A DNA stretch of 64,000 nucleotides, taken from contig NC_007955.1 of assembly GCF_000013725.1 (NCBI RefSeq), positions 1,705,579 to 1,769,578 on the forward strand. The letters run 5' to 3'. Within the stretch, counting starts at the first letter, position 1; each line of letters opens with the position of its first letter. This DNA comes from Methanococcoides burtonii DSM 6242. Lineage in GTDB: Archaea; Halobacteriota; Methanosarcinia; Methanosarcinales; Methanosarcinaceae. Made by a program: the position numbers and the translations under genes. The notes below the pieces were generated by a model. That model saw nothing but the letters and a program-made list of their open reading frames with translations. It searched no databases and was not told the DNA's origin. Below, in pieces: positions 1 through 64,000 of the stretch.

Positions 1-840
1 AAGATAGCGGAAGAACTTGTCAGAAAGAATGCTATTGTAATACCTCACGGTTCTTTTGTTGAATATATGGGTACAGAGAGTTTCGCCGAGTTAGCCGTAC
101 CAACCTTTGGTAACAGGGAAGTGCTTGAATGGGAGTCAGACAGGGACAAGGAAAGAGAATGGCTTGAAGGCGCAGGTATCCACATGCCAAAGATCGTCGA
201 TCCTGAAAAGATCGAAAGCCCGGTAATGGTCAAGTACCATGGTGCAAAGGGTGGCAGGGGATTCTTTATTGCCAAGGACTATGAAGAGTTCAAGCAATAT
301 ATTGACCCTAACGAAAAACACACAGTACAGGAATTCATTGTAGGTACACGTTATTATCTCCACTTCTTCTACTCCCCAATAAGAGAAGAAGGATACAAGT
401 TAAGCGAAGGAATACTTGAGATGCTCAGCATGGACCGCAGGGTAGAATCGAACGCTGACGAGATATTCAGGCTCGGATCCCCGAAGGAACTTGAAGACGC
501 AGGCATTCACCCTACATATGTAGTTACAGGAAATGTCCCACTTGTCGCAAGAGAATCCCTTTTGCCACGCATATTCGCACTGGGGGAAAAGGTTGTTGAG
601 GAATCCCTCGGCCTGTTTGGCGGTATGATCGGACCATTCTGTCTTGAGACCGTTTTTACCGACAAACTTGAGATCAAGGTCTTTGAGATCTCAGCCCGTA
701 TAGTTGCAGGTACCAATCTCTACACATCAGGCTCTCCCTACTCAGACATGATCGAGGAAAATCTTTCCACAGGAAAGAGGATCGCACAGGAAATAAAATT
801 GGGAGCCAAGACAGGCAAGCTGGACCTTATTTTGTCATAA
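1..840 (+). CDS. purP: FAICAR synthetase PurP (5' end outside window)
   Basis: Archaeal 5-formaminoimidazole-4-carboxamide ribonucleotide synthetase, which formylates AICAR with formate and ATP late in purine synthesis. The reading frame is open from base 1, and the residues before the first Met (NAIVIPHGSFVEYMG) match the N-terminal part of PurP, so the true start lies left of the window. An ATP-grasp fold is indicated by the VKYHGAKGGRGFF segment and by the late acidic segment EIKVFEISARIVAGTN. It ends in TAA. About 100 residues appear to be missing compared with the usual length near 360. Confidence 0.93.
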   Translation, partial: KIAEELVRKNAIVIPHGSFVEYMGTESFAELAVPTFGNREVLEWESDRDKEREWLEGAGIHMPKIVDPEKIESPVMVKYHGAKGGRGFFIAKDYEEFKQYIDPNEKHTVQEFIVGTRYYLHFFYSPIREEGYKLSEGILEMLSMDRRVESNADEIFRLGSPKELEDAGIHPTYVVTGNVPLVARESLLPRIFALGEKVVEESLGLFGGMIGPFCLETVFTDKLEIKVFEISARIVAGTNLYTSGSPYSDMIEENLSTGKRIAQEIKLGAKTGKLDLILS

Positions 841-985
841 GATCACTTGTAAATATTATAAGTGCCATTGATGCGGCACCCGGCCGGAACTTAATGGCAT
901 ATTCTATATTTTGCCGTTGGAACGATGAAGAAGGTAGTACAAAAAAAGTAGTATTGCAACCAATGGTGTACTCCCAATAAGGTCG

Positions 986-1468
986 TTAATTCGTTTGTTC
1001 AGCCAGCTCCGAGATCTCACTTAACAGCTCTGAAGTTTCATTTAGCATCTCAAGGCTCTTTTCCAGTGCTTCAAGATCCAAGGTCTGCGAGTTTGTTTCT
1101 ACAAGATCCCCAAGATCATAGGACTGTTGTAAAAAGTCCCTGTATTCAGCCATTATGTCTTTAAGGGAAGGAGAAACTGAAAAACTGTCAAGTTCAATGA
1201 GAGCTTTCTCTGAATCTTCTTTCAAAGCTCTGCCAGACCCCTCCATCAAGACAGTGTTGCGTTCAGAAATTGCGTCCTTAATGTTGCTATAATCATCAAG
1301 GATTATCCCCGTGGAATTGGCTGCCCATTGTAAGAACTGAATATCAGTCCTGGCCTGAGAGATAGAGTCCCCAAGTTCATCCACATCATTGCCAATATCT
1401 GCACATCCAGAAGCTCCAATAGATATAATGAGGCACGAAATGATTAAAAGATAATGATAGGGCACCAT
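986..1468 (-). CDS. Small predicted lipoprotein, function unknown
   Basis: About 160 residues. A hydrophobic N-terminal stretch ends in an ASGC lipobox-like site, suggesting export and lipid attachment at the Cys. The rest is acidic and helical with heptad-like Leu/Ile spacing, probably coiled coil. The ATG at 1468 is preferred over a GTG six bases upstream because a GGAG ribosome site lies about 8 bases before it. No family recognised. It is convergent with purP and lies downstream of the kinase-like gene on the same strand. Confidence 0.6.
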   Translation of the reverse strand: MVPYHYLLIISCLIISIGASGCADIGNDVDELGDSISQARTDIQFLQWAANSTGIILDDYSNIKDAISERNTVLMEGSGRALKEDSEKALIELDSFSVSPSLKDIMAEYRDFLQQSYDLGDLVETNSQTLDLEALEKSLEMLNETSELLSEISELAEQTN

Positions 1469-1512
1469 ATTCACAACTCCATTTATAATAACTTACCAAT
1501 ATATTAATTCGG

Positions 1513-2118
1513 TTATATATAAGCGTTTACCAATGCCTGTACAATGAGCATAGCAACCAGAGCGGAGAAGGGAACTATTATGTTATCCAGCTTTTTAGAC
1601 TTTAATTCAAGATACATTCCCACAAGCCCACCGACTATAGACAGGTACCCCACGAGTGGATAGCTAAAAATGATAGCACCGATTAGCCCTGCAAGAGTGC
1701 CTTCCAGCGTTTTAGAAGAACCTTTATAGCACATTTTCCCATGCACTCCAAAAATAGTTGAAAGCCCATCACCCATAGTAAGTACAATTATGGATGCGTA
1801 GCAAATGCTTTCGTTCAGCCTAAAAGAAAGAAGCAGGAGGAAAAGGATAGAGATCAGATATAAAAAAGGAGCCAATGCAAAACTCCTGAATTCACTTTCA
1901 CGCCAAAGGACCTGGAATAGAGAATATTTCGTTAGCAGAGGTTTGCTAAATTCTGTCACTAAAAAAAGAAGGAGAAGGGAACTTACCATTCCCAATGCAA
2001 CATTCTTGCCAAAATAGATAGCCATCAGTGGAAAAAGAGAGCCGCTTATATGCACTGCTTTCCTTATTGGCAAATAAGACCGGACCTTATGCACAGTACA
2101 TATGAAATTTTTAGACAT
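1513..2118 (-). CDS. Polyprenol/diacylglycerol kinase-like membrane protein
   Basis: About 201 residues with six or so hydrophobic segments. The segment GDGLSTIFG, followed by a Lys-rich stretch and KTLEGTLAG, matches the CTP-dependent dolichol/phytol/diacylglycerol kinase family (SEC59/VTE5-like). It likely phosphorylates a prenyl alcohol or lipid in the membrane; the substrate cannot be read from sequence. The ATG at 2118 is chosen over one at 2142 because the shared TATA-like box at 2140-2147 overlaps 2142 and lies about 26 bases from 2118, giving a leaderless transcript. It is divergent from the HerA-like gene. Confidence 0.7.
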   Translation of the reverse strand: MSKNFICTVHKVRSYLPIRKAVHISGSLFPLMAIYFGKNVALGMVSSLLLLFLVTEFSKPLLTKYSLFQVLWRESEFRSFALAPFLYLISILFLLLLSFRLNESICYASIIVLTMGDGLSTIFGVHGKMCYKGSSKTLEGTLAGLIGAIIFSYPLVGYLSIVGGLVGMYLELKSKKLDNIIVPFSALVAMLIVQALVNAYI

Positions 2119-2139
2119 GTGGACTAACCAAAGAAAAAT

Positions 2140-2147
2140 CATATATG
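2140..2147. promoter_or_regulatory. Symmetric TATA-like box between divergent genes
   Basis: The palindrome CATATATG lies between the divergent kinase-like and HerA-like genes. Its centre is about 26 bases from ATG 2170 on the plus strand and about 26 bases from ATG 2118 on the minus strand. That is the spacing expected for two leaderless archaeal transcripts. Confidence 0.5.
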
Positions 2148-2169
2148 TTTAGTTATTGATTAGAACTAA

Positions 2170-3456
2170 ATGATAAAACCAAAGGATGCAATTAGTGCCG
2201 GTGTTGTGAAGAAGCAATACATACTCGGCAGGAGAGATAATAACGAGGAGGGAGTTCTCAATATTGGAAGATATCTCGCGCTTGATCGTTCTTCAGGTTC
2301 ACATGTTGCCATTGATGCCCTCAGGCCCCATGCAATCCTTATATGCGGCAAACGGGGATACGGCAAATCCTATACCATGGGAACCTTGATCGAAGAGATG
2401 ATATTACTTCCACAGGAGATCAAGAAGAACATAGCGACTCTTGTCATTGACACCATGGGAATATTCTGGACCCTTGCCAAAGGCAACGAACCACAAAAGG
2501 AACTGCTCAAGGACTGGGGATTAGAACCAAAGGGATTCGATGTAAATGTGTTTGTGCCTACAGGACATGTCGATGAATACACAAAACGGCATATTGACGT
2601 CATACCTTTTTCAGTTCCTGTTGCTCACTTAAAGGGGTATGACTGGTGCGACCTTTTCAATATCGAAGAAACATCCCCTCTTGGAGTTCTACTTGTAAGG
2701 ACCATTGAGGACATGCGTGAAGCAGAGAATGAGTTCTCCCAGGGAGATGTTGTCAACAGTATAAATGAGGATGAAAGGTCGGATGAGATAACTAAAATGG
2801 CAGCAGAGAACTATTTCAGGACAGCTGCTTCCTGGGGGATCTTTGAGAAGAACGCAAGCGGTTTTTCAGAACTTATCGAAAGCGGCTCTACTGCCATACT
2901 TGACGTAAGCTCTATCAAGAACAATATTGTGCGCTCTGCTGTTGTGGCGATCATTTCAAGGGATATCTATGCCAGACGCTTGCAGGAGAGGCGCACGTAT
3001 GAGAGAATGAGCATGGGAGACGGAGAAGTCGTGCAGGAGATGCCCATGGTCTGGATGTTCATCGATGAAGCACACCTTTTCGTGCCCTCTGAAGGAGAAA
3101 AACTTGCATCCGAGGCCCTTATCAATGAATGGGTGCGTCAGGGAAGGCAACCGGGATTGTCCATAATCTTTGCAACCCAGAGACCTGCGGCAATTCATCC
3201 AGACATAATCTCCCAGTAGGACCTTGTAATGTGTCACAGGCTCACAGCAAAAGAGGATATCGAAGCCCTGGAAGCTATGCGCCCAACATATATGAGAGAG
3301 AACATAGGAGATTCCATAAAGAAGATGGGAGCCGAACGAGGTATTGCTTTTGTTGTTGATGATACATCAGAGAGCACGCATCTTGTAAAAGTGAGACCAA
3401 GATATAGCTGGCATGGCGGCAATGAGCCAAATGCATTGAACCGGAGGGATATTTAA
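2170..3456 (+). CDS. HerA-like/DUF87 ATPase with in-frame UAG codon (possible pyrrolysine)
   Basis: A P-loop ATPase of the HerA/FtsK group: Walker A GKRGYGKS at residues 60-67, Walker B in MVWMFIDEAHLF near 294-305, and the downstream FATQRP motif. Codon 350 (3217-3219) is TAG. The same frame continues for 78 more codons (DLVMCHRLTAKEDIEAL...), which is the conserved C-terminal part of the family, and ends in TAA. That TAA shares one base with the ATG of the next gene (TAATG), so ribosomes probably reach it. In Methanosarcinaceae UAG can encode pyrrolysine, so one full-length protein of 428 residues is favoured over a pseudogene, but readthrough is inferred. Related proteins act in DNA translocation or end processing. 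Confidence 0.75.
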
Positions 3457-4397
3457 TGGAACTTAAGAAAAGCGCAGACATGGTAATTAACACCTGTATG
3501 GGTGCAAAGAAGGGAGAGACAGTGCTTATTGTCACCGATACATGCACTGATAAGATGATCTCAGAGGCACTTTATGATTCCGCAGTGGATGCGGGGTGTG
3601 AGGCCATACTACTCACAATGGAACCCAGAGATCAGCACGGTGCTGAACCGCCTGTCCTTGTTGAGGAAGCTATGAAAAACGCAGATGTTCTTCTTGCCCC
3701 TGCTTCAAAGTCACTGACCCATACACAGGCACGTAAGAAAGCTTCTGATAACGGTACCCGCACAGCTACGATGCCGGGGATCAATCTGACCATGATGCAG
3801 GAAGGAGGATTGAATGCAAATTATGAGGATATAGGAATACTTGCGGACGAACTTCTTGAGACACTAAAAGGATCGAAGGAGGTTCGCATCACCACCGAGA
3901 AGGGGACAGACCTTGTCCTTGATGTGGAAGGCTGTGAGTGGATGGCCGATACAGGAATGTGCCATGAGAAAGGCACTACCTCGAACCTTCCGGCAGGAGA
4001 GATGTACATTGCCCCGAAGAATGTGAACGGCAAAGCCGTCATTGATGGGTCCATGGGAGGTATCGGGTTGCTGGACAAGCCATTGGTCATAGAGATCAGG
4101 AACAGGTCAGCAGTTAGTTTTGAAGGAGAAGGTGCGGAAAAACTTGAGGCGATGGTGGAAAATGTAGGGGCTGACGGGCGCAATATTGCAGAACTCGGCA
4201 TAGGGATAAATCCTGCGGCGCGCCTTATCGGAGTCATCCTCGAGGATGAAAAAGTGGGAGGAACGATACACATTGCATTGGGAGATAATTCCACATTTGG
4301 AGGCGATGTGAAAGTTGACCTGCACCTTGATGGCATAATTACTGAACCAAAGGTCTTTGTCGATGGGGTTGACCTGAATGTCAAGCGTTTTGCTTAA
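3456..4397 (+). CDS. M29-like aminopeptidase (AmpS/leucyl aminopeptidase family)
   Basis: A 313-residue cytosolic protein resembling archaeal thermophilic-aminopeptidase (M29) homologues. The C-terminal GIGINPAARL and the HIALGDNSTFGG segment are typical of the metal-binding half. It is shorter than classical M29 enzymes (about 370-410 residues), so substrate and activity are uncertain. Its ATG overlaps the stop of the HerA-like ATPase by one base, indicating translational coupling and a shared transcript. Confidence 0.75.
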   Translation: MELKKSADMVINTCMGAKKGETVLIVTDTCTDKMISEALYDSAVDAGCEAILLTMEPRDQHGAEPPVLVEEAMKNADVLLAPASKSLTHTQARKKASDNGTRTATMPGINLTMMQEGGLNANYEDIGILADELLETLKGSKEVRITTEKGTDLVLDVEGCEWMADTGMCHEKGTTSNLPAGEMYIAPKNVNGKAVIDGSMGGIGLLDKPLVIEIRNRSAVSFEGEGAEKLEAMVENVGADGRNIAELGIGINPAARLIGVILEDEKVGGTIHIALGDNSTFGGDVKVDLHLDGIITEPKVFVDGVDLNVKRFA

Positions 4398-4417
4398 GGA
4401 ACTACATCAACTTTTTA

Positions 4418-4439
4418 TACCGGCAGTGTTATGCCGGTA
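4418..4439. other. Hairpin between peptidase and leuD genes
   Basis: A perfect 8-bp inverted repeat, TACCGGCA / TGCCGGTA, with a 6-base loop, 20 bases after the peptidase stop. A TATA-like stretch (TTTATATTTA near 4490) follows before leuD. It may act in transcript ending or stability. There is no long T-tract right after it. Confidence 0.4.
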
Positions 4440-4518
4440 GAAAGTACTTAAATAACTAAACGCTATAATCAGAGCATAAGATATCGCATTTATATTTAAA
4501 ATATCACCGGTGATCATA

Positions 4519-5001
4519 ATGAAAGGAAGAGTTTGGAAATTCGGAGATGACGTGGACACTGATGCAGTCATCCCGGGCAGATACCTTGTGATGAACACAC
4601 CAGAGGAACTTGCCCCATATACTTTTGTTGGCGTACGCCCTGAATTTGCAGGGAATGTGAAGGAAAACGACATCGTTGTTGCAGGTAACAATTTTGGTTG
4701 TGGCTCTTCAAGGGAACATGCACCTATCGCCCTTAAGGGATCAAAGATCGGTTGCGTCATCGCAAAGTCGTTCGCAAGAATATTTTTCAGGAACGCGATC
4801 AATATCGGTGTTGCGCTTCTGGAATGCCCTGAGACAGACAAGATCGAAGACGGAGACGAGCTTACCGTTGACATTGCATCTGGTATTATTGAGAACCTTA
4901 CAAAAGGTGAAAAGTACCAGGCTATACCTTTACCTGATTTTGTCCGTGGTATCGTAGATGCCGGCGGTTTAAAGGAATACACAAGGAAGATCATTAACTG
5001 A
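4519..5001 (+). CDS. leuD: 3-isopropylmalate dehydratase small subunit (LeuD/HacB family)
   Basis: The swivelling small subunit of an aconitase-type dehydratase, 160 residues. It shows the conserved GNNFGCGSSREHAP segment (about residues 56-69) and the substrate-loop tetrapeptide YLVM, closer to the isopropylmalate type than to the YLRT of homoaconitases. It works with a large Fe-S subunit not in this window, in leucine synthesis or the 2-oxoacid elongation that feeds coenzyme B. The ATG at 4519 is preferred over the GTG at 4510 because that GTG lies inside the ribosome site GGTGATC. leuB follows after about 100 bases. Confidence 0.88.
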   Translation: MKGRVWKFGDDVDTDAVIPGRYLVMNTPEELAPYTFVGVRPEFAGNVKENDIVVAGNNFGCGSSREHAPIALKGSKIGCVIAKSFARIFFRNAINIGVALLECPETDKIEDGDELTVDIASGIIENLTKGEKYQAIPLPDFVRGIVDAGGLKEYTRKIIN

Positions 5002-5057
5002 TCTTTCTATTCCTTGTTTTTGATTTGATATTTTGTTGAGTCTTTTGCTGACCGACT

Positions 5058-5099
5058 AAAATATAAAAAAAATAGATTTCACATAATCAATAAGGAGGA
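5058..5099 (+). promoter_or_regulatory. Promoter and strong ribosome-binding site of leuB
   Basis: An A-rich TATA box AAATATAAA (5058-5066) is followed by a strong Shine-Dalgarno AAGGAGGA (5092-5099), five bases before the ATG at 5105. This suggests leuB has its own efficient start in addition to any readthrough from leuD. Confidence 0.55.
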
Positions 5100-5104
5100 T
5101 AAAT

Positions 5105-6232
5105 ATGGCACAATATAAAATTCCGGTCCTGCCGGGTGACGGTATCGGCCCTGAGATCATTACCGAGGGTAAGAAGGTAATCGATGCAGCTGGAGAGAAA
5201 TTTGGATTCGATGTAGACTGGATAGAGTACCCACAAGGAGCTGACCACTACCTTGAAACAGGAGAACTTATCTCCGAAGATACGCTCAAAGAACTTTCAG
5301 CATATGATGCGATCTACCTCGGTTCCATTGGTGACGACAGGATAGCACCTGGTGTGCTTGAGAAAGGAATCCTGCTCGCTGCAAGGTTCTACTTCGACCA
5401 GTACATCAACCTGCGCCCTATCAAGCTTCTTGAAGGTGTATGGTGCCCGCTTAAAGACAAGACCCCGGCCGACATCGACTTCACTGTCGTAAGGGAAAAC
5501 ACTGAGGATTTCTACATCGGCATTGGCGGACGTGCAAAGACCGGAGCTAGCAAGGACCTGCTCGAGGTTTCAAGGACACTGTACTCTGCAAAGTTCGGAC
5601 TCGACATTGAGACCGACAGCGAAGAGATCGCATACCAGATAGGTATGATCTCAAAGGAAGGAACCCAGAGGGTCATCGACTACTCCTTCGACCTTGCTGA
5701 GAAGAGTGACAAGCACGTTTCATCAGTTGACAAGGCGAACGTCCTTTCAGACATCTACGGATTCTGGAGAGAGGAGTTCAACACTATCGCAGCCAAGCAC
5801 CCTGATGTTAAGACAGACTTGAACTATGTCGACGCTATTACAATGTGGTTCGTCAAGAACCCAGAATGGTTCGATATCGTAGTCACACCTAACATGTTCG
5901 GTGACATCATCACTGACCTGGGCGCAATGGTACAGGGCGGTCTCGGACTCGCACCTGGCGGAAACATCAACCCTAACGGTACCAGCATGTTCGAGCCTAT
6001 CCACGGTTCAGCACCAAAGTACAAGGGACTGAACAAGGTAAATCCTATCGCAACCATATGGGCAGGTTCAATGCTCATTGAACAGCTCGGTGAGAAGGAA
6101 GCAGCAGATGCCATCGTATCCGCCATCGAGAAGAACATTCTCGAAGCAAAGGTCCAGACCTACGACATGGGCGGCTCAAGCACTACCTCCGATGTTGGTA
6201 GCGACATCGCAAGAATTCTGCTCGAGATGTAA
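5105..6232 (+). CDS. leuB: 3-isopropylmalate/isocitrate-type dehydrogenase
   Basis: A 375-residue NAD(P)-dependent beta-decarboxylating dehydrogenase. Signatures are [10 protein letters not shown] near the N-terminus, [13 protein letters not shown] near residue 130 and the metal/cofactor segment [13 protein letters not shown] near 263. Adjacency to leuD supports 3-isopropylmalate dehydrogenase. A homoisocitrate or isocitrate specificity cannot be excluded from sequence alone. Confidence 0.88.
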
Positions 6233-6245
6233 TTTAGCATCTCAC

Positions 6246-6280
6246 TTTTTCTTTTTTGCCTTCACGCCAGGATCGGCGTG
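6246..6280 (+). terminator. Terminator after leuB
   Basis: A T-rich run (6246-6257) just after the leuB stop, followed by a perfect hairpin CACGCC / GGCGTG (6263-6280) with a 6-base loop. In archaea the T-run alone is usually enough to end transcription. Confidence 0.5.
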
Positions 6281-6358
6281 GGGGATATTTCGTTTTTTAT
6301 GATCATATGGTAGAAAAGAAGACATTTTGCCAGATCAAAACTCTTCGATAATTTTATA

Positions 6359-6556
6359 ATGTATAGCGTCCAGTTTTATGGTATGTCATATTCAACCTTA
6401 CATGCCCCCATCTGGGGACTTATCACATTCATCATGGGAATACCGATAGTCTATCTCATGAGTGAAGACCGCCAATGGAAACCAGCGATAAAAACTGCAT
6501 TTTTGATTGCAATTGGCACCACCATTGCTGCAATTATTGGCTATTTTTATCCATGA
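6359..6556 (+). CDS. Small two-helix membrane protein, unknown
   Basis: 65 residues with two predicted membrane helices (about 17-34 and 45-62) joined by a charged loop (SEDRQWKPAIK). No clear ribosome site precedes the ATG, so a leaderless transcript is possible. No family recognised. It is the last intact gene before the accessory island. Confidence 0.5.
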   Translation: MYSVQFYGMSYSTLHAPIWGLITFIMGIPIVYLMSEDRQWKPAIKTAFLIAIGTTIAAIIGYFYP

Positions 6557-6687
6557 CCAATTTATCGCCCATTAAAGCAAACCGAGATTCTCAAATTAAC
6601 TTTTCGCCTTAAAAACGTAACTCTTTTTTCAAGACTACTGGTACCACCCCGAGCATAGCTTATGCATTACATTTAGGTTGTAGAAAA

Positions 6688-7547
6688 TGTGCCAGTCCAT
6701 GAAATATTATTACGATATTTTGGACGGAATCTGTACCAAAGATTCAATTGCTAACTATCTGAACAATATAATGTATCAATATCCAATTTTTGTATTTCTT
6801 AGATCTCGATGACATTGCATCTTATGTTGAGAGTGGCCATTATGCCGATAAGGACTGGTACTTCAGGCATAAGGTTTCGTCAATGATAAAGCTCATCGTT
6901 ATGAAATGTTATAGAAACCCCTCATTTGAGAAAACAATAACGGCATTATGAATCTTCCATCCCCTGCAACACTGCATCATTTTGTAAAATACAGACTTGG
7001 AGAAACTGGATTCGATGAAGTAATGTTCAAAATTGGAAAGAATATCTCCAAAAATACAAAGATAAGAGATGCGAAAACAGATTCAACTCCACTTGAAGCA
7101 TCAAGATATGACAAGTATGCAGATTACAATCCGCATTATAATTGTAAGATGGACAAAGTTCACATCACCATGATTGGAACACTTCCAATCTATATAACTC
7201 ATACAAAAAGTGCTTATCACGATTCTCCTGAATTGAAGAAACATATTGATGCATTGGTAAAAATGGGAGTGAAAAAACAGGCAGGGATGCACTTGCGAAA
7301 CAAGAACATCGAAGATGATAGATTCGATGAAGATTATTTGCATAGGAGTGAATGGGAACGAGTACACAAGCATATTAAATGGACTGTAAAGTTCGATATC
7401 AGTGGAATGAAAAATGGTAGTAAGAAACTGTATTCAATTATGAATTTCGTTACATATCAATTGCTTGTAGCTACAAATTTGCAAAATGAGTTAGTATCTT
7501 TAACCTCATTTTGCAAATTATGTATGAGCTTGATGTCATCAAATTAG
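6688..7547 (+). pseudogene. Degraded DDE transposase remnant
   Basis: Three reading-frame pieces in a row. An N-terminal stretch starts at 6688 and ends in a stop near 6810. A frame continuing DIASYVESGHYADKDW breaks at 6950. The main piece starts at 6948 and contains the transposase-like segments IRDAKTDSTPLEASRYDKY and KKLYSIMNFVTYQLLVATN. At least one frameshift and missing C-terminal catalytic sequence show it is dead. The IS family could not be assigned and no clear terminal repeats were found. Confidence 0.6.
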
Positions 7548-7740
7548 AATGGGAAGATTATGAACTAATTTGATAATCTCTAGGCATAATGGAACTGCCA
7601 CTAAAGTTTTTATTTTGTACATAATCTTTAGAAGAAGTATGCGTATAAAATTTTTATGGTATCGTTTTAATCGACATTAAAAAGTCTTGGAAAGTTTCAA
7701 TATATTTTTCAGCCATATTGATTTTTCGGGCAAAGCCCAC

Positions 7741-8103
7741 ATTAAAGCAAACTATATACAACAAAACGAGATATTATTAATCATCGGGACTAATGTCGTA
7801 GTATCATATTCGTTTTGAGAGATACTTTGGGAAGCCTTCATGAAGATAAAGAGGATCGTTGTTAAGAACCTATTTGGAACGTTCGACCATGATGTTTCGT
7901 TGAACATAGAAGAACATATCACTATTCTTCACGGACCGAACGGTATTGGTAAGACTGTCCTACTTAAGATATTGAACTCGCTGTTCCGTTCTAACTATTA
8001 TGAGCTTTACCGCATTCCTTTCAGCAGGCTCGAGATCGAATTCAGTGACCGGAGCAGACTTTTAGTAAGAAAGAAACTGCATCTGGATGAAACTGAACCC
8101 ATC
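7741..8103 (+). repeat. Duplication A, copy 1 (ariA promoter plus 5' end)
   Basis: About 363 bases nearly identical to 18476-18838. It covers roughly 100 bases upstream of ariA and the first ~88 codons. Homology begins at the AAGCAAACTATATAC region and stops abruptly after the codons for ETEPI. Confidence 0.9.
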
Positions 8104-8124
8104 AACGTCCGACTGCAAAAATAA
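7840..8124 (+). pseudogene. Truncated ariA (PARIS ATPase) fragment
   Basis: 94 codons starting MKIKRIVVKNLFGTFDHDV. It contains an intact Walker A (GPNGIGKT) but ends shortly after the duplicated segment, so signature and Walker B motifs are absent. It matches the N-terminus of the full ariA at 18576 with a few substitutions. It is best seen as a relic of recombination, though its upstream region is kept and it may still be transcribed. Confidence 0.85.
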
Positions 8125-8202
8125 GCACGTGCATGAAATATATAACCTTTGGAATGTGATTTTGGGACTGGTGATCGGAATCGTAGCCAGACGTTATCAC
8201 GA

Positions 8203-8238
8203 AGGTGTCCACCCCTCCCAAAAAACCAGGTGGTCACC
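8203..8238. repeat. Inverted element, copy 1 (3' side of fic)
   Basis: AGGTGTCCACC (8203-8213), a 15-base spacer, then GGTGGTCACC (8229-8238), forming a near-perfect stem. The left 11-mer and the spacer length are identical to the element at 9147-9183. It overlaps the fic stop codon and on the minus strand carries T6 in the loop, so it may also serve as terminator. Confidence 0.6.
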
Positions 8239-9136
8239 CATCCGGCCATTTGGAATACTGGCTGATCAAAAACCCAAGCGTGCTTTCCAGGTTATTTTCC
8301 TGTGAGTACAACCGGAGGCACTCATAATATTTGCTCCTGTCCTCGAGAAGTATGTTTATCGGAGGATAGTCCTTTTGCAGCAGGGCATAGTTCAATAACA
8401 GCCTTCCGACCCTGCCGTTGCCGTCTTCAAAGGGATGGATGTATTCAAACTGGTTATGCAGTATTGCCGCAAGCAGAAGTGGTTTTATTTCTTCCCGGTT
8501 TTCATTGTACCAGGCGGTTAGTTCGTTGAGTTCCCTTTCAATTTCAGTGCTTGGGATTCCCTGATGTACAATATTTCCCCGTCCGTCCCGTATGATAACT
8601 TCCACATCCCTGAGTTTGCCTGCGAAATCTTTGCTTTCCCTGAAACACATTTCATGGAGTTCCAGTATAAGTGAAATGGATAATTTTTCATCCGTGTTCC
8701 TGATGTAATCTACAGCTTCTGCAACTCCGATTGATTCTAGTTCATCGTCTGTACGGGCTTTTGCATTGTTTTTAAGGATGTCGTGAACTTCATCGGGGGA
8801 GATCGTGGAACCTTCGATTGCGTTTGTGTTGTAAACAAAAGTTTCGGTGAACGTTTTCCATTGCAGCGGGTCCAGGTGAGCAATCTGAATATCACTGTCG
8901 TATTCGTTCAGCTTCAGGATTTCCTTTCTGGTAAGTGAGAATTTAAGCAGGTTTTTCGGGGAATCCAGTTCCTTAAGAATGGATTCTTCCGCATCCTTCC
9001 TGAGTGTGCTGATATCCGCTTCATTCAGGTTCAGGCCAAGGTAGCGGCGAATCTTCCTTGTTTTTCCCCTGATTTTGTAGGAATGGGTGAGGTAGTACTT
9101 TGTATTGTGTCCCTGTTTTCGCTTCTCGATATACAC
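8234..9136 (-). CDS. Fic-domain protein (AMPylator-type)
   Basis: About 300 residues. The canonical Fic motif HPFEDGNGRVGR near the C-terminus predicts transfer of AMP or another nucleotide phosphate to a protein hydroxyl. Upstream, TNAIEG matches the [S/T]xxxE[G/N] inhibitory motif, so this is a class II, self-inhibited Fic protein. The N-terminal YIEKRKQG...KYYLTHSY part resembles that of many stand-alone archaeal Fic proteins. The GTG at 9136 is chosen because the family-like region starts there; the frame stays open to an ATG at 9232, but the extra part overlaps an inverted repeat and a TATA-like stretch. It may act as a toxin, a defence effector or a regulator. Confidence 0.88.
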   Translation of the reverse strand: MYIEKRKQGHNTKYYLTHSYKIRGKTRKIRRYLGLNLNEADISTLRKDAEESILKELDSPKNLLKFSLTRKEILKLNEYDSDIQIAHLDPLQWKTFTETFVYNTNAIEGSTISPDEVHDILKNNAKARTDDELESIGVAEAVDYIRNTDEKLSISLILELHEMCFRESKDFAGKLRDVEVIIRDGRGNIVHQGIPSTEIERELNELTAWYNENREEIKPLLLAAILHNQFEYIHPFEDGNGRVGRLLLNYALLQKDYPPINILLEDRSKYYECLRLYSQENNLESTLGFLISQYSKWPDG

Positions 9137-9146
9137 ATTATATAAT

Positions 9147-9183
9147 AGGTGTCCACCTTTGATGTAGCTTTTGGTGGACACCT
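9147..9183. repeat. Inverted element, copy 2 (5' side of fic)
   Basis: A perfect 11-bp inverted repeat AGGTGTCCACC / GGTGGACACCT with a 15-base spacer, just upstream of the preferred fic start and next to a TATA-like TTATATAAT (minus strand). It could be an operator. The related copy at 8203-8238 has the same left arm and spacing. Confidence 0.65.
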
Positions 9184-9225
9184 GCCGGTTCAATTGCAAT
9201 ACCTGAATTTGCAATAAAACCCAAG

Positions 9226-9494
9226 TTTGCATGCACCATTTGCATCATGGTGAAAAAATTGCGGATTCAAGTTCCTCGGCAAGTTTAATAAATTCCTTAA
9301 GTGTGGGTATAAGTTGTTGACCTTTTGCCGTCAATCGATGTTTGACCCGATTTTTTCCATCAACAACATCCACGATCGGTTCGATCAGACCGTATTTGAG
9401 CATTTCTTTTAACCGCTTGTTGAGGGTGTCAGGATAAACGCCCACAGTTTTTTCAAGTTCATTGAACGACATTAGCGCACGTTCAAGTAAAATT
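9226..9494 (-). repeat. Duplication B, copy 1 (HTH regulator)
   Basis: About 269 bases, nearly identical to 13079-13347 with only a handful of differences. It begins with the palindromic segment CACCATTTGCATCATGGTG and covers most of the regulator gene. Homology ends just before codons specific to each copy. Confidence 0.9.
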
Positions 9495-9508
9495 AGATGG
9501 CTCACCAA
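9245..9508 (-). CDS. HxlR-like winged-helix regulator, 5'-truncated copy
   Basis: 87 residues: MSFNELEKTVGVYPDTLNKRL forms the recognition part, followed by a wing (VVDGKNRVKHRLTAKG) and a dimerisation helix. It matches the copy at 13097 from LILLERA onward but lacks about 38 N-terminal residues and begins at a GTG created at the junction. The first helix is probably missing, so DNA binding may be impaired. It lies directly upstream of fic on the same strand (108 bases to the preferred fic start), so co-transcription is possible. Confidence 0.65.
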   Translation of the reverse strand: MVSHLILLERALMSFNELEKTVGVYPDTLNKRLKEMLKYGLIEPIVDVVDGKNRVKHRLTAKGQQLIPTLKEFIKLAEELESAIFSP

Positions 9509-9536
9509 ATATACAATCGTATAGCCTTAATTTATG

Positions 9537-9604
9537 GACGGGATTTACGGGATGAACAGGATTTACATGATATAAGTGGTTCGCACCATCATGTTAATCC
9601 CGTC
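9537..9604. repeat. 9-bp tandem repeats inside a larger inverted repeat
   Basis: Three 9-base units in tandem, GGGATTTAC / GGGATGAAC / AGGATTTAC (9540-9566). In addition GACGGGATT (9537-9545) is inverted as AATCCCGTC (9596-9604). The stretch has no gene. It lies upstream of the truncated regulator and downstream of the small hypothetical gene at 9661. Confidence 0.5.
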
Positions 9605-9660
9605 AAATATTTATCTACTCAATATTAAGTTGATCCCTTTTCATTTCATTTGTTCATATT

Positions 9661-9972
9661 TTACCATGATGGAGCAGTTGATCCTCTTGTCCTTGGTGGT
9701 TTGATTTTATGATCATTATAAAGCTCTAAAGTCTTTTGAGGAACACCAATTTCTTTTCCATCGACTAGAATGAAGATTGCTTTTGTTGGATGTATTTTTC
9801 CTGTTGAACATGCAACATGATTTTTTTTATCTGGCGATATATCACCTATCATTTTTCCTACATAAGAGCTATATCCCTTTGTTTTTTGGAATTTAAGAGC
9901 GGCGTATCTTTCTATAAATTGCTCATATGTCATATCAGTTTTAATTGTCTCAATATATTCGTCTTGAATCAT
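9661..9972 (-). CDS. Hypothetical protein, 103 residues
   Basis: No family recognised. The N-terminal third is charged and helical (IETIKTDMTYEQFIERYAAL). The middle is beta-like (KAIFILVDGKEIGVPQ) and the tail is basic. It is AT-rich like the rest of the island. The gene is plausible because the frame is long for this composition and the start context TAATATATG is free of other genes, but function is unknown. Confidence 0.45.
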   Translation of the reverse strand: MIQDEYIETIKTDMTYEQFIERYAALKFQKTKGYSSYVGKMIGDISPDKKNHVACSTGKIHPTKAIFILVDGKEIGVPQKTLELYNDHKIKPPRTRGSTAPSW

Positions 9973-10060
9973 ATATTACCTCTTTGTCATGTTTATCGTT
10001 TATGTCATATGATGTTAACTGTATTAAACATTTCGAGTATATGGTATTATATTAATTGTA

Positions 10061-10200
10061 GGCAGTCAGTTAATACTTGCAGCGACATGCCGAAGGCAGT
10101 CCAGTATCGTATATATCAATTCGGTGTAGCGTACCCGCCAGAGTGAATTGATTATATGCAATAATCACAGGGCGATAGGACTGACGGAGGCGTGGTGCGT
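10061..10200 (+). ncRNA. Candidate structured RNA or folded DNA element
   Basis: A GC-richer block in a gene-free AT-rich stretch (9973-10373). A strong hairpin at 10084-10101 has stem GAC-a-TGCC / GGCA-GTC and loop GAA. A long stem of about 12 bp (ATATATCAATTC at 10111-10122 with GAATTGATTATAT at 10145-10157) encloses 22 bases. An outer pairing joins GTCAGT (10065-10070) to ACTGAC (10180-10185). No Rfam family recognised. The strand is uncertain because the helices are palindromic. Confidence 0.4.
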
Positions 10201-10373
10201 CTATTTACGTGGTAGTTATTATGTTGTTTTTTAGCGGTGTTGAGTATAGCAGGACACTCACTCACTTTTTTGCAAGATTGTTTCATTAAATTTGTGTATA
10301 TTAGAGTAAAATGAGTATGTACCAGAAAATGTTTTTAGTGCCGTATATATAGTAACAATTTCAATAAAAAACC

Positions 10374-10688
10374 ATGAGTATGGAATTAACAGAAAAGATT
10401 ATTGTCAATAAATTATTTGATTTCATTGAAGAACATTTTGATAAATTTGAGTGCAGAGGTTCAGATTTTGGTTGGTGGCGCAGTCCTAAATCTTGGTCTC
10501 CTTTCGTAGAAACCTGCTTTATATTATGGGGGGAAGAACTTTGCAATCAAAAACAAATTGAAGTTATTGGACATGCGTTTACACATTCTAATATTAGTAA
10601 ATTTATGAAAATATTTGATAAGGATTATAGAGAATTGCGATTAACTGCTGATTTTTTTCAAAGCAAATATTTCCAGCTAAAATTTTGA
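10374..10688 (+). CDS. Hypothetical protein, 104 residues
   Basis: Unrecognised. Aromatic-rich middle (DFGWWRSPKSWSPF) and a helical N-terminus (ELTEKIIVNKLFDFIEEHFDKF). It sits between the candidate RNA and the IS5-type element, whose insertion may have separated it from the genes at 11738-13066. AT-rich codon use fits recent acquisition. Confidence 0.45.
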   Translation: MSMELTEKIIVNKLFDFIEEHFDKFECRGSDFGWWRSPKSWSPFVETCFILWGEELCNQKQIEVIGHAFTHSNISKFMKIFDKDYRELRLTADFFQSKYFQLKF

Positions 10689-10764
10689 GCTTTTCTCTCT
10701 ATTTCCAGCAGTTTGCTAGTATCTATTTATATACTTTCCAACTTTTTTGAATAGCTACCGCTAT

Positions 10765-11706
10765 TCATCCTAATGATTTTCTTCTTATTGTCCTCAATTG
10801 ATAGAGATTATAGCTGAATGCTGTAATCGCCATTTTGACATTTACTCTTGCCAACGTTGTTACTCTTACAAATCCTGACGTAAACACATTTTTGATAACA
10901 GCATAAGGTCTTTCTCCCTTTGCTCTTTTCCTGCTTATTCTTTTGTTTCTCATCTTATCCCTAATACCAATAGGGTGCCCTCGTACTCCCCTTTGCATAG
11001 TTGCATCATATCCTTTTGAAATTGCACCAAAGTAACCTCTATCTCTGTAAACAACTTCGCCTTCTTCAGAAAGATCCACCTGACTATCATGAACTGAGGC
11101 AGTAGTTGTCCTATATCTCCTTATCAGATCATATTCGGTATCTTCAATGGTATGTAGTTTATATCCAAAATGTGACTTAGATGCCTTTTTTGTCCATGTA
11201 CCGTCCTTACATCTTCTGGTCTTTGCTTCATTTCCACGAGGAGTATCAAGATTTGCATGTCCTGGATCAGCATGTATAAATGTTGCATCCTGAATCATAC
11301 CTTGCTTGATCTTCAGACCTTTCTTATTAAGTTGTCTTTGCATTTCATTCCAGATTTCATCTTCTTTTCCTGCCTGGGAAATTCGTTCTCTAAATGCCCA
11401 AACAGTAGTATGATCTGGAATTTTTGCAGGAAAGCCCAAGAATTTCCTAAAGGAAATTCTATCAGTAGCTTGTCTTTCAAGTTCAGGGTCAGATAGGCCA
11501 TGCCATTGTTGCAATACTAACATTTTGAGCATGACGATTTCATCAACGTTTGGTCTGCCACCGAACTCTGTTTTATTGATATACATCTCTGCTATAATTG
11601 GACGAAATGGTTTCCAATCGATGAGAGATTCAATTTCAGAGAGCTTGTCACCGAGATTTTCAAGACGTTTGTACTCTTCTTTAAAAGCAAAGTTTGTTAA
11701 GGACAT
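10765..11706 (-). CDS. IS5-family transposase
   Basis: A 313-residue DDE transposase. The N-terminal domain contains FGGRPNVDEIVMLKMLVLQQW and the HTH-like part DHTTVWAFRERI. Catalytic acidic residues are visible in IQDATFIHAD, VYRDRGYFG and AKGERPYAVIKN. Length and motifs match intact IS5-group enzymes, so the element may be active. Terminal inverted repeats could not be placed confidently; the element probably spans about 10.72-11.74 kb. Confidence 0.88.
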   Translation of the reverse strand: MSLTNFAFKEEYKRLENLGDKLSEIESLIDWKPFRPIIAEMYINKTEFGGRPNVDEIVMLKMLVLQQWHGLSDPELERQATDRISFRKFLGFPAKIPDHTTVWAFRERISQAGKEDEIWNEMQRQLNKKGLKIKQGMIQDATFIHADPGHANLDTPRGNEAKTRRCKDGTWTKKASKSHFGYKLHTIEDTEYDLIRRYRTTTASVHDSQVDLSEEGEVVYRDRGYFGAISKGYDATMQRGVRGHPIGIRDKMRNKRISRKRAKGERPYAVIKNVFTSGFVRVTTLARVNVKMAITAFSYNLYQLRTIRRKSLG

Positions 11707-11737
11707 AATACAAAATTATTGTAATAGGTTATAAATA

Positions 11738-12232
11738 TTGCTTCTGTTTGAGGGGTTTATCGGAATTCTCTATACTAAATCCACCAAATATGCGTTAAGA
11801 GGGTTTGATGTGTCTTGGCATGATAAAAGCAGATTAATTTTGACTTTAGAACACGAAGAAACAGCAAGTACAATCAAAAACAATTTAGAAAAGATATATG
11901 AAGAGATGGATAAATTACTGTATTTCCCTGCAGAATTTAAAATAATAGTTTCGAGACCACGGCTTGGTGATGGATGTCAAAGTTACCCACAGGCAATTGA
12001 ATATTACAAAGATGAAATAGAAAAAAAACTTTCAAGTTTCAGTCCAAGTGAAAATGAGAAATGGCTTATCATTTTAATTGGACCTACTAATAAACTGAAA
12101 CCAAATGAAGAAGCAGAGATATCATTTTGTAGTTATGTGTGGAACAAAAATATACTTGCTCCTGCATGTGATGAAAAAAAATTCGCAGTGAAAATGGATA
12201 TAAATTGTGAAGTTAAAAGGATTTCTCTTTAA
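11738..12232 (+). CDS. Hypothetical protein, probably 5'-truncated by the IS5 element
   Basis: About 164 codons from a TTG that lies only 32 bases from the transposase start, so the natural N-terminus was probably lost or replaced. Visible segments include EFKIIVSRPRLGDGCQSYP and KWLIILIGPTNKLK. No family recognised. It is followed after 24 bases by the UPF0489 gene in the same direction, suggesting a two-gene unit. Confidence 0.5.
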   Translation: MLLFEGFIGILYTKSTKYALRGFDVSWHDKSRLILTLEHEETASTIKNNLEKIYEEMDKLLYFPAEFKIIVSRPRLGDGCQSYPQAIEYYKDEIEKKLSSFSPSENEKWLIILIGPTNKLKPNEEAEISFCSYVWNKNILAPACDEKKFAVKMDINCEVKRISL

Positions 12233-12256
12233 TATAATATTAGATTTAGGACTAAT

Positions 12257-13066
12257 ATGAGACTGCCAAAAAATATAGAATATTGTGAATTCAATATCCA
12301 TGACAAAAAATTGTATTTCATTATAGATCATGCTGCTGCATTAATTGCTTGGATCAAAGCATTTAATGAAGGAATCATAAGTAGGGATGCAACTCTATTC
12401 CATTTGGACAAACACACTGATTTTCATATGAACTCCGATAACATAAAAAAATCAAAAACAATATTAGGAATGGATAATTTAGAACTAAATGATTTTGTTA
12501 CGGTAGAACTGTGTGATGAGAACGATGAATTCATTGTTAATGCAATGTGGTCTGGTTTGATCAAAGATTGTATTTCTTTTCATCACGAAGAAGGTAGTTA
12601 CGATGGAATATTAATTGAAGAAAATCAATTTGCACCACAGAAAATAAACTTTAAATGCGATGGCATGGATCATAATTTTTATCTTTTTGAGGGACACGAT
12701 ATTTCTCTGATTGATAATATACTTAATTATCAAGAAATAATGAATATTTGTGAATGCGGTAGAGATTTTATATTAGATATTGACCTCGATTTTTTCACTG
12801 AAATTACTGATAAAATCATTTCAATTACTCCTCAGGAAATCAACAAGCAAGTGAATTGTGCTTTATTTAAGAAAATGTTTGAGATGAGTAAAGTCATAAC
12901 TATTGCTTTGGAACCTGCTCATTGCGGTGGAAATGAACAATGTGAAAAAATATTTGATTCTTTGATGAGCAATGATATCTTTAAAATAGACGAAAAACGC
13001 TTGTGTGATGTTAAAAATAAATTTTTACATGGAGTCAATGCTAAAGATTTTTATTATATTAGATGA
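12257..13066 (+). CDS. UPF0489 family, arginase-like fold protein
   Basis: 269 residues. The segments LFHLDKHTDFH, LDIDLDFF and ALEPAHCGG follow the order of metal-binding motifs in the UPF0489 (C5orf22-like) family, which resembles arginase/deacetylase folds. A metal-dependent hydrolase is therefore likely but the substrate is unknown. It lies just after a truncated partner gene in an AT-rich accessory island; a defence or modification role is only a guess. Confidence 0.7.
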   Translation: MRLPKNIEYCEFNIHDKKLYFIIDHAAALIAWIKAFNEGIISRDATLFHLDKHTDFHMNSDNIKKSKTILGMDNLELNDFVTVELCDENDEFIVNAMWSGLIKDCISFHHEEGSYDGILIEENQFAPQKINFKCDGMDHNFYLFEGHDISLIDNILNYQEIMNICECGRDFILDIDLDFFTEITDKIISITPQEINKQVNCALFKKMFEMSKVITIALEPAHCGGNEQCEKIFDSLMSNDIFKIDEKRLCDVKNKFLHGVNAKDFYYIR

Positions 13067-13078
13067 TAAAATACAATT

Positions 13079-13347
13079 TTGCATGCACCATTTGCATCAT
13101 GGTGAAAAAATTGCGGATTCAAGTTCCTCGGCAAGTTTAATAAATTCCTTAAGTGTGGGTATAAGTTGTTGACCTTTTGCCGTCAATCGATGTTTGACCC
13201 GATTTTTTCCATCAACAACATCCACGATCGGTTCGATTAGATCGTATTTGAGCATTTCTTTTAACCGCTTGTTGAGTGTGTCAGGATACACGCCCACAGT
13301 TTTTTCAAGTCCATTGAACGACATTGGCGCACGTTCAAGTAAAATCA
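13079..13347 (-). repeat. Duplication B, copy 2 (HTH regulator)
   Basis: Near-identical partner of 9226-9494 in the same orientation. Together the copies bracket the segment holding the small hypotheticals, the IS5-type transposase and the UPF0489 gene. Confidence 0.9.
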
Positions 13348-13462
13348 ATATGTCGCAGAAATGTTTCTTGTATAACAGTTTCAGGCGCATGGTGGTTATT
13401 TTGGGTACGCCGTGGTTATGAATAGAAGGTACGTTTAAACGTAGTATAATACGCCATTGCAT
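13097..13462 (-). CDS. HxlR-like winged-helix transcriptional regulator (full copy)
   Basis: 121 residues. The C-terminal ~85 residues are the same winged helix as at 9245. The extra N-terminus (MRLKLLYKKHFCDILILLERA) supplies the first helix. The ATG at 13462 lies about 22 bases from a TATA-like CATATAAATTT (minus strand), suggesting a leaderless mRNA. An ATG at 13390 is an alternative. It is divergent from the beta-helix surface gene, which it might regulate. Confidence 0.72.
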   Translation of the reverse strand: MQWRIILRLNVPSIHNHGVPKITTMRLKLLYKKHFCDILILLERAPMSFNGLEKTVGVYPDTLNKRLKEMLKYDLIEPIVDVVDGKNRVKHRLTAKGQQLIPTLKEFIKLAEELESAIFSP

Positions 13463-13516
13463 AGATAAATAAATTTATATGTAGGGGATGTGTATTGGCA
13501 ATGTAAGGTGAAATTG

Positions 13517-16500
13517 ATGGTGAAAAATAGGGCATTAAGGGTCTTTGCTGGTGTTGTAGTTGCTATTTTAGTGCTTGCTGTCGGTTCGGCCAGTGCTGCA
13601 GCAATTACTGTGGACGATAGCGGCGGCGCGGATTATTTGAGCATTCAGGCGGCGATCAATAATGCGAGCGTGGGGGATGTTATTGAAGTTCAAAGCGGCA
13701 CCTATTATGAAAATGTCGTTGTGAACAAAACACTTTCATTAGTGGGCATCGGGATGCCGCTCATAAATGCAAGTGGTAGTGGAACTGCAATGACGATCAC
13801 CACCGATGATTGTACAATCGATGGGTTCAATGTCACTGGAAGCGGAACGGATTGGAATGGCGGGGATGCTGACAGTGGGATTAAGATCATGTCCGATGAT
13901 AATACTGTTTTGAATTGTATTGCTCAGAGCAACAATTATGGGGTTTATGTATTTGAATCTGAGAATAATACTATTGAAAATAATAGCGTTTACAGTAATA
14001 CAGAAGGAATTTATCTACTGTACTCTCATAACAATTCACTGATTAGTAACAACCTAAGTTCGAACACCAATCGAGGGGCATATATATCTAATTCAGATAA
14101 TATTTCCGTTTTAAGCAATGTCGCACAAAATAATGATTATGGTATTAACTGGTACATTTCTGGAAACAGTACAGTTTTTAATAACTCTGCAACAAGCAAT
14201 AACTATGGTATGTATTTAAGCAGTTCTGAAAACTGTAATTTGGATAATAATACTGCATATGGCAACACAAACCATGGGATTTATAGTGATAGCAGTGGCA
14301 ATATCTTTACAAACAACACTGCTTACAGTAACATTTATGGATTATACACAACTGGTTCTAGCAGTACTTTGGCAAACAATATTGCTTACAGTAACAAGTA
14401 TGGATTTTATACAACTGGTTCTAGCAGTACTTTGACAAACAATATTGCTTACAGTAACAGGTATGGATTTTATACAACTGGTTCTAGCAGTACTTTGACA
14501 AACAACACTGCTTATAGCAATACAAACCGTGGATTTACTATTCACACGAGAAGTACGCTAATAGATAATAATGCTTTTAATAATGGTTATGGTTTTTGGA
14601 TCGAATCTGATTACAACATATTAACAAATAATACGGCTTCTGATAATGCCAACTATGGATTTTACATTTATATAGGGGACTATAATAAATTAACAAAAAA
14701 TACTGCTAATAGTAATAGCAATTATGGATATTATATAATAGGCAATTATAACACATTAACAAAAAACAACGTTTCTGACAACAGTGGTGGAATCCATTTA
14801 ACTAGTGGTGGAGCATCACGTGGATCAAATCTGCTGATTCAAAATACTATAATTAATAATAGCAACTATGGAATATATTTATCATATTCTGGTATTAATA
14901 TACTGATGTATAATGTAGTTTCCAATAACACAAATACTGGAATCTATATATCGGATTCTAAATACAATACATTGACAAACAATGTAGTTTCTAATAACAC
15001 AAACAATGGAATCTATCTCACCAGTTCAAGTGATAGCACATTGACAAACAACATAGTTTCTAATAACACAAACCATGGGATTTATCTGTCCAATTCAATC
15101 GACACCAAATTGTTATACAATCTAATTTTTAACAATACAAATACTGGGGTGTATTTGTTTAACTCTGGTGGTGGTGCATTAGCAAACAATACTATTGACA
15201 ACAGTAATGATGGCATATACATAGATCAAGGCACCACAAGTCAATCTAGCATTTACAACAACACTCTGTTAAATATTTCTAATCACGGTGCATATGACAT
15301 CAAAGGATTGAATTCATGGCATTCAAATTATTATGATGACTATAATGGTATAGATTCCAACAATGATGGTATTGGAGATTCTGCATATTATATAGCAGGA
15401 AACGATGTGGGTCTTAGAGATGAAACACCATTGATGCAACCACACCAAATTATCATTCCTGACAATGATTATAACAATGAAAATACATATTTAGGTGCCA
15501 GTTTTACAGTAAAGGCAGGGACTGCAATCCTCTTATACGAAGGCTACTCGTTGGTACCACTACAATTTGATGTATCAGGTGAAAAGGTTTGGTTTGAACT
15601 TAGAATGAATGGAAATCGCATTGATGATGAAGTATTGGAAATCGGAAGTTATTTTTCTTATGTTGGTTCACAAAATCAATTAATACTCACAGGACGTCTT
15701 GACAGTATATCCCAAGCAGACAATTCAATGAAAATGGACTCATTTTATCAGTTCTCCCAACCATTAACAAATCGTGAAATATTGATTGGTGATACCAGTG
15801 ACATACCGTATCCAAATCCGACAATAACATTACCCAATCCTTCATCATCTTTGGTTTCAGATATTGAAGGTGATTCCAGATTGTTTACCATGAATGTAAA
15901 TCAAGTTTCTGATGTAACGTGGATTCTTGATGGAATTACTCTTTACACCAACACATCTGTTACAACAGCGTCATACTACAATGGTTCTGCACAACTCGGC
16001 ACCCACAATTTAACAGTGGTTGCGGAAAATACAAATAGAAAAACGAGCCAGAAAAACTGGACATGGACTGTAACGGAGCCATCGGCACCATCAATTACAC
16101 TTTCGTCACCCTCGTCCGCATCAATTTCTGATATTGAAGGTGATTCGAGAACTTTCACAACAACTGTAGACCAAGTTGTCAATGTGACGTGGATTCTTGA
16201 TGGCAATACTATTCAAACGAACACATCTATCCAAACAGCATCATACTACAATGGTTCTGCAAAAGTAGGAATACATAATCTTACAATATTTGCAGAAAAT
16301 GTAAATGGAACTGATCAGAACAAATGGACATGGACAGTCACAGAGCCACCAGCACCATCAATTACACATTCGTCACCCTCGTCCGTATCAATTTCTGATG
16401 TTGAAGGTGATTCGAGAACTTTCACAACAACTGTAGACCAAGTTGCCAATGTGACGTGGATTCTTGATGGCAATACTATTCAAACGAACACATCTATCCA

Positions 16501-17119
16501 AACAGCATCATACTACAACAATTCTGCAAAAACAGGCACGCACAATCTTACAGTGTTTGCAGAAAATACAAATGGAACTGACCAGAAAAAGTGGACTTGG
16601 ATTGTAGCAGCACCACCTGCACCATCAATTACACTTTCATTACCCTCATTAGTTTCTGATGTTGAAGGTGATTCAAGATCTTTCACGGCAACTATAGACC
16701 AAGTCGCCAACGTGACTTGGATATTTGATGGTATAATTCTTTACACCAACACATCAGTCACAACAGCGGCATACTACAATACTTCTGCGCATGAAGGTGT
16801 GTATAATATCACAATAGTGGCAGAAAATGCAAACGGAGCCAGCCAGAACAAATGGACGTGGACTGTCACCGATCCAAACCTGTACACAATGCAACTCCAG
16901 AAAGGATGGAACCTTGTTTCCACTCCACTAACACCTGACACGCCAAGTGTTAACACGCTCTTTGGTAGCAACAGTGATGTAATTTTGCCAGTGTACTCAT
17001 GGAATACTGCAAACAAGCAATACTATGATGTGAGCACGATCGAGATTAGCAAAGGATACTGGATTCTTGCTTTAAACGACACACAAGTCACGTTTGCAGG
17101 TACGTCATACAGTGAATGA
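13517..17119 (+). CDS. Large secreted beta-helix (NosD/CASH-type) surface protein
   Basis: 1200 residues. A Sec signal peptide (hydrophobic core AGVVVAILVLAVG, cleavage near SASAA) is followed by about 600 residues of parallel beta-helix repeats rich in NNT, YGI and SN turns, starting with the typical YYENVVVNKTLSLVGIG. A ~130-residue region (VWFELRMNGNRIDDEV) then resembles S-layer domains. Four Ig-like repeats of ~85 residues follow, each with DxEGDSR and VTWILDG, then a LQKGWNLVSTPL module. The start at 13517 follows AAGGTGA. There is no membrane anchor. The role is probably cell-envelope binding or adhesion. Confidence 0.85.
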   Translation: MVKNRALRVFAGVVVAILVLAVGSASAAAITVDDSGGADYLSIQAAINNASVGDVIEVQSGTYYENVVVNKTLSLVGIGMPLINASGSGTAMTITTDDCTIDGFNVTGSGTDWNGGDADSGIKIMSDDNTVLNCIAQSNNYGVYVFESENNTIENNSVYSNTEGIYLLYSHNNSLISNNLSSNTNRGAYISNSDNISVLSNVAQNNDYGINWYISGNSTVFNNSATSNNYGMYLSSSENCNLDNNTAYGNTNHGIYSDSSGNIFTNNTAYSNIYGLYTTGSSSTLANNIAYSNKYGFYTTGSSSTLTNNIAYSNRYGFYTTGSSSTLTNNTAYSNTNRGFTIHTRSTLIDNNAFNNGYGFWIESDYNILTNNTASDNANYGFYIYIGDYNKLTKNTANSNSNYGYYIIGNYNTLTKNNVSDNSGGIHLTSGGASRGSNLLIQNTIINNSNYGIYLSYSGINILMYNVVSNNTNTGIYISDSKYNTLTNNVVSNNTNNGIYLTSSSDSTLTNNIVSNNTNHGIYLSNSIDTKLLYNLIFNNTNTGVYLFNSGGGALANNTIDNSNDGIYIDQGTTSQSSIYNNTLLNISNHGAYDIKGLNSWHSNYYDDYNGIDSNNDGIGDSAYYIAGNDVGLRDETPLMQPHQIIIPDNDYNNENTYLGASFTVKAGTAILLYEGYSLVPLQFDVSGEKVWFELRMNGNRIDDEVLEIGSYFSYVGSQNQLILTGRLDSISQADNSMKMDSFYQFSQPLTNREILIGDTSDIPYPNPTITLPNPSSSLVSDIEGDSRLFTMNVNQVSDVTWILDGITLYTNTSVTTASYYNGSAQLGTHNLTVVAENTNRKTSQKNWTWTVTEPSAPSITLSSPSSASISDIEGDSRTFTTTVDQVVNVTWILDGNTIQTNTSIQTASYYNGSAKVGIHNLTIFAENVNGTDQNKWTWTVTEPPAPSITHSSPSSVSISDVEGDSRTFTTTVDQVANVTWILDGNTIQTNTSIQTASYYNNSAKTGTHNLTVFAENTNGTDQKKWTWIVAAPPAPSITLSLPSLVSDVEGDSRSFTATIDQVANVTWIFDGIILYTNTSVTTAAYYNTSAHEGVYNITIVAENANGASQNKWTWTVTDPNLYTMQLQKGWNLVSTPLTPDTPSVNTLFGSNSDVILPVYSWNTANKQYYDVSTIEISKGYWILALNDTQVTFAGTSYSE
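14336..14524 (+). repeat. Three 63-bp tandem repeats in the beta-helix gene
   Basis: Three consecutive 21-codon units (14336, 14399, 14462), each encoding YG-YTTGSSSTL-NN-AYSN, are almost identical at DNA level. This suggests recent expansion of beta-helix rungs. Confidence 0.85.
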
Positions 17120-17132
17120 ATGGGGCGACATT

Positions 17133-18383
17133 ATGTCAAAAATGAAGTTAATTGTAGCGTTTGTTTTATTGATGGCCATGTGCACAGGTGTTGCCGGTGC
17201 CACATGGACCTCTTCGATGTATATCACAGCCCTGCCTACATCAAGTGATGGTAGTTCTCCACCGCCACCACCGGCTACGTATGTGCGCATTTTTGGTGTT
17301 GATGACAATGCCACAGATGGCTTTGACAGGGATTACGATGTCACCGCGCCGCCTGCACCAACGGTTGATGCACTTGATGCATATTTTCCATGCACCCATG
17401 AAGTCGTAACGCGCCTTGCGGCCGATATGAAAGCAGATGCGGACGCCATCACATGGACTTTGAAGGTCACAGTTCCAAGTGGGTCTACTCTTGATATGAA
17501 TTGGGATGTGAGCAATTCTCCTTCCGAGAAAATGCTTGTAATGAACACTGGCAGTGCAAGCATTGATATGAAAACTCAAAGTTCCACCACTTTTGAAACC
17601 GGAAGTTATTCATTGTCCATAACTTCAAGCAAAATTGTGCAAGATAATTCCACCCCAACCCCCTCCTCATCAGGCGGCGGTGGAGGCAGCGGCACATCCG
17701 GTGAAGAATACGAGAACATCGAAGTAAAAGACGTCGTGCACAAACATATCGTAATGGATGAAGAAACGTCATACGAATTCAAAGACGAATCAAATGCCAT
17801 CGAGACAATAAAATTCACTGCACTCAAGAACGCAGGCGAGATCTCAGCAACGATCGAAGTGCTCAAAGGAAAGTCAGCATTGGTGAAAAATGACCCGCCG
17901 GGCAGGGTTTACCAGAATCTGAACATCTGGGTCGGGAAGTCTGGATTTGCGACATCGGACAATATTGCTGATGTGAAGGTCGGGTTCAAGGTTGAAAAGT
18001 CATGGATTGAGGCTAATGACATTGTTGTAGCAACGATCAGGTTGTGCAGGCATCATAATGACGTCTGGAATCCTCTCCCAACCAATAAGAGTGGGGAGGA
18101 TGATACGTACATCTACTTTGAGGCAAAAACACCCGGATTCTCGCCGTTCTCGATAATTGGCAGCACGGAGGAAGATCTGGTAGCACAGGGCGCAGACACA
18201 GAGCCAATGTCAACTGCCACATCGGAGCAGACCAGTACACAAGATAGTAATGGTGAAGGGAAGCAGAGCGATGAAGGTATCTCAATGTGGTACTTGGTCG
18301 GCGCGCTGGCAATAATGCTCATCGCCGGTGGCACATATTTGATGTACAGGACTAAAAAGGATGAGGACGGGGAAGTGTTGTAG
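17133..18383 (+). CDS. PGF-pre-PGF domain surface protein with C-terminal membrane anchor
   Basis: 416 residues: signal peptide (LIVAFVLLMAMCTGVAGA), a proline-rich stretch (SSPPPPPATY), a beta-rich domain, a Ser/Gly linker, then the conserved PGF-pre-PGF domain (from EYENIEVKDVVHKHI to TPGFSPFSIIG) and a C-terminal helix (WYLVGALAIMLIAGGTYLMY) with a charged tail. It is anchored outward on the membrane. It starts 13 bases after the beta-helix gene, so the two are probably one operon. It ends in TAG, unlike the other intact genes here. Confidence 0.82.
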   Translation: MSKMKLIVAFVLLMAMCTGVAGATWTSSMYITALPTSSDGSSPPPPPATYVRIFGVDDNATDGFDRDYDVTAPPAPTVDALDAYFPCTHEVVTRLAADMKADADAITWTLKVTVPSGSTLDMNWDVSNSPSEKMLVMNTGSASIDMKTQSSTTFETGSYSLSITSSKIVQDNSTPTPSSSGGGGGSGTSGEEYENIEVKDVVHKHIVMDEETSYEFKDESNAIETIKFTALKNAGEISATIEVLKGKSALVKNDPPGRVYQNLNIWVGKSGFATSDNIADVKVGFKVEKSWIEANDIVVATIRLCRHHNDVWNPLPTNKSGEDDTYIYFEAKTPGFSPFSIIGSTEEDLVAQGADTEPMSTATSEQTSTQDSNGEGKQSDEGISMWYLVGALAIMLIAGGTYLMYRTKKDEDGEVL

Positions 18384-18431
18384 CCCAACTTTGACAGTCA
18401 AGATTAATATAAGTGTTCTTAGTTATGTTGT

Positions 18432-18469
18432 GGCTGTCAAAAACTTTGGTGTTAGAGTTTTTGACAGCC
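18432..18469. terminator. Long perfect hairpin after the surface operon
   Basis: A 14-bp perfect inverted repeat, GGCTGTCAAAAACT / AGTTTTTGACAGCC, with a 10-base loop, between the surface genes and ariA. It probably ends the surface transcript. It could also insulate or regulate the ariA promoter that follows. Confidence 0.6.
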
Positions 18470-18475
18470 CCACAT

Positions 18476-18838
18476 ATTGAAGCAAACTATATACAACAAG
18501 AACAAGATTTTATTAATCATCGGAACTAATGTTGTAGTATCATATTCGTTTTTAGAGATGCTTTGGGGAGCTTTCATGAAAATAAAGAGGATCGTTGTTA
18601 AGAACCTATTTGGAACGTTCGACCATGATGTTCCGTTGAACACGGAAGAACATATCACCATTCTTCACGGACCGAATGGCATTGGTAAGACGGTCCTACT
18701 TAAGATATTGAATTCGCTATTCCGTTCTAACTATTATGAGCTTTATCGCATCCCTTTCAGCCGGCTCGAAATTGAGTTCAGTGATCGGAGCAGACTTTTA
18801 GTAAGGAAAAAACTACATCTGGACGAAACTGAACCCAT
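18476..18838 (+). repeat. Duplication A, copy 2 (intact ariA 5' region)
   Basis: Source copy of the 7741-8103 duplication. It includes the ariA leader with its GGGGAG ribosome site and the first ~88 codons. Confidence 0.9.
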
Positions 18839-19931
18839 TAAAGCTGAGAACAGTGGCTATCGTGAACTCGCATTCGAATGGCTTAAACCCACACATAAAA
18901 AGGTTCGTTACACGGTCAAACCCATTGATATTGAAGAAGTTTTTTCGACACTTAAGGTTGAGCACATGATACCTGAGCTTGAGAAGATAGATGATAACAC
19001 CTGGGTACATTTCACCACGCAGGAAAAGCTCACATCCGAGGAGGTCATGAGCCTTTTCAGTGACAAGCTCCCACAAAAAAGGAAAGATGAACCCGCATGG
19101 CTCAGAGAAGTGCTGGCTTCCATCAACATCTGTTTCATTAAGACACAGCGACTGCTAAGTATTTCATTCTCCCAATCCGTGGAGACAGAAAGAAGAACCT
19201 CTGTAATACCTTCTGTTATTAGTTATTCCCATGAACTTGCAGGCTCTATGCAGAAGAAACTTGCAGAATATGCAGCACTTTCACAATCCCTTGACCGCAC
19301 ATTTCCTTCAAGGTTACTAAAGACAGATAGTAAACATTTAGATACATCTATAAAAGAACTAAAGGTCGAACTTGTCAAATTGGAAGACAAGAGAAAACAA
19401 CTCATTGATGCTGGATTCATTGATTCAGAAGGCAGTCTTGACATAGAGGAGATCACAGATATCGATGAGAGCAATAGAAATTTCCTCCAGCTTTACATAG
19501 AAGATGTCAAACAAAAGCTCAGCGTATTCAATGATCTTACTCAAAGGATAGACCTTTTGATAAAAATAATCAATTGCAGATTCCTTTACAAGAAACTCTC
19601 GATCAGCAAAAAGGATGGTTTTGTTTTTACAACGGCAGAAAAGATGCCACTTTCACCAACCAAACTCTCATCTGGAGAGCAGCAGGAGCTTGTATTGTTC
19701 TATGAACTGTTATTCCATGTAGAACCTGAAGCTTTGATACTTATTGATGAACCCGAAATATCACTACATGTCCTATGGCAACAACAGTTCCTGAGAGACT
19801 TACAGGCGATAACCCAACTCGCAGGTTTTGATGTCCTGATAGCCACACACTCACCACAAATAATCCATGACCGCTGGGACCTTACCGTTGAGCTTAGAGG
19901 ACGCGATAATGAAGAGATACTTGACAGCTGA
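18576..19931 (+). CDS. ariA: PARIS-like defence ATPase AriA
   Basis: 451-residue ABC/SMC-type ATPase of the AAA_15/OLD kind: Walker A GPNGIGKT near residue 32, a long helical insertion, the signature LSSGEQQELVLF, Walker B ALILIDEPEISLH and the H-loop ATHSPQIIHDRW. The start LFGTFDH and the gene order with a DUF4435 partner match PARIS, in which AriA forms the sensing scaffold that holds the AriB nuclease until a phage trigger appears. The ATG at 18576 follows GGGGAG. The frame is open further upstream but lacks a better start. It overlaps ariB by 23 bases. Assignment rests on motifs and gene order. Confidence 0.78.
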   Translation: MKIKRIVVKNLFGTFDHDVPLNTEEHITILHGPNGIGKTVLLKILNSLFRSNYYELYRIPFSRLEIEFSDRSRLLVRKKLHLDETEPIKAENSGYRELAFEWLKPTHKKVRYTVKPIDIEEVFSTLKVEHMIPELEKIDDNTWVHFTTQEKLTSEEVMSLFSDKLPQKRKDEPAWLREVLASINICFIKTQRLLSISFSQSVETERRTSVIPSVISYSHELAGSMQKKLAEYAALSQSLDRTFPSRLLKTDSKHLDTSIKELKVELVKLEDKRKQLIDAGFIDSEGSLDIEEITDIDESNRNFLQLYIEDVKQKLSVFNDLTQRIDLLIKIINCRFLYKKLSISKKDGFVFTTAEKMPLSPTKLSSGEQQELVLFYELLFHVEPEALILIDEPEISLHVLWQQQFLRDLQAITQLAGFDVLIATHSPQIIHDRWDLTVELRGRDNEEILDS

Positions 19932-20766
19932 CGATATCGCGAACAACGTTCGAATGATGCGAACCCAGTTCAGGGGAAGTGTCTTGATAATAGAAGGCAG
20001 CACCGATATGAGGCTCTACCAGCGATTTGTGGATGATAAAAGATGTAAGGTCATCCCCGCCAATGGCAAGGAAAATGCTATCAAGGTCGTACAAATCCTT
20101 AAACGATCAAAGATAGAAGGGATTTTAACCATTGTAGATGCCGATTTCTGGAAGGTAGACGGGATAAGGAACGAGAGTAGTGATGTGCTTGTCACTGACA
20201 CTCATGATCTTGAGACAATGCTTATTGCATCAGAAGCGCTGGAACGTCTTCTTGAAGAATTTACATCACCGTATAAAGTTGAAGCGCTTCATATGCCCAT
20301 AAGACAACTCTTGCTCTACACAGCAATGCCATTGGGGCTTTTCAGATGGCTTTCTTCCTCTGGCAAAGATAAACTGTCTCTTAGGTTCAAGGATGTCGAT
20401 TTTGATCATTTCATGGAAGTACAGCCACTATCGATAAACATCAAACATCTCATACGAGAGGTGAAGGTCAACTCACACGGAGATTCCCTGAACGAAAGAG
20501 CCATACGCAAAAAGCTCATGAAAATGCTCAATGAGGATCATGACCCCTGGCAGATATGTTCCGGTCACGATGTTGTGGAGATACTGGCATTCGGGCTACG
20601 TGAGATCTTTGGCAATTCAGATGCACACCATACGAACGAAGGCATAATAGACAGAAGCCTGCGGCTTGCCTATGATATAACAATGTTTAAGAAGACCGAG
20701 CTATATAGTTCGATACTGAATTGGGAAGAAGAGAATGTGCCTTACATCGTTCTCAGTGAAGCTTGA
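19909..20766 (+). CDS. ariB: PARIS-like effector AriB (DUF4435/Toprim nuclease)
   Basis: 285 residues. The Toprim-like signature is visible as the Glu of VLIIEGSTDMRLYQRF, the Gly-containing IPANGKENAIKV and the Asp pair in LTIVDADFWKVDG. DUF4435 proteins paired with an AriA ATPase are the toxic nuclease of PARIS, reported to cut host tRNA after release. The ATG at 19909 lies inside the end of ariA, so synthesis is probably coupled. It is convergent with nrpR, 6 bases away, which marks the right edge of the island. Confidence 0.75.
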   Translation: MKRYLTADDIANNVRMMRTQFRGSVLIIEGSTDMRLYQRFVDDKRCKVIPANGKENAIKVVQILKRSKIEGILTIVDADFWKVDGIRNESSDVLVTDTHDLETMLIASEALERLLEEFTSPYKVEALHMPIRQLLLYTAMPLGLFRWLSSSGKDKLSLRFKDVDFDHFMEVQPLSINIKHLIREVKVNSHGDSLNERAIRKKLMKMLNEDHDPWQICSGHDVVEILAFGLREIFGNSDAHHTNEGIIDRSLRLAYDITMFKKTELYSSILNWEEENVPYIVLSEA

Positions 20767-20772
20767 CCAGTA

Positions 20773-21747
20773 TCATAGCTTTGACATGACCTTATAATCC
20801 AGAACTGTTGAGACAGGGCTTGTTGAGACAGGAATACCCGCCTCTTCTACAGCAGATATCATGTTCACACCAACGCCTACAAGGATACCAGATAAACCCT
20901 CTTCCACCGGAGCACCGCATAGATCATAAGCGGAAGAGCCAATGTTCATCACATTACCGAGACCGGAAGCCTCAAGCTGATGTAAGACCTCCTGTGCTTT
21001 ATCAACTGCGGAAGAGGGAATTGTGCGTATATTGGCAAGAATGCGACCATTCCCCGTATCGAGCACGTCCAGAACTGAAGTTGCATGCCTGATCATGAAT
21101 ATCTTTACCGGATCAATGGAAGTGCCTGAGTATGAGATCAGGTCCCTGAATTGTACGGGATCATTATGCTCCATTTCCAGTATGCCACCATATACCGGTT
21201 TCACAGGGATGCCGTTTCTGAGAAGCACCCCATCATATGTAATACTGCAAACTGTTGCTATACCCACACTGCCTTCAGGCACATATACACCTGAATCCGA
21301 ATCCTCTTCAAATATCTTAATGTTAGGACTGATGCACATACCACCTGATGCAGCATATTTCATGACGTCGAGAGCATTATCGAAATCGTTCTTGTCGAGA
21401 GTAGAAAGGTTGACTATAACATTGCCTTCTTTGGAGATGGGGTCGTAATTGGTATTATAGATGAGCTCTTCGATCCTTGTGATGACAAAGCCTAAGCGAT
21501 CGCCTATAAGAGCATCATCGAGTTCCTTTCTGCCGAAAGTGGTGATAGTACGCCCATTATAACCGTGTTTTTCAGTAAATCCCCTTTCATCAAGTATCCT
21601 TAAATGATAGCGTACAGCACGTTCACCCAGATTGTAACCACGGCTTTGAAGTTCATCGGCAATATTCCTTGCGCCTATGGGTTTATCGCTCTCGCTGATA
21701 ACACGCATAATCTCAATTAATTTACGCTCAATCTGGGGGTCGGTCAT
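20773..21747 (-). CDS. nrpR: Nitrogen-responsive repressor NrpR (NrpRI type)
   Basis: 324 residues. An N-terminal winged helix (about 1-75: SDKPIGARNIADELQSRGYNLGERAVRYHL) is followed by one DUF128/NrpR effector domain (about 80-320) with GGMCISPNIKI and the C-terminal GVGVNMISAVEEAGI. NrpR represses nitrogen-assimilation genes and is released by 2-oxoglutarate. A single DUF128 domain with HTH matches the NrpRI subunit of Methanosarcina. No GGAA-N6-TTCC operator is seen in its own upstream region. Confidence 0.9.
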   Translation of the reverse strand: MTDPQIERKLIEIMRVISESDKPIGARNIADELQSRGYNLGERAVRYHLRILDERGFTEKHGYNGRTITTFGRKELDDALIGDRLGFVITRIEELIYNTNYDPISKEGNVIVNLSTLDKNDFDNALDVMKYAASGGMCISPNIKIFEEDSDSGVYVPEGSVGIATVCSITYDGVLLRNGIPVKPVYGGILEMEHNDPVQFRDLISYSGTSIDPVKIFMIRHATSVLDVLDTGNGRILANIRTIPSSAVDKAQEVLHQLEASGLGNVMNIGSSAYDLCGAPVEEGLSGILVGVGVNMISAVEEAGIPVSTSPVSTVLDYKVMSKL

Positions 21748-21858
21748 TTATAGGCACCTGATATGGATTATAGGTCACAGCAATTTATATTGGCATTGCT
21801 CATTTAATAAAAGCAAAGGGTATATACCGGACATCAACTTAAAAGTAACTATTGCCGG

Positions 21859-23538
21859 TTATATCTTTCCTGTTTTTAGTATATAAACCATAAGCCATAT
21901 GCCCATAAAAGCAGCCACTGAAAATCCCATTAAGCCAAAAAGAGGAACACCCCCAATATGGGGTTCCATCCCTGTCTGAATAATAAGGGAGGAACCAACT
22001 ATAATGGCGGAGATGATGAAACTGAATGCAAGGCGATTGCTCGAGGAACTTATTTCCGCAACGATACGATCCATCTCATGAGTTTCGAACTTGAGATTGA
22101 GATAGCCTTTTTCTGCTGTTGCAAGTATATGAGAGATCTGTAATGGCGCTTTATGCAACATCCTTGCCGTCTGCCAGAGATCACTGTAGAGCGATTCTGC
22201 TATCTGCTTTGGTTTTAAACGATTGTGCATGATCCCCTTTGCATAAGGTTCAGCAACAACGGTCACATTGAAATCAGGCACCATCTGCAATGCAAACCCG
22301 CTGATCGTCATCAAACCTTTGAAGAGCAAAGCAATATTTGGAGGTATACGGATCCTGAATTTTCGCAGCAGGGTCATCGTTTCAGCGATCATTTCAGGTG
22401 TGTCAAGTTGTTTTAATGATCTGCCATAATATTTGCTCAGGATGTAACCGTATTCGATCTTAAAAGACTGAACGTCCAGTTCATCCGGAACCATTCCAAA
22501 GTCCCTCATCACCTCAAGATATTGTGTAACATCCTCCCTCGTAACGGCAAGAAGAGCATCTACAAGGAGATTCTTCACCTCATTGGATATGCTGCCTACC
22601 ATTCCAAAATCAAGAAGACATATACGGCCATCTTCCAGTATAAGAACATTTCCAGAATGCATGTCTGCATGGAAGAAGCCATCCTCAAAGATCTGTTTCA
22701 TGAAAGCCTTTGTTCCGTTCTCCGCTATCTTGTAACGGTCCAGGCCCATTTCTTCGAGGGTCTTGAAATTATCACATTTGACACCATCGATATACTCCAT
22801 TGTGAGCACGCGGCGAGTGCTGTATTCCCAATAGACATTTGGAATTACAATGTCAGGTTCATTCTCAAAATTTCTGCGGAAACGTTCAATGTTCCGGGCT
22901 TCCTGCGTATAGTCCATCTCAGCATGTATGGAGTGGTAGACCTCATCCACAACTTCCACAGGGCTGTATAGTTTTGCTTCCTCGACATGTTCTTCTGCAA
23001 AACCTGCAATGCTGTAAAGGATATCAAGGTCAGACCCTATGATCTTACGGATGCCTGGCCTTTGGACCTTAACAACGACCTCCGTTCCGTCAAGAAGTTT
23101 AGCACGGTGAACCTGACCGATGGAAGCCGCAGCAATAGAGCTACTGTCAAATGAAAGAAAAATGTCCTCTATCTTTTTCCCAAATTCCTCTTCGACTATC
23201 CTTTCAACCTCATCAAAACAAAAAGACGGCACTTCATTCTGGAGTTTAGCAAATTCCTCAGCATATTCTTTAGGAATAAGGTCCTGACGCATGCTCAGGA
23301 GTTGACCGAATTTTACATAGGTAGGACCAAGTTCTTCCAATACTTTACGCACTCTTTCGGGACCGGAAGACGGACGAGGGGGGGAAGTGAAACGACCTTT
23401 GAATCTCGACCTGAAAGAACCAAGTGGTCTGATGCCCATCTGGTCTACAAAATAACCGAACCCATATTTGACCAGGGTATCAATAATGATCCCATAGCGT
23501 TTTACCATGGAATACCTGCGTACCAGTTTAGAGGGCAT
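21859..23538 (-). CDS. ABC1/UbiB-family atypical kinase
   Basis: 559 residues. KxGQ-type motif in TYVKFGQLLS, the Ala-rich loop IAAASIGQVHRA replacing the Gly loop, VVKVQRPG with the ATP-binding Lys, ADMHSGNVL as catalytic loop and LLDFGMVG as metal loop. Two C-terminal membrane helices (about 500-555) anchor it. UbiB proteins act on or extract isoprenoid lipids; in a methanogen the partner could be methanophenazine or ether lipids, which is an inference. Confidence 0.88.
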   Translation of the reverse strand: MPSKLVRRYSMVKRYGIIIDTLVKYGFGYFVDQMGIRPLGSFRSRFKGRFTSPPRPSSGPERVRKVLEELGPTYVKFGQLLSMRQDLIPKEYAEEFAKLQNEVPSFCFDEVERIVEEEFGKKIEDIFLSFDSSSIAAASIGQVHRAKLLDGTEVVVKVQRPGIRKIIGSDLDILYSIAGFAEEHVEEAKLYSPVEVVDEVYHSIHAEMDYTQEARNIERFRRNFENEPDIVIPNVYWEYSTRRVLTMEYIDGVKCDNFKTLEEMGLDRYKIAENGTKAFMKQIFEDGFFHADMHSGNVLILEDGRICLLDFGMVGSISNEVKNLLVDALLAVTREDVTQYLEVMRDFGMVPDELDVQSFKIEYGYILSKYYGRSLKQLDTPEMIAETMTLLRKFRIRIPPNIALLFKGLMTISGFALQMVPDFNVTVVAEPYAKGIMHNRLKPKQIAESLYSDLWQTARMLHKAPLQISHILATAEKGYLNLKFETHEMDRIVAEISSSSNRLAFSFIISAIIVGSSLIIQTGMEPHIGGVPLFGLMGFSVAAFMGIWLMVYILKTGKI

Positions 23539-23626
23539 TCGTGATCACCTGCGATCAAATTCTATATGGCAACCTACTGCGAAGTTGTTAATGTATTAAA
23601 AAATAATTAGATGATAGAAGACGAAT

Positions 23627-23938
23627 TTATTCGTCTTTCATCTTTTCCTTTAACAGGGTTTCAAGATCATCGATCTTCTTATGGAGAGCATCGATCTCTT
23701 CTTTTGTAGCAAGATCTGCCTTGCCAAAGACGTCCTGCACCTTTTCAGAAACTGCAGCTTCGAAGTCTTTCTGCTGTTGTTTTTGCTTTTCAACCAGATC
23801 CTCTACGAACTTCTTACCTTCTTCCTTGTTAAACTCCCCATCCTCAACAAGGTTCTTTACAAGCTCATCGACCTTCTCTTCGGTTATAGCGTACATACCT
23901 AAGCCAAAAAGGCCCAATTTCTTTATGCTATCGATCAT
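23627..23938 (-). CDS. Phasin-like coiled-coil protein
   Basis: 103 residues, nearly all helical and charged: KKLGLFGLGMYAITEEKVDEL, then long heptad stretches to LETLLKEKMKDE. It resembles the short phasin/PhaF-like regulator proteins found in many bacteria and methanogens. The ATG at 23938 is chosen because GGGAGGT lies about 10 bases upstream. Its upstream region abuts the right end of the TnpB element. Confidence 0.65.
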   Translation of the reverse strand: MIDSIKKLGLFGLGMYAITEEKVDELVKNLVEDGEFNKEEGKKFVEDLVEKQKQQQKDFEAAVSEKVQDVFGKADLATKEEIDALHKKIDDLETLLKEKMKDE

Positions 23939-23990
23939 CAAATTATAACCTCCCGTATAGAGTTTAACTTTATTATGATATATAGTTTGG

Positions 23991-24180
23991 TGAACCACTC
24001 CACGCTTACACATGGAGCTTCCTGCTTCATAGCCCGTTCCATCGAACGCAACTCCACAAGCCCTTCCCCTCGTTCCGAAGGTGCTTCAAATATTTAGTAG
24101 ATTTTGATTTTGAAGTGCAAACTTCTTGACATTGATAGCGGCATTGATGTCCCTGTCGTGTTCTGTATTACATTCAGGAC
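23991..24180 (-). ncRNA. Putative omega RNA (right-end RNA of TnpB element)
   Basis: The 3' part of tnpB plus its downstream end contains the right-end RNA pattern. On the minus strand a stem CTCCATG / CGTGGAG (one wobble) is followed by the GGTTCACC end. By analogy with characterised TnpB systems, the bases just beyond 23991 would serve as guide (CAAACTATATATCATAAT). Confidence 0.6.
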
Positions 24181-25207
24181 AGCACCAATCTCTATCTTTC
24201 AAAGTCATTTTATTGTTGTGGAAACCACAAACATTGCATAATTTTGAAGATGGCTCGAATTGACCTATCTTTAATAGTGTCTTTCTGTACCAATCAGCTT
24301 TATATTCGAGTTGTCTAAAAAACTCACTCCATGAAACATCACTGATTGCTTGTGCAAGACAATGATTTTTCAACATACCCGAAACATTCAAGGATTCTAC
24401 TGCAATTGCTTGGTTCTCGCTTATCAGTTTAGAAGTAGTTTTGTGCAGAAAATCATTTCTTTGGTTTCGGATTTTTTCGTGAAGTTTTGCTACATTATGT
24501 CTGGATTTATTTCGGTTCTTTGAACCACTTTGTTTCTTACTCATTCGTTTTTGTAAGATTTTCATCCTATCCATACTATTTCTAAGGTGTTTGGGATTGT
24601 TAATTTTTTCACCATTGGAAAGTATAGCGAAGTTAGTAAGTCCAACATCTATTCCTAATGTTGTTCTATCTTCAAAAAACTGTTTTACAGGTAATTCTTT
24701 TCCATCATCTATAAGAATAATAAGATAGTATTTTCCAGTAGATGTTCTTGATACAGTAGCGGTTTTTAGTGTGCCTTCAAACTTCCGATGCAACTTTGCT
24801 TTTATCGGTTGTTTCAACTTCGGAAGTTTGATTGTATTAGTTTCAAAATCCACTGAATAATGTTGTGGTATCTGGAACGATTGTACGGAATTTTTCCTTG
24901 ATTTGAAATTGGGAAATCCCTTCTTTTCCCTGAAAAAGCGAGTGAAAGCAGATTCGAGATTGATAAGCGTATTCAATAACGATTGAGAATTGACCTCTTT
25001 TAACCATTCATTGTTTGGTTTCAGGTCATGAACAAGTCGATGCTGTAATTCGAATCTCGACAAGTGTTCTTTATTGACTTCATACGCTTTGTTCTTCTGC
25101 TCTAAAGCCCAATTATACGTAAACCTGCACGCACCAATATGTTTCATAAGAATCTCGGATTGAGATTCAGAAGGATACAAACGGTATTTGTAGGCTTTTA
25201 GCATCAA
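24086..25207 (-). CDS. tnpB: TnpB RNA-guided endonuclease (OrfB_IS605)
   Basis: 373 residues: N-terminal wedge region (KAYKYRLYPSESQSEIL), then a split RuvC with Asp in TLGIDVGLTNFA (~190), Glu in IAVESLNVSG (~274) and Asp in HDRDINAAINV (~354), and a zinc ribbon CNVCG...CPEC between the last two. All catalytic residues are present, so it should be an active RNA-guided DNA nuclease. It ends with TGA inside the predicted omega RNA. Confidence 0.93.
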   Translation of the reverse strand: MMLKAYKYRLYPSESQSEILMKHIGACRFTYNWALEQKNKAYEVNKEHLSRFELQHRLVHDLKPNNEWLKEVNSQSLLNTLINLESAFTRFFREKKGFPNFKSRKNSVQSFQIPQHYSVDFETNTIKLPKLKQPIKAKLHRKFEGTLKTATVSRTSTGKYYLIILIDDGKELPVKQFFEDRTTLGIDVGLTNFAILSNGEKINNPKHLRNSMDRMKILQKRMSKKQSGSKNRNKSRHNVAKLHEKIRNQRNDFLHKTTSKLISENQAIAVESLNVSGMLKNHCLAQAISDVSWSEFFRQLEYKADWYRKTLLKIGQFEPSSKLCNVCGFHNNKMTLKDRDWCCPECNTEHDRDINAAINVKKFALQNQNLLNI

Positions 25208-25365
25208 TATACGATATGTTTTAACAATATATCAATGTTCTGTAAAACAACGTTGTTTTGTAAATAGTACGGCTTTCATCCCACATCAAATCAAAGATTT
25301 AATGTGCATGTTAAATCTTCGATTTAACGTGCCTACCTTACGGAAGGGGACTTCTCGCCTGAAAG

Positions 25366-25397
25366 TTAAAAAACAAAAAGAGAGAAAAGAAGAAAGG
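25366..25397 (-). terminator. T-rich terminator of atwA
   Basis: On the minus strand a pyrimidine/T-rich tract (TTTCTTCTTTTCTCTC then TTTTTGTTTTTTAAC) begins about 25 bases after the atwA stop. The TnpB element seems to have inserted just beyond it. Confidence 0.55.
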
Positions 25398-25421
25398 ATG
25401 CTCAAAGCAATAAAAGGAACG

Positions 25422-27143
25422 TTATTGTTCTGCAAGACCTTCAAGGGTGTTCTCAAGATAGGTTGCGCCACACATCTCAATGAACTTGCCACAAACATCC
25501 CTCGCATCGCCATCCATTATAATGGAACCATTTTCAAAAAGCACCGCACGGTGTGCCACTTCCTTGACAAAATCCATGTGATGACTGACAAGTACGATGG
25601 TAGTTCCAAAACGTGCGTTTATTCTCTTCAGGGAATTTGTGACATCCCTTAATGTCACAGGATCAAGGTCTCCGAATGGCTCATCGAGCATGAGGAACTC
25701 GGGTTCTGTTGCAAGAGCAAGAGCAATGTAAGCCCTTACATGTTCACCACCACTTATCTGATAGGTGGTCTTATCAAGAATGTCCAGTGAAAGGTCAAGT
25801 GCTTCAAATACCGGAATTGCATATTTGTCAACATCGGTGTTTGGTATAACAGGGAAAAGTTTGGAATAAACATCCATTGAAAGACGCATGCTGTTCAATG
25901 TATTCGTTCTTTCGATCTCACCCATATCTGGAAGTATGTAAATCTTGTCAAGCATCTCATCGGAGATACCCAGCTCCTGAGCCTTCTGACGTGCAAATTC
26001 AAGTGCACCATGCATCTTCATGCTTAGTCTGAAGCCTATCTGCCGGCGTACGGTAGAATGAGGGGAAAGTGAGAATTCCTGATGCATTATACTTATCTTC
26101 TTCCAAAGTTCCATACGCTGTCTGGCAAAACTGGATATGTTGACCCATTCGCCATCATGCAAATAGGAAACTGAACCTTCCTTTGGCTCTTTCAAACCTT
26201 CCATTATTTTCAAAAATGTGGTTTTGCCTGCACCGGAAGAACCTATGAAACTTACGATCTCGCCTTTATTTATCACAAGTGATTGGTCTTTAATATTAAG
26301 CACTTCACCGACACGCATCAGAACCAATCTTTTAGATATGTTCTCTGCCCTTATGCATGGGTTCTTCTCAGGTAATTCTGAGAGCTTTTCCTTCGGTTTA
26401 AGATCCTTTAAGAAGTTCTTTAGTACAGAGACAGGATTACCATCATCAACGACCTTGCCACCCTCGAGGTATATGACCCGGTCTGCAAGATAAGCATGTA
26501 CTTCCGGAAGATGTGAAACTACGATAATAGGAATGTTCAGCCTGTCCTTGAGCTTAAGAATAACATCCATGATCTCCTGTTTGGTATCCGGTCCTGTCAT
26601 GGTAACAGGTTCATCGAGTAACAGAAGACGAGGCTGTGCTGCAAGCTGACGGGCAATTATCAAACGCTGTTTTTCGCCTCCGCTCAGCACACTTGAGGAG
26701 TGAAGGGCTTTATGTTCAAGTCCTACCAGCCTTAGATATGCCATGGACCTCTCATACAGTTCATCGTAAAAGGGTGCATCCGGTTCCGGCATGCCCTCAT
26801 GACCCCCATATTGAATGTTCAGCCTGCGGATTATATTTTCAATAGCAGGGCCTGCCCATAACCCAAAATTGCGCTGAAGATGAATAGCTGTACTTCTTCC
26901 GAGTAATTTCGCCCCTTCTGCACCCGAAAGCTCAGTAATGATGGAACCATCGATCTCAATACTACCATTGTTGAATGGTTCGGCTCCCCTCAAGATCTTG
27001 AGAAGGGTTGTCTTTCCACTGCCGCTCTTTCCTGTTATGCCGAGGATCTCTCCATCTGCCACATCAAAACTTATTCCGTTAAGGATACGGATTTTGTTTT
27101 CGCCAATTTCATAATCCTTTACAATATCAGAAACTCTGAGCAT
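25422..27143 (-). CDS. atwA: Methyl-coenzyme M reductase system component A2
   Basis: 573-residue soluble protein with two fused ABC ATPase domains. Domain 1: Walker A GKSGSGKT, signature LSGGEKQRL, Walker B RLLLLDEPV. Domain 2: Walker A GSSGAGKT, signature ISGGEHVRA, Walker B FLMLDEPF. There are no membrane helices. Component A2 helps the ATP-dependent reductive activation of methyl-CoM reductase, the last enzyme of methanogenesis. It is the last gene of a run L40e, GGGP synthase, atwA; the gap to GGGP synthase is 29 bases. Confidence 0.92.
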   Translation of the reverse strand: MLRVSDIVKDYEIGENKIRILNGISFDVADGEILGITGKSGSGKTTLLKILRGAEPFNNGSIEIDGSIITELSGAEGAKLLGRSTAIHLQRNFGLWAGPAIENIIRRLNIQYGGHEGMPEPDAPFYDELYERSMAYLRLVGLEHKALHSSSVLSGGEKQRLIIARQLAAQPRLLLLDEPVTMTGPDTKQEIMDVILKLKDRLNIPIIVVSHLPEVHAYLADRVIYLEGGKVVDDGNPVSVLKNFLKDLKPKEKLSELPEKNPCIRAENISKRLVLMRVGEVLNIKDQSLVINKGEIVSFIGSSGAGKTTFLKIMEGLKEPKEGSVSYLHDGEWVNISSFARQRMELWKKISIMHQEFSLSPHSTVRRQIGFRLSMKMHGALEFARQKAQELGISDEMLDKIYILPDMGEIERTNTLNSMRLSMDVYSKLFPVIPNTDVDKYAIPVFEALDLSLDILDKTTYQISGGEHVRAYIALALATEPEFLMLDEPFGDLDPVTLRDVTNSLKRINARFGTTIVLVSHHMDFVKEVAHRAVLFENGSIIMDGDARDVCGKFIEMCGATYLENTLEGLAEQ

Positions 27144-27172
27144 AAGTGAAAACTCCGTTAGAATTCAGGAGA

Positions 27173-27916
27173 TCATTTCTTGATAGCAGAAACAATTTCT
27201 TCTATCTTTTTTCTGACATCATCCGTCTCTTCGACAATAGTACCGGTCACGATCATGTCAGCACCGGCATCAGCACAGATCTTTGCTGTTTTACCATCAC
27301 GAATACCACCACCAACGATAAGTTTGTTATCGCCAAGAACGTGTTTTACCGCACCTATGGTTTCAGGAGTGATCGGCCGGTCTGCACCGGAACCCGCTTC
27401 AAGATACGTGTAATGCATACCCATGTATTTGCCTGCAAGAGAATAAGCAGCTGCAATCTCTGGTTTGTTGCGTGGAATGAGTTTCGCATCGCCTACCCAG
27501 CCAACGGTACCACCGGGCTCGGATATTATGTAGGCCATGGAGATAGGCTCTATTCCAGACTTATAGACAACAGGAGCGCCCATCACCTGATTCGTTATAA
27601 TATAATTGATATCACGTGAATTAAGAAGGCTCATAAAAAAGATAGCATCAGCATGAGTACTCACGCCGCCGGCATTACCCGGAAAAAGAATAGTAGGAAC
27701 ATCGACCTGTTCCTTTATTTTGATCAGTGTCTGATCCAATGCAACGCCAACGGCTCCTGTAGAGCCACCGATCAGTATGGCATCCGTACCCCCAGCTACA
27801 GCCGCTTTTGCAATTTCTGCAGCGGCTTCCGGAGATTGTGATGCCGGATCGATAAGCGTTAAGTGAACTGTACCTTCGCGTTCTGCGATATCGTTGAGGT
27901 ACTCTTCCACTTGCAT
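27173..27916 (-). CDS. Geranylgeranylglyceryl phosphate synthase
   Basis: 247 residues, TIM-barrel of the PcrB/GGGPS family. HLTLIDPAS near the N-terminus, ILIGGSTGA, the YLEAGSGAD segment and LIVGGGIRDG near the C-terminus bind the glycerol 1-phosphate phosphate group. It forms the first ether bond of archaeal lipids. The ATG at 27916 is chosen because residues before it do not belong to the family and would overlap L40e. It begins 8 bases after the L40e stop. Confidence 0.92.
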   Translation of the reverse strand: MQVEEYLNDIAEREGTVHLTLIDPASQSPEAAAEIAKAAVAGGTDAILIGGSTGAVGVALDQTLIKIKEQVDVPTILFPGNAGGVSTHADAIFFMSLLNSRDINYIITNQVMGAPVVYKSGIEPISMAYIISEPGGTVGWVGDAKLIPRNKPEIAAAYSLAGKYMGMHYTYLEAGSGADRPITPETIGAVKHVLGDNKLIVGGGIRDGKTAKICADAGADMIVTGTIVEETDDVRKKIEEIVSAIKK

Positions 27917-27924
27917 TGTTAGGA

Positions 27925-28074
27925 TCAGCCTCTTCTGACGTCCTTGTTTTTCACACGTAGATTTGTGTAACCGCACTTTCTACATCTTGTTGCCCTAACA
28001 GCATTGCGGGCACTGCACTTCATACAGATCTTCTTATTAAGGATCCTTTCTTCTGCTTCTGGGAATCTTGCCAT
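27925..28074 (-). CDS. rpl40e: 50S ribosomal protein L40e
   Basis: 49 residues with a four-Cys zinc ribbon (CMKC...CRKC) and a basic tail, the standard archaeal L40e. The start at 28074 follows AAGGTGAG. It is the first gene of the run leading to GGGP synthase and atwA. Confidence 0.93.
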
Positions 28075-28578
28075 GTTCTCACCTTGATTAATATTATTGA
28101 ATATGTATGATAATATGTTAGTTAGAATGCGATATACATCAATATACCGGCTGGCTACATGCATTTCAAAACATATAACTGTTTTGGGATAGACAAAGCA
28201 CATCCACAAAATAAATAATAGAAGATTTCAACTAAATGCAACAAACAAAGAACAAAAAAGAAGATGAATGGCAGCGAACAGACTCCGGCAGACCGGAGTG
28301 AAAGCAACTTCCCCAATAGACGACTCCCCAAAGTCACTCTGAAAGCGATTGCGATGATACCTTGCATGGTAATGGGATCTTACACCCAATGCGCATATCA
28401 CCATCTAATCTACTGCCTCCCCATATCACTAATGATATGGTAATACTAAGTCTGACTCCATCATATTAATACTTACTTCAAATTTACAGAATGTACAAAT
28501 ATATTTCACATTGTTATTAACTGTTGAGACAAACTAATTAAAAAACTATCAAAAAAGAAAAGAAAGGACCATCAGGTC
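28075..28578. other. Gene-free stretch with two hairpins
   Basis: About 500 bases between gatB and L40e. No convincing gene. A perfect hairpin ACTCCGG-CAGA-CCGGAGT is at 28282-28299 and CCATATCA / TGATATGG lies near 28423-28442. The region from about 28255 to 28440 is richer in GC than its flanks and could encode a small RNA or the leader of the L40e transcript. Confidence 0.4.
28538..28565 (-). terminator. T-rich terminator after gatB
   Basis: On the minus strand the gatB stop is followed within 20 bases by CTTTCTTTTCTTTTTTG and then TTTTTTAATTAG, a typical archaeal T-tract terminator. Confidence 0.5.
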
Positions 28579-30000
28579 TTAACTTTTGAGTGCCGCGACA
28601 AGTAACTCGCGTGCCTGACGTGCATCTGCACGTCCTTTCGTCTTTTTCATGACCTGCCCAACAAGGAAATTGAGAGATTTTTCCGCCCCACCAAGATAAT
28701 CCTGAACAGCAGCTTCGTTCTCAGCGATCGTTTCGGAAACGGCCTCTGTTACGACATCACCTTTCACCTTAAGCAGACCCTTTTCAGTAACAACCTCCAT
28801 TGGAGTACCGCCATCATCAAGGATAGTCCTTATGACATCAACTGCACTCTGCTCTGTGACCTTATCCTCGACCACGAGCTTGATGATCTGAATAATATCG
28901 TCAGTTGTGAAAGAATCAACACTCAGATCCCTGTAATTCAGCTCACCTTTAAGCACATCGGCAACCCAGGTACCTGCCACACGAGGCTCCACAGCCGCTG
29001 CAACCACCTCATAGAAATCCGCCACGCGAATATCAGATGTCAGTGCCTTTGCGTGCATCTCGGTAATATCGTACTCTGAGATCAGCCTGGCACGTTTTGC
29101 ATCAGGCAGTTCAGGCAATTCCTCACGGATAGCAGGAGCCCAGTCAGAAACTCTCATTGGAACGAGGTCAGGTTCAGGGAAATAGCGATAGTCATGTTCG
29201 CCTTCCTTGGTCCTCATAGAGATAGTAACTCCCCTTGCCTCATCGAAGTGACGGGTTTCCATAACGACCTCACCACCCCGTCTTAAGAGGTTCTTCTGTC
29301 GCATGATCTCATAGAGGATAGCACGCTCTGCACCCTTGTGGGATGAGATGTTCTTGACCTCTGCCCTCTGGCCACCCATGACGGAAACATTGGCATCCAC
29401 TCTCATGGAACCTTCGAGATCGCCATTGAACACATCAAGATAGTCAAGGATATTCCTCAACTTATCGAGGTATCTGCGTGCTTCCTTCGGACTTCTCATA
29501 TCCGGCTCAGAAACTATCTCGATAAGAGCCATTCCTGAACGATTGTAATCAATTAGAGTTCCCTTTGATTTATCAATACTGCCTATATGCACGAGCTTAC
29601 CAGGATCTTCTTCCATATGTGCGCGAGTGATCCTTACCACATGCTCCCCATCCTCGCCCTCGATAACGACCTTGCCATTACCGACGATAGGGAAATCATA
29701 CTGGGTCGTCTGGAAACCTTTTGGAAGATCAGGATAATAATAGTTCTTCCTGTGGAACTGGGTCTGTTCCACAACTTCACAATTAAGGGCCATACCTATC
29801 TTAATAGCAGATTCAACCGCTCTCTTGTTGATAACAGGAAGTGCTCCGGGAAGTCCCATACAGACCGGACAGACATGTGTGTTCGGCTCAGAATCATGAT
29901 ATTGTGTGGAACAGCCACAGAACATCTTGGTATTGAGATTGTTCAACTGAACATGGACCTCCAGTCCTACCATAACACCATCAGGATTTTCATATACCAT
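28579..30000 (-). CDS. gatB: Asp/Glu-tRNA amidotransferase subunit B
   Basis: 473 residues. It starts VGLEVHVQLNNLNTKMFCGC, contains HRKNYYYPDLPKGFQ and MRVDANVSV, and ends in the YqeY/tail domain (LNFLVGQVMKKTKGRADA). GatB phosphorylates Asp (or Glu) on misacylated tRNA so that ammonia from GatA can amidate it; in methanogens GatCAB mainly makes Asn-tRNA. The ATG follows directly after the gatA TAA and GGAGGTGG lies inside the end of gatA. Confidence 0.95.
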   Translation of the reverse strand: MVYENPDGVMVGLEVHVQLNNLNTKMFCGCSTQYHDSEPNTHVCPVCMGLPGALPVINKRAVESAIKIGMALNCEVVEQTQFHRKNYYYPDLPKGFQTTQYDFPIVGNGKVVIEGEDGEHVVRITRAHMEEDPGKLVHIGSIDKSKGTLIDYNRSGMALIEIVSEPDMRSPKEARRYLDKLRNILDYLDVFNGDLEGSMRVDANVSVMGGQRAEVKNISSHKGAERAILYEIMRQKNLLRRGGEVVMETRHFDEARGVTISMRTKEGEHDYRYFPEPDLVPMRVSDWAPAIREELPELPDAKRARLISEYDITEMHAKALTSDIRVADFYEVVAAAVEPRVAGTWVADVLKGELNYRDLSVDSFTTDDIIQIIKLVVEDKVTEQSAVDVIRTILDDGGTPMEVVTEKGLLKVKGDVVTEAVSETIAENEAAVQDYLGGAEKSLNFLVGQVMKKTKGRADARQARELLVAALKS

Positions 30001-31428
30001 TTAAGCCACCTCCCCCGGTCGTGCTTTATGATGATCGGTATTTTTCTCGAAAGAATATGCTGCACGGATAAGGGCTGCCTCATCGAAATGATTTCCTATG
30101 ATCTGCAAACCTACAGGCAGACCATCAGAAGAACCACATGGAACCGAGATACATGGAACTCCGGCAAGGTTCATCGGAACAGTGTTCACATCGATCAGGT
30201 ATTGGGACAATGGGTCCTCAACCATCTCACCGATCTTGAATGCAGGCAATGGCATCGTTGGAGCCATTAGAACATCGAAATTTGCAAATGCCCTGTCAAA
30301 GTCCTGTTTTACAAGTGTTCGCACTTGCAATGCCTTAAGGTAATACTTATCCTGATACCCGGCAGATAATGCATACGTTCCAAGAAGTATCCTGCGCTGC
30401 ACCTCTTTGCCAAAGTTCTCTGCTCGTGTCTTTGATGCCATAACATGCCAGTTCTCACCATCGTTCCTCGGACCGTAGCGAGTACCATCGAAACGTGCAA
30501 GATTTGATGAAGCTTCGCTCATTGCTATGGTATAGTAAGCTGCAAGGGCGTACTTCGTGTTCGGCATAGAGACCTTCTCCCAGGAAGCGTCCATTTCCTC
30601 ATACTTGTTGATCGCATCCCACACAGCATTCTCAGTACCACTGTCAACGCCTTCACCGAAATATTCATCCGGCACTCCGATCTTAAGACCTTTTACATCA
30701 TCGATCAGTGCAGCCTGATGATCGATCTTTTTGTCAATGGAAGTGCTGTCACGAGCATCATACCCGCCAATAACATCCATAACGGCTGCGATATCCTCCA
30801 CACAGGTCGCCATGGGACCTATCTGTTCGAGGGAATTAGCATACGAGATCAGACCATAACGAGAAACTGCACCATAGGTCGGTTTAAGACCCACGACACC
30901 ACAAAAAGCAGCCGGACATCTTACAGAACCGCCAGTATCGGAACCAAGTGATATAGGAGCTTCACCTGCTGCAACCACTGCGGCACTGCCACCTGAAGAA
31001 CCCCCAGGAACTCTCTCATGGTCCCATGGATTAAGAGTGACACCATAGCAGCTTGACTCGGTAGATGTACCCATGGCAAACTCATCCATGTTCGTCTTGC
31101 CTATGATGACCGCACCAGCTTCTTTCAATCTCTCGATAACATGTGCATCATAAGGAGGAACATAACCTTCCAGTATCTTCGAACTGCACGTTGTTGCAAG
31201 CCCTTTTGTAGAAATGTTATCCTTGATAGCAATAGGAACCCCGGCAAGAGGACCAGCGACTTCACCTTTATCGACCATCTTTGCAGTATCCAGTGCACCA
31301 TCCGAGGTACAAGTATATCCATTGATACTACTTTTATCGATGAGCTCAAGGTATGAAGCGGTCACTTCTTCTGCGGAGGTCGCAGCAATTTTCTCTTTAA
31401 CATCAGAAATGCTTAACCATTTAGTCAT
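30001..31428 (-). CDS. gatA: Asp/Glu-tRNA amidotransferase subunit A
   Basis: 475 residues of the amidase signature family. The catalytic triad is visible as Lys in [10 protein letters not shown], cis-Ser in the [16 protein letters not shown] segment, and the Gly/Ser-rich [11 protein letters not shown]. It releases ammonia from glutamine for the GatB reaction. The ATG at 31428 follows GAGGTGGAG, which overlaps the gatC stop; the gene order gatC-gatA-gatB is one operon. Confidence 0.95.
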
Positions 31429-31436
31429 TCTCCACC

Positions 31437-31718
31437 TCAAATGATCCTCGGCGCTTTTATGTAGCCGTCCTTTTCTTCAGCAGTGTTCGCCAGCACATCT
31501 TTCTGGTCAAGTGACGGTTTGACAACATCCTCCCTGAATACATTCATGATGTCTGCCACATGGTATGTAGGTTCGACACCTTCAGTGTCCACTTCGTCAA
31601 GCTGACCAAAATAATCTAATACAGAACTTAACTTCACAGCGTAATCTTCTGCCTCTGCAGCACCTATCTCGATGCGGGCAAGCCATCCTACGTGTTCTAC
31701 CTCATCTTTTGTGATCAT
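31437..31718 (-). CDS. gatC: Asp/Glu-tRNA amidotransferase subunit C
   Basis: 93 residues: [17 protein letters not shown], the mid helix and the C-terminal [10 protein letters not shown] belt that wraps GatA. The ATG at 31718 has GAGGA upstream and matches the family start; the longer open frame upstream is not family-like. First gene of the gatCAB operon. Confidence 0.92.
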
Positions 31719-31939
31719 AAGGAATTCCTCAGATAATTGGAATAATAAAACATAGTGTATTCTAATATGACTGATAGAAATCAAGTACTTAATATTAATA
31801 TGTTGGGTTGGCCGAATAGATGAATAATAATGATTTGTGAAAATCAGTAAAAGGCAGATCAAAAAAGAAGGAAACTCCACATGGATAAAATATAGCATTT
31901 CATGAAAAGACTGATCCTTTGTGGAGATAGATATTAGAT

Positions 31940-32344
31940 TTAAAGCAATTTATTCCCTGCATCCGGGCCAGGTGAACAGTCATAAACATCGGTTATCTTC
32001 ATGATGAAAAGACTTTTTGCAGGAGCCTGTGCCATCTTAGAATGAACTATTTCCTGCATCTTTTCAAATTCAGGCCCACTTGTTTTTAACTCGACATCAC
32101 CTTTGATCTGAAAAGAGCCATTTGTTTTGGGTCCCCAGATATAAATGGAAACCTTTGGATTCTCTATAATATTTAATAGTGTCTTTTGCATGAAATTATC
32201 TGCAATCCATATGGTACTGTCATCAATCAATGAGACGAATCCAATTGGAACTACGTTTGGAATCCCACCTTTAGAGGCAGTAGCAACAGGAAATACCTGT
32301 ATTGTGTTGAATGCGGCTTTCATATCTTCTGTAAGTGTTACCAT
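31940..32344 (-). CDS. Pyridoxamine 5'-phosphate oxidase-like flavin-binding protein
   Basis: 134 residues of the FMN-binding split-barrel fold. The segment FPVATASKGGIPNVVPIGFV and the later NPKVSIYIWG match small PNPOx-like proteins common in methanogens. Substrate unknown. The ATG at 32344 is preferred; the GTG at 32353 is part of the ribosome site GGTGATC. Confidence 0.8.
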   Translation of the reverse strand: MVTLTEDMKAAFNTIQVFPVATASKGGIPNVVPIGFVSLIDDSTIWIADNFMQKTLLNIIENPKVSIYIWGPKTNGSFQIKGDVELKTSGPEFEKMQEIVHSKMAQAPAKSLFIMKITDVYDCSPGPDAGNKLL

Positions 32345-32471
32345 TTTGATCACCGCAGATACATAATACGTGCATGCAAATATAGTAAACTGTTATAAAA
32401 GTATACAAACATGAATTCAGATACACATTTATAACCAGAAAATAATCAAAACCCCAAGAGATCATGGTATT

Positions 32472-33233
32472 ATGAGCAAACAAAAAGTGATATCAGAAGA
32501 TATTTCCTTGTTGCGTGAGGAAATTACCGGTCTTCGTTCAGAACTTGATCGATTCAGGAACGAAGTTACCAGGAACCAGACCAATTCATTATTCAATGAA
32601 TTCAGGAATCAGTTTGCTGTAGATTTTATTAATGGGTCTTTGGAGAACGCCTTTAGCCTCATTGGGAACGAAGCGAAGGAATGCCCCGGATGGGTGAAAT
32701 GTGAACCGGTGTTCGTTAGCTTTTTTGAGCAATTAGTGAACTATGCCAGAAACGGTCAGGTCTCTGAAGAAAATATCTCAAAGATGCGCAGCAATTTTGA
32801 TGAAATCAAGAAGCATGAAGGAACCGAGAACTGCTCCAACTGTTTGCAACAGGTTGAAGGATATTTCAATCAACAGGTAGGGCTGTTGCATACAATAGGT
32901 GTCTACCAGAGCGAAAGCGACACACGGTCACAGGTACAGAACCTTCATGTTGAGGATGTATCCAGCTTAATAGGGGATCCGTTAAGCAGCTCAGTGCGTG
33001 TCCAAATCTTAAAAGCATTGTACGAAGAAGGAAGATCGTTCACCGAACTTTCAAAACTTACAGAACTTCGAGGAGGAAATCTTCTTTTCCATCTGGAAAA
33101 ACTGCAGAACAGAGGGATGATCAGGCAGCGTAGCGAACGGGGCGAATACCAGATAAGTGTACAGGGTTATGAAGCACTCAATTCAATAGCTGAACTTGTG
33201 GGAAAACTAGGGCTAAACTATAGCAAAATATGA
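32472..33233 (+). CDS. Winged-helix regulator with N-terminal coiled coil and Cys pairs
   Basis: 253 residues. N-terminal coiled coil (about 8-35), a helical middle with CPGWVKC (~74) and NCSNC (~119), then an ArsR-like winged helix (about 175-250: SSSVRVQILKALYEEGRSFTEL, RGGNLLFHLEKL). The Cys pairs could bind metal or sense redox, which is inference. It is divergent from the flavoprotein gene and may regulate it. Confidence 0.72.
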   Translation: MSKQKVISEDISLLREEITGLRSELDRFRNEVTRNQTNSLFNEFRNQFAVDFINGSLENAFSLIGNEAKECPGWVKCEPVFVSFFEQLVNYARNGQVSEENISKMRSNFDEIKKHEGTENCSNCLQQVEGYFNQQVGLLHTIGVYQSESDTRSQVQNLHVEDVSSLIGDPLSSSVRVQILKALYEEGRSFTELSKLTELRGGNLLFHLEKLQNRGMIRQRSERGEYQISVQGYEALNSIAELVGKLGLNYSKI

Positions 33234-33235
33234 TA

Positions 33236-33533
33236 CTTTGGCTATCTACCAGAAAGATGATCTGGAGTCAGGGCAGACATCACAAATAGAAAAGAAAGGA
33301 AGAAAATTTGATAATCATGCCCTATTTTCAACAGTTATCTATCACTGACCCGACAAATTTTCCCTTTTAAGTTACTTTTTTGAGATCAATCAAATGTTGT
33401 ATCTTTTAAAAATCGAGTACATGAAGTACAATTAATATTATGAGCATACGCACCAAATCATTGATTAGATAATATATAAGTAGGAGAATGACTGATTGTT
33501 AATTAGGAAGGAAAAGAAAAGGTGGGATTTGTT
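33236..33533 (+). other. Intergenic stretch with promoter of the 33-residue gene
   Basis: About 300 bases. No gene is seen. A TATA-like AATATATAAG near 33470-33480 and a ribosome site GGTGGG (33521-33526) precede the small gene at 33534. T-rich runs near 33360-33390 probably end the upstream regulator transcript. Confidence 0.45.
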
Positions 33534-33635
33534 ATGAGAACATCGAACTTCAAACTAGAACTTGTGGATTCCATATGGGGAACCATTAAACTTTCTTTTG
33601 TGGAAGTTGAGGATACTGCAGAAAAGCCTCCTTAA
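33534..33635 (+). CDS. Very small protein, 33 residues
   Basis: Begins MRTSNFKLELVDSIWG and ends EDTAEKPP, followed by TAA. Support comes from a TATA-like box about 60 bases upstream, a GGTGGG ribosome site 7 bases before the ATG, and a downstream terminator region. The sequence is amphipathic and acidic with no membrane helix. No family recognised. Confidence 0.5.
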   Translation: MRTSNFKLELVDSIWGTIKLSFVEVEDTAEKPP

Positions 33636-33695
33636 TACAGATCTGCTCCAAGGCAGGCGCATAGCAAAAGCATGACAGTATTGTGAAATAAGGAC

Positions 33696-33739
33696 AAATA
33701 AAAAAAATCCATTCCGGAAATTTCCAGAACGGATGGATT
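33696..33739 (-). terminator. Hairpin plus T-tract terminator
   Basis: On the minus strand, AATCCAT-CCG / CGG-ATGGATT arms (one bulge) at 33706-33739 are followed by a run of eight T and more T-rich sequence. It ends the transcript of the two small minus-strand genes at 33768-34118. Confidence 0.65.
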
Positions 33740-33767
33740 CACAGGATGAACTGTAATAAGATATCGA

Positions 33768-33908
33768 TCACAGCATGTCCTGCGCCTTATCTATTTTAAA
33801 AAGACGACTGTGGTCTATTTTTCCATCTGCACTTACATTTATAGAAAACGCCAGTGCAGAATCACTATTCTCGACCGGCTGTAAATATAGCAAGGTCATA
33901 TCTTCCAT
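33768..33908 (-). CDS. Small protein, 46 residues, paralogue of its neighbour
   Basis: Starts MEDMTLLYLQPVENSDSAL and ends DKAQDML. A ribosome site GGTGATTAC lies directly before the ATG and a terminator follows. LLYLQPVENSDSALAFSINV aligns with LLYSPQKGIDPAVVFSSVV of the next gene upstream, and LFKID with LYRIY, so the two are probably tandem paralogues. Function unknown. Confidence 0.6.
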   Translation of the reverse strand: MEDMTLLYLQPVENSDSALAFSINVSADGKIDHSRLFKIDKAQDML

Positions 33909-33950
33909 GTAATCACCATCTTTTCAAACCTCCTCATTTTGCAATACTCC

Positions 33951-34118
33951 TTAATTGGGCCGGTTGTAGCCATGCCCGGAATAAATGCGATATAATCGAT
34001 TTCTTTTGATGCTGCCATTCTCTTTCACTACAGAAGAGAAGACAACCGCAGGATCAATTCCCTTTTGTGGACTATACAGCAAGACATTGTTCAAAAGATT
34101 TTCACATTTCTCAACCAT
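33951..34118 (-). CDS. Small protein, 55 residues, paralogue of its neighbour
   Basis: Starts MVEKCENLLNNVLLYSPQKG and ends SGHGYNRPN. The ATG at 34118 follows GGAGGGTAATA, a strong ribosome site; the frame is open further upstream but without a good start. It is co-directional with the 46-residue gene, 42 bases apart, and resembles it. Function unknown. Confidence 0.58.
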   Translation of the reverse strand: MVEKCENLLNNVLLYSPQKGIDPAVVFSSVVKENGSIKRNRLYRIYSGHGYNRPN

Positions 34119-34337
34119 ATTATTACCCTCCAAATACTGAATTTCATCCCCACTGCTTTTAAAAGCAGTACAGGAAAACCTAAAAAGCAGGGAATGTATG
34201 GATTTACACTTCGTAAGTTTCCACATAGTCCCAAACTAACCTTAAAACTAAGTTAGCTATCTCAATATAAATAGTATTGTAAAAGGATAACTTTTGTTAT
34301 CTGAAAAGATAATATGCTGTGCAATATAATCAGCCAC

Positions 34338-35183
34338 TTACAAAGAGATAAAGACTACAGCCACAAGAGCCAGAACAACACCCATCCATTGATTCAAAGC
34401 AAGTCTTTCTTTCAGAAATATCCATGCGAGCAACACAGTACTTGCAGGATAAAGAGATGCAACGACAGTGGCAATATCAACCCTTCCGACCTGAGAAGCA
34501 AGTGCAAAGAAAAGATTTCCTCCTGCATCGAATATTCCTGCAAGGATGATCAGCGGAAGAGCTCCACGAACAGGGATGTTCTTTGATCCAGTAAGGATTG
34601 CGATCAGCAGGATAGTTATGACAGAAGACGCCTTAGCGACCGTAAGAGGCCAGAACACAGCATCTTCACTGAACATATCAACAGAAATAAAGAAGATGCC
34701 AAACCCTACCCCTGCCAACAGAGGCAGCACAATATCCTGTCTCCTTATATCGCCATTATCATCACTGCTGCTTATCAACCACATTGCCACAAGTGCTACG
34801 ACAAACCCTGTCATCTGATAGACCGACGGCAACCCTTCCTTAAGAGCACCATATATCACCGGCAAAGCTACCGTAACAATTGCAGAGACAGGAGCGACCA
34901 CACCCATTTTCCCCTGCGAAAGAGCACGGTACAAAACGACAAGACCAAGGCTTCCCGCCACACCTGCAACAAAGCCCCAGAAGATGCCACCACCCTGTGG
35001 AAACTGTTCGGAGAAAACGATAGCCAGTATTGGAAGCAGGATCAGACCTACAGCCTGCATTAGAATGACGACATAATACTCATTGGTACGCTTTGAAGCA
35101 AAGCCACCTCCGAAATCAGCTGCACCCCATACTGCAGCTGAAGCAAGACCTAAGAGAATGACAAGGAACTCAGCTGGGATCAT
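34338..35183 (-). CDS. EamA/DMT-family transporter
   Basis: 281 residues with about ten hydrophobic helices in two EamA repeats. The first starts LGLASAAVWGAADFGGGFASKRT, and the C-terminal helix pair is preceded by ASLYPASTVLLAWIFLKERL, a typical DMT signature. It is probably an exporter of metabolites or amino acids; substrate unknown. Confidence 0.85.
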   Translation of the reverse strand: MIPAEFLVILLGLASAAVWGAADFGGGFASKRTNEYYVVILMQAVGLILLPILAIVFSEQFPQGGGIFWGFVAGVAGSLGLVVLYRALSQGKMGVVAPVSAIVTVALPVIYGALKEGLPSVYQMTGFVVALVAMWLISSSDDNGDIRRQDIVLPLLAGVGFGIFFISVDMFSEDAVFWPLTVAKASSVITILLIAILTGSKNIPVRGALPLIILAGIFDAGGNLFFALASQVGRVDIATVVASLYPASTVLLAWIFLKERLALNQWMGVVLALVAVVFISL

Positions 35184-35323
35184 TTTAGTAACTCCTGATA
35201 AAGTATAGGGGGTTTCCGGCTAGATTCCCTCATTTCTATAAATAGATTATCACAAGAGAAATATTAAGAATCGATGCCAGGACATTGTTCATTGACAGCA
35301 GGTATCAACAAAGAAACTGGCTC

Positions 35324-35368
35324 TATATATATCAGTATCATTAATGTATCTAATATCCTAATGATACT
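35324..35368 (+). promoter_or_regulatory. hcp promoter with 10-bp inverted-repeat operator
   Basis: TATA box TATATATAT (35324-35332) is followed immediately by AGTATCATTA (35334-35343) and its exact inverse TAATGATACT (35359-35368), 15 bases apart. The repeat sits where it would block polymerase, suggesting a repressor site. AAGGAGAG precedes the hcp ATG. Confidence 0.6.
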
Positions 35369-35399
35369 TAACTGATGCACTAAAAAGGAGAGAAAAAAA

Positions 35400-37088
35400 A
35401 TGTATTGCTATCAATGTGAAGAAACTATTAACGGACAATCCTGTACCAAAGCCGGAGCATGCGGAAAGACAGCGAATGTTGCAGACCTTCAGGACCAACT
35501 TACATACATCCTCAAGGGGATCGCATATTATAATCAGAAAGCAAGGGAGAATGGGATAAAAGACAAAAATGTCGATAGCTTCCTCATGAAAGCACTATTC
35601 TCAACTGTCACTAACACTAATTTCAGTTCAAGTGACTTTAATAAGTTCATCAATGAAGGCATCTCACTGAGAGAGAGCATCAAAAAGAACCTCACAACAA
35701 GGAAAATCAACCTTGGAAAAACAAAGGACATGTCCTTCGGTGAAAAGGTAAAAACAACCCTTGGAGTAAGCCATCCTGAGACAAGGTTCACCATCCCGGA
35801 AGCTGCAATAATCAATACTGAAGCATTGAAGACAGCAAGCGTAGGAGTTCTTAATACCCAGAACGAAGACATCAGATCCCTCAGAGAGCTGCTGGTCTAC
35901 GGTTTGAAAGGTCTGGCTGCATATGCACACCATGCAGAAGTTCTTGGATACACCGATGAGACACTATCCGAGTTCGCCGAAAAGGCACTTGCTTCAACCC
36001 TTGATGACAGCCTGAGTGTTGATGATCTAGTAGGACTTGTCCTCGAATGTGGAAAATATGGTGTCAATGTAATGGCGCTTCTTGACAAGGCAAATACGTC
36101 CACCTATGGCAATCCTGAACCAACGGAAGTTTTCCTGGGCACAAGGGACAATCCGGGTATCCTCATTAGTGGACATGACCTTAAGGACATGGAACAGTTG
36201 CTCAAACGGACCGAAGGCACTGGTGTCGATGTTTATACCCACGGCGAAATGCTTCCTGCAAACTACTATCCAGCATTCAAGAAATATGACCACTTTGTCG
36301 GAAACTATGGCGGTTCATGGTGGAACCAGAAGAACGAATTCGAAACGTTCAATGGTCCTATACTCATGACAACAAACTGTCTTGTCCCTCCAAAAAACAG
36401 TTACATCAACAGAGTCTACACCACAAGCGTAGTCGGTTTCGATGGGGTCAAACACATCGATGCTAAAGAGGATGGCACAAAGGACTTCTCCGCCATAGTA
36501 GAACAGGCAATTGCATGCCAGCCCCCAAAACAACTTGAAGACGGCACAATAGTTGGCGGATTCGCACATGCTGCTGTTCTCTCCGTAGCTGATAAGGTCA
36601 TCGAAGCTGTAAAGGCCGGAAAGATCACACGCTTTATCGTCATGGCAGGCTGTGACGGAAGGCATAAGGAAAGGGATTACTACACCAAATTTGCAGAAGC
36701 CCTTCCTGAGAGTGCGGTCATCCTGACAGCAGGTTGTGCAAAATACCGTTACAATAAACTGAACCTTGGTGACATCGATGGGATCCCAAGGGTCCTGGAT
36801 GCAGGACAGTGTAATGACTCGTATTCCCTTGTGGTCATTGCACAGAAGCTTGCCGAAGCTTTCGGCCTTGAGGACATAAATGACCTGCCAGTATCATACA
36901 ACATCGCATGGTATGAACAAAAAGCAGTACTTGTCCTGCTTGCACTGCTCCACCTCGGTGTCAAGAACATAACACTTGGACCGACACTGCCGGCATTTGT
37001 GTCCCCGAATGTACTCAATGTACTCGTTGAGAACTTTAACATTGCACCCAACACAACCGTTGAAGAGGATCTGACGAGGCTACTCTAA
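35400..37088 (+). CDS. hcp: Hybrid cluster protein (hydroxylamine/NO reductase)
   Basis: 562 residues. The N-terminal Cys pattern C3-x2-C6-x8-C15-x5-C21 binds a [4Fe-4S] cluster as in the Hcp of strict anaerobes, and hybrid-cluster ligands are in the C-terminal half ([35 protein letters not shown]). Hcp is implicated in nitric oxide or hydroxylamine detoxification. It has its own promoter with a clear inverted repeat, consistent with stress control. Confidence 0.95.
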
Positions 37089-37196
37089 GCCTTTTCTTCC
37101 TTTTCAACCCCCATTCATTATATCCACCCATTACTTCTTTTTTTATTTTTATATGATATCAAAAAGTTTCACTAATTCTTTTATACCAACATCGAC

Positions 37197-37211
37197 CACA
37201 TTATTAATGTG
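37197..37211. promoter_or_regulatory. Palindrome CACATTA-T-TAATGTG
   Basis: A perfect 7-bp inverted repeat with one central base, overlapping the expected transcript start of the small membrane-protein gene (TATA-like TTTTATACC about 15 bases upstream). Nearly the same palindrome occurs at 44585-44600 upstream of thioredoxin. Confidence 0.5.
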
Positions 37212-37216
37212 AGAAA

Positions 37217-37567
37217 ATGTTCAACTTGACCAATTACAACAAAAATATGATGATACTACTTCTTATTACAGCCACACTGTTCACGATGATCGGGACTGCA
37301 ATGGTACTGTTAGACTATAATTACTACAATGGCCTGCAATATCTGGCAACAGCACTGGCTTTCTTTACAACAGCGTATATTATCAAAGTAGGAAAAGTTG
37401 ATCTAGATAGTGCTACGGACAACAACCACACCCAAATCATGGCAGGCTTTATGATCACAGTTGTTGCCTTGACCATTACATTTGTTGCCCTGAGCATCAA
37501 AGGTCTTTTCTGGGCGGTAGGAATTACTGTATTCATAATAGGTATGTATAACATCTACAAAAAGTGA
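37217..37567 (+). CDS. Four-helix small membrane protein, unknown
   Basis: 116 residues with four predicted membrane helices (about 11-31, 40-57, 74-91, 94-112), short loops and a Lys-rich end (NIYKK). No family recognised. The palindrome in its promoter and similarity of its last residues to the 69-residue membrane protein at 44075 (DIYKK) are notable. Confidence 0.65.
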   Translation: MFNLTNYNKNMMILLLITATLFTMIGTAMVLLDYNYYNGLQYLATALAFFTTAYIIKVGKVDLDSATDNNHTQIMAGFMITVVALTITFVALSIKGLFWAVGITVFIIGMYNIYKK

Positions 37568-37660
37568 AATGCTTCAATTGATGATAGCTTTCGAAAAACT
37601 GATATATCCCGGTGGCAATAGCCAGCGAAGCATAAAAACAAAAGAACATGGCGATCAACG

Positions 37661-38644
37661 ATGAAACCTGAAATAAAAGCTGAACTCCTTGCTATTGGAA
37701 GCCTTGACATAGAACAATCCCTTCTGGGTAAGATAACAGTACCGACTGCCGGTCCCGGAGCAGGGAAGACCGCTTTTTTCTTCCGTTCAGGCAACCAGAG
37801 GGTCAGGCTGGCTTTGAACAAGGAGTCTCCACTCAAAGCGACTGAAGAAGGAAATGATATAGTCATATTGAAAGATGGAAAGGAGCTTGCAAGAGGCCAG
37901 ATAGAAGATGAGCTTATTCACTGCCCTGACCAGGCATATATCAATATGACAGAGAAGTGCATCTACGATTGTAAGTTCTGTCCGGTCCCTAAGCTTAACG
38001 GCAAAGTGAAGACAATAGAAGAGATTACAGAGCTTATCGGGAAAGCAAATGCCAGCGGTAAAATGAAAGCTATTTCGATAACATCCGGCGTGGATGAATC
38101 CACGGAAAAGGAACTTGACAGAGCACTGGAAGTCATTGATGCCGTGAAGCATTACAATGTGCCCATAGGTGTTGCCATTTATGCGACCCCGGATTCTAAC
38201 AAAAGATTGAAAGCTGCCGGCGTGGACGAAATAAAATATAATGTCGAAACAATGGACAGACCGATCTACAGGGAGGTCTGCGGAGACCAGGACCTTGAAC
38301 CGATACTGGATGCACTAAGAGAAGCTGTTGAAATGTTCGGCAAGAACAAGGTCTGTGCGAATTTCATAATTGGTCTTGGGGAAACCGATGAAAGTGTCGA
38401 AAGAGGAATACGTGAACTGACCGCAATTGGAGTTGTGCCCATATTGAGACCTGCGAGCAAACATCCATTGCGTGAGGGAGAAGTGTTCATAGAAAGACCT
38501 TCAAAGGAAAGGTTGCTCAAGCTTACAAAGCTGCTTCGTGAGGTACTGGACGAATACGGACTCCGTGCTGACACTTTCAAAACAATGTGCCTGCCATGTA
38601 CAGGCTGTGACCTGAATCCACACAGTGATTTCGTAGAAGAATAA
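37661..38644 (+). CDS. Radical SAM protein (biotin synthase-related COG2516 type)
   Basis: 327 residues. The radical SAM cluster motif CxxxCxxC is C100-IYD-C104-KF-C107, followed by a TIM-barrel with SITSGVDES and NFIIGLGETDESVERGI. A second Cys cluster at the C-terminus (MCLPCTGCDL) could bind an auxiliary Fe-S cluster. It resembles the biotin synthase-related group found in methanogens; the reaction is unknown. The gene at 38658 follows after 13 bases and is probably co-transcribed. Confidence 0.8.
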   Translation: MKPEIKAELLAIGSLDIEQSLLGKITVPTAGPGAGKTAFFFRSGNQRVRLALNKESPLKATEEGNDIVILKDGKELARGQIEDELIHCPDQAYINMTEKCIYDCKFCPVPKLNGKVKTIEEITELIGKANASGKMKAISITSGVDESTEKELDRALEVIDAVKHYNVPIGVAIYATPDSNKRLKAAGVDEIKYNVETMDRPIYREVCGDQDLEPILDALREAVEMFGKNKVCANFIIGLGETDESVERGIRELTAIGVVPILRPASKHPLREGEVFIERPSKERLLKLTKLLREVLDEYGLRADTFKTMCLPCTGCDLNPHSDFVEE

Positions 38645-38657
38645 CTTAAAGAATGTC

Positions 38658-38987
38658 ATGACAACTGAGCAAAACGATGCCACATTCGAAGCATCCATAG
38701 AAATGACCGAGAAGGACCTTGAATTTGCAAACCCTCCAATTTCAATGGAGAGCATCGTTAGCACATTCAAGAAGTATGACCTTCGATACATCGTCATTTT
38801 TGCAAATAACATGTTCTATGTTGCGCAACAGGACCTGCAGCCATATCATCCCATGTATGCAGATGACTCATATCCTGAAGACATCGAGCAAATATTCAAC
38901 CTTATGACCGTTGAGAGAATACGGAAAATAGAATATATCAACGGAGTGCTCAAAAGAAGTCCCATAGAAGAACATCCTGATGGTTGA
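38658..38987 (+). CDS. Hypothetical protein, 109 residues
   Basis: Acidic soluble protein with a C-terminal half that looks alpha/beta (YDLRYIVIFANNMFYVAQQD, then YPEDIEQIFNLMTVERIRKI). No family recognised. Close spacing to the radical SAM gene suggests a partner or accessory role. Its TGA stop overlaps by one base the 5-bp repeat next to the left end of the composite mobile element. Confidence 0.6.
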   Translation: MTTEQNDATFEASIEMTEKDLEFANPPISMESIVSTFKKYDLRYIVIFANNMFYVAQQDLQPYHPMYADDSYPEDIEQIFNLMTVERIRKIEYINGVLKRSPIEEHPDG

Positions 38988-38991
38988 AGAC

Positions 38992-40517
38992 CAGTAGTTC
39001 CGATTAGGTGTAGTTCCGAATGAACGTATCCACCTTTCTTCCTTTTGTCCAAATTTATTTTTAAAAATAATGCACATACCACTCACATGTACCTGATCCA
39101 TTCAAAATTATGCATAAACATTGCCCTTATTTTTCACATGTGCATTTAATTTTATATAGCTTACGCTAACCAATTTTCTCAATTTTACCTGTTCTATTCT
39201 GGTTATATTTTCATTAATCGTTTACGTAGCACTCGTTTTTGCTCTCTATTATATGTCTTAAAACAATCCAAAAATAATTGAACTGAAACTCTACTCAATG
39301 ATTTAAATCCATATCTCAAAATTTTGATTATTTCTTCATTAATTGATGATTTTAGTTCGTATGCTGTAATTTTTAGAACAGATTTTAGCATATTCAAAAT
39401 GTTGTACATTATACATTGAATCACAAAGAACAGTGCTCTTGCTACAGGCGATACTGTACATGTACGTATTTTGAAGTCGTTTTTCACCCTATATCCCGTT
39501 TCTATGTTCCATCTTTTTTTATATTCCTCAGGAACATTCTTTATAAATTCCCCACTTGACAACACTTTTTTATTTGTTGCAAATAAAACATACCCTTTCT
39601 CTTTGCCATACATTGCCACAATATTGAAAGTAGGCCCTCTCTTCCGAAATTGATATTCAAGAACATTAGAGCATTTCCCATACTTCTTTTCGTGTTCTTC
39701 AAGTATCCGTTTGATCCTTTTGTTTGATTTTGCAGCGATGACATAATCCACTTTTTGATTATCCAACTCAGAAGTCACATCTAAATTGAAAAATTCTCGA
39801 TCCATAAAAACGGTGCCAATCTTAACCCCAATTTTACCAACTCTTTCAATCAATGATTCTATAAGGATAGAATGATTTTTGCATAATCCATTTATGTCAA
39901 TTACATCCAGAGTAAGTTTATTCTTCCCAATGATGTCTAAAGTACAAAACGAACGACCCCATGAAGTTCCATTTTTTGGTTTTATACCTCTCACTCCTGC
40001 ACTATTTTTGTCGCCATAATATGGAATATCATGAAAATCAATCGCAATGTCTTGAACTGTATTTTCAAATTTCATCATTTTTAAAATCTCAAAACTCATA
40101 TTCCTGAATTTATGAAGAATATCTTCCACATTATTGTACATGATATATTCGAAAATGGTATAATCGGATGGTATTTTTTTGAGTAGAGCTTTTAAATATT
40201 AAATCATTACTTACCGATTCAAGAGAGTTAGTAGAGGATGTTGCGACATATAGCATGACTGTGGCAACATCTTGGCAATCAAATATTACATTTGATGGCA
40301 AGGTCATTATATCATTTTTACTAAACAATTCTTATGACACGGCTAGTAAGTTGGCAGTGTTTCCAAAATTCATGGAGTTGTTTTTTGTTATCGCATAGAA
40401 CAATTCCATGTTTTTAGAAAAAGTGTTTTTGATAAAATCATTGTAATTGGATAGCATAAGCTTTGCAGTTTTTAAAAAAGAGCAGTTAATCGGAACTAAG
40501 GTCATTCGGAACTACTG
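38992..40517 (-). mobile_element. ISH3-like element copy 1 (both ends present)
   Basis: 1526 bases with terminal repeats starting CAGTAGTTCCGA and ending ATTCGGAACTACTG. A subterminal second TTCCGA motif occurs at both ends. The transposase gene inside is broken. The inner (right) end is followed directly by the truncated FilR1 gene. Confidence 0.75.
39203..40457 (-). pseudogene. ISH3-like (IS4-group) transposase, disrupted
   Basis: The C-terminal 312 codons (39203-40141) are intact and hold the DDE residues: AIDFHDIPYYG, TVFMDREFF and WNIETGYRV. Compared with copy 2, the N-terminal part has a frameshift at a longer T-run near 40172 and a stop codon near 40334. The original start would be the ATG at 40457. 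Confidence 0.75.
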
Positions 40518-40519
40518 TC

Positions 40520-41272
40520 ATGACAGAAATACTTTTATCATTAAATGAAGGCATCAAAAACCTTTCTCAATTGCGTGAAATTACTGGTAGTACATCCCAG
40601 GCATTAATTCCAAAAATCAGGAAATTAGAATGTTATAAGTTTGTAGAATCAAAGAAAAATGGTTACTGCTTTACTCAGATAGGAAAGATTGTAGCATCCA
40701 ACATTGAAGCTTCTTTTCTGATGATGGGAGTCATCAACAAACACAAATTTTTTTGGACAGACCATTGTCTTGAAACGTTTCCAACTTCGCTGTTAAATGA
40801 GATCGGATGTCTTTACTATTCCAAGGTTATCCATGATACAAAAACAGATATTTTTAGCCTATACAAAACTAATCTTCAAATAATACAAGAAGCTGATTAC
40901 GTGTTTGGTATATTGTCGATTGTGACTGAAGACTACGTAGAATATGTATCACAAAAAGTATGTAAGGGGACGAATATTGATCTTATTGTTACTTCGCATG
41001 TTGCTGAAAGAATAAAGCAATATCCTTACGCGGAGAAAATTAATTCACTGAAAAATTACGATAATTTCCAATTGAACGTAATTAATAAAAATATCGATAT
41101 CGATATCGGACTAATCGTGACTAATAAATGTTTATCCTTGTGTCTGCACAAAAAAGAAAGAGGTATTTATGATATCACAAATGGATTGTTAAGTTTTGAT
41201 CAAATGGCAATTGACTGGGGGCAGAGGCTATTTGAATACTACAAGAATCAGGCATACAATAAGCTGATTTGA
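40520..41272 (+). CDS. FilR1-domain winged-helix regulator, 5'-truncated by IS
   Basis: 250 residues. A winged helix (LREITGSTSQALIPKIRKLE) is followed by the methanogen regulatory domain FilR1/DUF1724 (about 125-245, including the VTNKCLSLCLHKKERGIYDI end). Family members usually have about 10-20 more residues before the HTH. Here the IS end lies two bases before the ATG, so the native start and promoter were removed. It could be expressed from an IS-borne promoter. Confidence 0.78.
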   Translation: MTEILLSLNEGIKNLSQLREITGSTSQALIPKIRKLECYKFVESKKNGYCFTQIGKIVASNIEASFLMMGVINKHKFFWTDHCLETFPTSLLNEIGCLYYSKVIHDTKTDIFSLYKTNLQIIQEADYVFGILSIVTEDYVEYVSQKVCKGTNIDLIVTSHVAERIKQYPYAEKINSLKNYDNFQLNVINKNIDIDIGLIVTNKCLSLCLHKKERGIYDITNGLLSFDQMAIDWGQRLFEYYKNQAYNKLI

Positions 41273-41926
41273 GCACAGTTTGTGCTAAAAATATATTTAC
41301 TTTTTGTTAAACAATGTTAGCTGCGGTGATGAAATTTTAGATAGCAAGCACGCTTTTTGTTCAATATGAATTCATTTAACAAAAAAACATTTAGCATCAA
41401 GAGAAATATCTGCAATAGATGAAATTCCAGTATATTCCCTAACTGAAAACAACGAAATGGAATACCAAGCTAGCTTATACACAGGAGATATCTTAGTATT
41501 TTACAAATTACCAAATTATGGTTAAAAATAAATAAATTTATAATCTTCGTTAAGAGCAAAATCAGTTAAATCATCCATGACTATTAATTTATTTAACTGT
41601 CATTTATATTTTAGTAAAAAGTTGTTATGGATGAGTAACTAGAAGTATAATTAAATACGAAACTATAAAAGCCACGATGATTTTTGTTAAATTTCCCATG
41701 TACGTCCCTTTTAGATTCTTTCCAATAGTATCTTACTTCGACCTATATATGGATATTATAAGTTATTGGTATTTAAAAATAATTGACAACATTCCTTAGA
41801 AGACTGCAAGTAATTTTTAAATTATATAATACCAACATATATTTAATCATGTCTGCTGCCAAACAAGGCAATAGGACCCGTCTTCGTCACATGTGAGGTA
41901 GAGGTTGTTATAATATTCCAGTAGAG
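41273..41926. other. AT-rich stretch with gene relics
   Basis: About 650 bases without a convincing large gene. At about 41400-41525 a short frame (SAIDEIPVYSLTENNEMEYQ to FYKLPNYG, then TAA) looks like the C-terminal relic of a lost gene. A possible tiny membrane peptide lies at 41625-41699 on the minus strand. The rest shows no structure I can name. Confidence 0.4.
41625..41699 (-). CDS. Possible 24-residue membrane peptide
   Basis: MGNLTKIIVAFIVSYLIILL followed by VTHP and TAA: one hydrophobic helix with a short Lys-containing head. A TATA-like CATATATAG about 50 bases upstream and an AAGGGACG weak ribosome site precede it. Small enough to arise by chance. Confidence 0.25.
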   Translation of the reverse strand: MGNLTKIIVAFIVSYLIILLVTHP

Positions 41927-42286
41927 TTACACCATAGCCGTCAATAAATATATTCCATACTCGAAATTTCCTCTGCCATACATGTCTGATCGAGTGCCTG
42001 AGCTATACTCGTACGATCCTTCTTCCCTATTGTTGGAAAGGTGTTCAGTCATCATTGTTTTTATATTAATATCATCATACCATAATTTAGTAGAAATTGG
42101 ACAAACTGTTGCAATACCAGCTTCAACCCATTCTTTTATGTTTACTATGGATTGTGCACAATCATATGTGTATTCCGATTGTTCTTTTTCATCCAAAACT
42201 GGAGCAAATAAAGAGATACTAATTGGATCATCAATAACTAATTTATATAAGTATAATGATGAACGACATATATCTTTATTTGGCAT
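41927..42286 (-). pseudogene. Gene fragment cut by IS1 insertion
   Basis: A 119-codon frame whose ATG lies inside the left terminal repeat of the IS1 element (42282-42290), so its real N-terminus is missing. Visible protein: SLYLYKLVIDDPISISLFAP, then CAQSIVNIKEWVEAGIATVC, ending YGIYLLTAMV. No family recognised. Confidence 0.5.
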
Positions 42287-43022
42287 TGGTATTTAAGTAG
42301 AGTTTATATAGTATCAGGGCCTATGTTTGTGCATGAACTGTCCCAGGTGCAAGAGCTCAAGTCATAAAAAGAACGGTAAAATCGATGGACGCCAACGCTA
42401 CAAATGCCATGATTGTGGGTATAGCTATTCAGTAGAGATTAAATCAACTGCTAGTCCCATGTCTGTTAAACGGCAGGCTTTACAGCTCTATCTCGAAGGA
42501 TTAGGATTTCGCTCAATTGGACGTTTATTAGGAGTTAGCCACGTTTCTGTCCAAAAATGGATAAAGAAGTTTGGTCGTGAATTAGAGGATATAAAGAGCG
42601 AAAATGAAATATCGATCGTTGAATTAGATGAAATGCACACTTACATCGGGAACAAAAAAAATATTGTTGGATCTGGATTGCTGTTGATAGAGATGGAAAA
42701 AGGTTCATCGACTGCTCTTTTGGTAGCAGGGGGAAGGAAACAGGACTAAAGCTCTGGAAAAAGTTAAAGGGGAAGGAGATTGGAGAAGTGATGACTGATC
42801 ACTGGAGGGCATATGCAGAGTTTCTTCCAGAGAAAATTCATACTCAATCCAAAGCTGAAACATATACTGTTGAAGGATATAACAGCATATTCAGGCACTT
42901 TCTGGCAAGATTGAGAAGAAAGTCAAAGTGTTATACTAAGAGTCTTGAAATGCTGAAGTACTCTGTTCTTCTTTTGATGAAGTACAGAAATAAAGAGCTA
43001 GCTATGTTTAGTTAACAATGCC
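42282..43022 (+). mobile_element. IS1-family insertion sequence
   Basis: 741 bases with ends GGCATTGGTA and TTAACAATGCC, matching the GGCATTG-type ends of IS1-like elements. Flanks CTTTATTT and CTTTTTTT are similar but not identical, so target duplication is unproven. Its right side joins the truncated ISH3-like copy 2; its left side cuts an unknown gene. Confidence 0.72.
42327..43015 (+). CDS. IS1 transposase read by -1 frameshift (InsA-InsB')
   Basis: Frame 1 (42327-42749) encodes an InsA-like zinc finger (CPRCKSS...CHDCGYSY), an HTH (RSIGRLLGVSHVSVQKW) and the first catalytic Asp (IVELDEMHTYIG). At the A-run near 42653-42660, a -1 shift leads into YCWIWIAVDRDGKRF, then MTDHWRAYAEF and YNSIFRHFLARLRRKSKCY with the remaining catalytic residues, ending at 43015. 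The slippery A-run is where IS1 elements use programmed frameshifting. It seems intact. Confidence 0.75.
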
Positions 43023-43966
43023 CTTTTTTTATATTCCTCAGGAACATTCTTTATAAATTCCCCACTTGACAACACTTTTTTATTTGTTGCAAATAAAACA
43101 TACCCTTTCTCTTTGCCATACATTGCCACAATATTGAAAGTAGGCCCTCTCTTCCGAAAGAGATATTCAAGAACATTAGAGCATTTCCCATACTTCTTTT
43201 CGTGTTCTTCAAGTATCCGTTTGATTCTTTTGTTTGATTTTGCAGCGATGACATAATCCACTTTTTGATTATCCAACTCTAAGATCACATCTAAATTGAA
43301 AAATTCTCGATCCATAAAAACGGTGCCAATCTTAACACCAATTTTACCAACTCTTTCAATCAATGATTCTATAAGGATAGAATAATTTTTGCATAATCCA
43401 TTTATGTCAATTACATCCAGAGTAAGTTTATTCTTCCCAATGATGTCTAAAGTACAAAACGAACGACCCCATGAAGTTCCATTTTTTGGTTTTATACCTC
43501 TCACTCCTGCACTATTTTTGTCGCCATAATATGGAATATCATGAAAATCAATAGCAATGTCTTGAACTGTGTTTTCAAGTTTCATCATTTTGTAGATCTC
43601 AAAACTCATATTCCTGAATTTATGAAGAATATCTTCCACATTATTGTACTTGATATACTCGAAAATGGTATCAGCAGATAGTATTTTTTGAGTAGAGTTT
43701 TTAGAGATTAAATCATTACTTGCCGATTCAAGAGAGTTAGTAGAGGATGTTGCGGCATGTAACATGACTGTGACAACATCTTGGTAATCAAATTTTACAT
43801 TTGATGGCAAGGTTATTATATCGTTTTTACTAAACAGTTCTGATGATACGGCCAGCAAGCTGGCAGTGTTTTCGAAATTCATGGAGCTATTGTTGTTGTT
43901 CACATACAACAATTCCATGTTTTTGGAAAAAGTGTTTTTGGTAAAATCATTGTAATTGGATAGCAT
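42998..43966 (-). pseudogene. ISH3-like transposase copy 2, C-terminus lost
   Basis: It has the intact N-terminus missing from copy 1 (MLSNYNDFTKNTFSKNMELL) and the first two catalytic segments (AIDFHDIPYYG, VFMDREFF). Homology ends at the IS1 border near 43023 just before the Glu-containing segment, so the enzyme is inactive. The two copies are very similar over the shared part. Confidence 0.8.
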
Positions 43967-44025
43967 AAGCTTTGCAGTTTTTAAAAAGAGCAGTTAATCG
44001 GAACTAAGGTCATTCGGAACTACTG
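43023..44025 (-). mobile_element. ISH3-like element copy 2 (left end deleted)
   Basis: It retains the right end CATTCGGAACTACTG, identical to that of copy 1, and is followed by AAGAC, the proposed target duplication. The left portion is replaced by the IS1 element. Confidence 0.75.
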
Positions 44026-44074
44026 AAGACACGATAAAATATAATACCGATCAGTTACAAACGTAAGGGATAAC

Positions 44075-44284
44075 ATGATAGAAAAAATATACAAGAAGCC
44101 TGCCACATACGTCGTCATAATCGGATTGATCGTAACAGTGTACCTTTTCAGCACATTATTGGATTTTGCGGATGAAGGTAACCTTGTAATGGTACTATTG
44201 ACAAGTGTTTCCATAGGAATTGTAGCATTCTTCATTACAAGGACATTGAAGCAACAAAAAATGATCGATATTTACAAGAAATGA
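44075..44284 (+). CDS. Small two-helix membrane protein, unknown
   Basis: 69 residues with two membrane helices (about 11-31 and 38-55) and a basic end (TLKQQKMIDIYKK). A TATA-like AAAATATAATA lies 30-35 bases upstream and AAGGGATAAC precedes the ATG. Before the composite element arrived it was the next gene after the 109-residue hypothetical gene. Confidence 0.6.
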   Translation: MIEKIYKKPATYVVIIGLIVTVYLFSTLLDFADEGNLVMVLLTSVSIGIVAFFITRTLKQQKMIDIYKK

Positions 44285-44668
44285 CCATTTTATTTTGATC
44301 AAGTGGACAAAAGCCTTATCAAAAATATTTTCACATTTTGGCTCGATGTTCACAGCTTTCTTTTATTTTGAGACCCCTTTGCTGCACACATCATCTTGAA
44401 GAAGTGTCCTTTATACTTGTTTTTTTACCACAGTGAGCTTTCATGAATTCACCCTTCTGGATTCGTGTTCAGAACCTTTGGAAGAAACTAAATGCATGAC
44501 AATGGCCGGTTGTGTATATTTTATGGAAAACCATCCAAAACTTTAAATGTTTTAGTAACATTAATCTGTACCAACACAAGAGTACACATTATTTAATGTG
44601 ATCACTTTAGTAACAATACGATCATAAAATTGAAATTATGTCCTCACGAAAAGATACAGGTGAGCATT
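44285..44668 (+). other. Upstream region of thioredoxin
   Basis: About 380 bases. No gene seen. TAGTAACA occurs twice (about 44552 and 44608) around the palindrome at 44585-44600. TATA-like CTTTAAATG near 44541 or ATAAAATTGA near 44624 could start the thioredoxin transcript. Confidence 0.4.
44585..44600. promoter_or_regulatory. Palindrome CACATTA-TT-TAATGTG upstream of thioredoxin
   Basis: A perfect 7-bp inverted repeat with two central bases, 68 bases before the thioredoxin ATG. It matches the palindrome at 37197-37211 except for one extra central base, suggesting a common regulator. Confidence 0.5.
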
Positions 44669-45064
44669 ATGGATGATTTAGAGAAGATCAGACAACAACG
44701 ATTGGAACAGATCAAAAAGGGCCTTGAGGCTAAAGCGTTCCCGGATGCACCCATACATGTTACGGATGCAGATTTCAATGAGTTCATAGCAAAGTACCCC
44801 ATCACTGTAATTGATTGTTGGGCAGAATGGTGTGGACCTTGCAGAAAACTTATTCCTATTATTGATGCCCTTGCAAAAGAATATCAGGGAAAAATAGTTT
44901 TCGGGAAATTGAACACTGATGAGAACCAGATGGTCGCAAGGAATTTTAATATAACAGCCATTCCAACAATATTGGTCTTTAAAAACGGAAACGCTGCTAC
45001 CCAGATAGTAGGAGCACTCCAGAAAGAACAACTCGTTGAACACCTTAACAAATTCATACAGTGA
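44669..45064 (+). CDS. trxA: Thioredoxin
   Basis: 131 residues. An N-terminal charged helix extension (about 25 residues: DDLEKIRQQRLEQIKKGLEA) precedes a standard thioredoxin domain with active site WCGPC and cis-Pro in TAIPTILVFKNG. The ATG at 44669 follows AGGTGAGC. The stop is 14 bases before the methanogenesis marker 14 gene, so the two are probably one operon. Confidence 0.92.
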   Translation: MDDLEKIRQQRLEQIKKGLEAKAFPDAPIHVTDADFNEFIAKYPITVIDCWAEWCGPCRKLIPIIDALAKEYQGKIVFGKLNTDENQMVARNFNITAIPTILVFKNGNAATQIVGALQKEQLVEHLNKFIQ

Positions 45065-45078
45065 GCGGAAGAGAAATA

Positions 45079-46515
45079 ATGTCCCACAAACCAAGAATTG
45101 CAGAAAATCCCGGTGTCCGACTCCTTGACCTCAAATCAAGCTCAAAACCATTTTTCATAGTTGCTTCTGTGGAAGTTGGTAACACCACTACGAAGTGTAT
45201 ACTTACAGCCACCAATATGGATGAAGGTAAGACATATCTTGTCACCAAGACAGTGAAGATGACAAGGGATGTCAGGCCTCCAAAGGAAAAAGAGACCATT
45301 TTTGGCAGAACTCTCAATGGAATAGAGCTTACACGTGAGTCGGTATCAGAGCTTGTCAAAAACACATTGATAGAGGCAGTTAAAAAGGCAAACCTTGACA
45401 TCAAGACCGATATCAATTTTGTTGTCCGCTCAACCGGAGTTGTTGCCGGCTTCGATACTCCCGAAGAAGTAGGAGAGTTCATTAAAGCGCTTGCTGATGG
45501 CTGTCTTCTAGCAGGAGTACCTCCTAAGAACATGACACCACCAATGGGAATCGACAACATACCCGAGAAATTTAGAAAGCACAGCAAACTTGACAAAGTG
45601 TTCTTTGACGGTGCTGTTGCCAGTGTACTCCCACCAACCGGAGCTACCGGTGTGGAGATAGTTGCAAACGAAATGGAGGGCGAACTTGCCACCGCCGGTA
45701 TCAAGGAAGGTGCCAAATGGGTGGATGTGGATTTCCGTAACCCCTGTATGTCAATGGACTTTGGTACGACCCTTGATGGCAGGATAATCAGCCCTGATGA
45801 ACCCTATGCAAAGACCATTGGTAATTTCTGTGGATTTGCAGGTGCCATCCCGGATGCCATGATAAAAGGAACCGGTTCAGTAGATAAGAAAGTTGGAACC
45901 GCTCTTGATGTTTTCAAGGACATACATATAGATAAGCTCACATTACTTCTGAAAGGCAAAAATATACATGAATATGCAAAGAAAGCTCTTGAGTACATCA
46001 AAATCGAAAAGGTTCCTGAGAATAGGAATCGTTACGGAAGTGTACCGGTAAACCCTACCGCTGCAAAAGAGATCAACGTCGTACTTATTGGATGTGATGT
46101 AGGAGTGAACGGTTCTGATTTCGATAAATTATCAGACATCGGTGCAGAAATATACGACAAATTCGGTCTGAAAGTGCTTTTTGCTGTCATTGATGAGGTA
46201 ATGGCACAGGTGATCTACCGACTTGTCAATGTCGCAAAGGAAGAAGGACTGGTCTTCCCGGAAACCACAATCGGAATCACCGGAAGAGCCGGTATCAGTG
46301 GCGACAAGGCAAAGCTTGCACTGAAATATCTTGACAAGCTCGGCCTTCATGAAAGAATCGAAGAGAACGTTGTTTTCGTTGATGACGGTCTTGCAAGGGG
46401 TGCAGCGGTCATGGCAAGATGTATGAACTCCCTTGGAACAACGTTCAATCCACTCGGAGGGCATCACGGCGGAAGATGTATTCTTGGAAACAGGATCAAA
46501 CTTCAGAACAAATAA
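45079..46515 (+). CDS. Methanogenesis marker protein 14
   Basis: 478 residues, an ASKHA/hydantoinase-like ATPase fold: SVEVGNTTTKCILTA near the N-terminus is the phosphate-1-type loop, with MSMDFGTTLDGRI as a second, similar loop. This family is confined to methanogens and related methane-metabolising archaea, and its exact role is unknown. Pairing with thioredoxin hints at a redox-linked task such as activating a methanogenesis enzyme, but this is inference. Confidence 0.9.
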   Translation: MSHKPRIAENPGVRLLDLKSSSKPFFIVASVEVGNTTTKCILTATNMDEGKTYLVTKTVKMTRDVRPPKEKETIFGRTLNGIELTRESVSELVKNTLIEAVKKANLDIKTDINFVVRSTGVVAGFDTPEEVGEFIKALADGCLLAGVPPKNMTPPMGIDNIPEKFRKHSKLDKVFFDGAVASVLPPTGATGVEIVANEMEGELATAGIKEGAKWVDVDFRNPCMSMDFGTTLDGRIISPDEPYAKTIGNFCGFAGAIPDAMIKGTGSVDKKVGTALDVFKDIHIDKLTLLLKGKNIHEYAKKALEYIKIEKVPENRNRYGSVPVNPTAAKEINVVLIGCDVGVNGSDFDKLSDIGAEIYDKFGLKVLFAVIDEVMAQVIYRLVNVAKEEGLVFPETTIGITGRAGISGDKAKLALKYLDKLGLHERIEENVVFVDDGLARGAAVMARCMNSLGTTFNPLGGHHGGRCILGNRIKLQNK

Positions 46516-46562
46516 TAGAAACGGCAGACATGAAAATGTTTGCTTGCAACCATTTTATTCAT

Positions 46563-47234
46563 TTACAGAGTATTGGCCAGTTTTTTAATTGCGTCATCTA
46601 TTGCTTTTTTGTGCAGCTCAGATGATTCATGAATTCCGCCCATATTCCCACGAACCGCACGACAAGGATATTGTGATATCAATAAACCTGCCTTTGCGCC
46701 GGCACCTTCAACTGCATTCCCCACAAGAGCATCTGCCATACGCCAGGTACTGCCACAGGGAGCTCCCCTAATGACATTCACTTTAGAGATCTTGCCGTCC
46801 TTTACCCCTACATCGAGTACAGGGTTTCCAAAAAAGGAAGTAAATGCATCTATACTGGGATCAGAACCAATGTTGCAGCAAATATCATCGACCTCAATGA
46901 AGATACCATACTTTAAAGAGATATCATCCAGTTCCCGAATCGGTGCCTTTGCTGCACCCCCTGGAACTATCAAAGCCCCCACGCCAGCCTCACCTGCCAT
47001 TTTGGCTATCTGTGGTGTGATGTCAGGGTGCAGCGAATAAGTGATAATTATATCAGCATCGAAAACCTTTCCGTTAAAATCAAGTTCAGAAAAAAACTCA
47101 TCAGGCTCATCTATCAGCTCCGGCAAATGTTCAGGGACCTCTGCGACGATAACCTCCAGATCAGACCTAAACCTAACGGTCTCAATAAGCCTTCGACCGT
47201 ATTTTCCACGTACTATAACTCCCAGTTTTGTCAT
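46563..47234 (-). CDS. DUF166 family protein (thymidylate synthase-related)
   Basis: 223 residues of the archaeal DUF166/COG1810 group. GVIVRGKYGRRLIETVRF begins the domain and RGAPCGSTWRMADAL contains the Cys aligned with the thymidylate synthase-like site; further Cys are in VDDICCNIG and QYPCRAVRG. Function unproven. The ATG at 47234 is preferred; the longer frame upstream is not family-like. Confidence 0.8.
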   Translation of the reverse strand: MTKLGVIVRGKYGRRLIETVRFRSDLEVIVAEVPEHLPELIDEPDEFFSELDFNGKVFDADIIITYSLHPDITPQIAKMAGEAGVGALIVPGGAAKAPIRELDDISLKYGIFIEVDDICCNIGSDPSIDAFTSFFGNPVLDVGVKDGKISKVNVIRGAPCGSTWRMADALVGNAVEGAGAKAGLLISQYPCRAVRGNMGGIHESSELHKKAIDDAIKKLANTL

Positions 47235-47325
47235 GTTCAATACCTTAAGCAATGTTATTGAATAGCGGTATATTAATATTGTTTGCTTTACAATCAAGTA
47301 ACTGTTTAAATATTCAGGTGATCAA

Positions 47326-47454
47326 ATGGATGATATTGACCAGTCAAAGGTATATTTCAGATGCAATGCGTGTGACTTCGTCTTTCAGGCAGATCCTAAC
47401 TTTATTCCCATAAAATGCCCACAGTGTGGAAGTGAAAGCACCTCAAGGACATAA
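47326..47454 (+). CDS. Small zinc-ribbon protein, 42 residues
   Basis: Starts MDDIDQSKVYFRCNACDF and ends SESTSRT. Two Cys pairs, CNAC and CPQC, are spaced for one zinc ribbon. A GGTGATC ribosome site lies just before the ATG. It lies 30 bases before tmk in the same direction. Similar small ribbons are often rubredoxin-like or accessory RNA/protein-binding factors; role unknown. Confidence 0.75.
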   Translation: MDDIDQSKVYFRCNACDFVFQADPNFIPIKCPQCGSESTSRT

Positions 47455-47484
47455 ATTTAAACTTAAAGGATACATGTGATCTCC

Positions 47485-48090
47485 ATGAAAGGAAAGCTCA
47501 TAACACTGGAAGGAATAGATGGGTCCGGGAAATCTACCATTACACGCTTTCTGAACTCACACCCGGCCTTTGCCAATGCAGTGTTTACAAAAGAGCCCAC
47601 TACAAGCTGGATAGGGGATGCTGTTTACAAGGCCATCCAGTCGGACACCGATGAACTTGCCGAGCTTATGCTTTTCACTGCAGACCATGCAGACCACATT
47701 TCAACCCTGATAAGACCTGCAATTGAGGAAGGAAAGATAGTTATTTCGGACAGGTATTCGGACAGTCGTTACGCCTATCAGGGCGTTACCCTAAAAGAGA
47801 GAATGGAAGAGCCCATGGAGTGGATACAGATGATCCACAGAGGTTGGACAATTATCCCTGACCTCACATTGCTTTTCGACATCGATCCCGCTGTTGCGGT
47901 ACAGCGATGCGGCAAAAGAGGGGAACAGACAAAGTTCGAGAAGACAGACCTGCTCAAAGGGGTCAGAGAGAACTACCTTAAACTTGCAGAAAAAGAACCA
48001 GAAAGATTTGTTGTTATAGATACGGACAGGGACTTAAAAGAAATAGAGAAAGATGTGTTGCAAGCAATCACATCGATCATTGAAAGTTAA
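47485..48090 (+). CDS. tmk: Thymidylate kinase
   Basis: 201 residues. P-loop GIDGSGKST (8-16), the DRYSDSRYAYQG segment with the catalytic Arg, and a LID region (RCGKRGEQTKFEK). It phosphorylates dTMP to dTDP. The ATG at 47485 is chosen over the GTG at 47476. Its TAA overlaps the stop of the gene on the other strand by four bases. Confidence 0.93.
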   Translation: MKGKLITLEGIDGSGKSTITRFLNSHPAFANAVFTKEPTTSWIGDAVYKAIQSDTDELAELMLFTADHADHISTLIRPAIEEGKIVISDRYSDSRYAYQGVTLKERMEEPMEWIQMIHRGWTIIPDLTLLFDIDPAVAVQRCGKRGEQTKFEKTDLLKGVRENYLKLAEKEPERFVVIDTDRDLKEIEKDVLQAITSIIES

Positions 48091-48374
48091 AGATCGTTGG
48101 AGTCTGCGAACTTTACAAGAAGTTCACCGAACTCACGGACGTGTTTTGGATTCAGGTTAAAGCGGCTCCTTTTCTGGCCGCTCCTTTCCTTTGCAACCTC
48201 TACATACTCATTTTCATACTTTTCACTTGTTGCAAGAGATATTGTAAGGTACCACCCGCCACCCATTTTTATTTCCATATACTCTTCGCTGTCACGGACT
48301 TCTTTATTTTCTTCCGTTTCATTTACAACTTTATTTTCTTCCGTTTCACTTACAACTTTATTTTCTTCTACCAT
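48087..48374 (-). CDS. Hypothetical protein with EETEENK repeats
   Basis: 95 residues. The N-terminus has three imperfect repeats of ETEENKVV, very acidic. The C-terminal domain (KMGGGWYLTISLATSEKYE to REFGELLVKFADS) resembles small PC4/YdbC-like nucleic-acid-binding folds, which is tentative. The ATG at 48374 follows GGTGATC. It is convergent with tmk with overlapping stops. Confidence 0.6.
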   Translation of the reverse strand: MVEENKVVSETEENKVVNETEENKEVRDSEEYMEIKMGGGWYLTISLATSEKYENEYVEVAKERSGQKRSRFNLNPKHVREFGELLVKFADSNDL

Positions 48375-48415
48375 ATTGATCACCCATATTCAATATAAAT
48401 TGAAAATCTATTCAT

Positions 48416-49123
48416 TTACCTGACCATCTCAATAGGAATGGAACCATTATGCAATCCGGTTGCAACCAATGCGCCTTTGATACCAATAGCTTCCAGTTGC
48501 CTAATATCTTCCACGTCCCTTACGCCTCCGCCAAGGAGAACATTGTGGTCAGAAATATCTGCTATAAGACTTAAAAATTGTGCATCGAATCCTGATGAGG
48601 TTCCCACCATATCCATGTCAAGGAATATTATGTCATTTATCTCCAGACCGTTCAGTACTTTTACTATCTCAAGGGGATCTTTCGGCATCAAAGGGTCAGA
48701 CGAGAGGATGTTGCCGTTCTTTTTATCAATGCTCACATTGATCTGTGAAGGGTATGCAGCAGATATCTTAGTAATGGAATCCAAAGATGCGGTCTCTGTA
48801 CCCAGTACAAGATGCTCTGCAAGCCCTAAAACCCCGGAAACATCTTCAAAGGAACTTATCCCGGGATCCAGCATCGTTTGAGAAAGCTCTGAAACTCCCC
48901 GTATCACACCAAAATTTATGTTTGGATCACCCCGACCCTGAAGTCTGTTAAGGTCTGCGATATAGACCTCAGCAGGACGCAGTTCCCGAACAATACCAAC
49001 CGGGTCCGATGTTGTGCAGACATTACTGATCTCGTGTACCGGACGATATTTTTGCCGGTCCCCTCCCTGCGCATGGACAGCATTACGGTTATATACATCA
49101 AATACAAAGACGGTTCGAAACAT
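48416..49123 (-). CDS. HisA-related TIM-barrel protein (COG1411)
   Basis: 235 residues of the group related to ProFAR isomerase HisA. VFDVYNRNAVHAQGGDR at the N-terminus and LLGGGVRDVEDIRQL near the C-terminus keep the phosphate-binding pattern. In methanogens and methylotrophs such proteins often occur near methanofuran/pterin genes. Here it is divergent from mfnB, 45 bases apart, supporting a role in the same pathway. Confidence 0.8.
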   Translation of the reverse strand: MFRTVFVFDVYNRNAVHAQGGDRQKYRPVHEISNVCTTSDPVGIVRELRPAEVYIADLNRLQGRGDPNINFGVIRGVSELSQTMLDPGISSFEDVSGVLGLAEHLVLGTETASLDSITKISAAYPSQINVSIDKKNGNILSSDPLMPKDPLEIVKVLNGLEINDIIFLDMDMVGTSSGFDAQFLSLIADISDHNVLLGGGVRDVEDIRQLEAIGIKGALVATGLHNGSIPIEMVR

Positions 49124-49168
49124 ATTAAATTGATAATTTATCTCATCTTATAAAAAAGAGGCTAATAC

Positions 49169-49861
49169 ATGAAATTACTCGTAAGTCCGATCAACACTGA
49201 AGAAGCAGTAGCTGCACTCAACGGAGGAGCAGATATAATCGATGTAAAGAATCCAAAGGAAGGTTCACTGGGTGCTAACTATCCATGGGTCATCAGAGAA
49301 ATAAGAGATGCTGTTGAAGGTAAAAGGCCGATCAGTGCCGCACTTGGGGACTTCAGCTACAAGCCAGGTACCGCAGCCCTTGCAGCATACGGAGCTGCTG
49401 CTGCTGGTGCAGATTATGTGAAGATAGGACTTTATGACATCACTACCGAAGAGCAGGCATACGAAATGCTTACCGGTATCGTTGAATCCGTAAAAGACAT
49501 GGACGTCACTGTCGTAGCTTGCGGATATTCCGATCACGAGCGCATTAACTCCATCAACCCGAAACTTCTCCCGGCAATTGGTGAGAAAGCAGGTGTTGGC
49601 CTTGTTATGGTCGATACCGGCCTCAAGGATGGGCGCTCCACATTTGAGTTCATGACCGAGGAAGACCTTATCGAATTCGTCAACGATGCACACTCCCGTG
49701 GACTTGAGACAGCTATTGCAGGAACCATAAAATTCGATGATATTCCAGCATTGAAGCGTATCCAGCCAACCATCGTTGGCGTACGCGGAATAGTCTGTGG
49801 CGGAGATCGCAGCACTTCAATTAAGCAGGAACTCGTTGAGAAATTGAGAAGTGAGATCTGA
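49169..49861 (+). CDS. mfnB: (5-formylfuran-3-yl)methyl phosphate synthase MfnB
   Basis: 230 residues, a TIM-barrel of the former DUF556. DVKNPKEGSLGA contains the catalytic Lys27; a second conserved Lys is in AIAGTIKFDDI. MfnB condenses two glyceraldehyde 3-phosphates into the furan precursor of methanofuran, the C1 carrier at the first step of methanogenesis. Confidence 0.92.
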   Translation: MKLLVSPINTEEAVAALNGGADIIDVKNPKEGSLGANYPWVIREIRDAVEGKRPISAALGDFSYKPGTAALAAYGAAAAGADYVKIGLYDITTEEQAYEMLTGIVESVKDMDVTVVACGYSDHERINSINPKLLPAIGEKAGVGLVMVDTGLKDGRSTFEFMTEEDLIEFVNDAHSRGLETAIAGTIKFDDIPALKRIQPTIVGVRGIVCGGDRSTSIKQELVEKLRSEI

Positions 49862-49981
49862 AAGGATCTCTTTATTTTATTTCCAAAAACACTTTTTTAA
49901 AACATTTCTTTTTTATACTATTACTGTGAAGTTTACTCTAATATATCTTAAAGTCACTACTTAGATCAATACTATTTTTAA

Positions 49982-52210
<2,229 letters not shown>

Positions 52211-52250
52211 GTCGTTGGACTAATAGTAATTAATAGGGGGATAAGTTACG

Positions 52251-52943
52251 TTGAAACAAAGATTTGTTTTAGATACGACCGCTTTGACCGATCTTCAGAC
52301 ACGAGAGATGCTGGAGATAGAGGACCTTTGTCAGGGAATGAGGGCAATACTCGACCTTATTGCTGAATCAAGGCTTCATTTACAGATCAGTTGTTATGTT
52401 CCTTTTCCATCAGTGTACAAAGAGCTCCATGAGTTTGCAAAAAATAATGGCTGCGATGATGAGATCATTGCGATGATAGATACATGGCTTGTCAAAAAAA
52501 CACCTGATAGGCATGAGGTGAAGATACCATCACATATTTTTCATGAATACGTATCTTATATGCGAGAACGTATCAACAAGGGTATGACCGTGGCCGAGGA
52601 AGCTATCCGGGAAGCTTCGATACAATGCCTGTCGATCGAATCGGAAATAGAGGATACGCGCAAGGTAGAGGACAATACCGATCGCGAGGTTATTGGCCCC
52701 ATTGTAGGAAAGTTCAGGAACAAGTACCGTTCAGCACTTCGTTATGGCATCCTTGACAGTGCCCCTGACATCGATGTATTACTTCTTGCAAAGGAACTGG
52801 ACGCAGCGGTTGTCGCAAGTGACTACGGCATTCAGAAATGGGCAGAGCAGCTCGGGGTCAGGTTCGTGCCTGCCAATACGTTCCCAATGATGTTGAAGGA
52901 ATATCTGAGACATACGCCTTCTGACGGAACTCATCAGAAGTAA
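52251..52943 (+). CDS. HARP, RNA-free RNase P homologue (UPF0278/RNA ligase partner)
   Basis: 230 residues of the PIN-domain family homologous to Aquifex RNase P (also called RNA ligase partner protein). Acidic site residues are in [10 protein letters not shown] at the start and in [24 protein letters not shown] near the end. It can cut tRNA 5' leaders in vitro in relatives, yet archaea also keep RNA-based RNase P, so its in vivo job is open. The start is TTG at 52251, with AGGGGGA upstream. Confidence 0.88.
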
Positions 52944-52948
52944 GTTTT

Positions 52949-53794
52949 TCAGGCACCTACGATGAAAGAAATGAGTGCAAAGAGCATTGCGAACTTAAAC
53001 AGTTTTGATGAGCGCGCAGCATCCTTTTTCCCGAGTATCTGGTAAACCGCGATCAGGAAGAAGATGTCTGCAATTGCCACGACGAAAAGATATTGTTCAT
53101 TTAATATGGATTGCAAATAAGGTACAGGACTTGCAAGCATGGCAGTAAAGCCGAATGCTGCTGCAATATATGATGCTTTTTTAGCTCCGATAAGGATCGG
53201 CAGTGTCCGTGCACCATCTTTTTTATCCCCCACGATGTCTTCAACATCCTTTACGATCTCACGGGCAATGGTCGCAAGGGTCGCCAGAAGAAAAAGAACT
53301 ACCAGTGCCTGAAGCCCTGCCATGCCGAAGACCGCACCACCAAAAAGGAAGGTAGAGCCGGTGAGATAACCCACCGAGGCATTCCCAAAGAAAGGAGTGC
53401 GTTTCAGGCTTTGTGCATACAATATCAGTACCATAGAATTGAATAGAGCTATGATGCCACAAAGGGGATTCACCAGAAATGCCAGTGTTATCCCTGTTAT
53501 GAATAGAAACAGCGAAAAATAAAGGGCGCTTTTCAAGGAGATCTTGCCGGAAGGTATCGGCCTTGAGGGTTTGTTCACTTTATCGATTTCGATGTCGAAA
53601 TAATCGTTCAAACCGTTGCCAGCTCCTGTAACGAGGAAAACTATGGCAAAGATCAGTGAAGTATCGAACAATGATAGCGATACGTAAGGGGAAGCAGAGG
53701 AGAGAATATTATATGCTATCAAAACACCAATTAAGCCAGCAAAAGCAGCCATTGCACAATTTCCTGCGCGCATAAGTTCAAGATAGGTTTTCAT
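52949..53794 (-). CDS. Digeranylgeranylglyceryl phosphate synthase (UbiA family)
   Basis: 281 residues with eight or so membrane helices. The first Asp-rich motif is NGLNDYFDIEIDKVNKPSRP and the second DVEDIVGDKKDGARTLP, as in UbiA prenyltransferases. It adds the second geranylgeranyl chain to GGGP. The ATG at 53794 follows GGGAG. It is adjacent to nadA (15 bases), on the same strand. Confidence 0.92.
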   Translation of the reverse strand: MKTYLELMRAGNCAMAAFAGLIGVLIAYNILSSASPYVSLSLFDTSLIFAIVFLVTGAGNGLNDYFDIEIDKVNKPSRPIPSGKISLKSALYFSLFLFITGITLAFLVNPLCGIIALFNSMVLILYAQSLKRTPFFGNASVGYLTGSTFLFGGAVFGMAGLQALVVLFLLATLATIAREIVKDVEDIVGDKKDGARTLPILIGAKKASYIAAAFGFTAMLASPVPYLQSILNEQYLFVVAIADIFFLIAVYQILGKKDAARSSKLFKFAMLFALISFIVGA

Positions 53795-53809
53795 TAATTC
53801 TCCCAATAG

Positions 53810-54730
53810 TTACCTGTTGCGTTTTACTTCAAGCATACGATCAAGAGCTCGTTTTGCACGTACCTGAATATCTTTTGGAACGGTCACAACGGTCTCCATA
53901 TTCTCAAGACAGCGAAGGACAGAACTTAGATCTATCATTTTCATGTCCGGACAAAATGTAAATTTTGAGACAGGATAAAATTTCTTATTGGGATTTTCAG
54001 TCTCAAGCTGGTGCAATATACCCTGCTCCGTAGAAACTATGAATTCGTTATTGTCAGAGCTTTTTACATGATCAAGCATTCCAGTAGTACTGAACACATG
54101 GTCTGCTTTTTCCAGAACTTCTGAACGGCATTCAGGATGGGCCATCAGCTCCGCCCCTGGGTGCTTGTTCATTGCAAGATCAACATCTTCTGCAAGTATC
54201 TGATTGTGTGTAGGGCAATAACCATTCCATGGAATGATGGTCTTGTCAGTATGTTTTGCAACGTATGCTGCAAGGTTCTTGTCAGGAACGAAAATAACTT
54301 TGTCCGAGTCGAGAGAATTTACAACTTCCACTGCATTTGCCGAGGTACAACAGATATCACATTCTGCTTTGATGTCAGCTCGTGTATTGACATAGCAGAC
54401 GACCATGGCATCTGGATGTTGCGCCTTTAATTTACGAAGTGATATGACATCCACCATTGCCGCCATAGGGCAATCGGCATCTGCATCCGGCATAAGAACT
54501 GTTTTTTCAGGGGAGAGGATGAATGCACTCTCTGCCATGAAGCTCACGCCACAAAAAACAATAACTTCCGCATCCTGGTCTACCGCTTCCTGACTCAGCC
54601 CCAGCGAATCGCCTACAAAGTCTGCGATATCCTGCACTTCATCCCGTGCATAGCAATGCGCCAAAATAACAGCATTGCGTTCTTTTTTCAATGAATTTAT
54701 CTTGTTGATAATAGATTGCCTGTCCTGCAT
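53810..54730 (-). CDS. nadA: Quinolinate synthase NadA
   Basis: 306 residues. The three cluster Cys are in [25 protein letters not shown] and [12 protein letters not shown], which bind the catalytic [4Fe-4S] cluster; [19 protein letters not shown] begins the active domain. It condenses iminoaspartate with dihydroxyacetone phosphate. The ATG at 54730 is preferred over one at 54790. nadX, which supplies iminoaspartate, lies upstream on the same strand. Confidence 0.94.
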
Positions 54731-54826
54731 ACGACCACTTGTTTTTCCGTTTTTTATAATTACACACGACTCCAACGGACCGGCATACAATATCCGGTTA
54801 TGTGATAAACATTTATTGGTATGTGA

Positions 54827-55642
54827 TCATGTCCCTACCTGAAGAGGATCGGCTATCTTTTTCAGTGTGGAAATTGCAGATAGAGCTGCCAGATAACTTG
54901 TCTTGGGGTTACTCGGCGCCGGTACGTTCTCCACCCTTGTTGTGAACATGCCAAATTCACCTTCAACGGTTATCTCGTGGATATTCCTTGTGAGTGCGGG
55001 GTTTGCGATGATCTTGACCTTTGTCTTATCGAAACCAATGCCTGCAATGCTCAAAGATGCTGCAACATTGACATTTGAAGGAAAAGCCTTTACAGCTTCT
55101 GATGCCATACCTTCGAAAAGTACGGTCTTTCCTTTGATGCTGTCAAGATCGATATTGTTCTGTACGATGTACGGAGCACCTTCAAAACTTCTCGGGTGTT
55201 TCTGGGTTGTCAGGGTAACTGAGTATATAGAAGCTGCGGATGCGGATTTTAGACCATCCAACCCAACGATCGCACCGGATGGGAAATATATCTTACAGCC
55301 ATATTCCTTTGCAATATCGAATGTTGTATCGAGAAGTTTTTTGTCTGCAAAAGCACCAACACTAATGACCATTACATCACATTTTGCGTGAAGGGTGGTC
55401 GGAACTACATCATACACTGCCTGTTGGGACGCACATTCCACTACCAGGTCAACGTGCTTTACCATTTCCACTATCTCAAGCACTTTTGGGTCAGTGTTTT
55501 TGAGCTGCTCTTTCAAATTGATTATTGACTGTTCGTGCCTGTCATAAACAGCATACAATTCGACCTCGATGTGACCTGAATCGATAGCTTTACAAAGCTC
55601 AGTACCGATTGCCCCACATCCGAACACTCCGATCTTTAGCAT
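54827..55642 (-). CDS. nadX: L-aspartate dehydrogenase NadX
   Basis: 271 residues. N-terminal Rossmann motif KIGVFGCGAIGTEL and the C-terminal catalytic domain with NVNVAASLSIAGIG and the His-containing ANPALTRNIHEITVEG. It oxidises aspartate to iminoaspartate with NAD(P), the first step of the pathway used by NadA. The ATG at 55642 follows GCAGGAG. Confidence 0.93.
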   Translation of the reverse strand: MLKIGVFGCGAIGTELCKAIDSGHIEVELYAVYDRHEQSIINLKEQLKNTDPKVLEIVEMVKHVDLVVECASQQAVYDVVPTTLHAKCDVMVISVGAFADKKLLDTTFDIAKEYGCKIYFPSGAIVGLDGLKSASAASIYSVTLTTQKHPRSFEGAPYIVQNNIDLDSIKGKTVLFEGMASEAVKAFPSNVNVAASLSIAGIGFDKTKVKIIANPALTRNIHEITVEGEFGMFTTRVENVPAPSNPKTSYLAALSAISTLKKIADPLQVGT

Positions 55643-55716
55643 TCTAGACTCCTGCAACGTTATTTTATAATATTGAAATGTTAATAGTAATATATCTTAA
55701 TTATCCTGAACATTGT

Positions 55717-55733
55717 TCGAGAAATTTTCTCGA
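55717..55733. promoter_or_regulatory. Inverted repeat in the nadX-nadC divergent promoter
   Basis: TCGAGAA-ATT-TTCTCGA, a perfect 7-bp palindrome midway in the 155-base gap. TATA-like ATTATAAAAT (minus strand, near 55665) and CATATAAAC (plus strand, near 55761) flank it. It is a candidate operator for joint control of NAD synthesis. Confidence 0.5.
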
Positions 55734-55797
55734 CAACGTAGGGTCCAAATACGCTAAAAGCATATAAACCTCTTGAAGCATTGACATATATGGTAAT

Positions 55798-56622
55798 ATG
55801 ATACTGACCAGCGAAATTGAAAGATTTATCGAAGAGGACCTTGGAGCAAATGACATTTCCTGCACACTTGTTCCTGAAAAGGAGATCAAAGCAATCGTTT
55901 TTGTAAAACAGGATTGTATCATTGCAGGCATTCCTATTGCAAAAAGGATATTCGATTACTTTGGACTTGACTCATCCGCAAAATATAAAGATGGAGATCA
56001 ATTAGGATCAGGAGATACTATTTTGGAGATATCCGGTAATGCAGTATCGGTCCTTCGTGCCGAAAGGATCGTTCTCAATTTTCTGGGGCATTTGAGTGGA
56101 ATTGCAACCAATACCCGGGAATATGTTGAAACGGTCAGACAATACTCAGATGTGAAAGTAGCTGGTACAAGGAAGACAACGCCTGGGATACGAAAATTCG
56201 AAAAACTTGCCATTATTGCCGGAGGCGGTGACCCCCACAGATTTGATCTTTCTGATACTATTATGATAAAAGATAACCACGTTAACATGATGGGACTTGA
56301 AAATGCCATAAATTCAGCAAAGGAACTTGCCGGTTTTACACAAAAAATAGATGTTGAAGTTGAATCCGTTGAGAACGCCATTCTCGCTGCAAAAATGGGA
56401 GTTGATATCATAATGTTCGACAACATGTCACCAGGACAGGTCATTAAGGTCGTTGAAGCATTAAAAAATGAGGATCTTAGAAATAGTGCTATTCTGGAAG
56501 TTTCAGGCGGGATCGACATATCAAATATCTCAGAATATGCCAAGACCGGGGTGGATGTCATTTCTGTAGGTTCACTGGTGCATAAGTCACAATGGATAGA
56601 TGTCAGCCTTGAATTTGTGTAA
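55798..56622 (+). CDS. nadC: Nicotinate-nucleotide pyrophosphorylase NadC
   Basis: 274 residues. The typical active-site region ending in RKTTPGIRKFEKLAIIAGGG and HRFDLSDTIMIKDNH is present, as is the C-terminal EVSGGIDISNI. It converts quinolinate and PRPP to nicotinate mononucleotide. It is divergent from nadX-nadA, completing the de novo pathway at one site. Confidence 0.94.
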   Translation: MILTSEIERFIEEDLGANDISCTLVPEKEIKAIVFVKQDCIIAGIPIAKRIFDYFGLDSSAKYKDGDQLGSGDTILEISGNAVSVLRAERIVLNFLGHLSGIATNTREYVETVRQYSDVKVAGTRKTTPGIRKFEKLAIIAGGGDPHRFDLSDTIMIKDNHVNMMGLENAINSAKELAGFTQKIDVEVESVENAILAAKMGVDIIMFDNMSPGQVIKVVEALKNEDLRNSAILEVSGGIDISNISEYAKTGVDVISVGSLVHKSQWIDVSLEFV

Positions 56623-56724
56623 ATCGTTTAAAATCGATGTCATAAACTATTTATTGGATTCTTATTGTATTGATACTGGAAGATTATACGCTATAACGTG
56701 ATTCAGTTCTGTGTTGAGGGAATT

Positions 56725-57987
56725 ATGGTTCAGTTCAAAAATATGTGTTTGTTGATGCTTACCTTGGTACTGGCATCTTTGGTTTTCACAGGCAATGCCT
56801 GTGCTAAAGATATAGTTTTCAATGGGAGTATTCAGGAAGGAGATGGATATCAGATCAATACCATCGTTATCGATGTGGCCGAAGTTTTCGTGAGCGCTGA
56901 GTCTTGCGTCTTCAAAGTATATGATGAAGGAGAGCTTGACCACGACAAACTGATCAATATAGATGATACCATCACCTTTAATGCAGAAGGAGAGACCATT
57001 GAGGTCACTTTGTTATCCGTAGGGGGAGGGACATTACCCCAGGCAACTGTTTCTATCACCATTACAGATGATGATAACATCTACCTGAAACAGGAAGTAG
57101 ATGGAGGTCATGAGAAGGCAACATACCCTGGAACCCCTTCACTGGAGATCACAAAAGAGGTTAGCAGTTACACTGTTGATCAGGGAGAGGTCGTCACGAT
57201 CAAAGTGACTGCCAGAAACAAAGGTGATGGGAAGGCTACAGAGGTGAGGTTCTCTGATCCAAAACCCACAGGATTTATCCTTCAGGAGATCCTTCTTGAA
57301 GAGACAGGTCAGATGACCATCGACAAATACGAGACAAGGACCATTTTTCTTTACAAGCTTCAGGCAAATGAAGCTGGAACATTTGAATTCCAGCCCACCA
57401 GAGCGTCATATTCCAATGAAGCAGAAATGGATTTTCCCGAAGCGGTATCTAACATACCAGTGATAACTGTAACTGATACGGGTAAAAATGCAAAAAAAGT
57501 TGCTGAGCTTGAGTTTTCCACATCTATCGAGAGTAATAGTGTAAAAAGGAACGATGAAGTAGAAGTGACCATTAACATCAAGAACGAGGGAGATTCTTAT
57601 GCAAATGGGGTCGCACTTATCATACACATTCCTGAAGGAATTGAATACAAAGGCAGCAACTCCAATATTGAGATAATCAATGGCATGCCAAAAGTTTATC
57701 TGGAATCATTTGGACTGAATCAGGAGAAGGAAATAAAGTTCCTGATAAAACCAAAAGAATTGGGTACTTATACTATTACAACTGATTATTCATATCAGTA
57801 TGAAGATGGAGTAAGCCCTGATCCTCAGGAAATGAGGGGAGAGTTCACTACAAGTACGATCGATGTAGCCAGAGGAGACCTCGATTCAATTATCGAGCAA
57901 CCATGGTATGTTATTGCGATCCCGTTGTTGATCATTGTTGCTATCGCAGGATGGCTGTTCCATCGATCCAGACAATACAGGTTCTAA
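56725..57987 (+). CDS. Membrane-anchored surface protein with CARDB/DUF11-like domains
   Basis: 420 residues: signal peptide (MCLLMLTLVLASLVFTGNAC then AKD), an N-terminal beta domain (about 35-140), two Ig-like segments (about 145-250 and 265-375: VTIKVTARNKGDGKATEV, VEVTINIKNEGDSYANGV) as in COG1361 S-layer-related proteins, and a C-terminal helix (WYVIAIPLLIIVAIAGWLF). It faces outward. The ATG at 56725 follows GAGGGAA. Role unknown. Confidence 0.78.
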   Translation: MVQFKNMCLLMLTLVLASLVFTGNACAKDIVFNGSIQEGDGYQINTIVIDVAEVFVSAESCVFKVYDEGELDHDKLINIDDTITFNAEGETIEVTLLSVGGGTLPQATVSITITDDDNIYLKQEVDGGHEKATYPGTPSLEITKEVSSYTVDQGEVVTIKVTARNKGDGKATEVRFSDPKPTGFILQEILLEETGQMTIDKYETRTIFLYKLQANEAGTFEFQPTRASYSNEAEMDFPEAVSNIPVITVTDTGKNAKKVAELEFSTSIESNSVKRNDEVEVTINIKNEGDSYANGVALIIHIPEGIEYKGSNSNIEIINGMPKVYLESFGLNQEKEIKFLIKPKELGTYTITTDYSYQYEDGVSPDPQEMRGEFTTSTIDVARGDLDSIIEQPWYVIAIPLLIIVAIAGWLFHRSRQYRF

Positions 57988-58039
57988 TCATTTACGATTT
58001 CATGAAGATATTCAAATTCATCAAATTTGGAGGAATTAT

Positions 58040-59146
58040 TTGCTCAATATACTTATCGTAGGAAATGGTCAATGTGGTAACCGTATCCTTGATGCGATAA
58101 ACAAAGAGGCTTTTGGTGGTAAAAGCAAATTTGCGAAATTCTATTCACAACAAAAATACAAAAGCAAGGTCGAAACTATCGCCATCAATACTGCGATAAA
58201 CGATCTGAAGGAATTGAGTTTCACCAAGGCCAAGGACAGGATGCATATCCCTCACTTGCATGGCGTTGGTGCTAACCGCACTCTTGGTAAGAGCGTATTT
58301 GAAGAGAATAAATCCCACATAATGCGTAATATAGAGGAAAGAGGAAATTTCGATGTCGGATTTGTGATAACTTCCGCATCAGGTGGAACAGGATCATCAT
58401 TTACCCCTCCCCTTATTAAGGAAATTAAAGAAAATCATGATTTTCCTGTATATGCAGTCGTTGTTCTTCCATTCCGAGAAGAGGGAACACTCTATCTCCA
58501 GAATGCCGCATTCTGCCTGAAAGAGATACGTGACAGTGGTGTCGATGGGATCATACTTGCTGATAACCAATTCCTTAAGCAGATCGGAGGAAATGTACAA
58601 TCTGCATATAATACCATCAATGACATGATCGCAAGACGCATACTTTTCTTACTTGATGCGCTTGACAGTGAAATGATGATGGTGACCGACCTCGGTGACT
58701 TCAAAACAGTGATGAGCGGAGGAGCAGGCCTTGCTACGATCGGTTTCTATGAAGCTGAAAAAGGAATGAACATCAAGACCACAATCCAGAAAGCATTATC
58801 ACCAAACGGCCTTTTGTTCTCGACCGATGTTTACAAAGAAGGAAGCAGGGCAATGGTTATCATAAAAGGTGATAAATCGTACCTGAGCATCGATGAGATA
58901 TCATCGGAAGTCGAAAAACTTTCGTCATCAGTTGGCCATGTATTTAAGGGTATTATTGTGAGGAAAGGTGAAACTCCACAGGTGCTGGTCGTCCTTACTC
59001 TTGAAGCAGCAGAAGAGCTGGAAAATCTATATTCAGTTGCAGTAGATGCGATCCATCAGGAACGCGAGAAGAAAACAAGGGTTGAAGAACAAAAGGAGAT
59101 TGATAAAGCATTCTCACAGATAGATGGGCTTGAACCCAACTATTGA
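58040..59146 (+). CDS. Tubulin/FtsZ-superfamily GTPase (CetZ-like)
   Basis: 368 residues. N-terminal LNILIVGNGQCGNRILDAI is the T1 loop. The G-box is SASGGTGSSF rather than GGGTGTG. A T7-like loop VTDLGDFKTVMSGGAG keeps the two Asp needed for GTP hydrolysis across a subunit interface. It is divergent from FtsZ1/2 and resembles CetZ/FtsZ3-type proteins linked to cell shape. The start is TTG at 58040 with GGAGG about 7 bases upstream; the longer frame overlaps the preceding gene. Confidence 0.8.
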   Translation: MLNILIVGNGQCGNRILDAINKEAFGGKSKFAKFYSQQKYKSKVETIAINTAINDLKELSFTKAKDRMHIPHLHGVGANRTLGKSVFEENKSHIMRNIEERGNFDVGFVITSASGGTGSSFTPPLIKEIKENHDFPVYAVVVLPFREEGTLYLQNAAFCLKEIRDSGVDGIILADNQFLKQIGGNVQSAYNTINDMIARRILFLLDALDSEMMMVTDLGDFKTVMSGGAGLATIGFYEAEKGMNIKTTIQKALSPNGLLFSTDVYKEGSRAMVIIKGDKSYLSIDEISSEVEKLSSSVGHVFKGIIVRKGETPQVLVVLTLEAAEELENLYSVAVDAIHQEREKKTRVEEQKEIDKAFSQIDGLEPNY

Positions 59147-59346
59147 CCTTAAATGATATCCTTAGCGGGATATTCACTCTTTTTTTATAAGCTCATAGAA
59201 CCGATGATGGTTTGTGCATACCATTCATATAATAGCAAAAAAAAGGCAGTTATGAGAACATGCCGCTAAAACATCATATTGTTCGCATTGTTGACGGACA
59301 AATAGTAGATGATTAAGGTCTATATTGATATTTATCAGGTGAAAAT

Positions 59347-59790
59347 ATGGATTATTCGAAAGGAAATATTGGCAGAGTGTTTACTGTAAGGATCGATACC
59401 GGAGAAGACTTGCTTCGGGAACTTGAAGGTATTGCAACAAAAGAGGAGATCAAGTCTGCAGTATTTACTTTGCTTGGTGCTGTCGCTAAAGTGAACCTTG
59501 TTGTCGGGCCCAAAGAGAATGCAATCCCACCTGAAACTATGTGGGTCAATCATACTGAGCCATATGAAGTAATAGGCGTTGGAAATATATTTATGGAAGA
59601 AGGGACACCAAAGATACATCTGCATACCGCTGCCGGACGTGGCGACAATGTCAATGTCGGCTGCTTGCGCGGGGAAAGTGCAGCATTTATGGTCCTTGAA
59701 GTCTTCATCATGGAGATAAATGGCATGGAAGCTATGCGTGCATTCGATGCTGCCAAGGGATTTGCTCCGATATCATTCGGAAAGAACTGA
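59347..59790 (+). CDS. PPC-domain (DUF296) protein
   Basis: 147 residues. The PPC/PCC domain spans nearly the whole protein: VFTVRIDTGEDLLRELE, the metal-site segment PKIHLHTAAGRGD and CLRGESAAFMVLEVFI. Relatives are putative DNA-binding or small-molecule-binding trimers. GGTGA lies 7 bases before the ATG at 59347. Stand-alone gene. Confidence 0.82.
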   Translation: MDYSKGNIGRVFTVRIDTGEDLLRELEGIATKEEIKSAVFTLLGAVAKVNLVVGPKENAIPPETMWVNHTEPYEVIGVGNIFMEEGTPKIHLHTAAGRGDNVNVGCLRGESAAFMVLEVFIMEINGMEAMRAFDAAKGFAPISFGKN

Positions 59791-59817
59791 TCTAAAATTA
59801 ATCAAAATAACCGGAAG

Positions 59818-60183
59818 TTAATCTACTAAATTGCGTAGGCTCTTTACAACTTCCAGCCTTTTCTCATTTTCTTTTAGTATATCAGATTCATATTCTTTTA
59901 AGATCTCAGTAAAATCCATATTGAGAGAGTAATATTTTGCGGGTCTCCCTCTGCATTTTGTCCTCTTCTCATTTTTTTCCTCTACCCATCCACGTTCACA
60001 GAGAGGCCGCATAGCTACACTTACCTCTGGTTGCCTCAGGCCTGTAGCATTTTCAATTTCCTGTGAGCTTAACTCACGTCCATTGACCAGACATGCGATC
60101 GAAAGTGCTTCTATTCTCGAAACGTTAATGCTTTGCAATAGGGATGATACCTCATACCCCTTTTCATCTATAAAGGTAGACAT
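59818..60183 (-). CDS. Winged-helix transcriptional regulator
   Basis: 121 residues: HTH in SRIEALSIACLVNGRELSSQ and GLRQPEVSVAMRPLCERGW, a wing with basic residues (KNEKRTKCRGRPAKYYSL) and a C-terminal coiled coil. It resembles methanogen regulators of the ArsR/TrmB type. The ATG at 60183 is favoured because GGTGAGC just upstream overlaps the alternative ATG at 60195. It is divergent from enolase, which it might regulate. Confidence 0.72.
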   Translation of the reverse strand: MSTFIDEKGYEVSSLLQSINVSRIEALSIACLVNGRELSSQEIENATGLRQPEVSVAMRPLCERGWVEEKNEKRTKCRGRPAKYYSLNMDFTEILKEYESDILKENEKRLEVVKSLRNLVD

Positions 60184-60354
60184 TTCGCTCACCATGAATA
60201 ATAATACTACTTTGGTGTTTATATATTTATGCAGTATATAATCTGTTTTGCTTAAATAAAGTATATAAAGAAGCAACAAAAAAGATTCAAAAATGCGGTA
60301 ACAATATATACTGTAATGTACGATTTGAGCATAGAATAACCAAATGGTGAAGAC

Positions 60355-61632
60355 ATGAACTCTATCAGCGAAGAAGCAAAATACACAATTCAAAAAGTGC
60401 ATGCAAGGGAGATACTTGACTCCAGAGGAAACCCTACGGTAGAAGTAGATATTTACACCGGATGCGGATTTGGAAGGGCAAGTGTTCCTTCCGGAGCTTC
60501 CACAGGTTCTAATGAAGCCCTTGAACTAAGGGATAAGGACGCTGACCGGTACAACGGGAAAGGAGTATTGAAAGCTGTAGACAACATTAATAAGACCCTT
60601 TCAAAAGAGCTTTTGGGAATGGATGCACGTAACCAGCGTGAGATAGATGAGCTGATGATCGCACTGGACGGCACTGAGAACAAAAAAACATTTGGGGCTA
60701 ACGCCATTCTGGGAATTTCCATGGCCACTGCAAAAGCAGCAGCAGATTCCCTTGGAATTGCCCTTTATCGTTACCTTGGTGGTACCAACGCTTTTGCATT
60801 GCCTGTTCCAACAATGAACGTGATCAATGGCGGGAAGCATGCAGGTAATGACCTTTCCATCCAGGAATTTATGATACAGCCAAAAGGTGCTGACACTTTC
60901 TCAAATGCATTGAGAATGGGAGCTGAGACATACCACGCTCTTGGTAAGGTCCTTGAGGACAAATACGGCGCTTCGGCAACAAATGTAGGATACGAAGGCG
61001 GATATGCACCTCCGATCTCAACTACTGCTGACGCACTGGATGCACTCGTGAGTGCAATTGAAGAAGCCGGTTACACCGAATCCGAGATCAGTATCGGACT
61101 TGATTCCGCTGCATCCGAGTTCTTTGATGGGGATAAATATTTTATTGATGGAAACAAGCTTGCTCCTGCTGAACTTGTGGACTACTACCTTGACCTTATT
61201 GAAACATACCCGATCCTTTCCATTGAAGACCCATTCCATGAGGAATCGTTTGAGGACTTCGCAGCTCTTACGAGTGAGGCATGGGACACCATCATTGTAG
61301 GAGATGACCTGTTCGTTACAAATGTCAACCGTCTGGCAAAAGGTATTGAGATGGAAGCGGCAAATGCACTTTTACTGAAAGTCAACCAGATAGGTACGAT
61401 ATCTGAATCTTTCGATGCTGCAAATCTGGCACAGAGAAATGGTTACAGCGTTGTTGTAAGCCATCGCTCTGCAGAGACAGAAGATACAATGATAGCTGAT
61501 ATCTCAGTAGCTATCGGAGGAGATCTTATTAAAACAGGTGCGCCTGCAAGAAGTGAACGCACTGCAAAATACAACCAGTTACTCAGAATTGAAGAAGATC
61601 TTGGAGATGCTGCACGTTATGTGCAGCTCTGA
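60355..61632 (+). CDS. eno: Enolase
   Basis: 425 residues. HAREILDSRGNPTVEVDI, VPSGASTGSNEALELRD, the metal-site SIEDPFHEE and the catalytic-loop YSVVVSHRSAETED are all present. It interconverts 2-phosphoglycerate and phosphoenolpyruvate, mainly in gluconeogenesis in methanogens. GGTGAAG precedes the ATG. It converges with polB; T-rich sequence at 61637-61667 probably ends the transcript. Confidence 0.96.
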   Translation: MNSISEEAKYTIQKVHAREILDSRGNPTVEVDIYTGCGFGRASVPSGASTGSNEALELRDKDADRYNGKGVLKAVDNINKTLSKELLGMDARNQREIDELMIALDGTENKKTFGANAILGISMATAKAAADSLGIALYRYLGGTNAFALPVPTMNVINGGKHAGNDLSIQEFMIQPKGADTFSNALRMGAETYHALGKVLEDKYGASATNVGYEGGYAPPISTTADALDALVSAIEEAGYTESEISIGLDSAASEFFDGDKYFIDGNKLAPAELVDYYLDLIETYPILSIEDPFHEESFEDFAALTSEAWDTIIVGDDLFVTNVNRLAKGIEMEAANALLLKVNQIGTISESFDAANLAQRNGYSVVVSHRSAETEDTMIADISVAIGGDLIKTGAPARSERTAKYNQLLRIEEDLGDAARYVQL

Positions 61633-61659
61633 TCATTTTTTTAAAATTTATTTTTTAAT

Positions 61660-64000
61660 TTAGAAATCAAAAAGTGAGCTTTGCGTTTTTTGATCTTCAT
61701 TTGTTGATGCTTCTTTTGTCCTGATAACCTTTTTTAAAGTAAGAGCATTTTCCTCTACAGAACTGTCAAAGTCAAAGAGGCCTTTTTGCTTTGAATCGTG
61801 ATTAAGAGTAGCCATATCAACGCCGAAAACACTAAGGATGCGTTCTACAGGCGGTAACATCTGTTTCTGTATGTAATAATCCACATCCAATAGGACATTG
61901 TTCTCACGGACATAGTCGGGGTCTTCTGCGCGATCTACGAACAACCCTCTTCCGGCAATTATCACAAAAGGAATTCGCTCACCAATGGCAGGTCGAACAC
62001 CGGTACGCCTCTGGATATTTTCGACCACTGTCAGATGTGGCTGTTTATTCTTATAACTTGAAGGACTTTTGGAAAAATTCTTTGTAAGCACCAGATCTTC
62101 AAAAAGATCAGAATCTTTTGCTACATCAAGATTCCTCACCCTGTCCACAAGGGTCCTCACATGCTCCACAGAGCCTTCAATGTCCCCTTCCTTAAGTACG
62201 AGTTCCAACACCCTGTTAAGCATCTTGGAGGTCAGTTCACACCAATCTCGCCGTACGGTCTCCAACCCTTTTACCTTGATCGAATCGGTCCAGCCACCGT
62301 TCGCAGGCTCAAAGATCCATTGTGCATATCTTTTCTTGGCAATTAGCAAAACACGTTTTGCAGTAGCCTCAAATTCCAGCTCCATGGGGTCGGGTAAAGA
62401 TGCAGTTACTATACTTGCAACTTTTTTACCAACAAGTGCTGAATCTTCAAGTGAAAAAACACCTTCCTCGAACTCCAAATCCTGATCGTTCTTACAATGT
62501 ACGAACACACTGTCAGTATCCCCATAAGCGACCGAGAGCTTTACAGCCTTATCGTCGTCCTTAAGCTCATCCACCTCATCCCGAAGATAAGCTTTATTGT
62601 CCCTGAGGATGACCGTCCCAATGCGATTACATACAATATCCTGTGTCCTGGCGATGTTCCCCCTTCCAATGCTGGTCACAGAATTTGCCATCTGCAAACT
62701 GTAGAGTCTGGCGCGCGCATATCCGGAATAACCATAAAAACTGTTAAGAAGGATCTTCAAAGCAAGCTGTGTCGCATCAAGTACCTGATATTCACCTTCG
62801 TCACTTGCCTGCTTCATGAGCTTCTTTGTCTCGATCCTTTTATCAAGCAACGATTCCAGAACCGAAGGAACGATACCTTTGAACACCTCAGGTTTTACAA
62901 ACTCGCCTTTTGAAGGGGACCTTATCACTTTATCTTCCGGATATTTACCAGGGGGAACCACAGTAGTATAACAAAGGTTATGCGCCATCATGATGGTTGG
63001 ATAAAGGGATTTATAATCAAGTACGATCACGTTCTTATGCAATCCCTTCTCCGGTTCGAGAACCGCACCCCCTTTAAGATCTTCATTCTGCTTCCGCCTG
63101 AAAGATGAGGTCTCTTCATCAGGTTTTGTGGACATCACACGCCCCTGTTTTCCAAACTCGGTCAACAGGATATGTTCGACCATGTTGGTCTGCCCACCAC
63201 TGACCGTGTCCTGAAGAAGAATTCCACTTACCCTTGAAAGAGCGATATACTTGTCCAGAAGTTTAAGGTCCAGGAGCAATTCAAGAGCAAGTTCTGAATC
63301 ACGCCTTGAATAATCAATGAATTTCCGTATCTTTTCACCGGAATCGTTCCAGTGCTCTTCCATGTCAGCGGCATCGACATCAAGTTTTTCTCTGCCAAGC
63401 AATTCTTTTGAAACATTGCGTAATGTATATCTTTTCAAGCTGAACTGTTGCCTGATAAGAGGAAGAGAATCAACTACAACCCTTCCGGGAATGGGGACCA
63501 TCGTACGAGTCACAACTTTGCGATAGCTAAGTGCTCTTGAATCCCTTCCAACAGCAGAATTGATATTAGAACCGGATTCGTTCAGGAGCTTTACCCTATC
63601 TGTGATGTAAGGCACATCAAAATCGTTGATGTTGTAACCTGTAATTACATCAGGATCGTAGTCCCTGAATATTTCAAAGAAGCGGTTCAAGAGATCAGAT
63701 TCATCCGGTAACATCTCGACATCTTCATCAACACCTTCCACTTCTTTCATTACAAGAACAAGGGTTTTGTGCCCTTTGTAAGCCGGCTCAAAAGCGAAAC
63801 TTACCATGATGACAGGTGAAACATCGGGTGTTGGCATTCCACCATCGTGTGGGAGGCATTCAATATCAAATGCCATATATTTCAAAGATGAGTTTGCAAT
63901 TTTCTGGACCTCGGATATATGAGAGGTCCTTATGGTACGGTCACATATTATTTTCCCATTCGGAACAGATTCTTCCATTTGTGTGGATACCCAGTCCATC
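61660..64000 (-). CDS. polB: Family B DNA polymerase (N-terminus outside window)
   Basis: About 780 residues visible; the frame is open to the right edge. Exonuclease motifs FDIECLP, GYNINDFDVPY and YSRRDSELALEL, then polymerase motifs DYKSLYPTIMMAHN, KILLNSFYGYSG and YGDTDSVFVH. The C-terminal tail carries two PCNA-binding-like boxes, QKGLFDF and QSSLFDF, the second being the very end. It is probably a main replicative polymerase together with PolD. Roughly 130 residues are missing at the N-terminus. Confidence 0.95.
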   Translation of the reverse strand, partial: MDWVSTQMEESVPNGKIICDRTIRTSHISEVQKIANSSLKYMAFDIECLPHDGGMPTPDVSPVIMVSFAFEPAYKGHKTLVLVMKEVEGVDEDVEMLPDESDLLNRFFEIFRDYDPDVITGYNINDFDVPYITDRVKLLNESGSNINSAVGRDSRALSYRKVVTRTMVPIPGRVVVDSLPLIRQQFSLKRYTLRNVSKELLGREKLDVDAADMEEHWNDSGEKIRKFIDYSRRDSELALELLLDLKLLDKYIALSRVSGILLQDTVSGGQTNMVEHILLTEFGKQGRVMSTKPDEETSSFRRKQNEDLKGGAVLEPEKGLHKNVIVLDYKSLYPTIMMAHNLCYTTVVPPGKYPEDKVIRSPSKGEFVKPEVFKGIVPSVLESLLDKRIETKKLMKQASDEGEYQVLDATQLALKILLNSFYGYSGYARARLYSLQMANSVTSIGRGNIARTQDIVCNRIGTVILRDNKAYLRDEVDELKDDDKAVKLSVAYGDTDSVFVHCKNDQDLEFEEGVFSLEDSALVGKKVASIVTASLPDPMELEFEATAKRVLLIAKKRYAQWIFEPANGGWTDSIKVKGLETVRRDWCELTSKMLNRVLELVLKEGDIEGSVEHVRTLVDRVRNLDVAKDSDLFEDLVLTKNFSKSPSSYKNKQPHLTVVENIQRRTGVRPAIGERIPFVIIAGRGLFVDRAEDPDYVRENNVLLDVDYYIQKQMLPPVERILSVFGVDMATLNHDSKQKGLFDFDSSVEENALTLKKVIRTKEASTNEDQKTQSSLFDF

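Follow-up and report, generated by a model that had tools for sequence, protein, structure and literature searches.

The window analysed here, a 64,000-nt stretch of the Methanococcoides burtonii genome, carries a HerA-like ATPase gene whose reading frame is crossed by a TAG triplet at codon 350, raising the question of whether this triplet ends the protein, marks a gene in decay or is read as an amino acid. The TAG follows 349 open codons and is the sole interruption of a frame that continues for 78 more codons up to a TAA (Table 1). The initial annotation held that the UAG is likely read as pyrrolysine (Pyl), a proposal which is supported by the pyl gene cluster of the organism, by the sense codons of its relatives and by purifying selection on the sequence beyond the TAG.

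Table 1. Features of the ATPase locus (positions in the window)
Feature	Position	Strand	Remarks
HerA/FtsK-superfamily ATPase gene	2170..3456	+	ATG at 2170; 428 residues when UAG is decoded; ends in TAA
Walker A motif, residues 60-67 (GKRGYGKS)	2347..2370	+	Conservation across 45 sequences
In-frame TAG, codon 350, putative pyrrolysine	3217..3219	+	Ser (TCA/TCG) in sister species
78 post-TAG codons	3220..3453	+	Last RecA-like core strands and C-terminal segment; conserved
True stop TAA	3454..3456	+	Overlaps the start codon of the downstream gene (TAATG)
M29-type metallopeptidase gene, downstream, likely same operon	3456..4397	+	Pfam Peptidase_M29, E 6e-11

The protein belongs to the HerA group by its central ATPase domain, Walker A motif and RecA-like fold (Pfam, Foldseek). 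Two Pfam profiles score above the gathering threshold, DUF87 before the TAG and HerA_C spanning it, and within the Walker A motif G65, K66 and S67 are invariant and G60-G63 nearly invariant among 45 archaeal sequences. An AlphaFold model with a mean pLDDT of 88.8 finds its best Foldseek matches in HerA structures (prob 1.00). Like the hexameric HerA DNA translocases (4d2i, 9x1l, 8xau), the ATPase combines a RecA-like fold and Walker A motif with an ATQRP segment; unlike them, it comprises 428 residues at 12–18% identity and remains below the NCBIfam equivalog cut-off, with NF040937 and NF040819 giving 27–33 bits against cut-offs of 800–970. Matches to PADLOC HerA-type and mad8 models are weak and partial, and no defence role is claimed. 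Homologues are found in 104 of the 112 family genomes, of which the weak matches may be paralogues.

The 78 codons beyond the TAG had been described as family-like, and this description is borne out by 99% identity to M. alaskense over all 78 residues and by 11 positions that are invariant in the 45 archaeal sequences (D351, R357, T359, D363, L367, G391, D397, D398, E401, H415, and G417). In the AlphaFold model, codon 350 falls in the short turn that links helix 344-348 to strand 352-355, flanked by the invariant residues Q349 and D351, and further strands are predicted at 392-397 and 402-408. A 349-residue product would thus, according to the model, lose three core strands together with the eleven invariant residues. 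The pairwise dN/dS of the post-TAG segment is 0.016–0.024, and the lineage-specific changes in M. burtonii amount to 8 synonymous and 0 non-synonymous after the TAG (20 and 7, respectively, before it); some of the post-TAG changes may predate the TAG, so that constraint is seen for the lineage and not strictly for the time since the mutation. Judged by these substitutions, purifying selection acts on the segment in the lineage of M. burtonii, and the gene presents the in-frame UAG with conserved coding continuation by which Pyl-containing proteins are recognized. The same data bear on the foremost rival explanation, a young pseudogene in which the TAG would be a nonsense mutation leaving an inactive, truncated 349-residue protein, with decay of the downstream part yet to come. 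This reading is improbable, as the gene carries no second lesion and the eight unique changes past the TAG are all silent.

Which residue the TAG replaces was examined in 82 homologues of more than 50% identity, some of which represent one genome taken from two collections. On this check, which the initial annotation had proposed, relatives have a sense codon at the site: Ser stands opposite codon 350 in 67 of the 82, Cys in 14 and TAG in M. burtonii alone. The Cys-type homologues form one group of 67–69% identity which includes ANME-3-type MAGs, while more distant archaeal sequences also show Ala, Met or Thr in this column. Sister species use TCA or TCG at the site, and a single C-to-A change in TCG is therefore enough to create the TAG. 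A conserved functional Pyl site of the MtmB/MtbB/MttB type was considered and rejected, given that TAG occupies position 350 in 1 of 82 alignments and is shared by no orthologue. A TAG that is private to one lineage, in a column tolerating Ser, Ala, Cys, Met and Thr, instead has the features of a neutral site; its restriction to the M. burtonii genome would also be expected of a pseudogene.

The junction with the downstream M29-type peptidase gene, an adjacency kept in Methanococcoides, had been taken to show that ribosomes pass the TAG, since the last A of the TAA is the first base of the peptidase ATG. This argument does not hold. The identical TAATG junction occurs in three sister species which have no TAG at codon 350, so that the coupling is an inherited feature with no evidential weight of its own, and it was discarded as proof of readthrough. 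In the remaining half of the genus the ATPase ends in TGA, followed by a spaced ATG. In G021, the MAG of a close relative, the ATPase gene has been reduced to its two ends (L115, G021:C75, about 2938-3205) by an internal deletion of about 1 kb and also carries a frameshift. The gene is therefore dispensable there, with the caveat that G021 is a MAG, and its loss in so close a relative lends the pseudogene reading some plausibility.

The presence of pyl genes, which the initial annotation had asked to be sought, is clear. The M. burtonii genome, a single contig of 2,575,032 bp, holds in one cluster pylT (tRNA-Pyl, anticodon CUA), pylS, pylB, pylC, and pylD, with all four proteins scoring above their NCBIfam cut-offs. 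This is the complete set (pylT, pylS, pylBCD) that characterizes a Pyl-decoding organism, and its completeness argues against a UAG that merely inactivates the gene. Within the family, pylS exceeds its cut-off in 100 of 112 genomes.

TAG usage was surveyed with a dicodon gene finder over 464 kb of the M. burtonii genome. The 477 ORFs called end in TGA (238), TAA (219), or TAG (20), which places TAG at 4.2% of ORF ends, whereas non-coding DNA has TAG as 19.7% of its stop triplets (P = 3e-23). Within the window, 4 of 63 called ORFs end in TAG, and the earlier statement that nearly all other genes avoid this stop is confirmed at both scales. The three besides the ATPase lie at 42998-43966 (-), 6948-7547 (+), and 17112-18383 (+); one is a DDE transposase and two are without a Pfam match, the in-frame tails of the transposase and the other two reaching the next TGA or TAA after 24, 6, and 7 codons.

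As a control, every ORF was extended in frame beyond its stop codon, and the extended frame was aligned with 400 kb of M. alaskense sequence. Among the 12 TAG ORFs with a homologue there, nine align across the TAG, six facing a sense codon (Ser twice, Lys twice, Tyr, and Glu) and three facing a stop. These three comprise a gamma-carbonic anhydrase, where the stop of the relative is itself TAG, and two genes classed as MtbB- and MttB-like by family sequence. For TAA and TGA ORFs with homologues (n = 336), 88 alignments cross the stop, of which 86 face a stop and two face sense over 16–19 residues at 21–31% identity, both judged spurious. The contrast was tested with the two spurious cases counted (Fisher P = 1e-8). 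In the reverse comparison, the seven TAG ORFs of M. alaskense give two sense and three stop alignments, and TAA/TGA ORFs give three alignments to sense, of 17–31 residues and 41–59% identity, mostly with stops nearby. The control over 464 kb speaks for TAG being, in the main, a sense codon in M. burtonii. Moreover, TAGs with a conserved continuation are frequent and convincing TAA or TGA counterparts absent, a bias which random pseudogenization would not produce.

Further in-frame TAGs are found within the ATPase family itself. M. alaskense has one at codon 82 of the same gene, where its closest relatives have CAG, and the orthologue in G048 (L048 / G048:C1:11646-12884), a genome placed in one genus with Methanolobus genomes, has one at codon 75, just after the Walker A motif, at a position that is an invariant Glu in the other aligned sequences. 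Both organisms possess pylS. Three unshared TAGs at three positions fit a drift of Pyl codons into the gene, not a conserved recoding site. Some of them could be recent pseudogenes, for which codon 75 of G048 is a real possibility.

In other genes of the M. burtonii genome, in-frame TAGs stand opposite sense codons of M. alaskense in ThiI, a tRNA 4-thiouridine synthase (G000:C1:1404769-1405698, minus strand; codon 310, aligned with a Tyr of M. alaskense, and 93% identity past it), in an ADP-dependent phosphofructokinase/glucokinase (G000:C1 1424502, minus strand; Lys), in a CrcB-like gene (G000:C1 1500541, plus strand; Lys), and in two genes named by eye, a VWA-type gene (G000:C1 1513643, plus strand; Ser) and a large surface-type gene (G000:C1 1566189, minus strand; Glu). 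The gamma-carbonic anhydrase-like gene (G000:C1:1637289-1637915, plus strand; locus L170, also L171-L174) scores 336.7 bits with NF040597, below the cut-off of 380. Its TAG at codon 91 is common to five Methanococcoides genomes at 94–97% identity; the other members of the genus have Gln at the site, and Leu, Ile or Gln stands there elsewhere. By this distribution, the anhydrase TAG is a shared candidate Pyl site outside the methyltransferases and more notable than that of the ATPase.

Taken together, the comparisons make it very probable that UAG 350 is decoded as Pyl to give a full-length, 428-residue HerA-like ATPase, and that the substitution is likely neutral. The most likely origin of the TAG is one C-to-A exchange, along the branch of M. 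burtonii, in a TCG codon for Ser. The TAG would have persisted in a genome which has nearly abandoned TAG as a terminator and which decodes it without a dedicated cis signal, Pyl-tRNA(Pyl) reading the codon to yield one full-length product. The predicted sequence across residue 350 is QPGLSIIFATQRPAAIHPDIISQ-Pyl-DLVMCHR, with EDIEALEAMRPTYMR as a predicted stretch beyond it. We infer the actual incorporation of Pyl into the ATPase, its efficiency and its neutrality. The exchange, from Ser to Pyl, would put Pyl in place of a variable small residue, within the turn that leads into a core strand, and is in all likelihood neutral. A special role near the ATPase core, as suggested in the initial annotation, finds no favor in a site that varies among Ser, Cys, Ala, Thr, and Met in the pattern of neutral drift. 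That Pyl at this position alters or regulates the ATPase, tying the motor and the coupled M29 peptidase to methylamine metabolism through Pyl supply, is improbable.

How the UAG is shared between decoding and termination bears on a further rival. The genome contains a single aRF1 above cut-off, in agreement with the one release factor homologue listed for M. burtonii (PMC2933860), and some termination at UAG is therefore expected; a second release factor sparing UAG was rejected, the other matches being weak and partial. The pylB gene itself stops at TAG directly before the pylC ATG (L113:8250-8252, minus strand), as is known for M. burtonii and others (PMC2933860). This ending just ahead of pylC recurs in 11 of 12 genomes examined, and reading through it would add 43 residues overlapping pylC. 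Because pylB ends in TAG, the triplet is not absolutely sense and still terminates at least one protein. No PYLIS-like structure was detected downstream of TAG 350 (z = -0.37), a structure which is thought to be unnecessary for UAG decoding (PMC9499178).

Such competition would allow a regulated dual product, in which the UAG senses Pyl supply and yields 349 residues when Pyl is scarce and the full length on methylamines, ATPase activity and coupled M29 translation following methylamine availability. UAG decoding and release-factor action are considered to be in competition (PMC9499178), one such factor being present, the TAATG junction would couple the next gene, and Pyl decoding in Acetohalobium has been reported to depend on the carbon source (PMC8211752). 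Nevertheless, site 350 is not conserved even inside the genus, no special structure lies downstream, and a 349-residue form without the core strands is more likely non-functional than an alternative product, which makes this explanation improbable. Least credible of all is a sequencing error at a Ser codon, which the single genome of the species and the one base between TAG and TCG would permit, but errors would not so selectively produce in-frame TAGs without TAA or TGA counterparts in both this genome and a relative, and the genome is assembled as a single contig.

The preferred reading, neutral decoding of UAG 350 as Pyl, has its closest precedent in Thg1, the tRNA-His guanylyltransferase of Methanosarcina acetivorans, which likewise has a species-private in-frame UAG in a non-methyltransferase gene of a pylTSBCD organism, with relatives lacking the UAG. 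It differs in belonging to another protein family and in that Pyl translation was studied there by experiment and is inferred for the ATPase. The Thg1 Pyl is not essential for activity and has been ascribed to "appearance by neutral evolution" (Heinemann et al., 2009, summarized in PMC2933860). Neutral drift of UAG in other genes has also been discussed (PMC3639795), and the main text of Pyl gene predictions covering M. burtonii names no HerA or ATPase gene (PMC3639795, PMC1242214). The UAGs of MtmB, MtbB, and MttB are read by the same tRNA-Pyl/PylRS system, and such UAGs are also present in the M. burtonii genes resembling MtbB and MttB; in contrast to the unconserved UAG at the variable ATPase site, however, the methyltransferase UAGs are conserved across species and catalytic. 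An archaeal "Pyl code" with genome-wide use of TAG as pyrrolysine has reportedly been described by Kivenson et al. in Science in 2025. M. burtonii resembles it in being a Methanosarcinaceae genome with TAG depleted as a stop and placed inside many ordinary genes, and differs in that its pylB retains a TAG end.

The ATPase gene represents a clean candidate for pyrrolysine outside the methyltransferases. Annotation under the standard code will truncate ThiI, the ADP-dependent kinase, CrcB, the VWA-type protein, and the HerA-like ATPase or call them pseudogenes. As the three TAGs at different, unshared positions of this gene family illustrate, Pyl may drift freely into proteins once TAG has been freed from termination.
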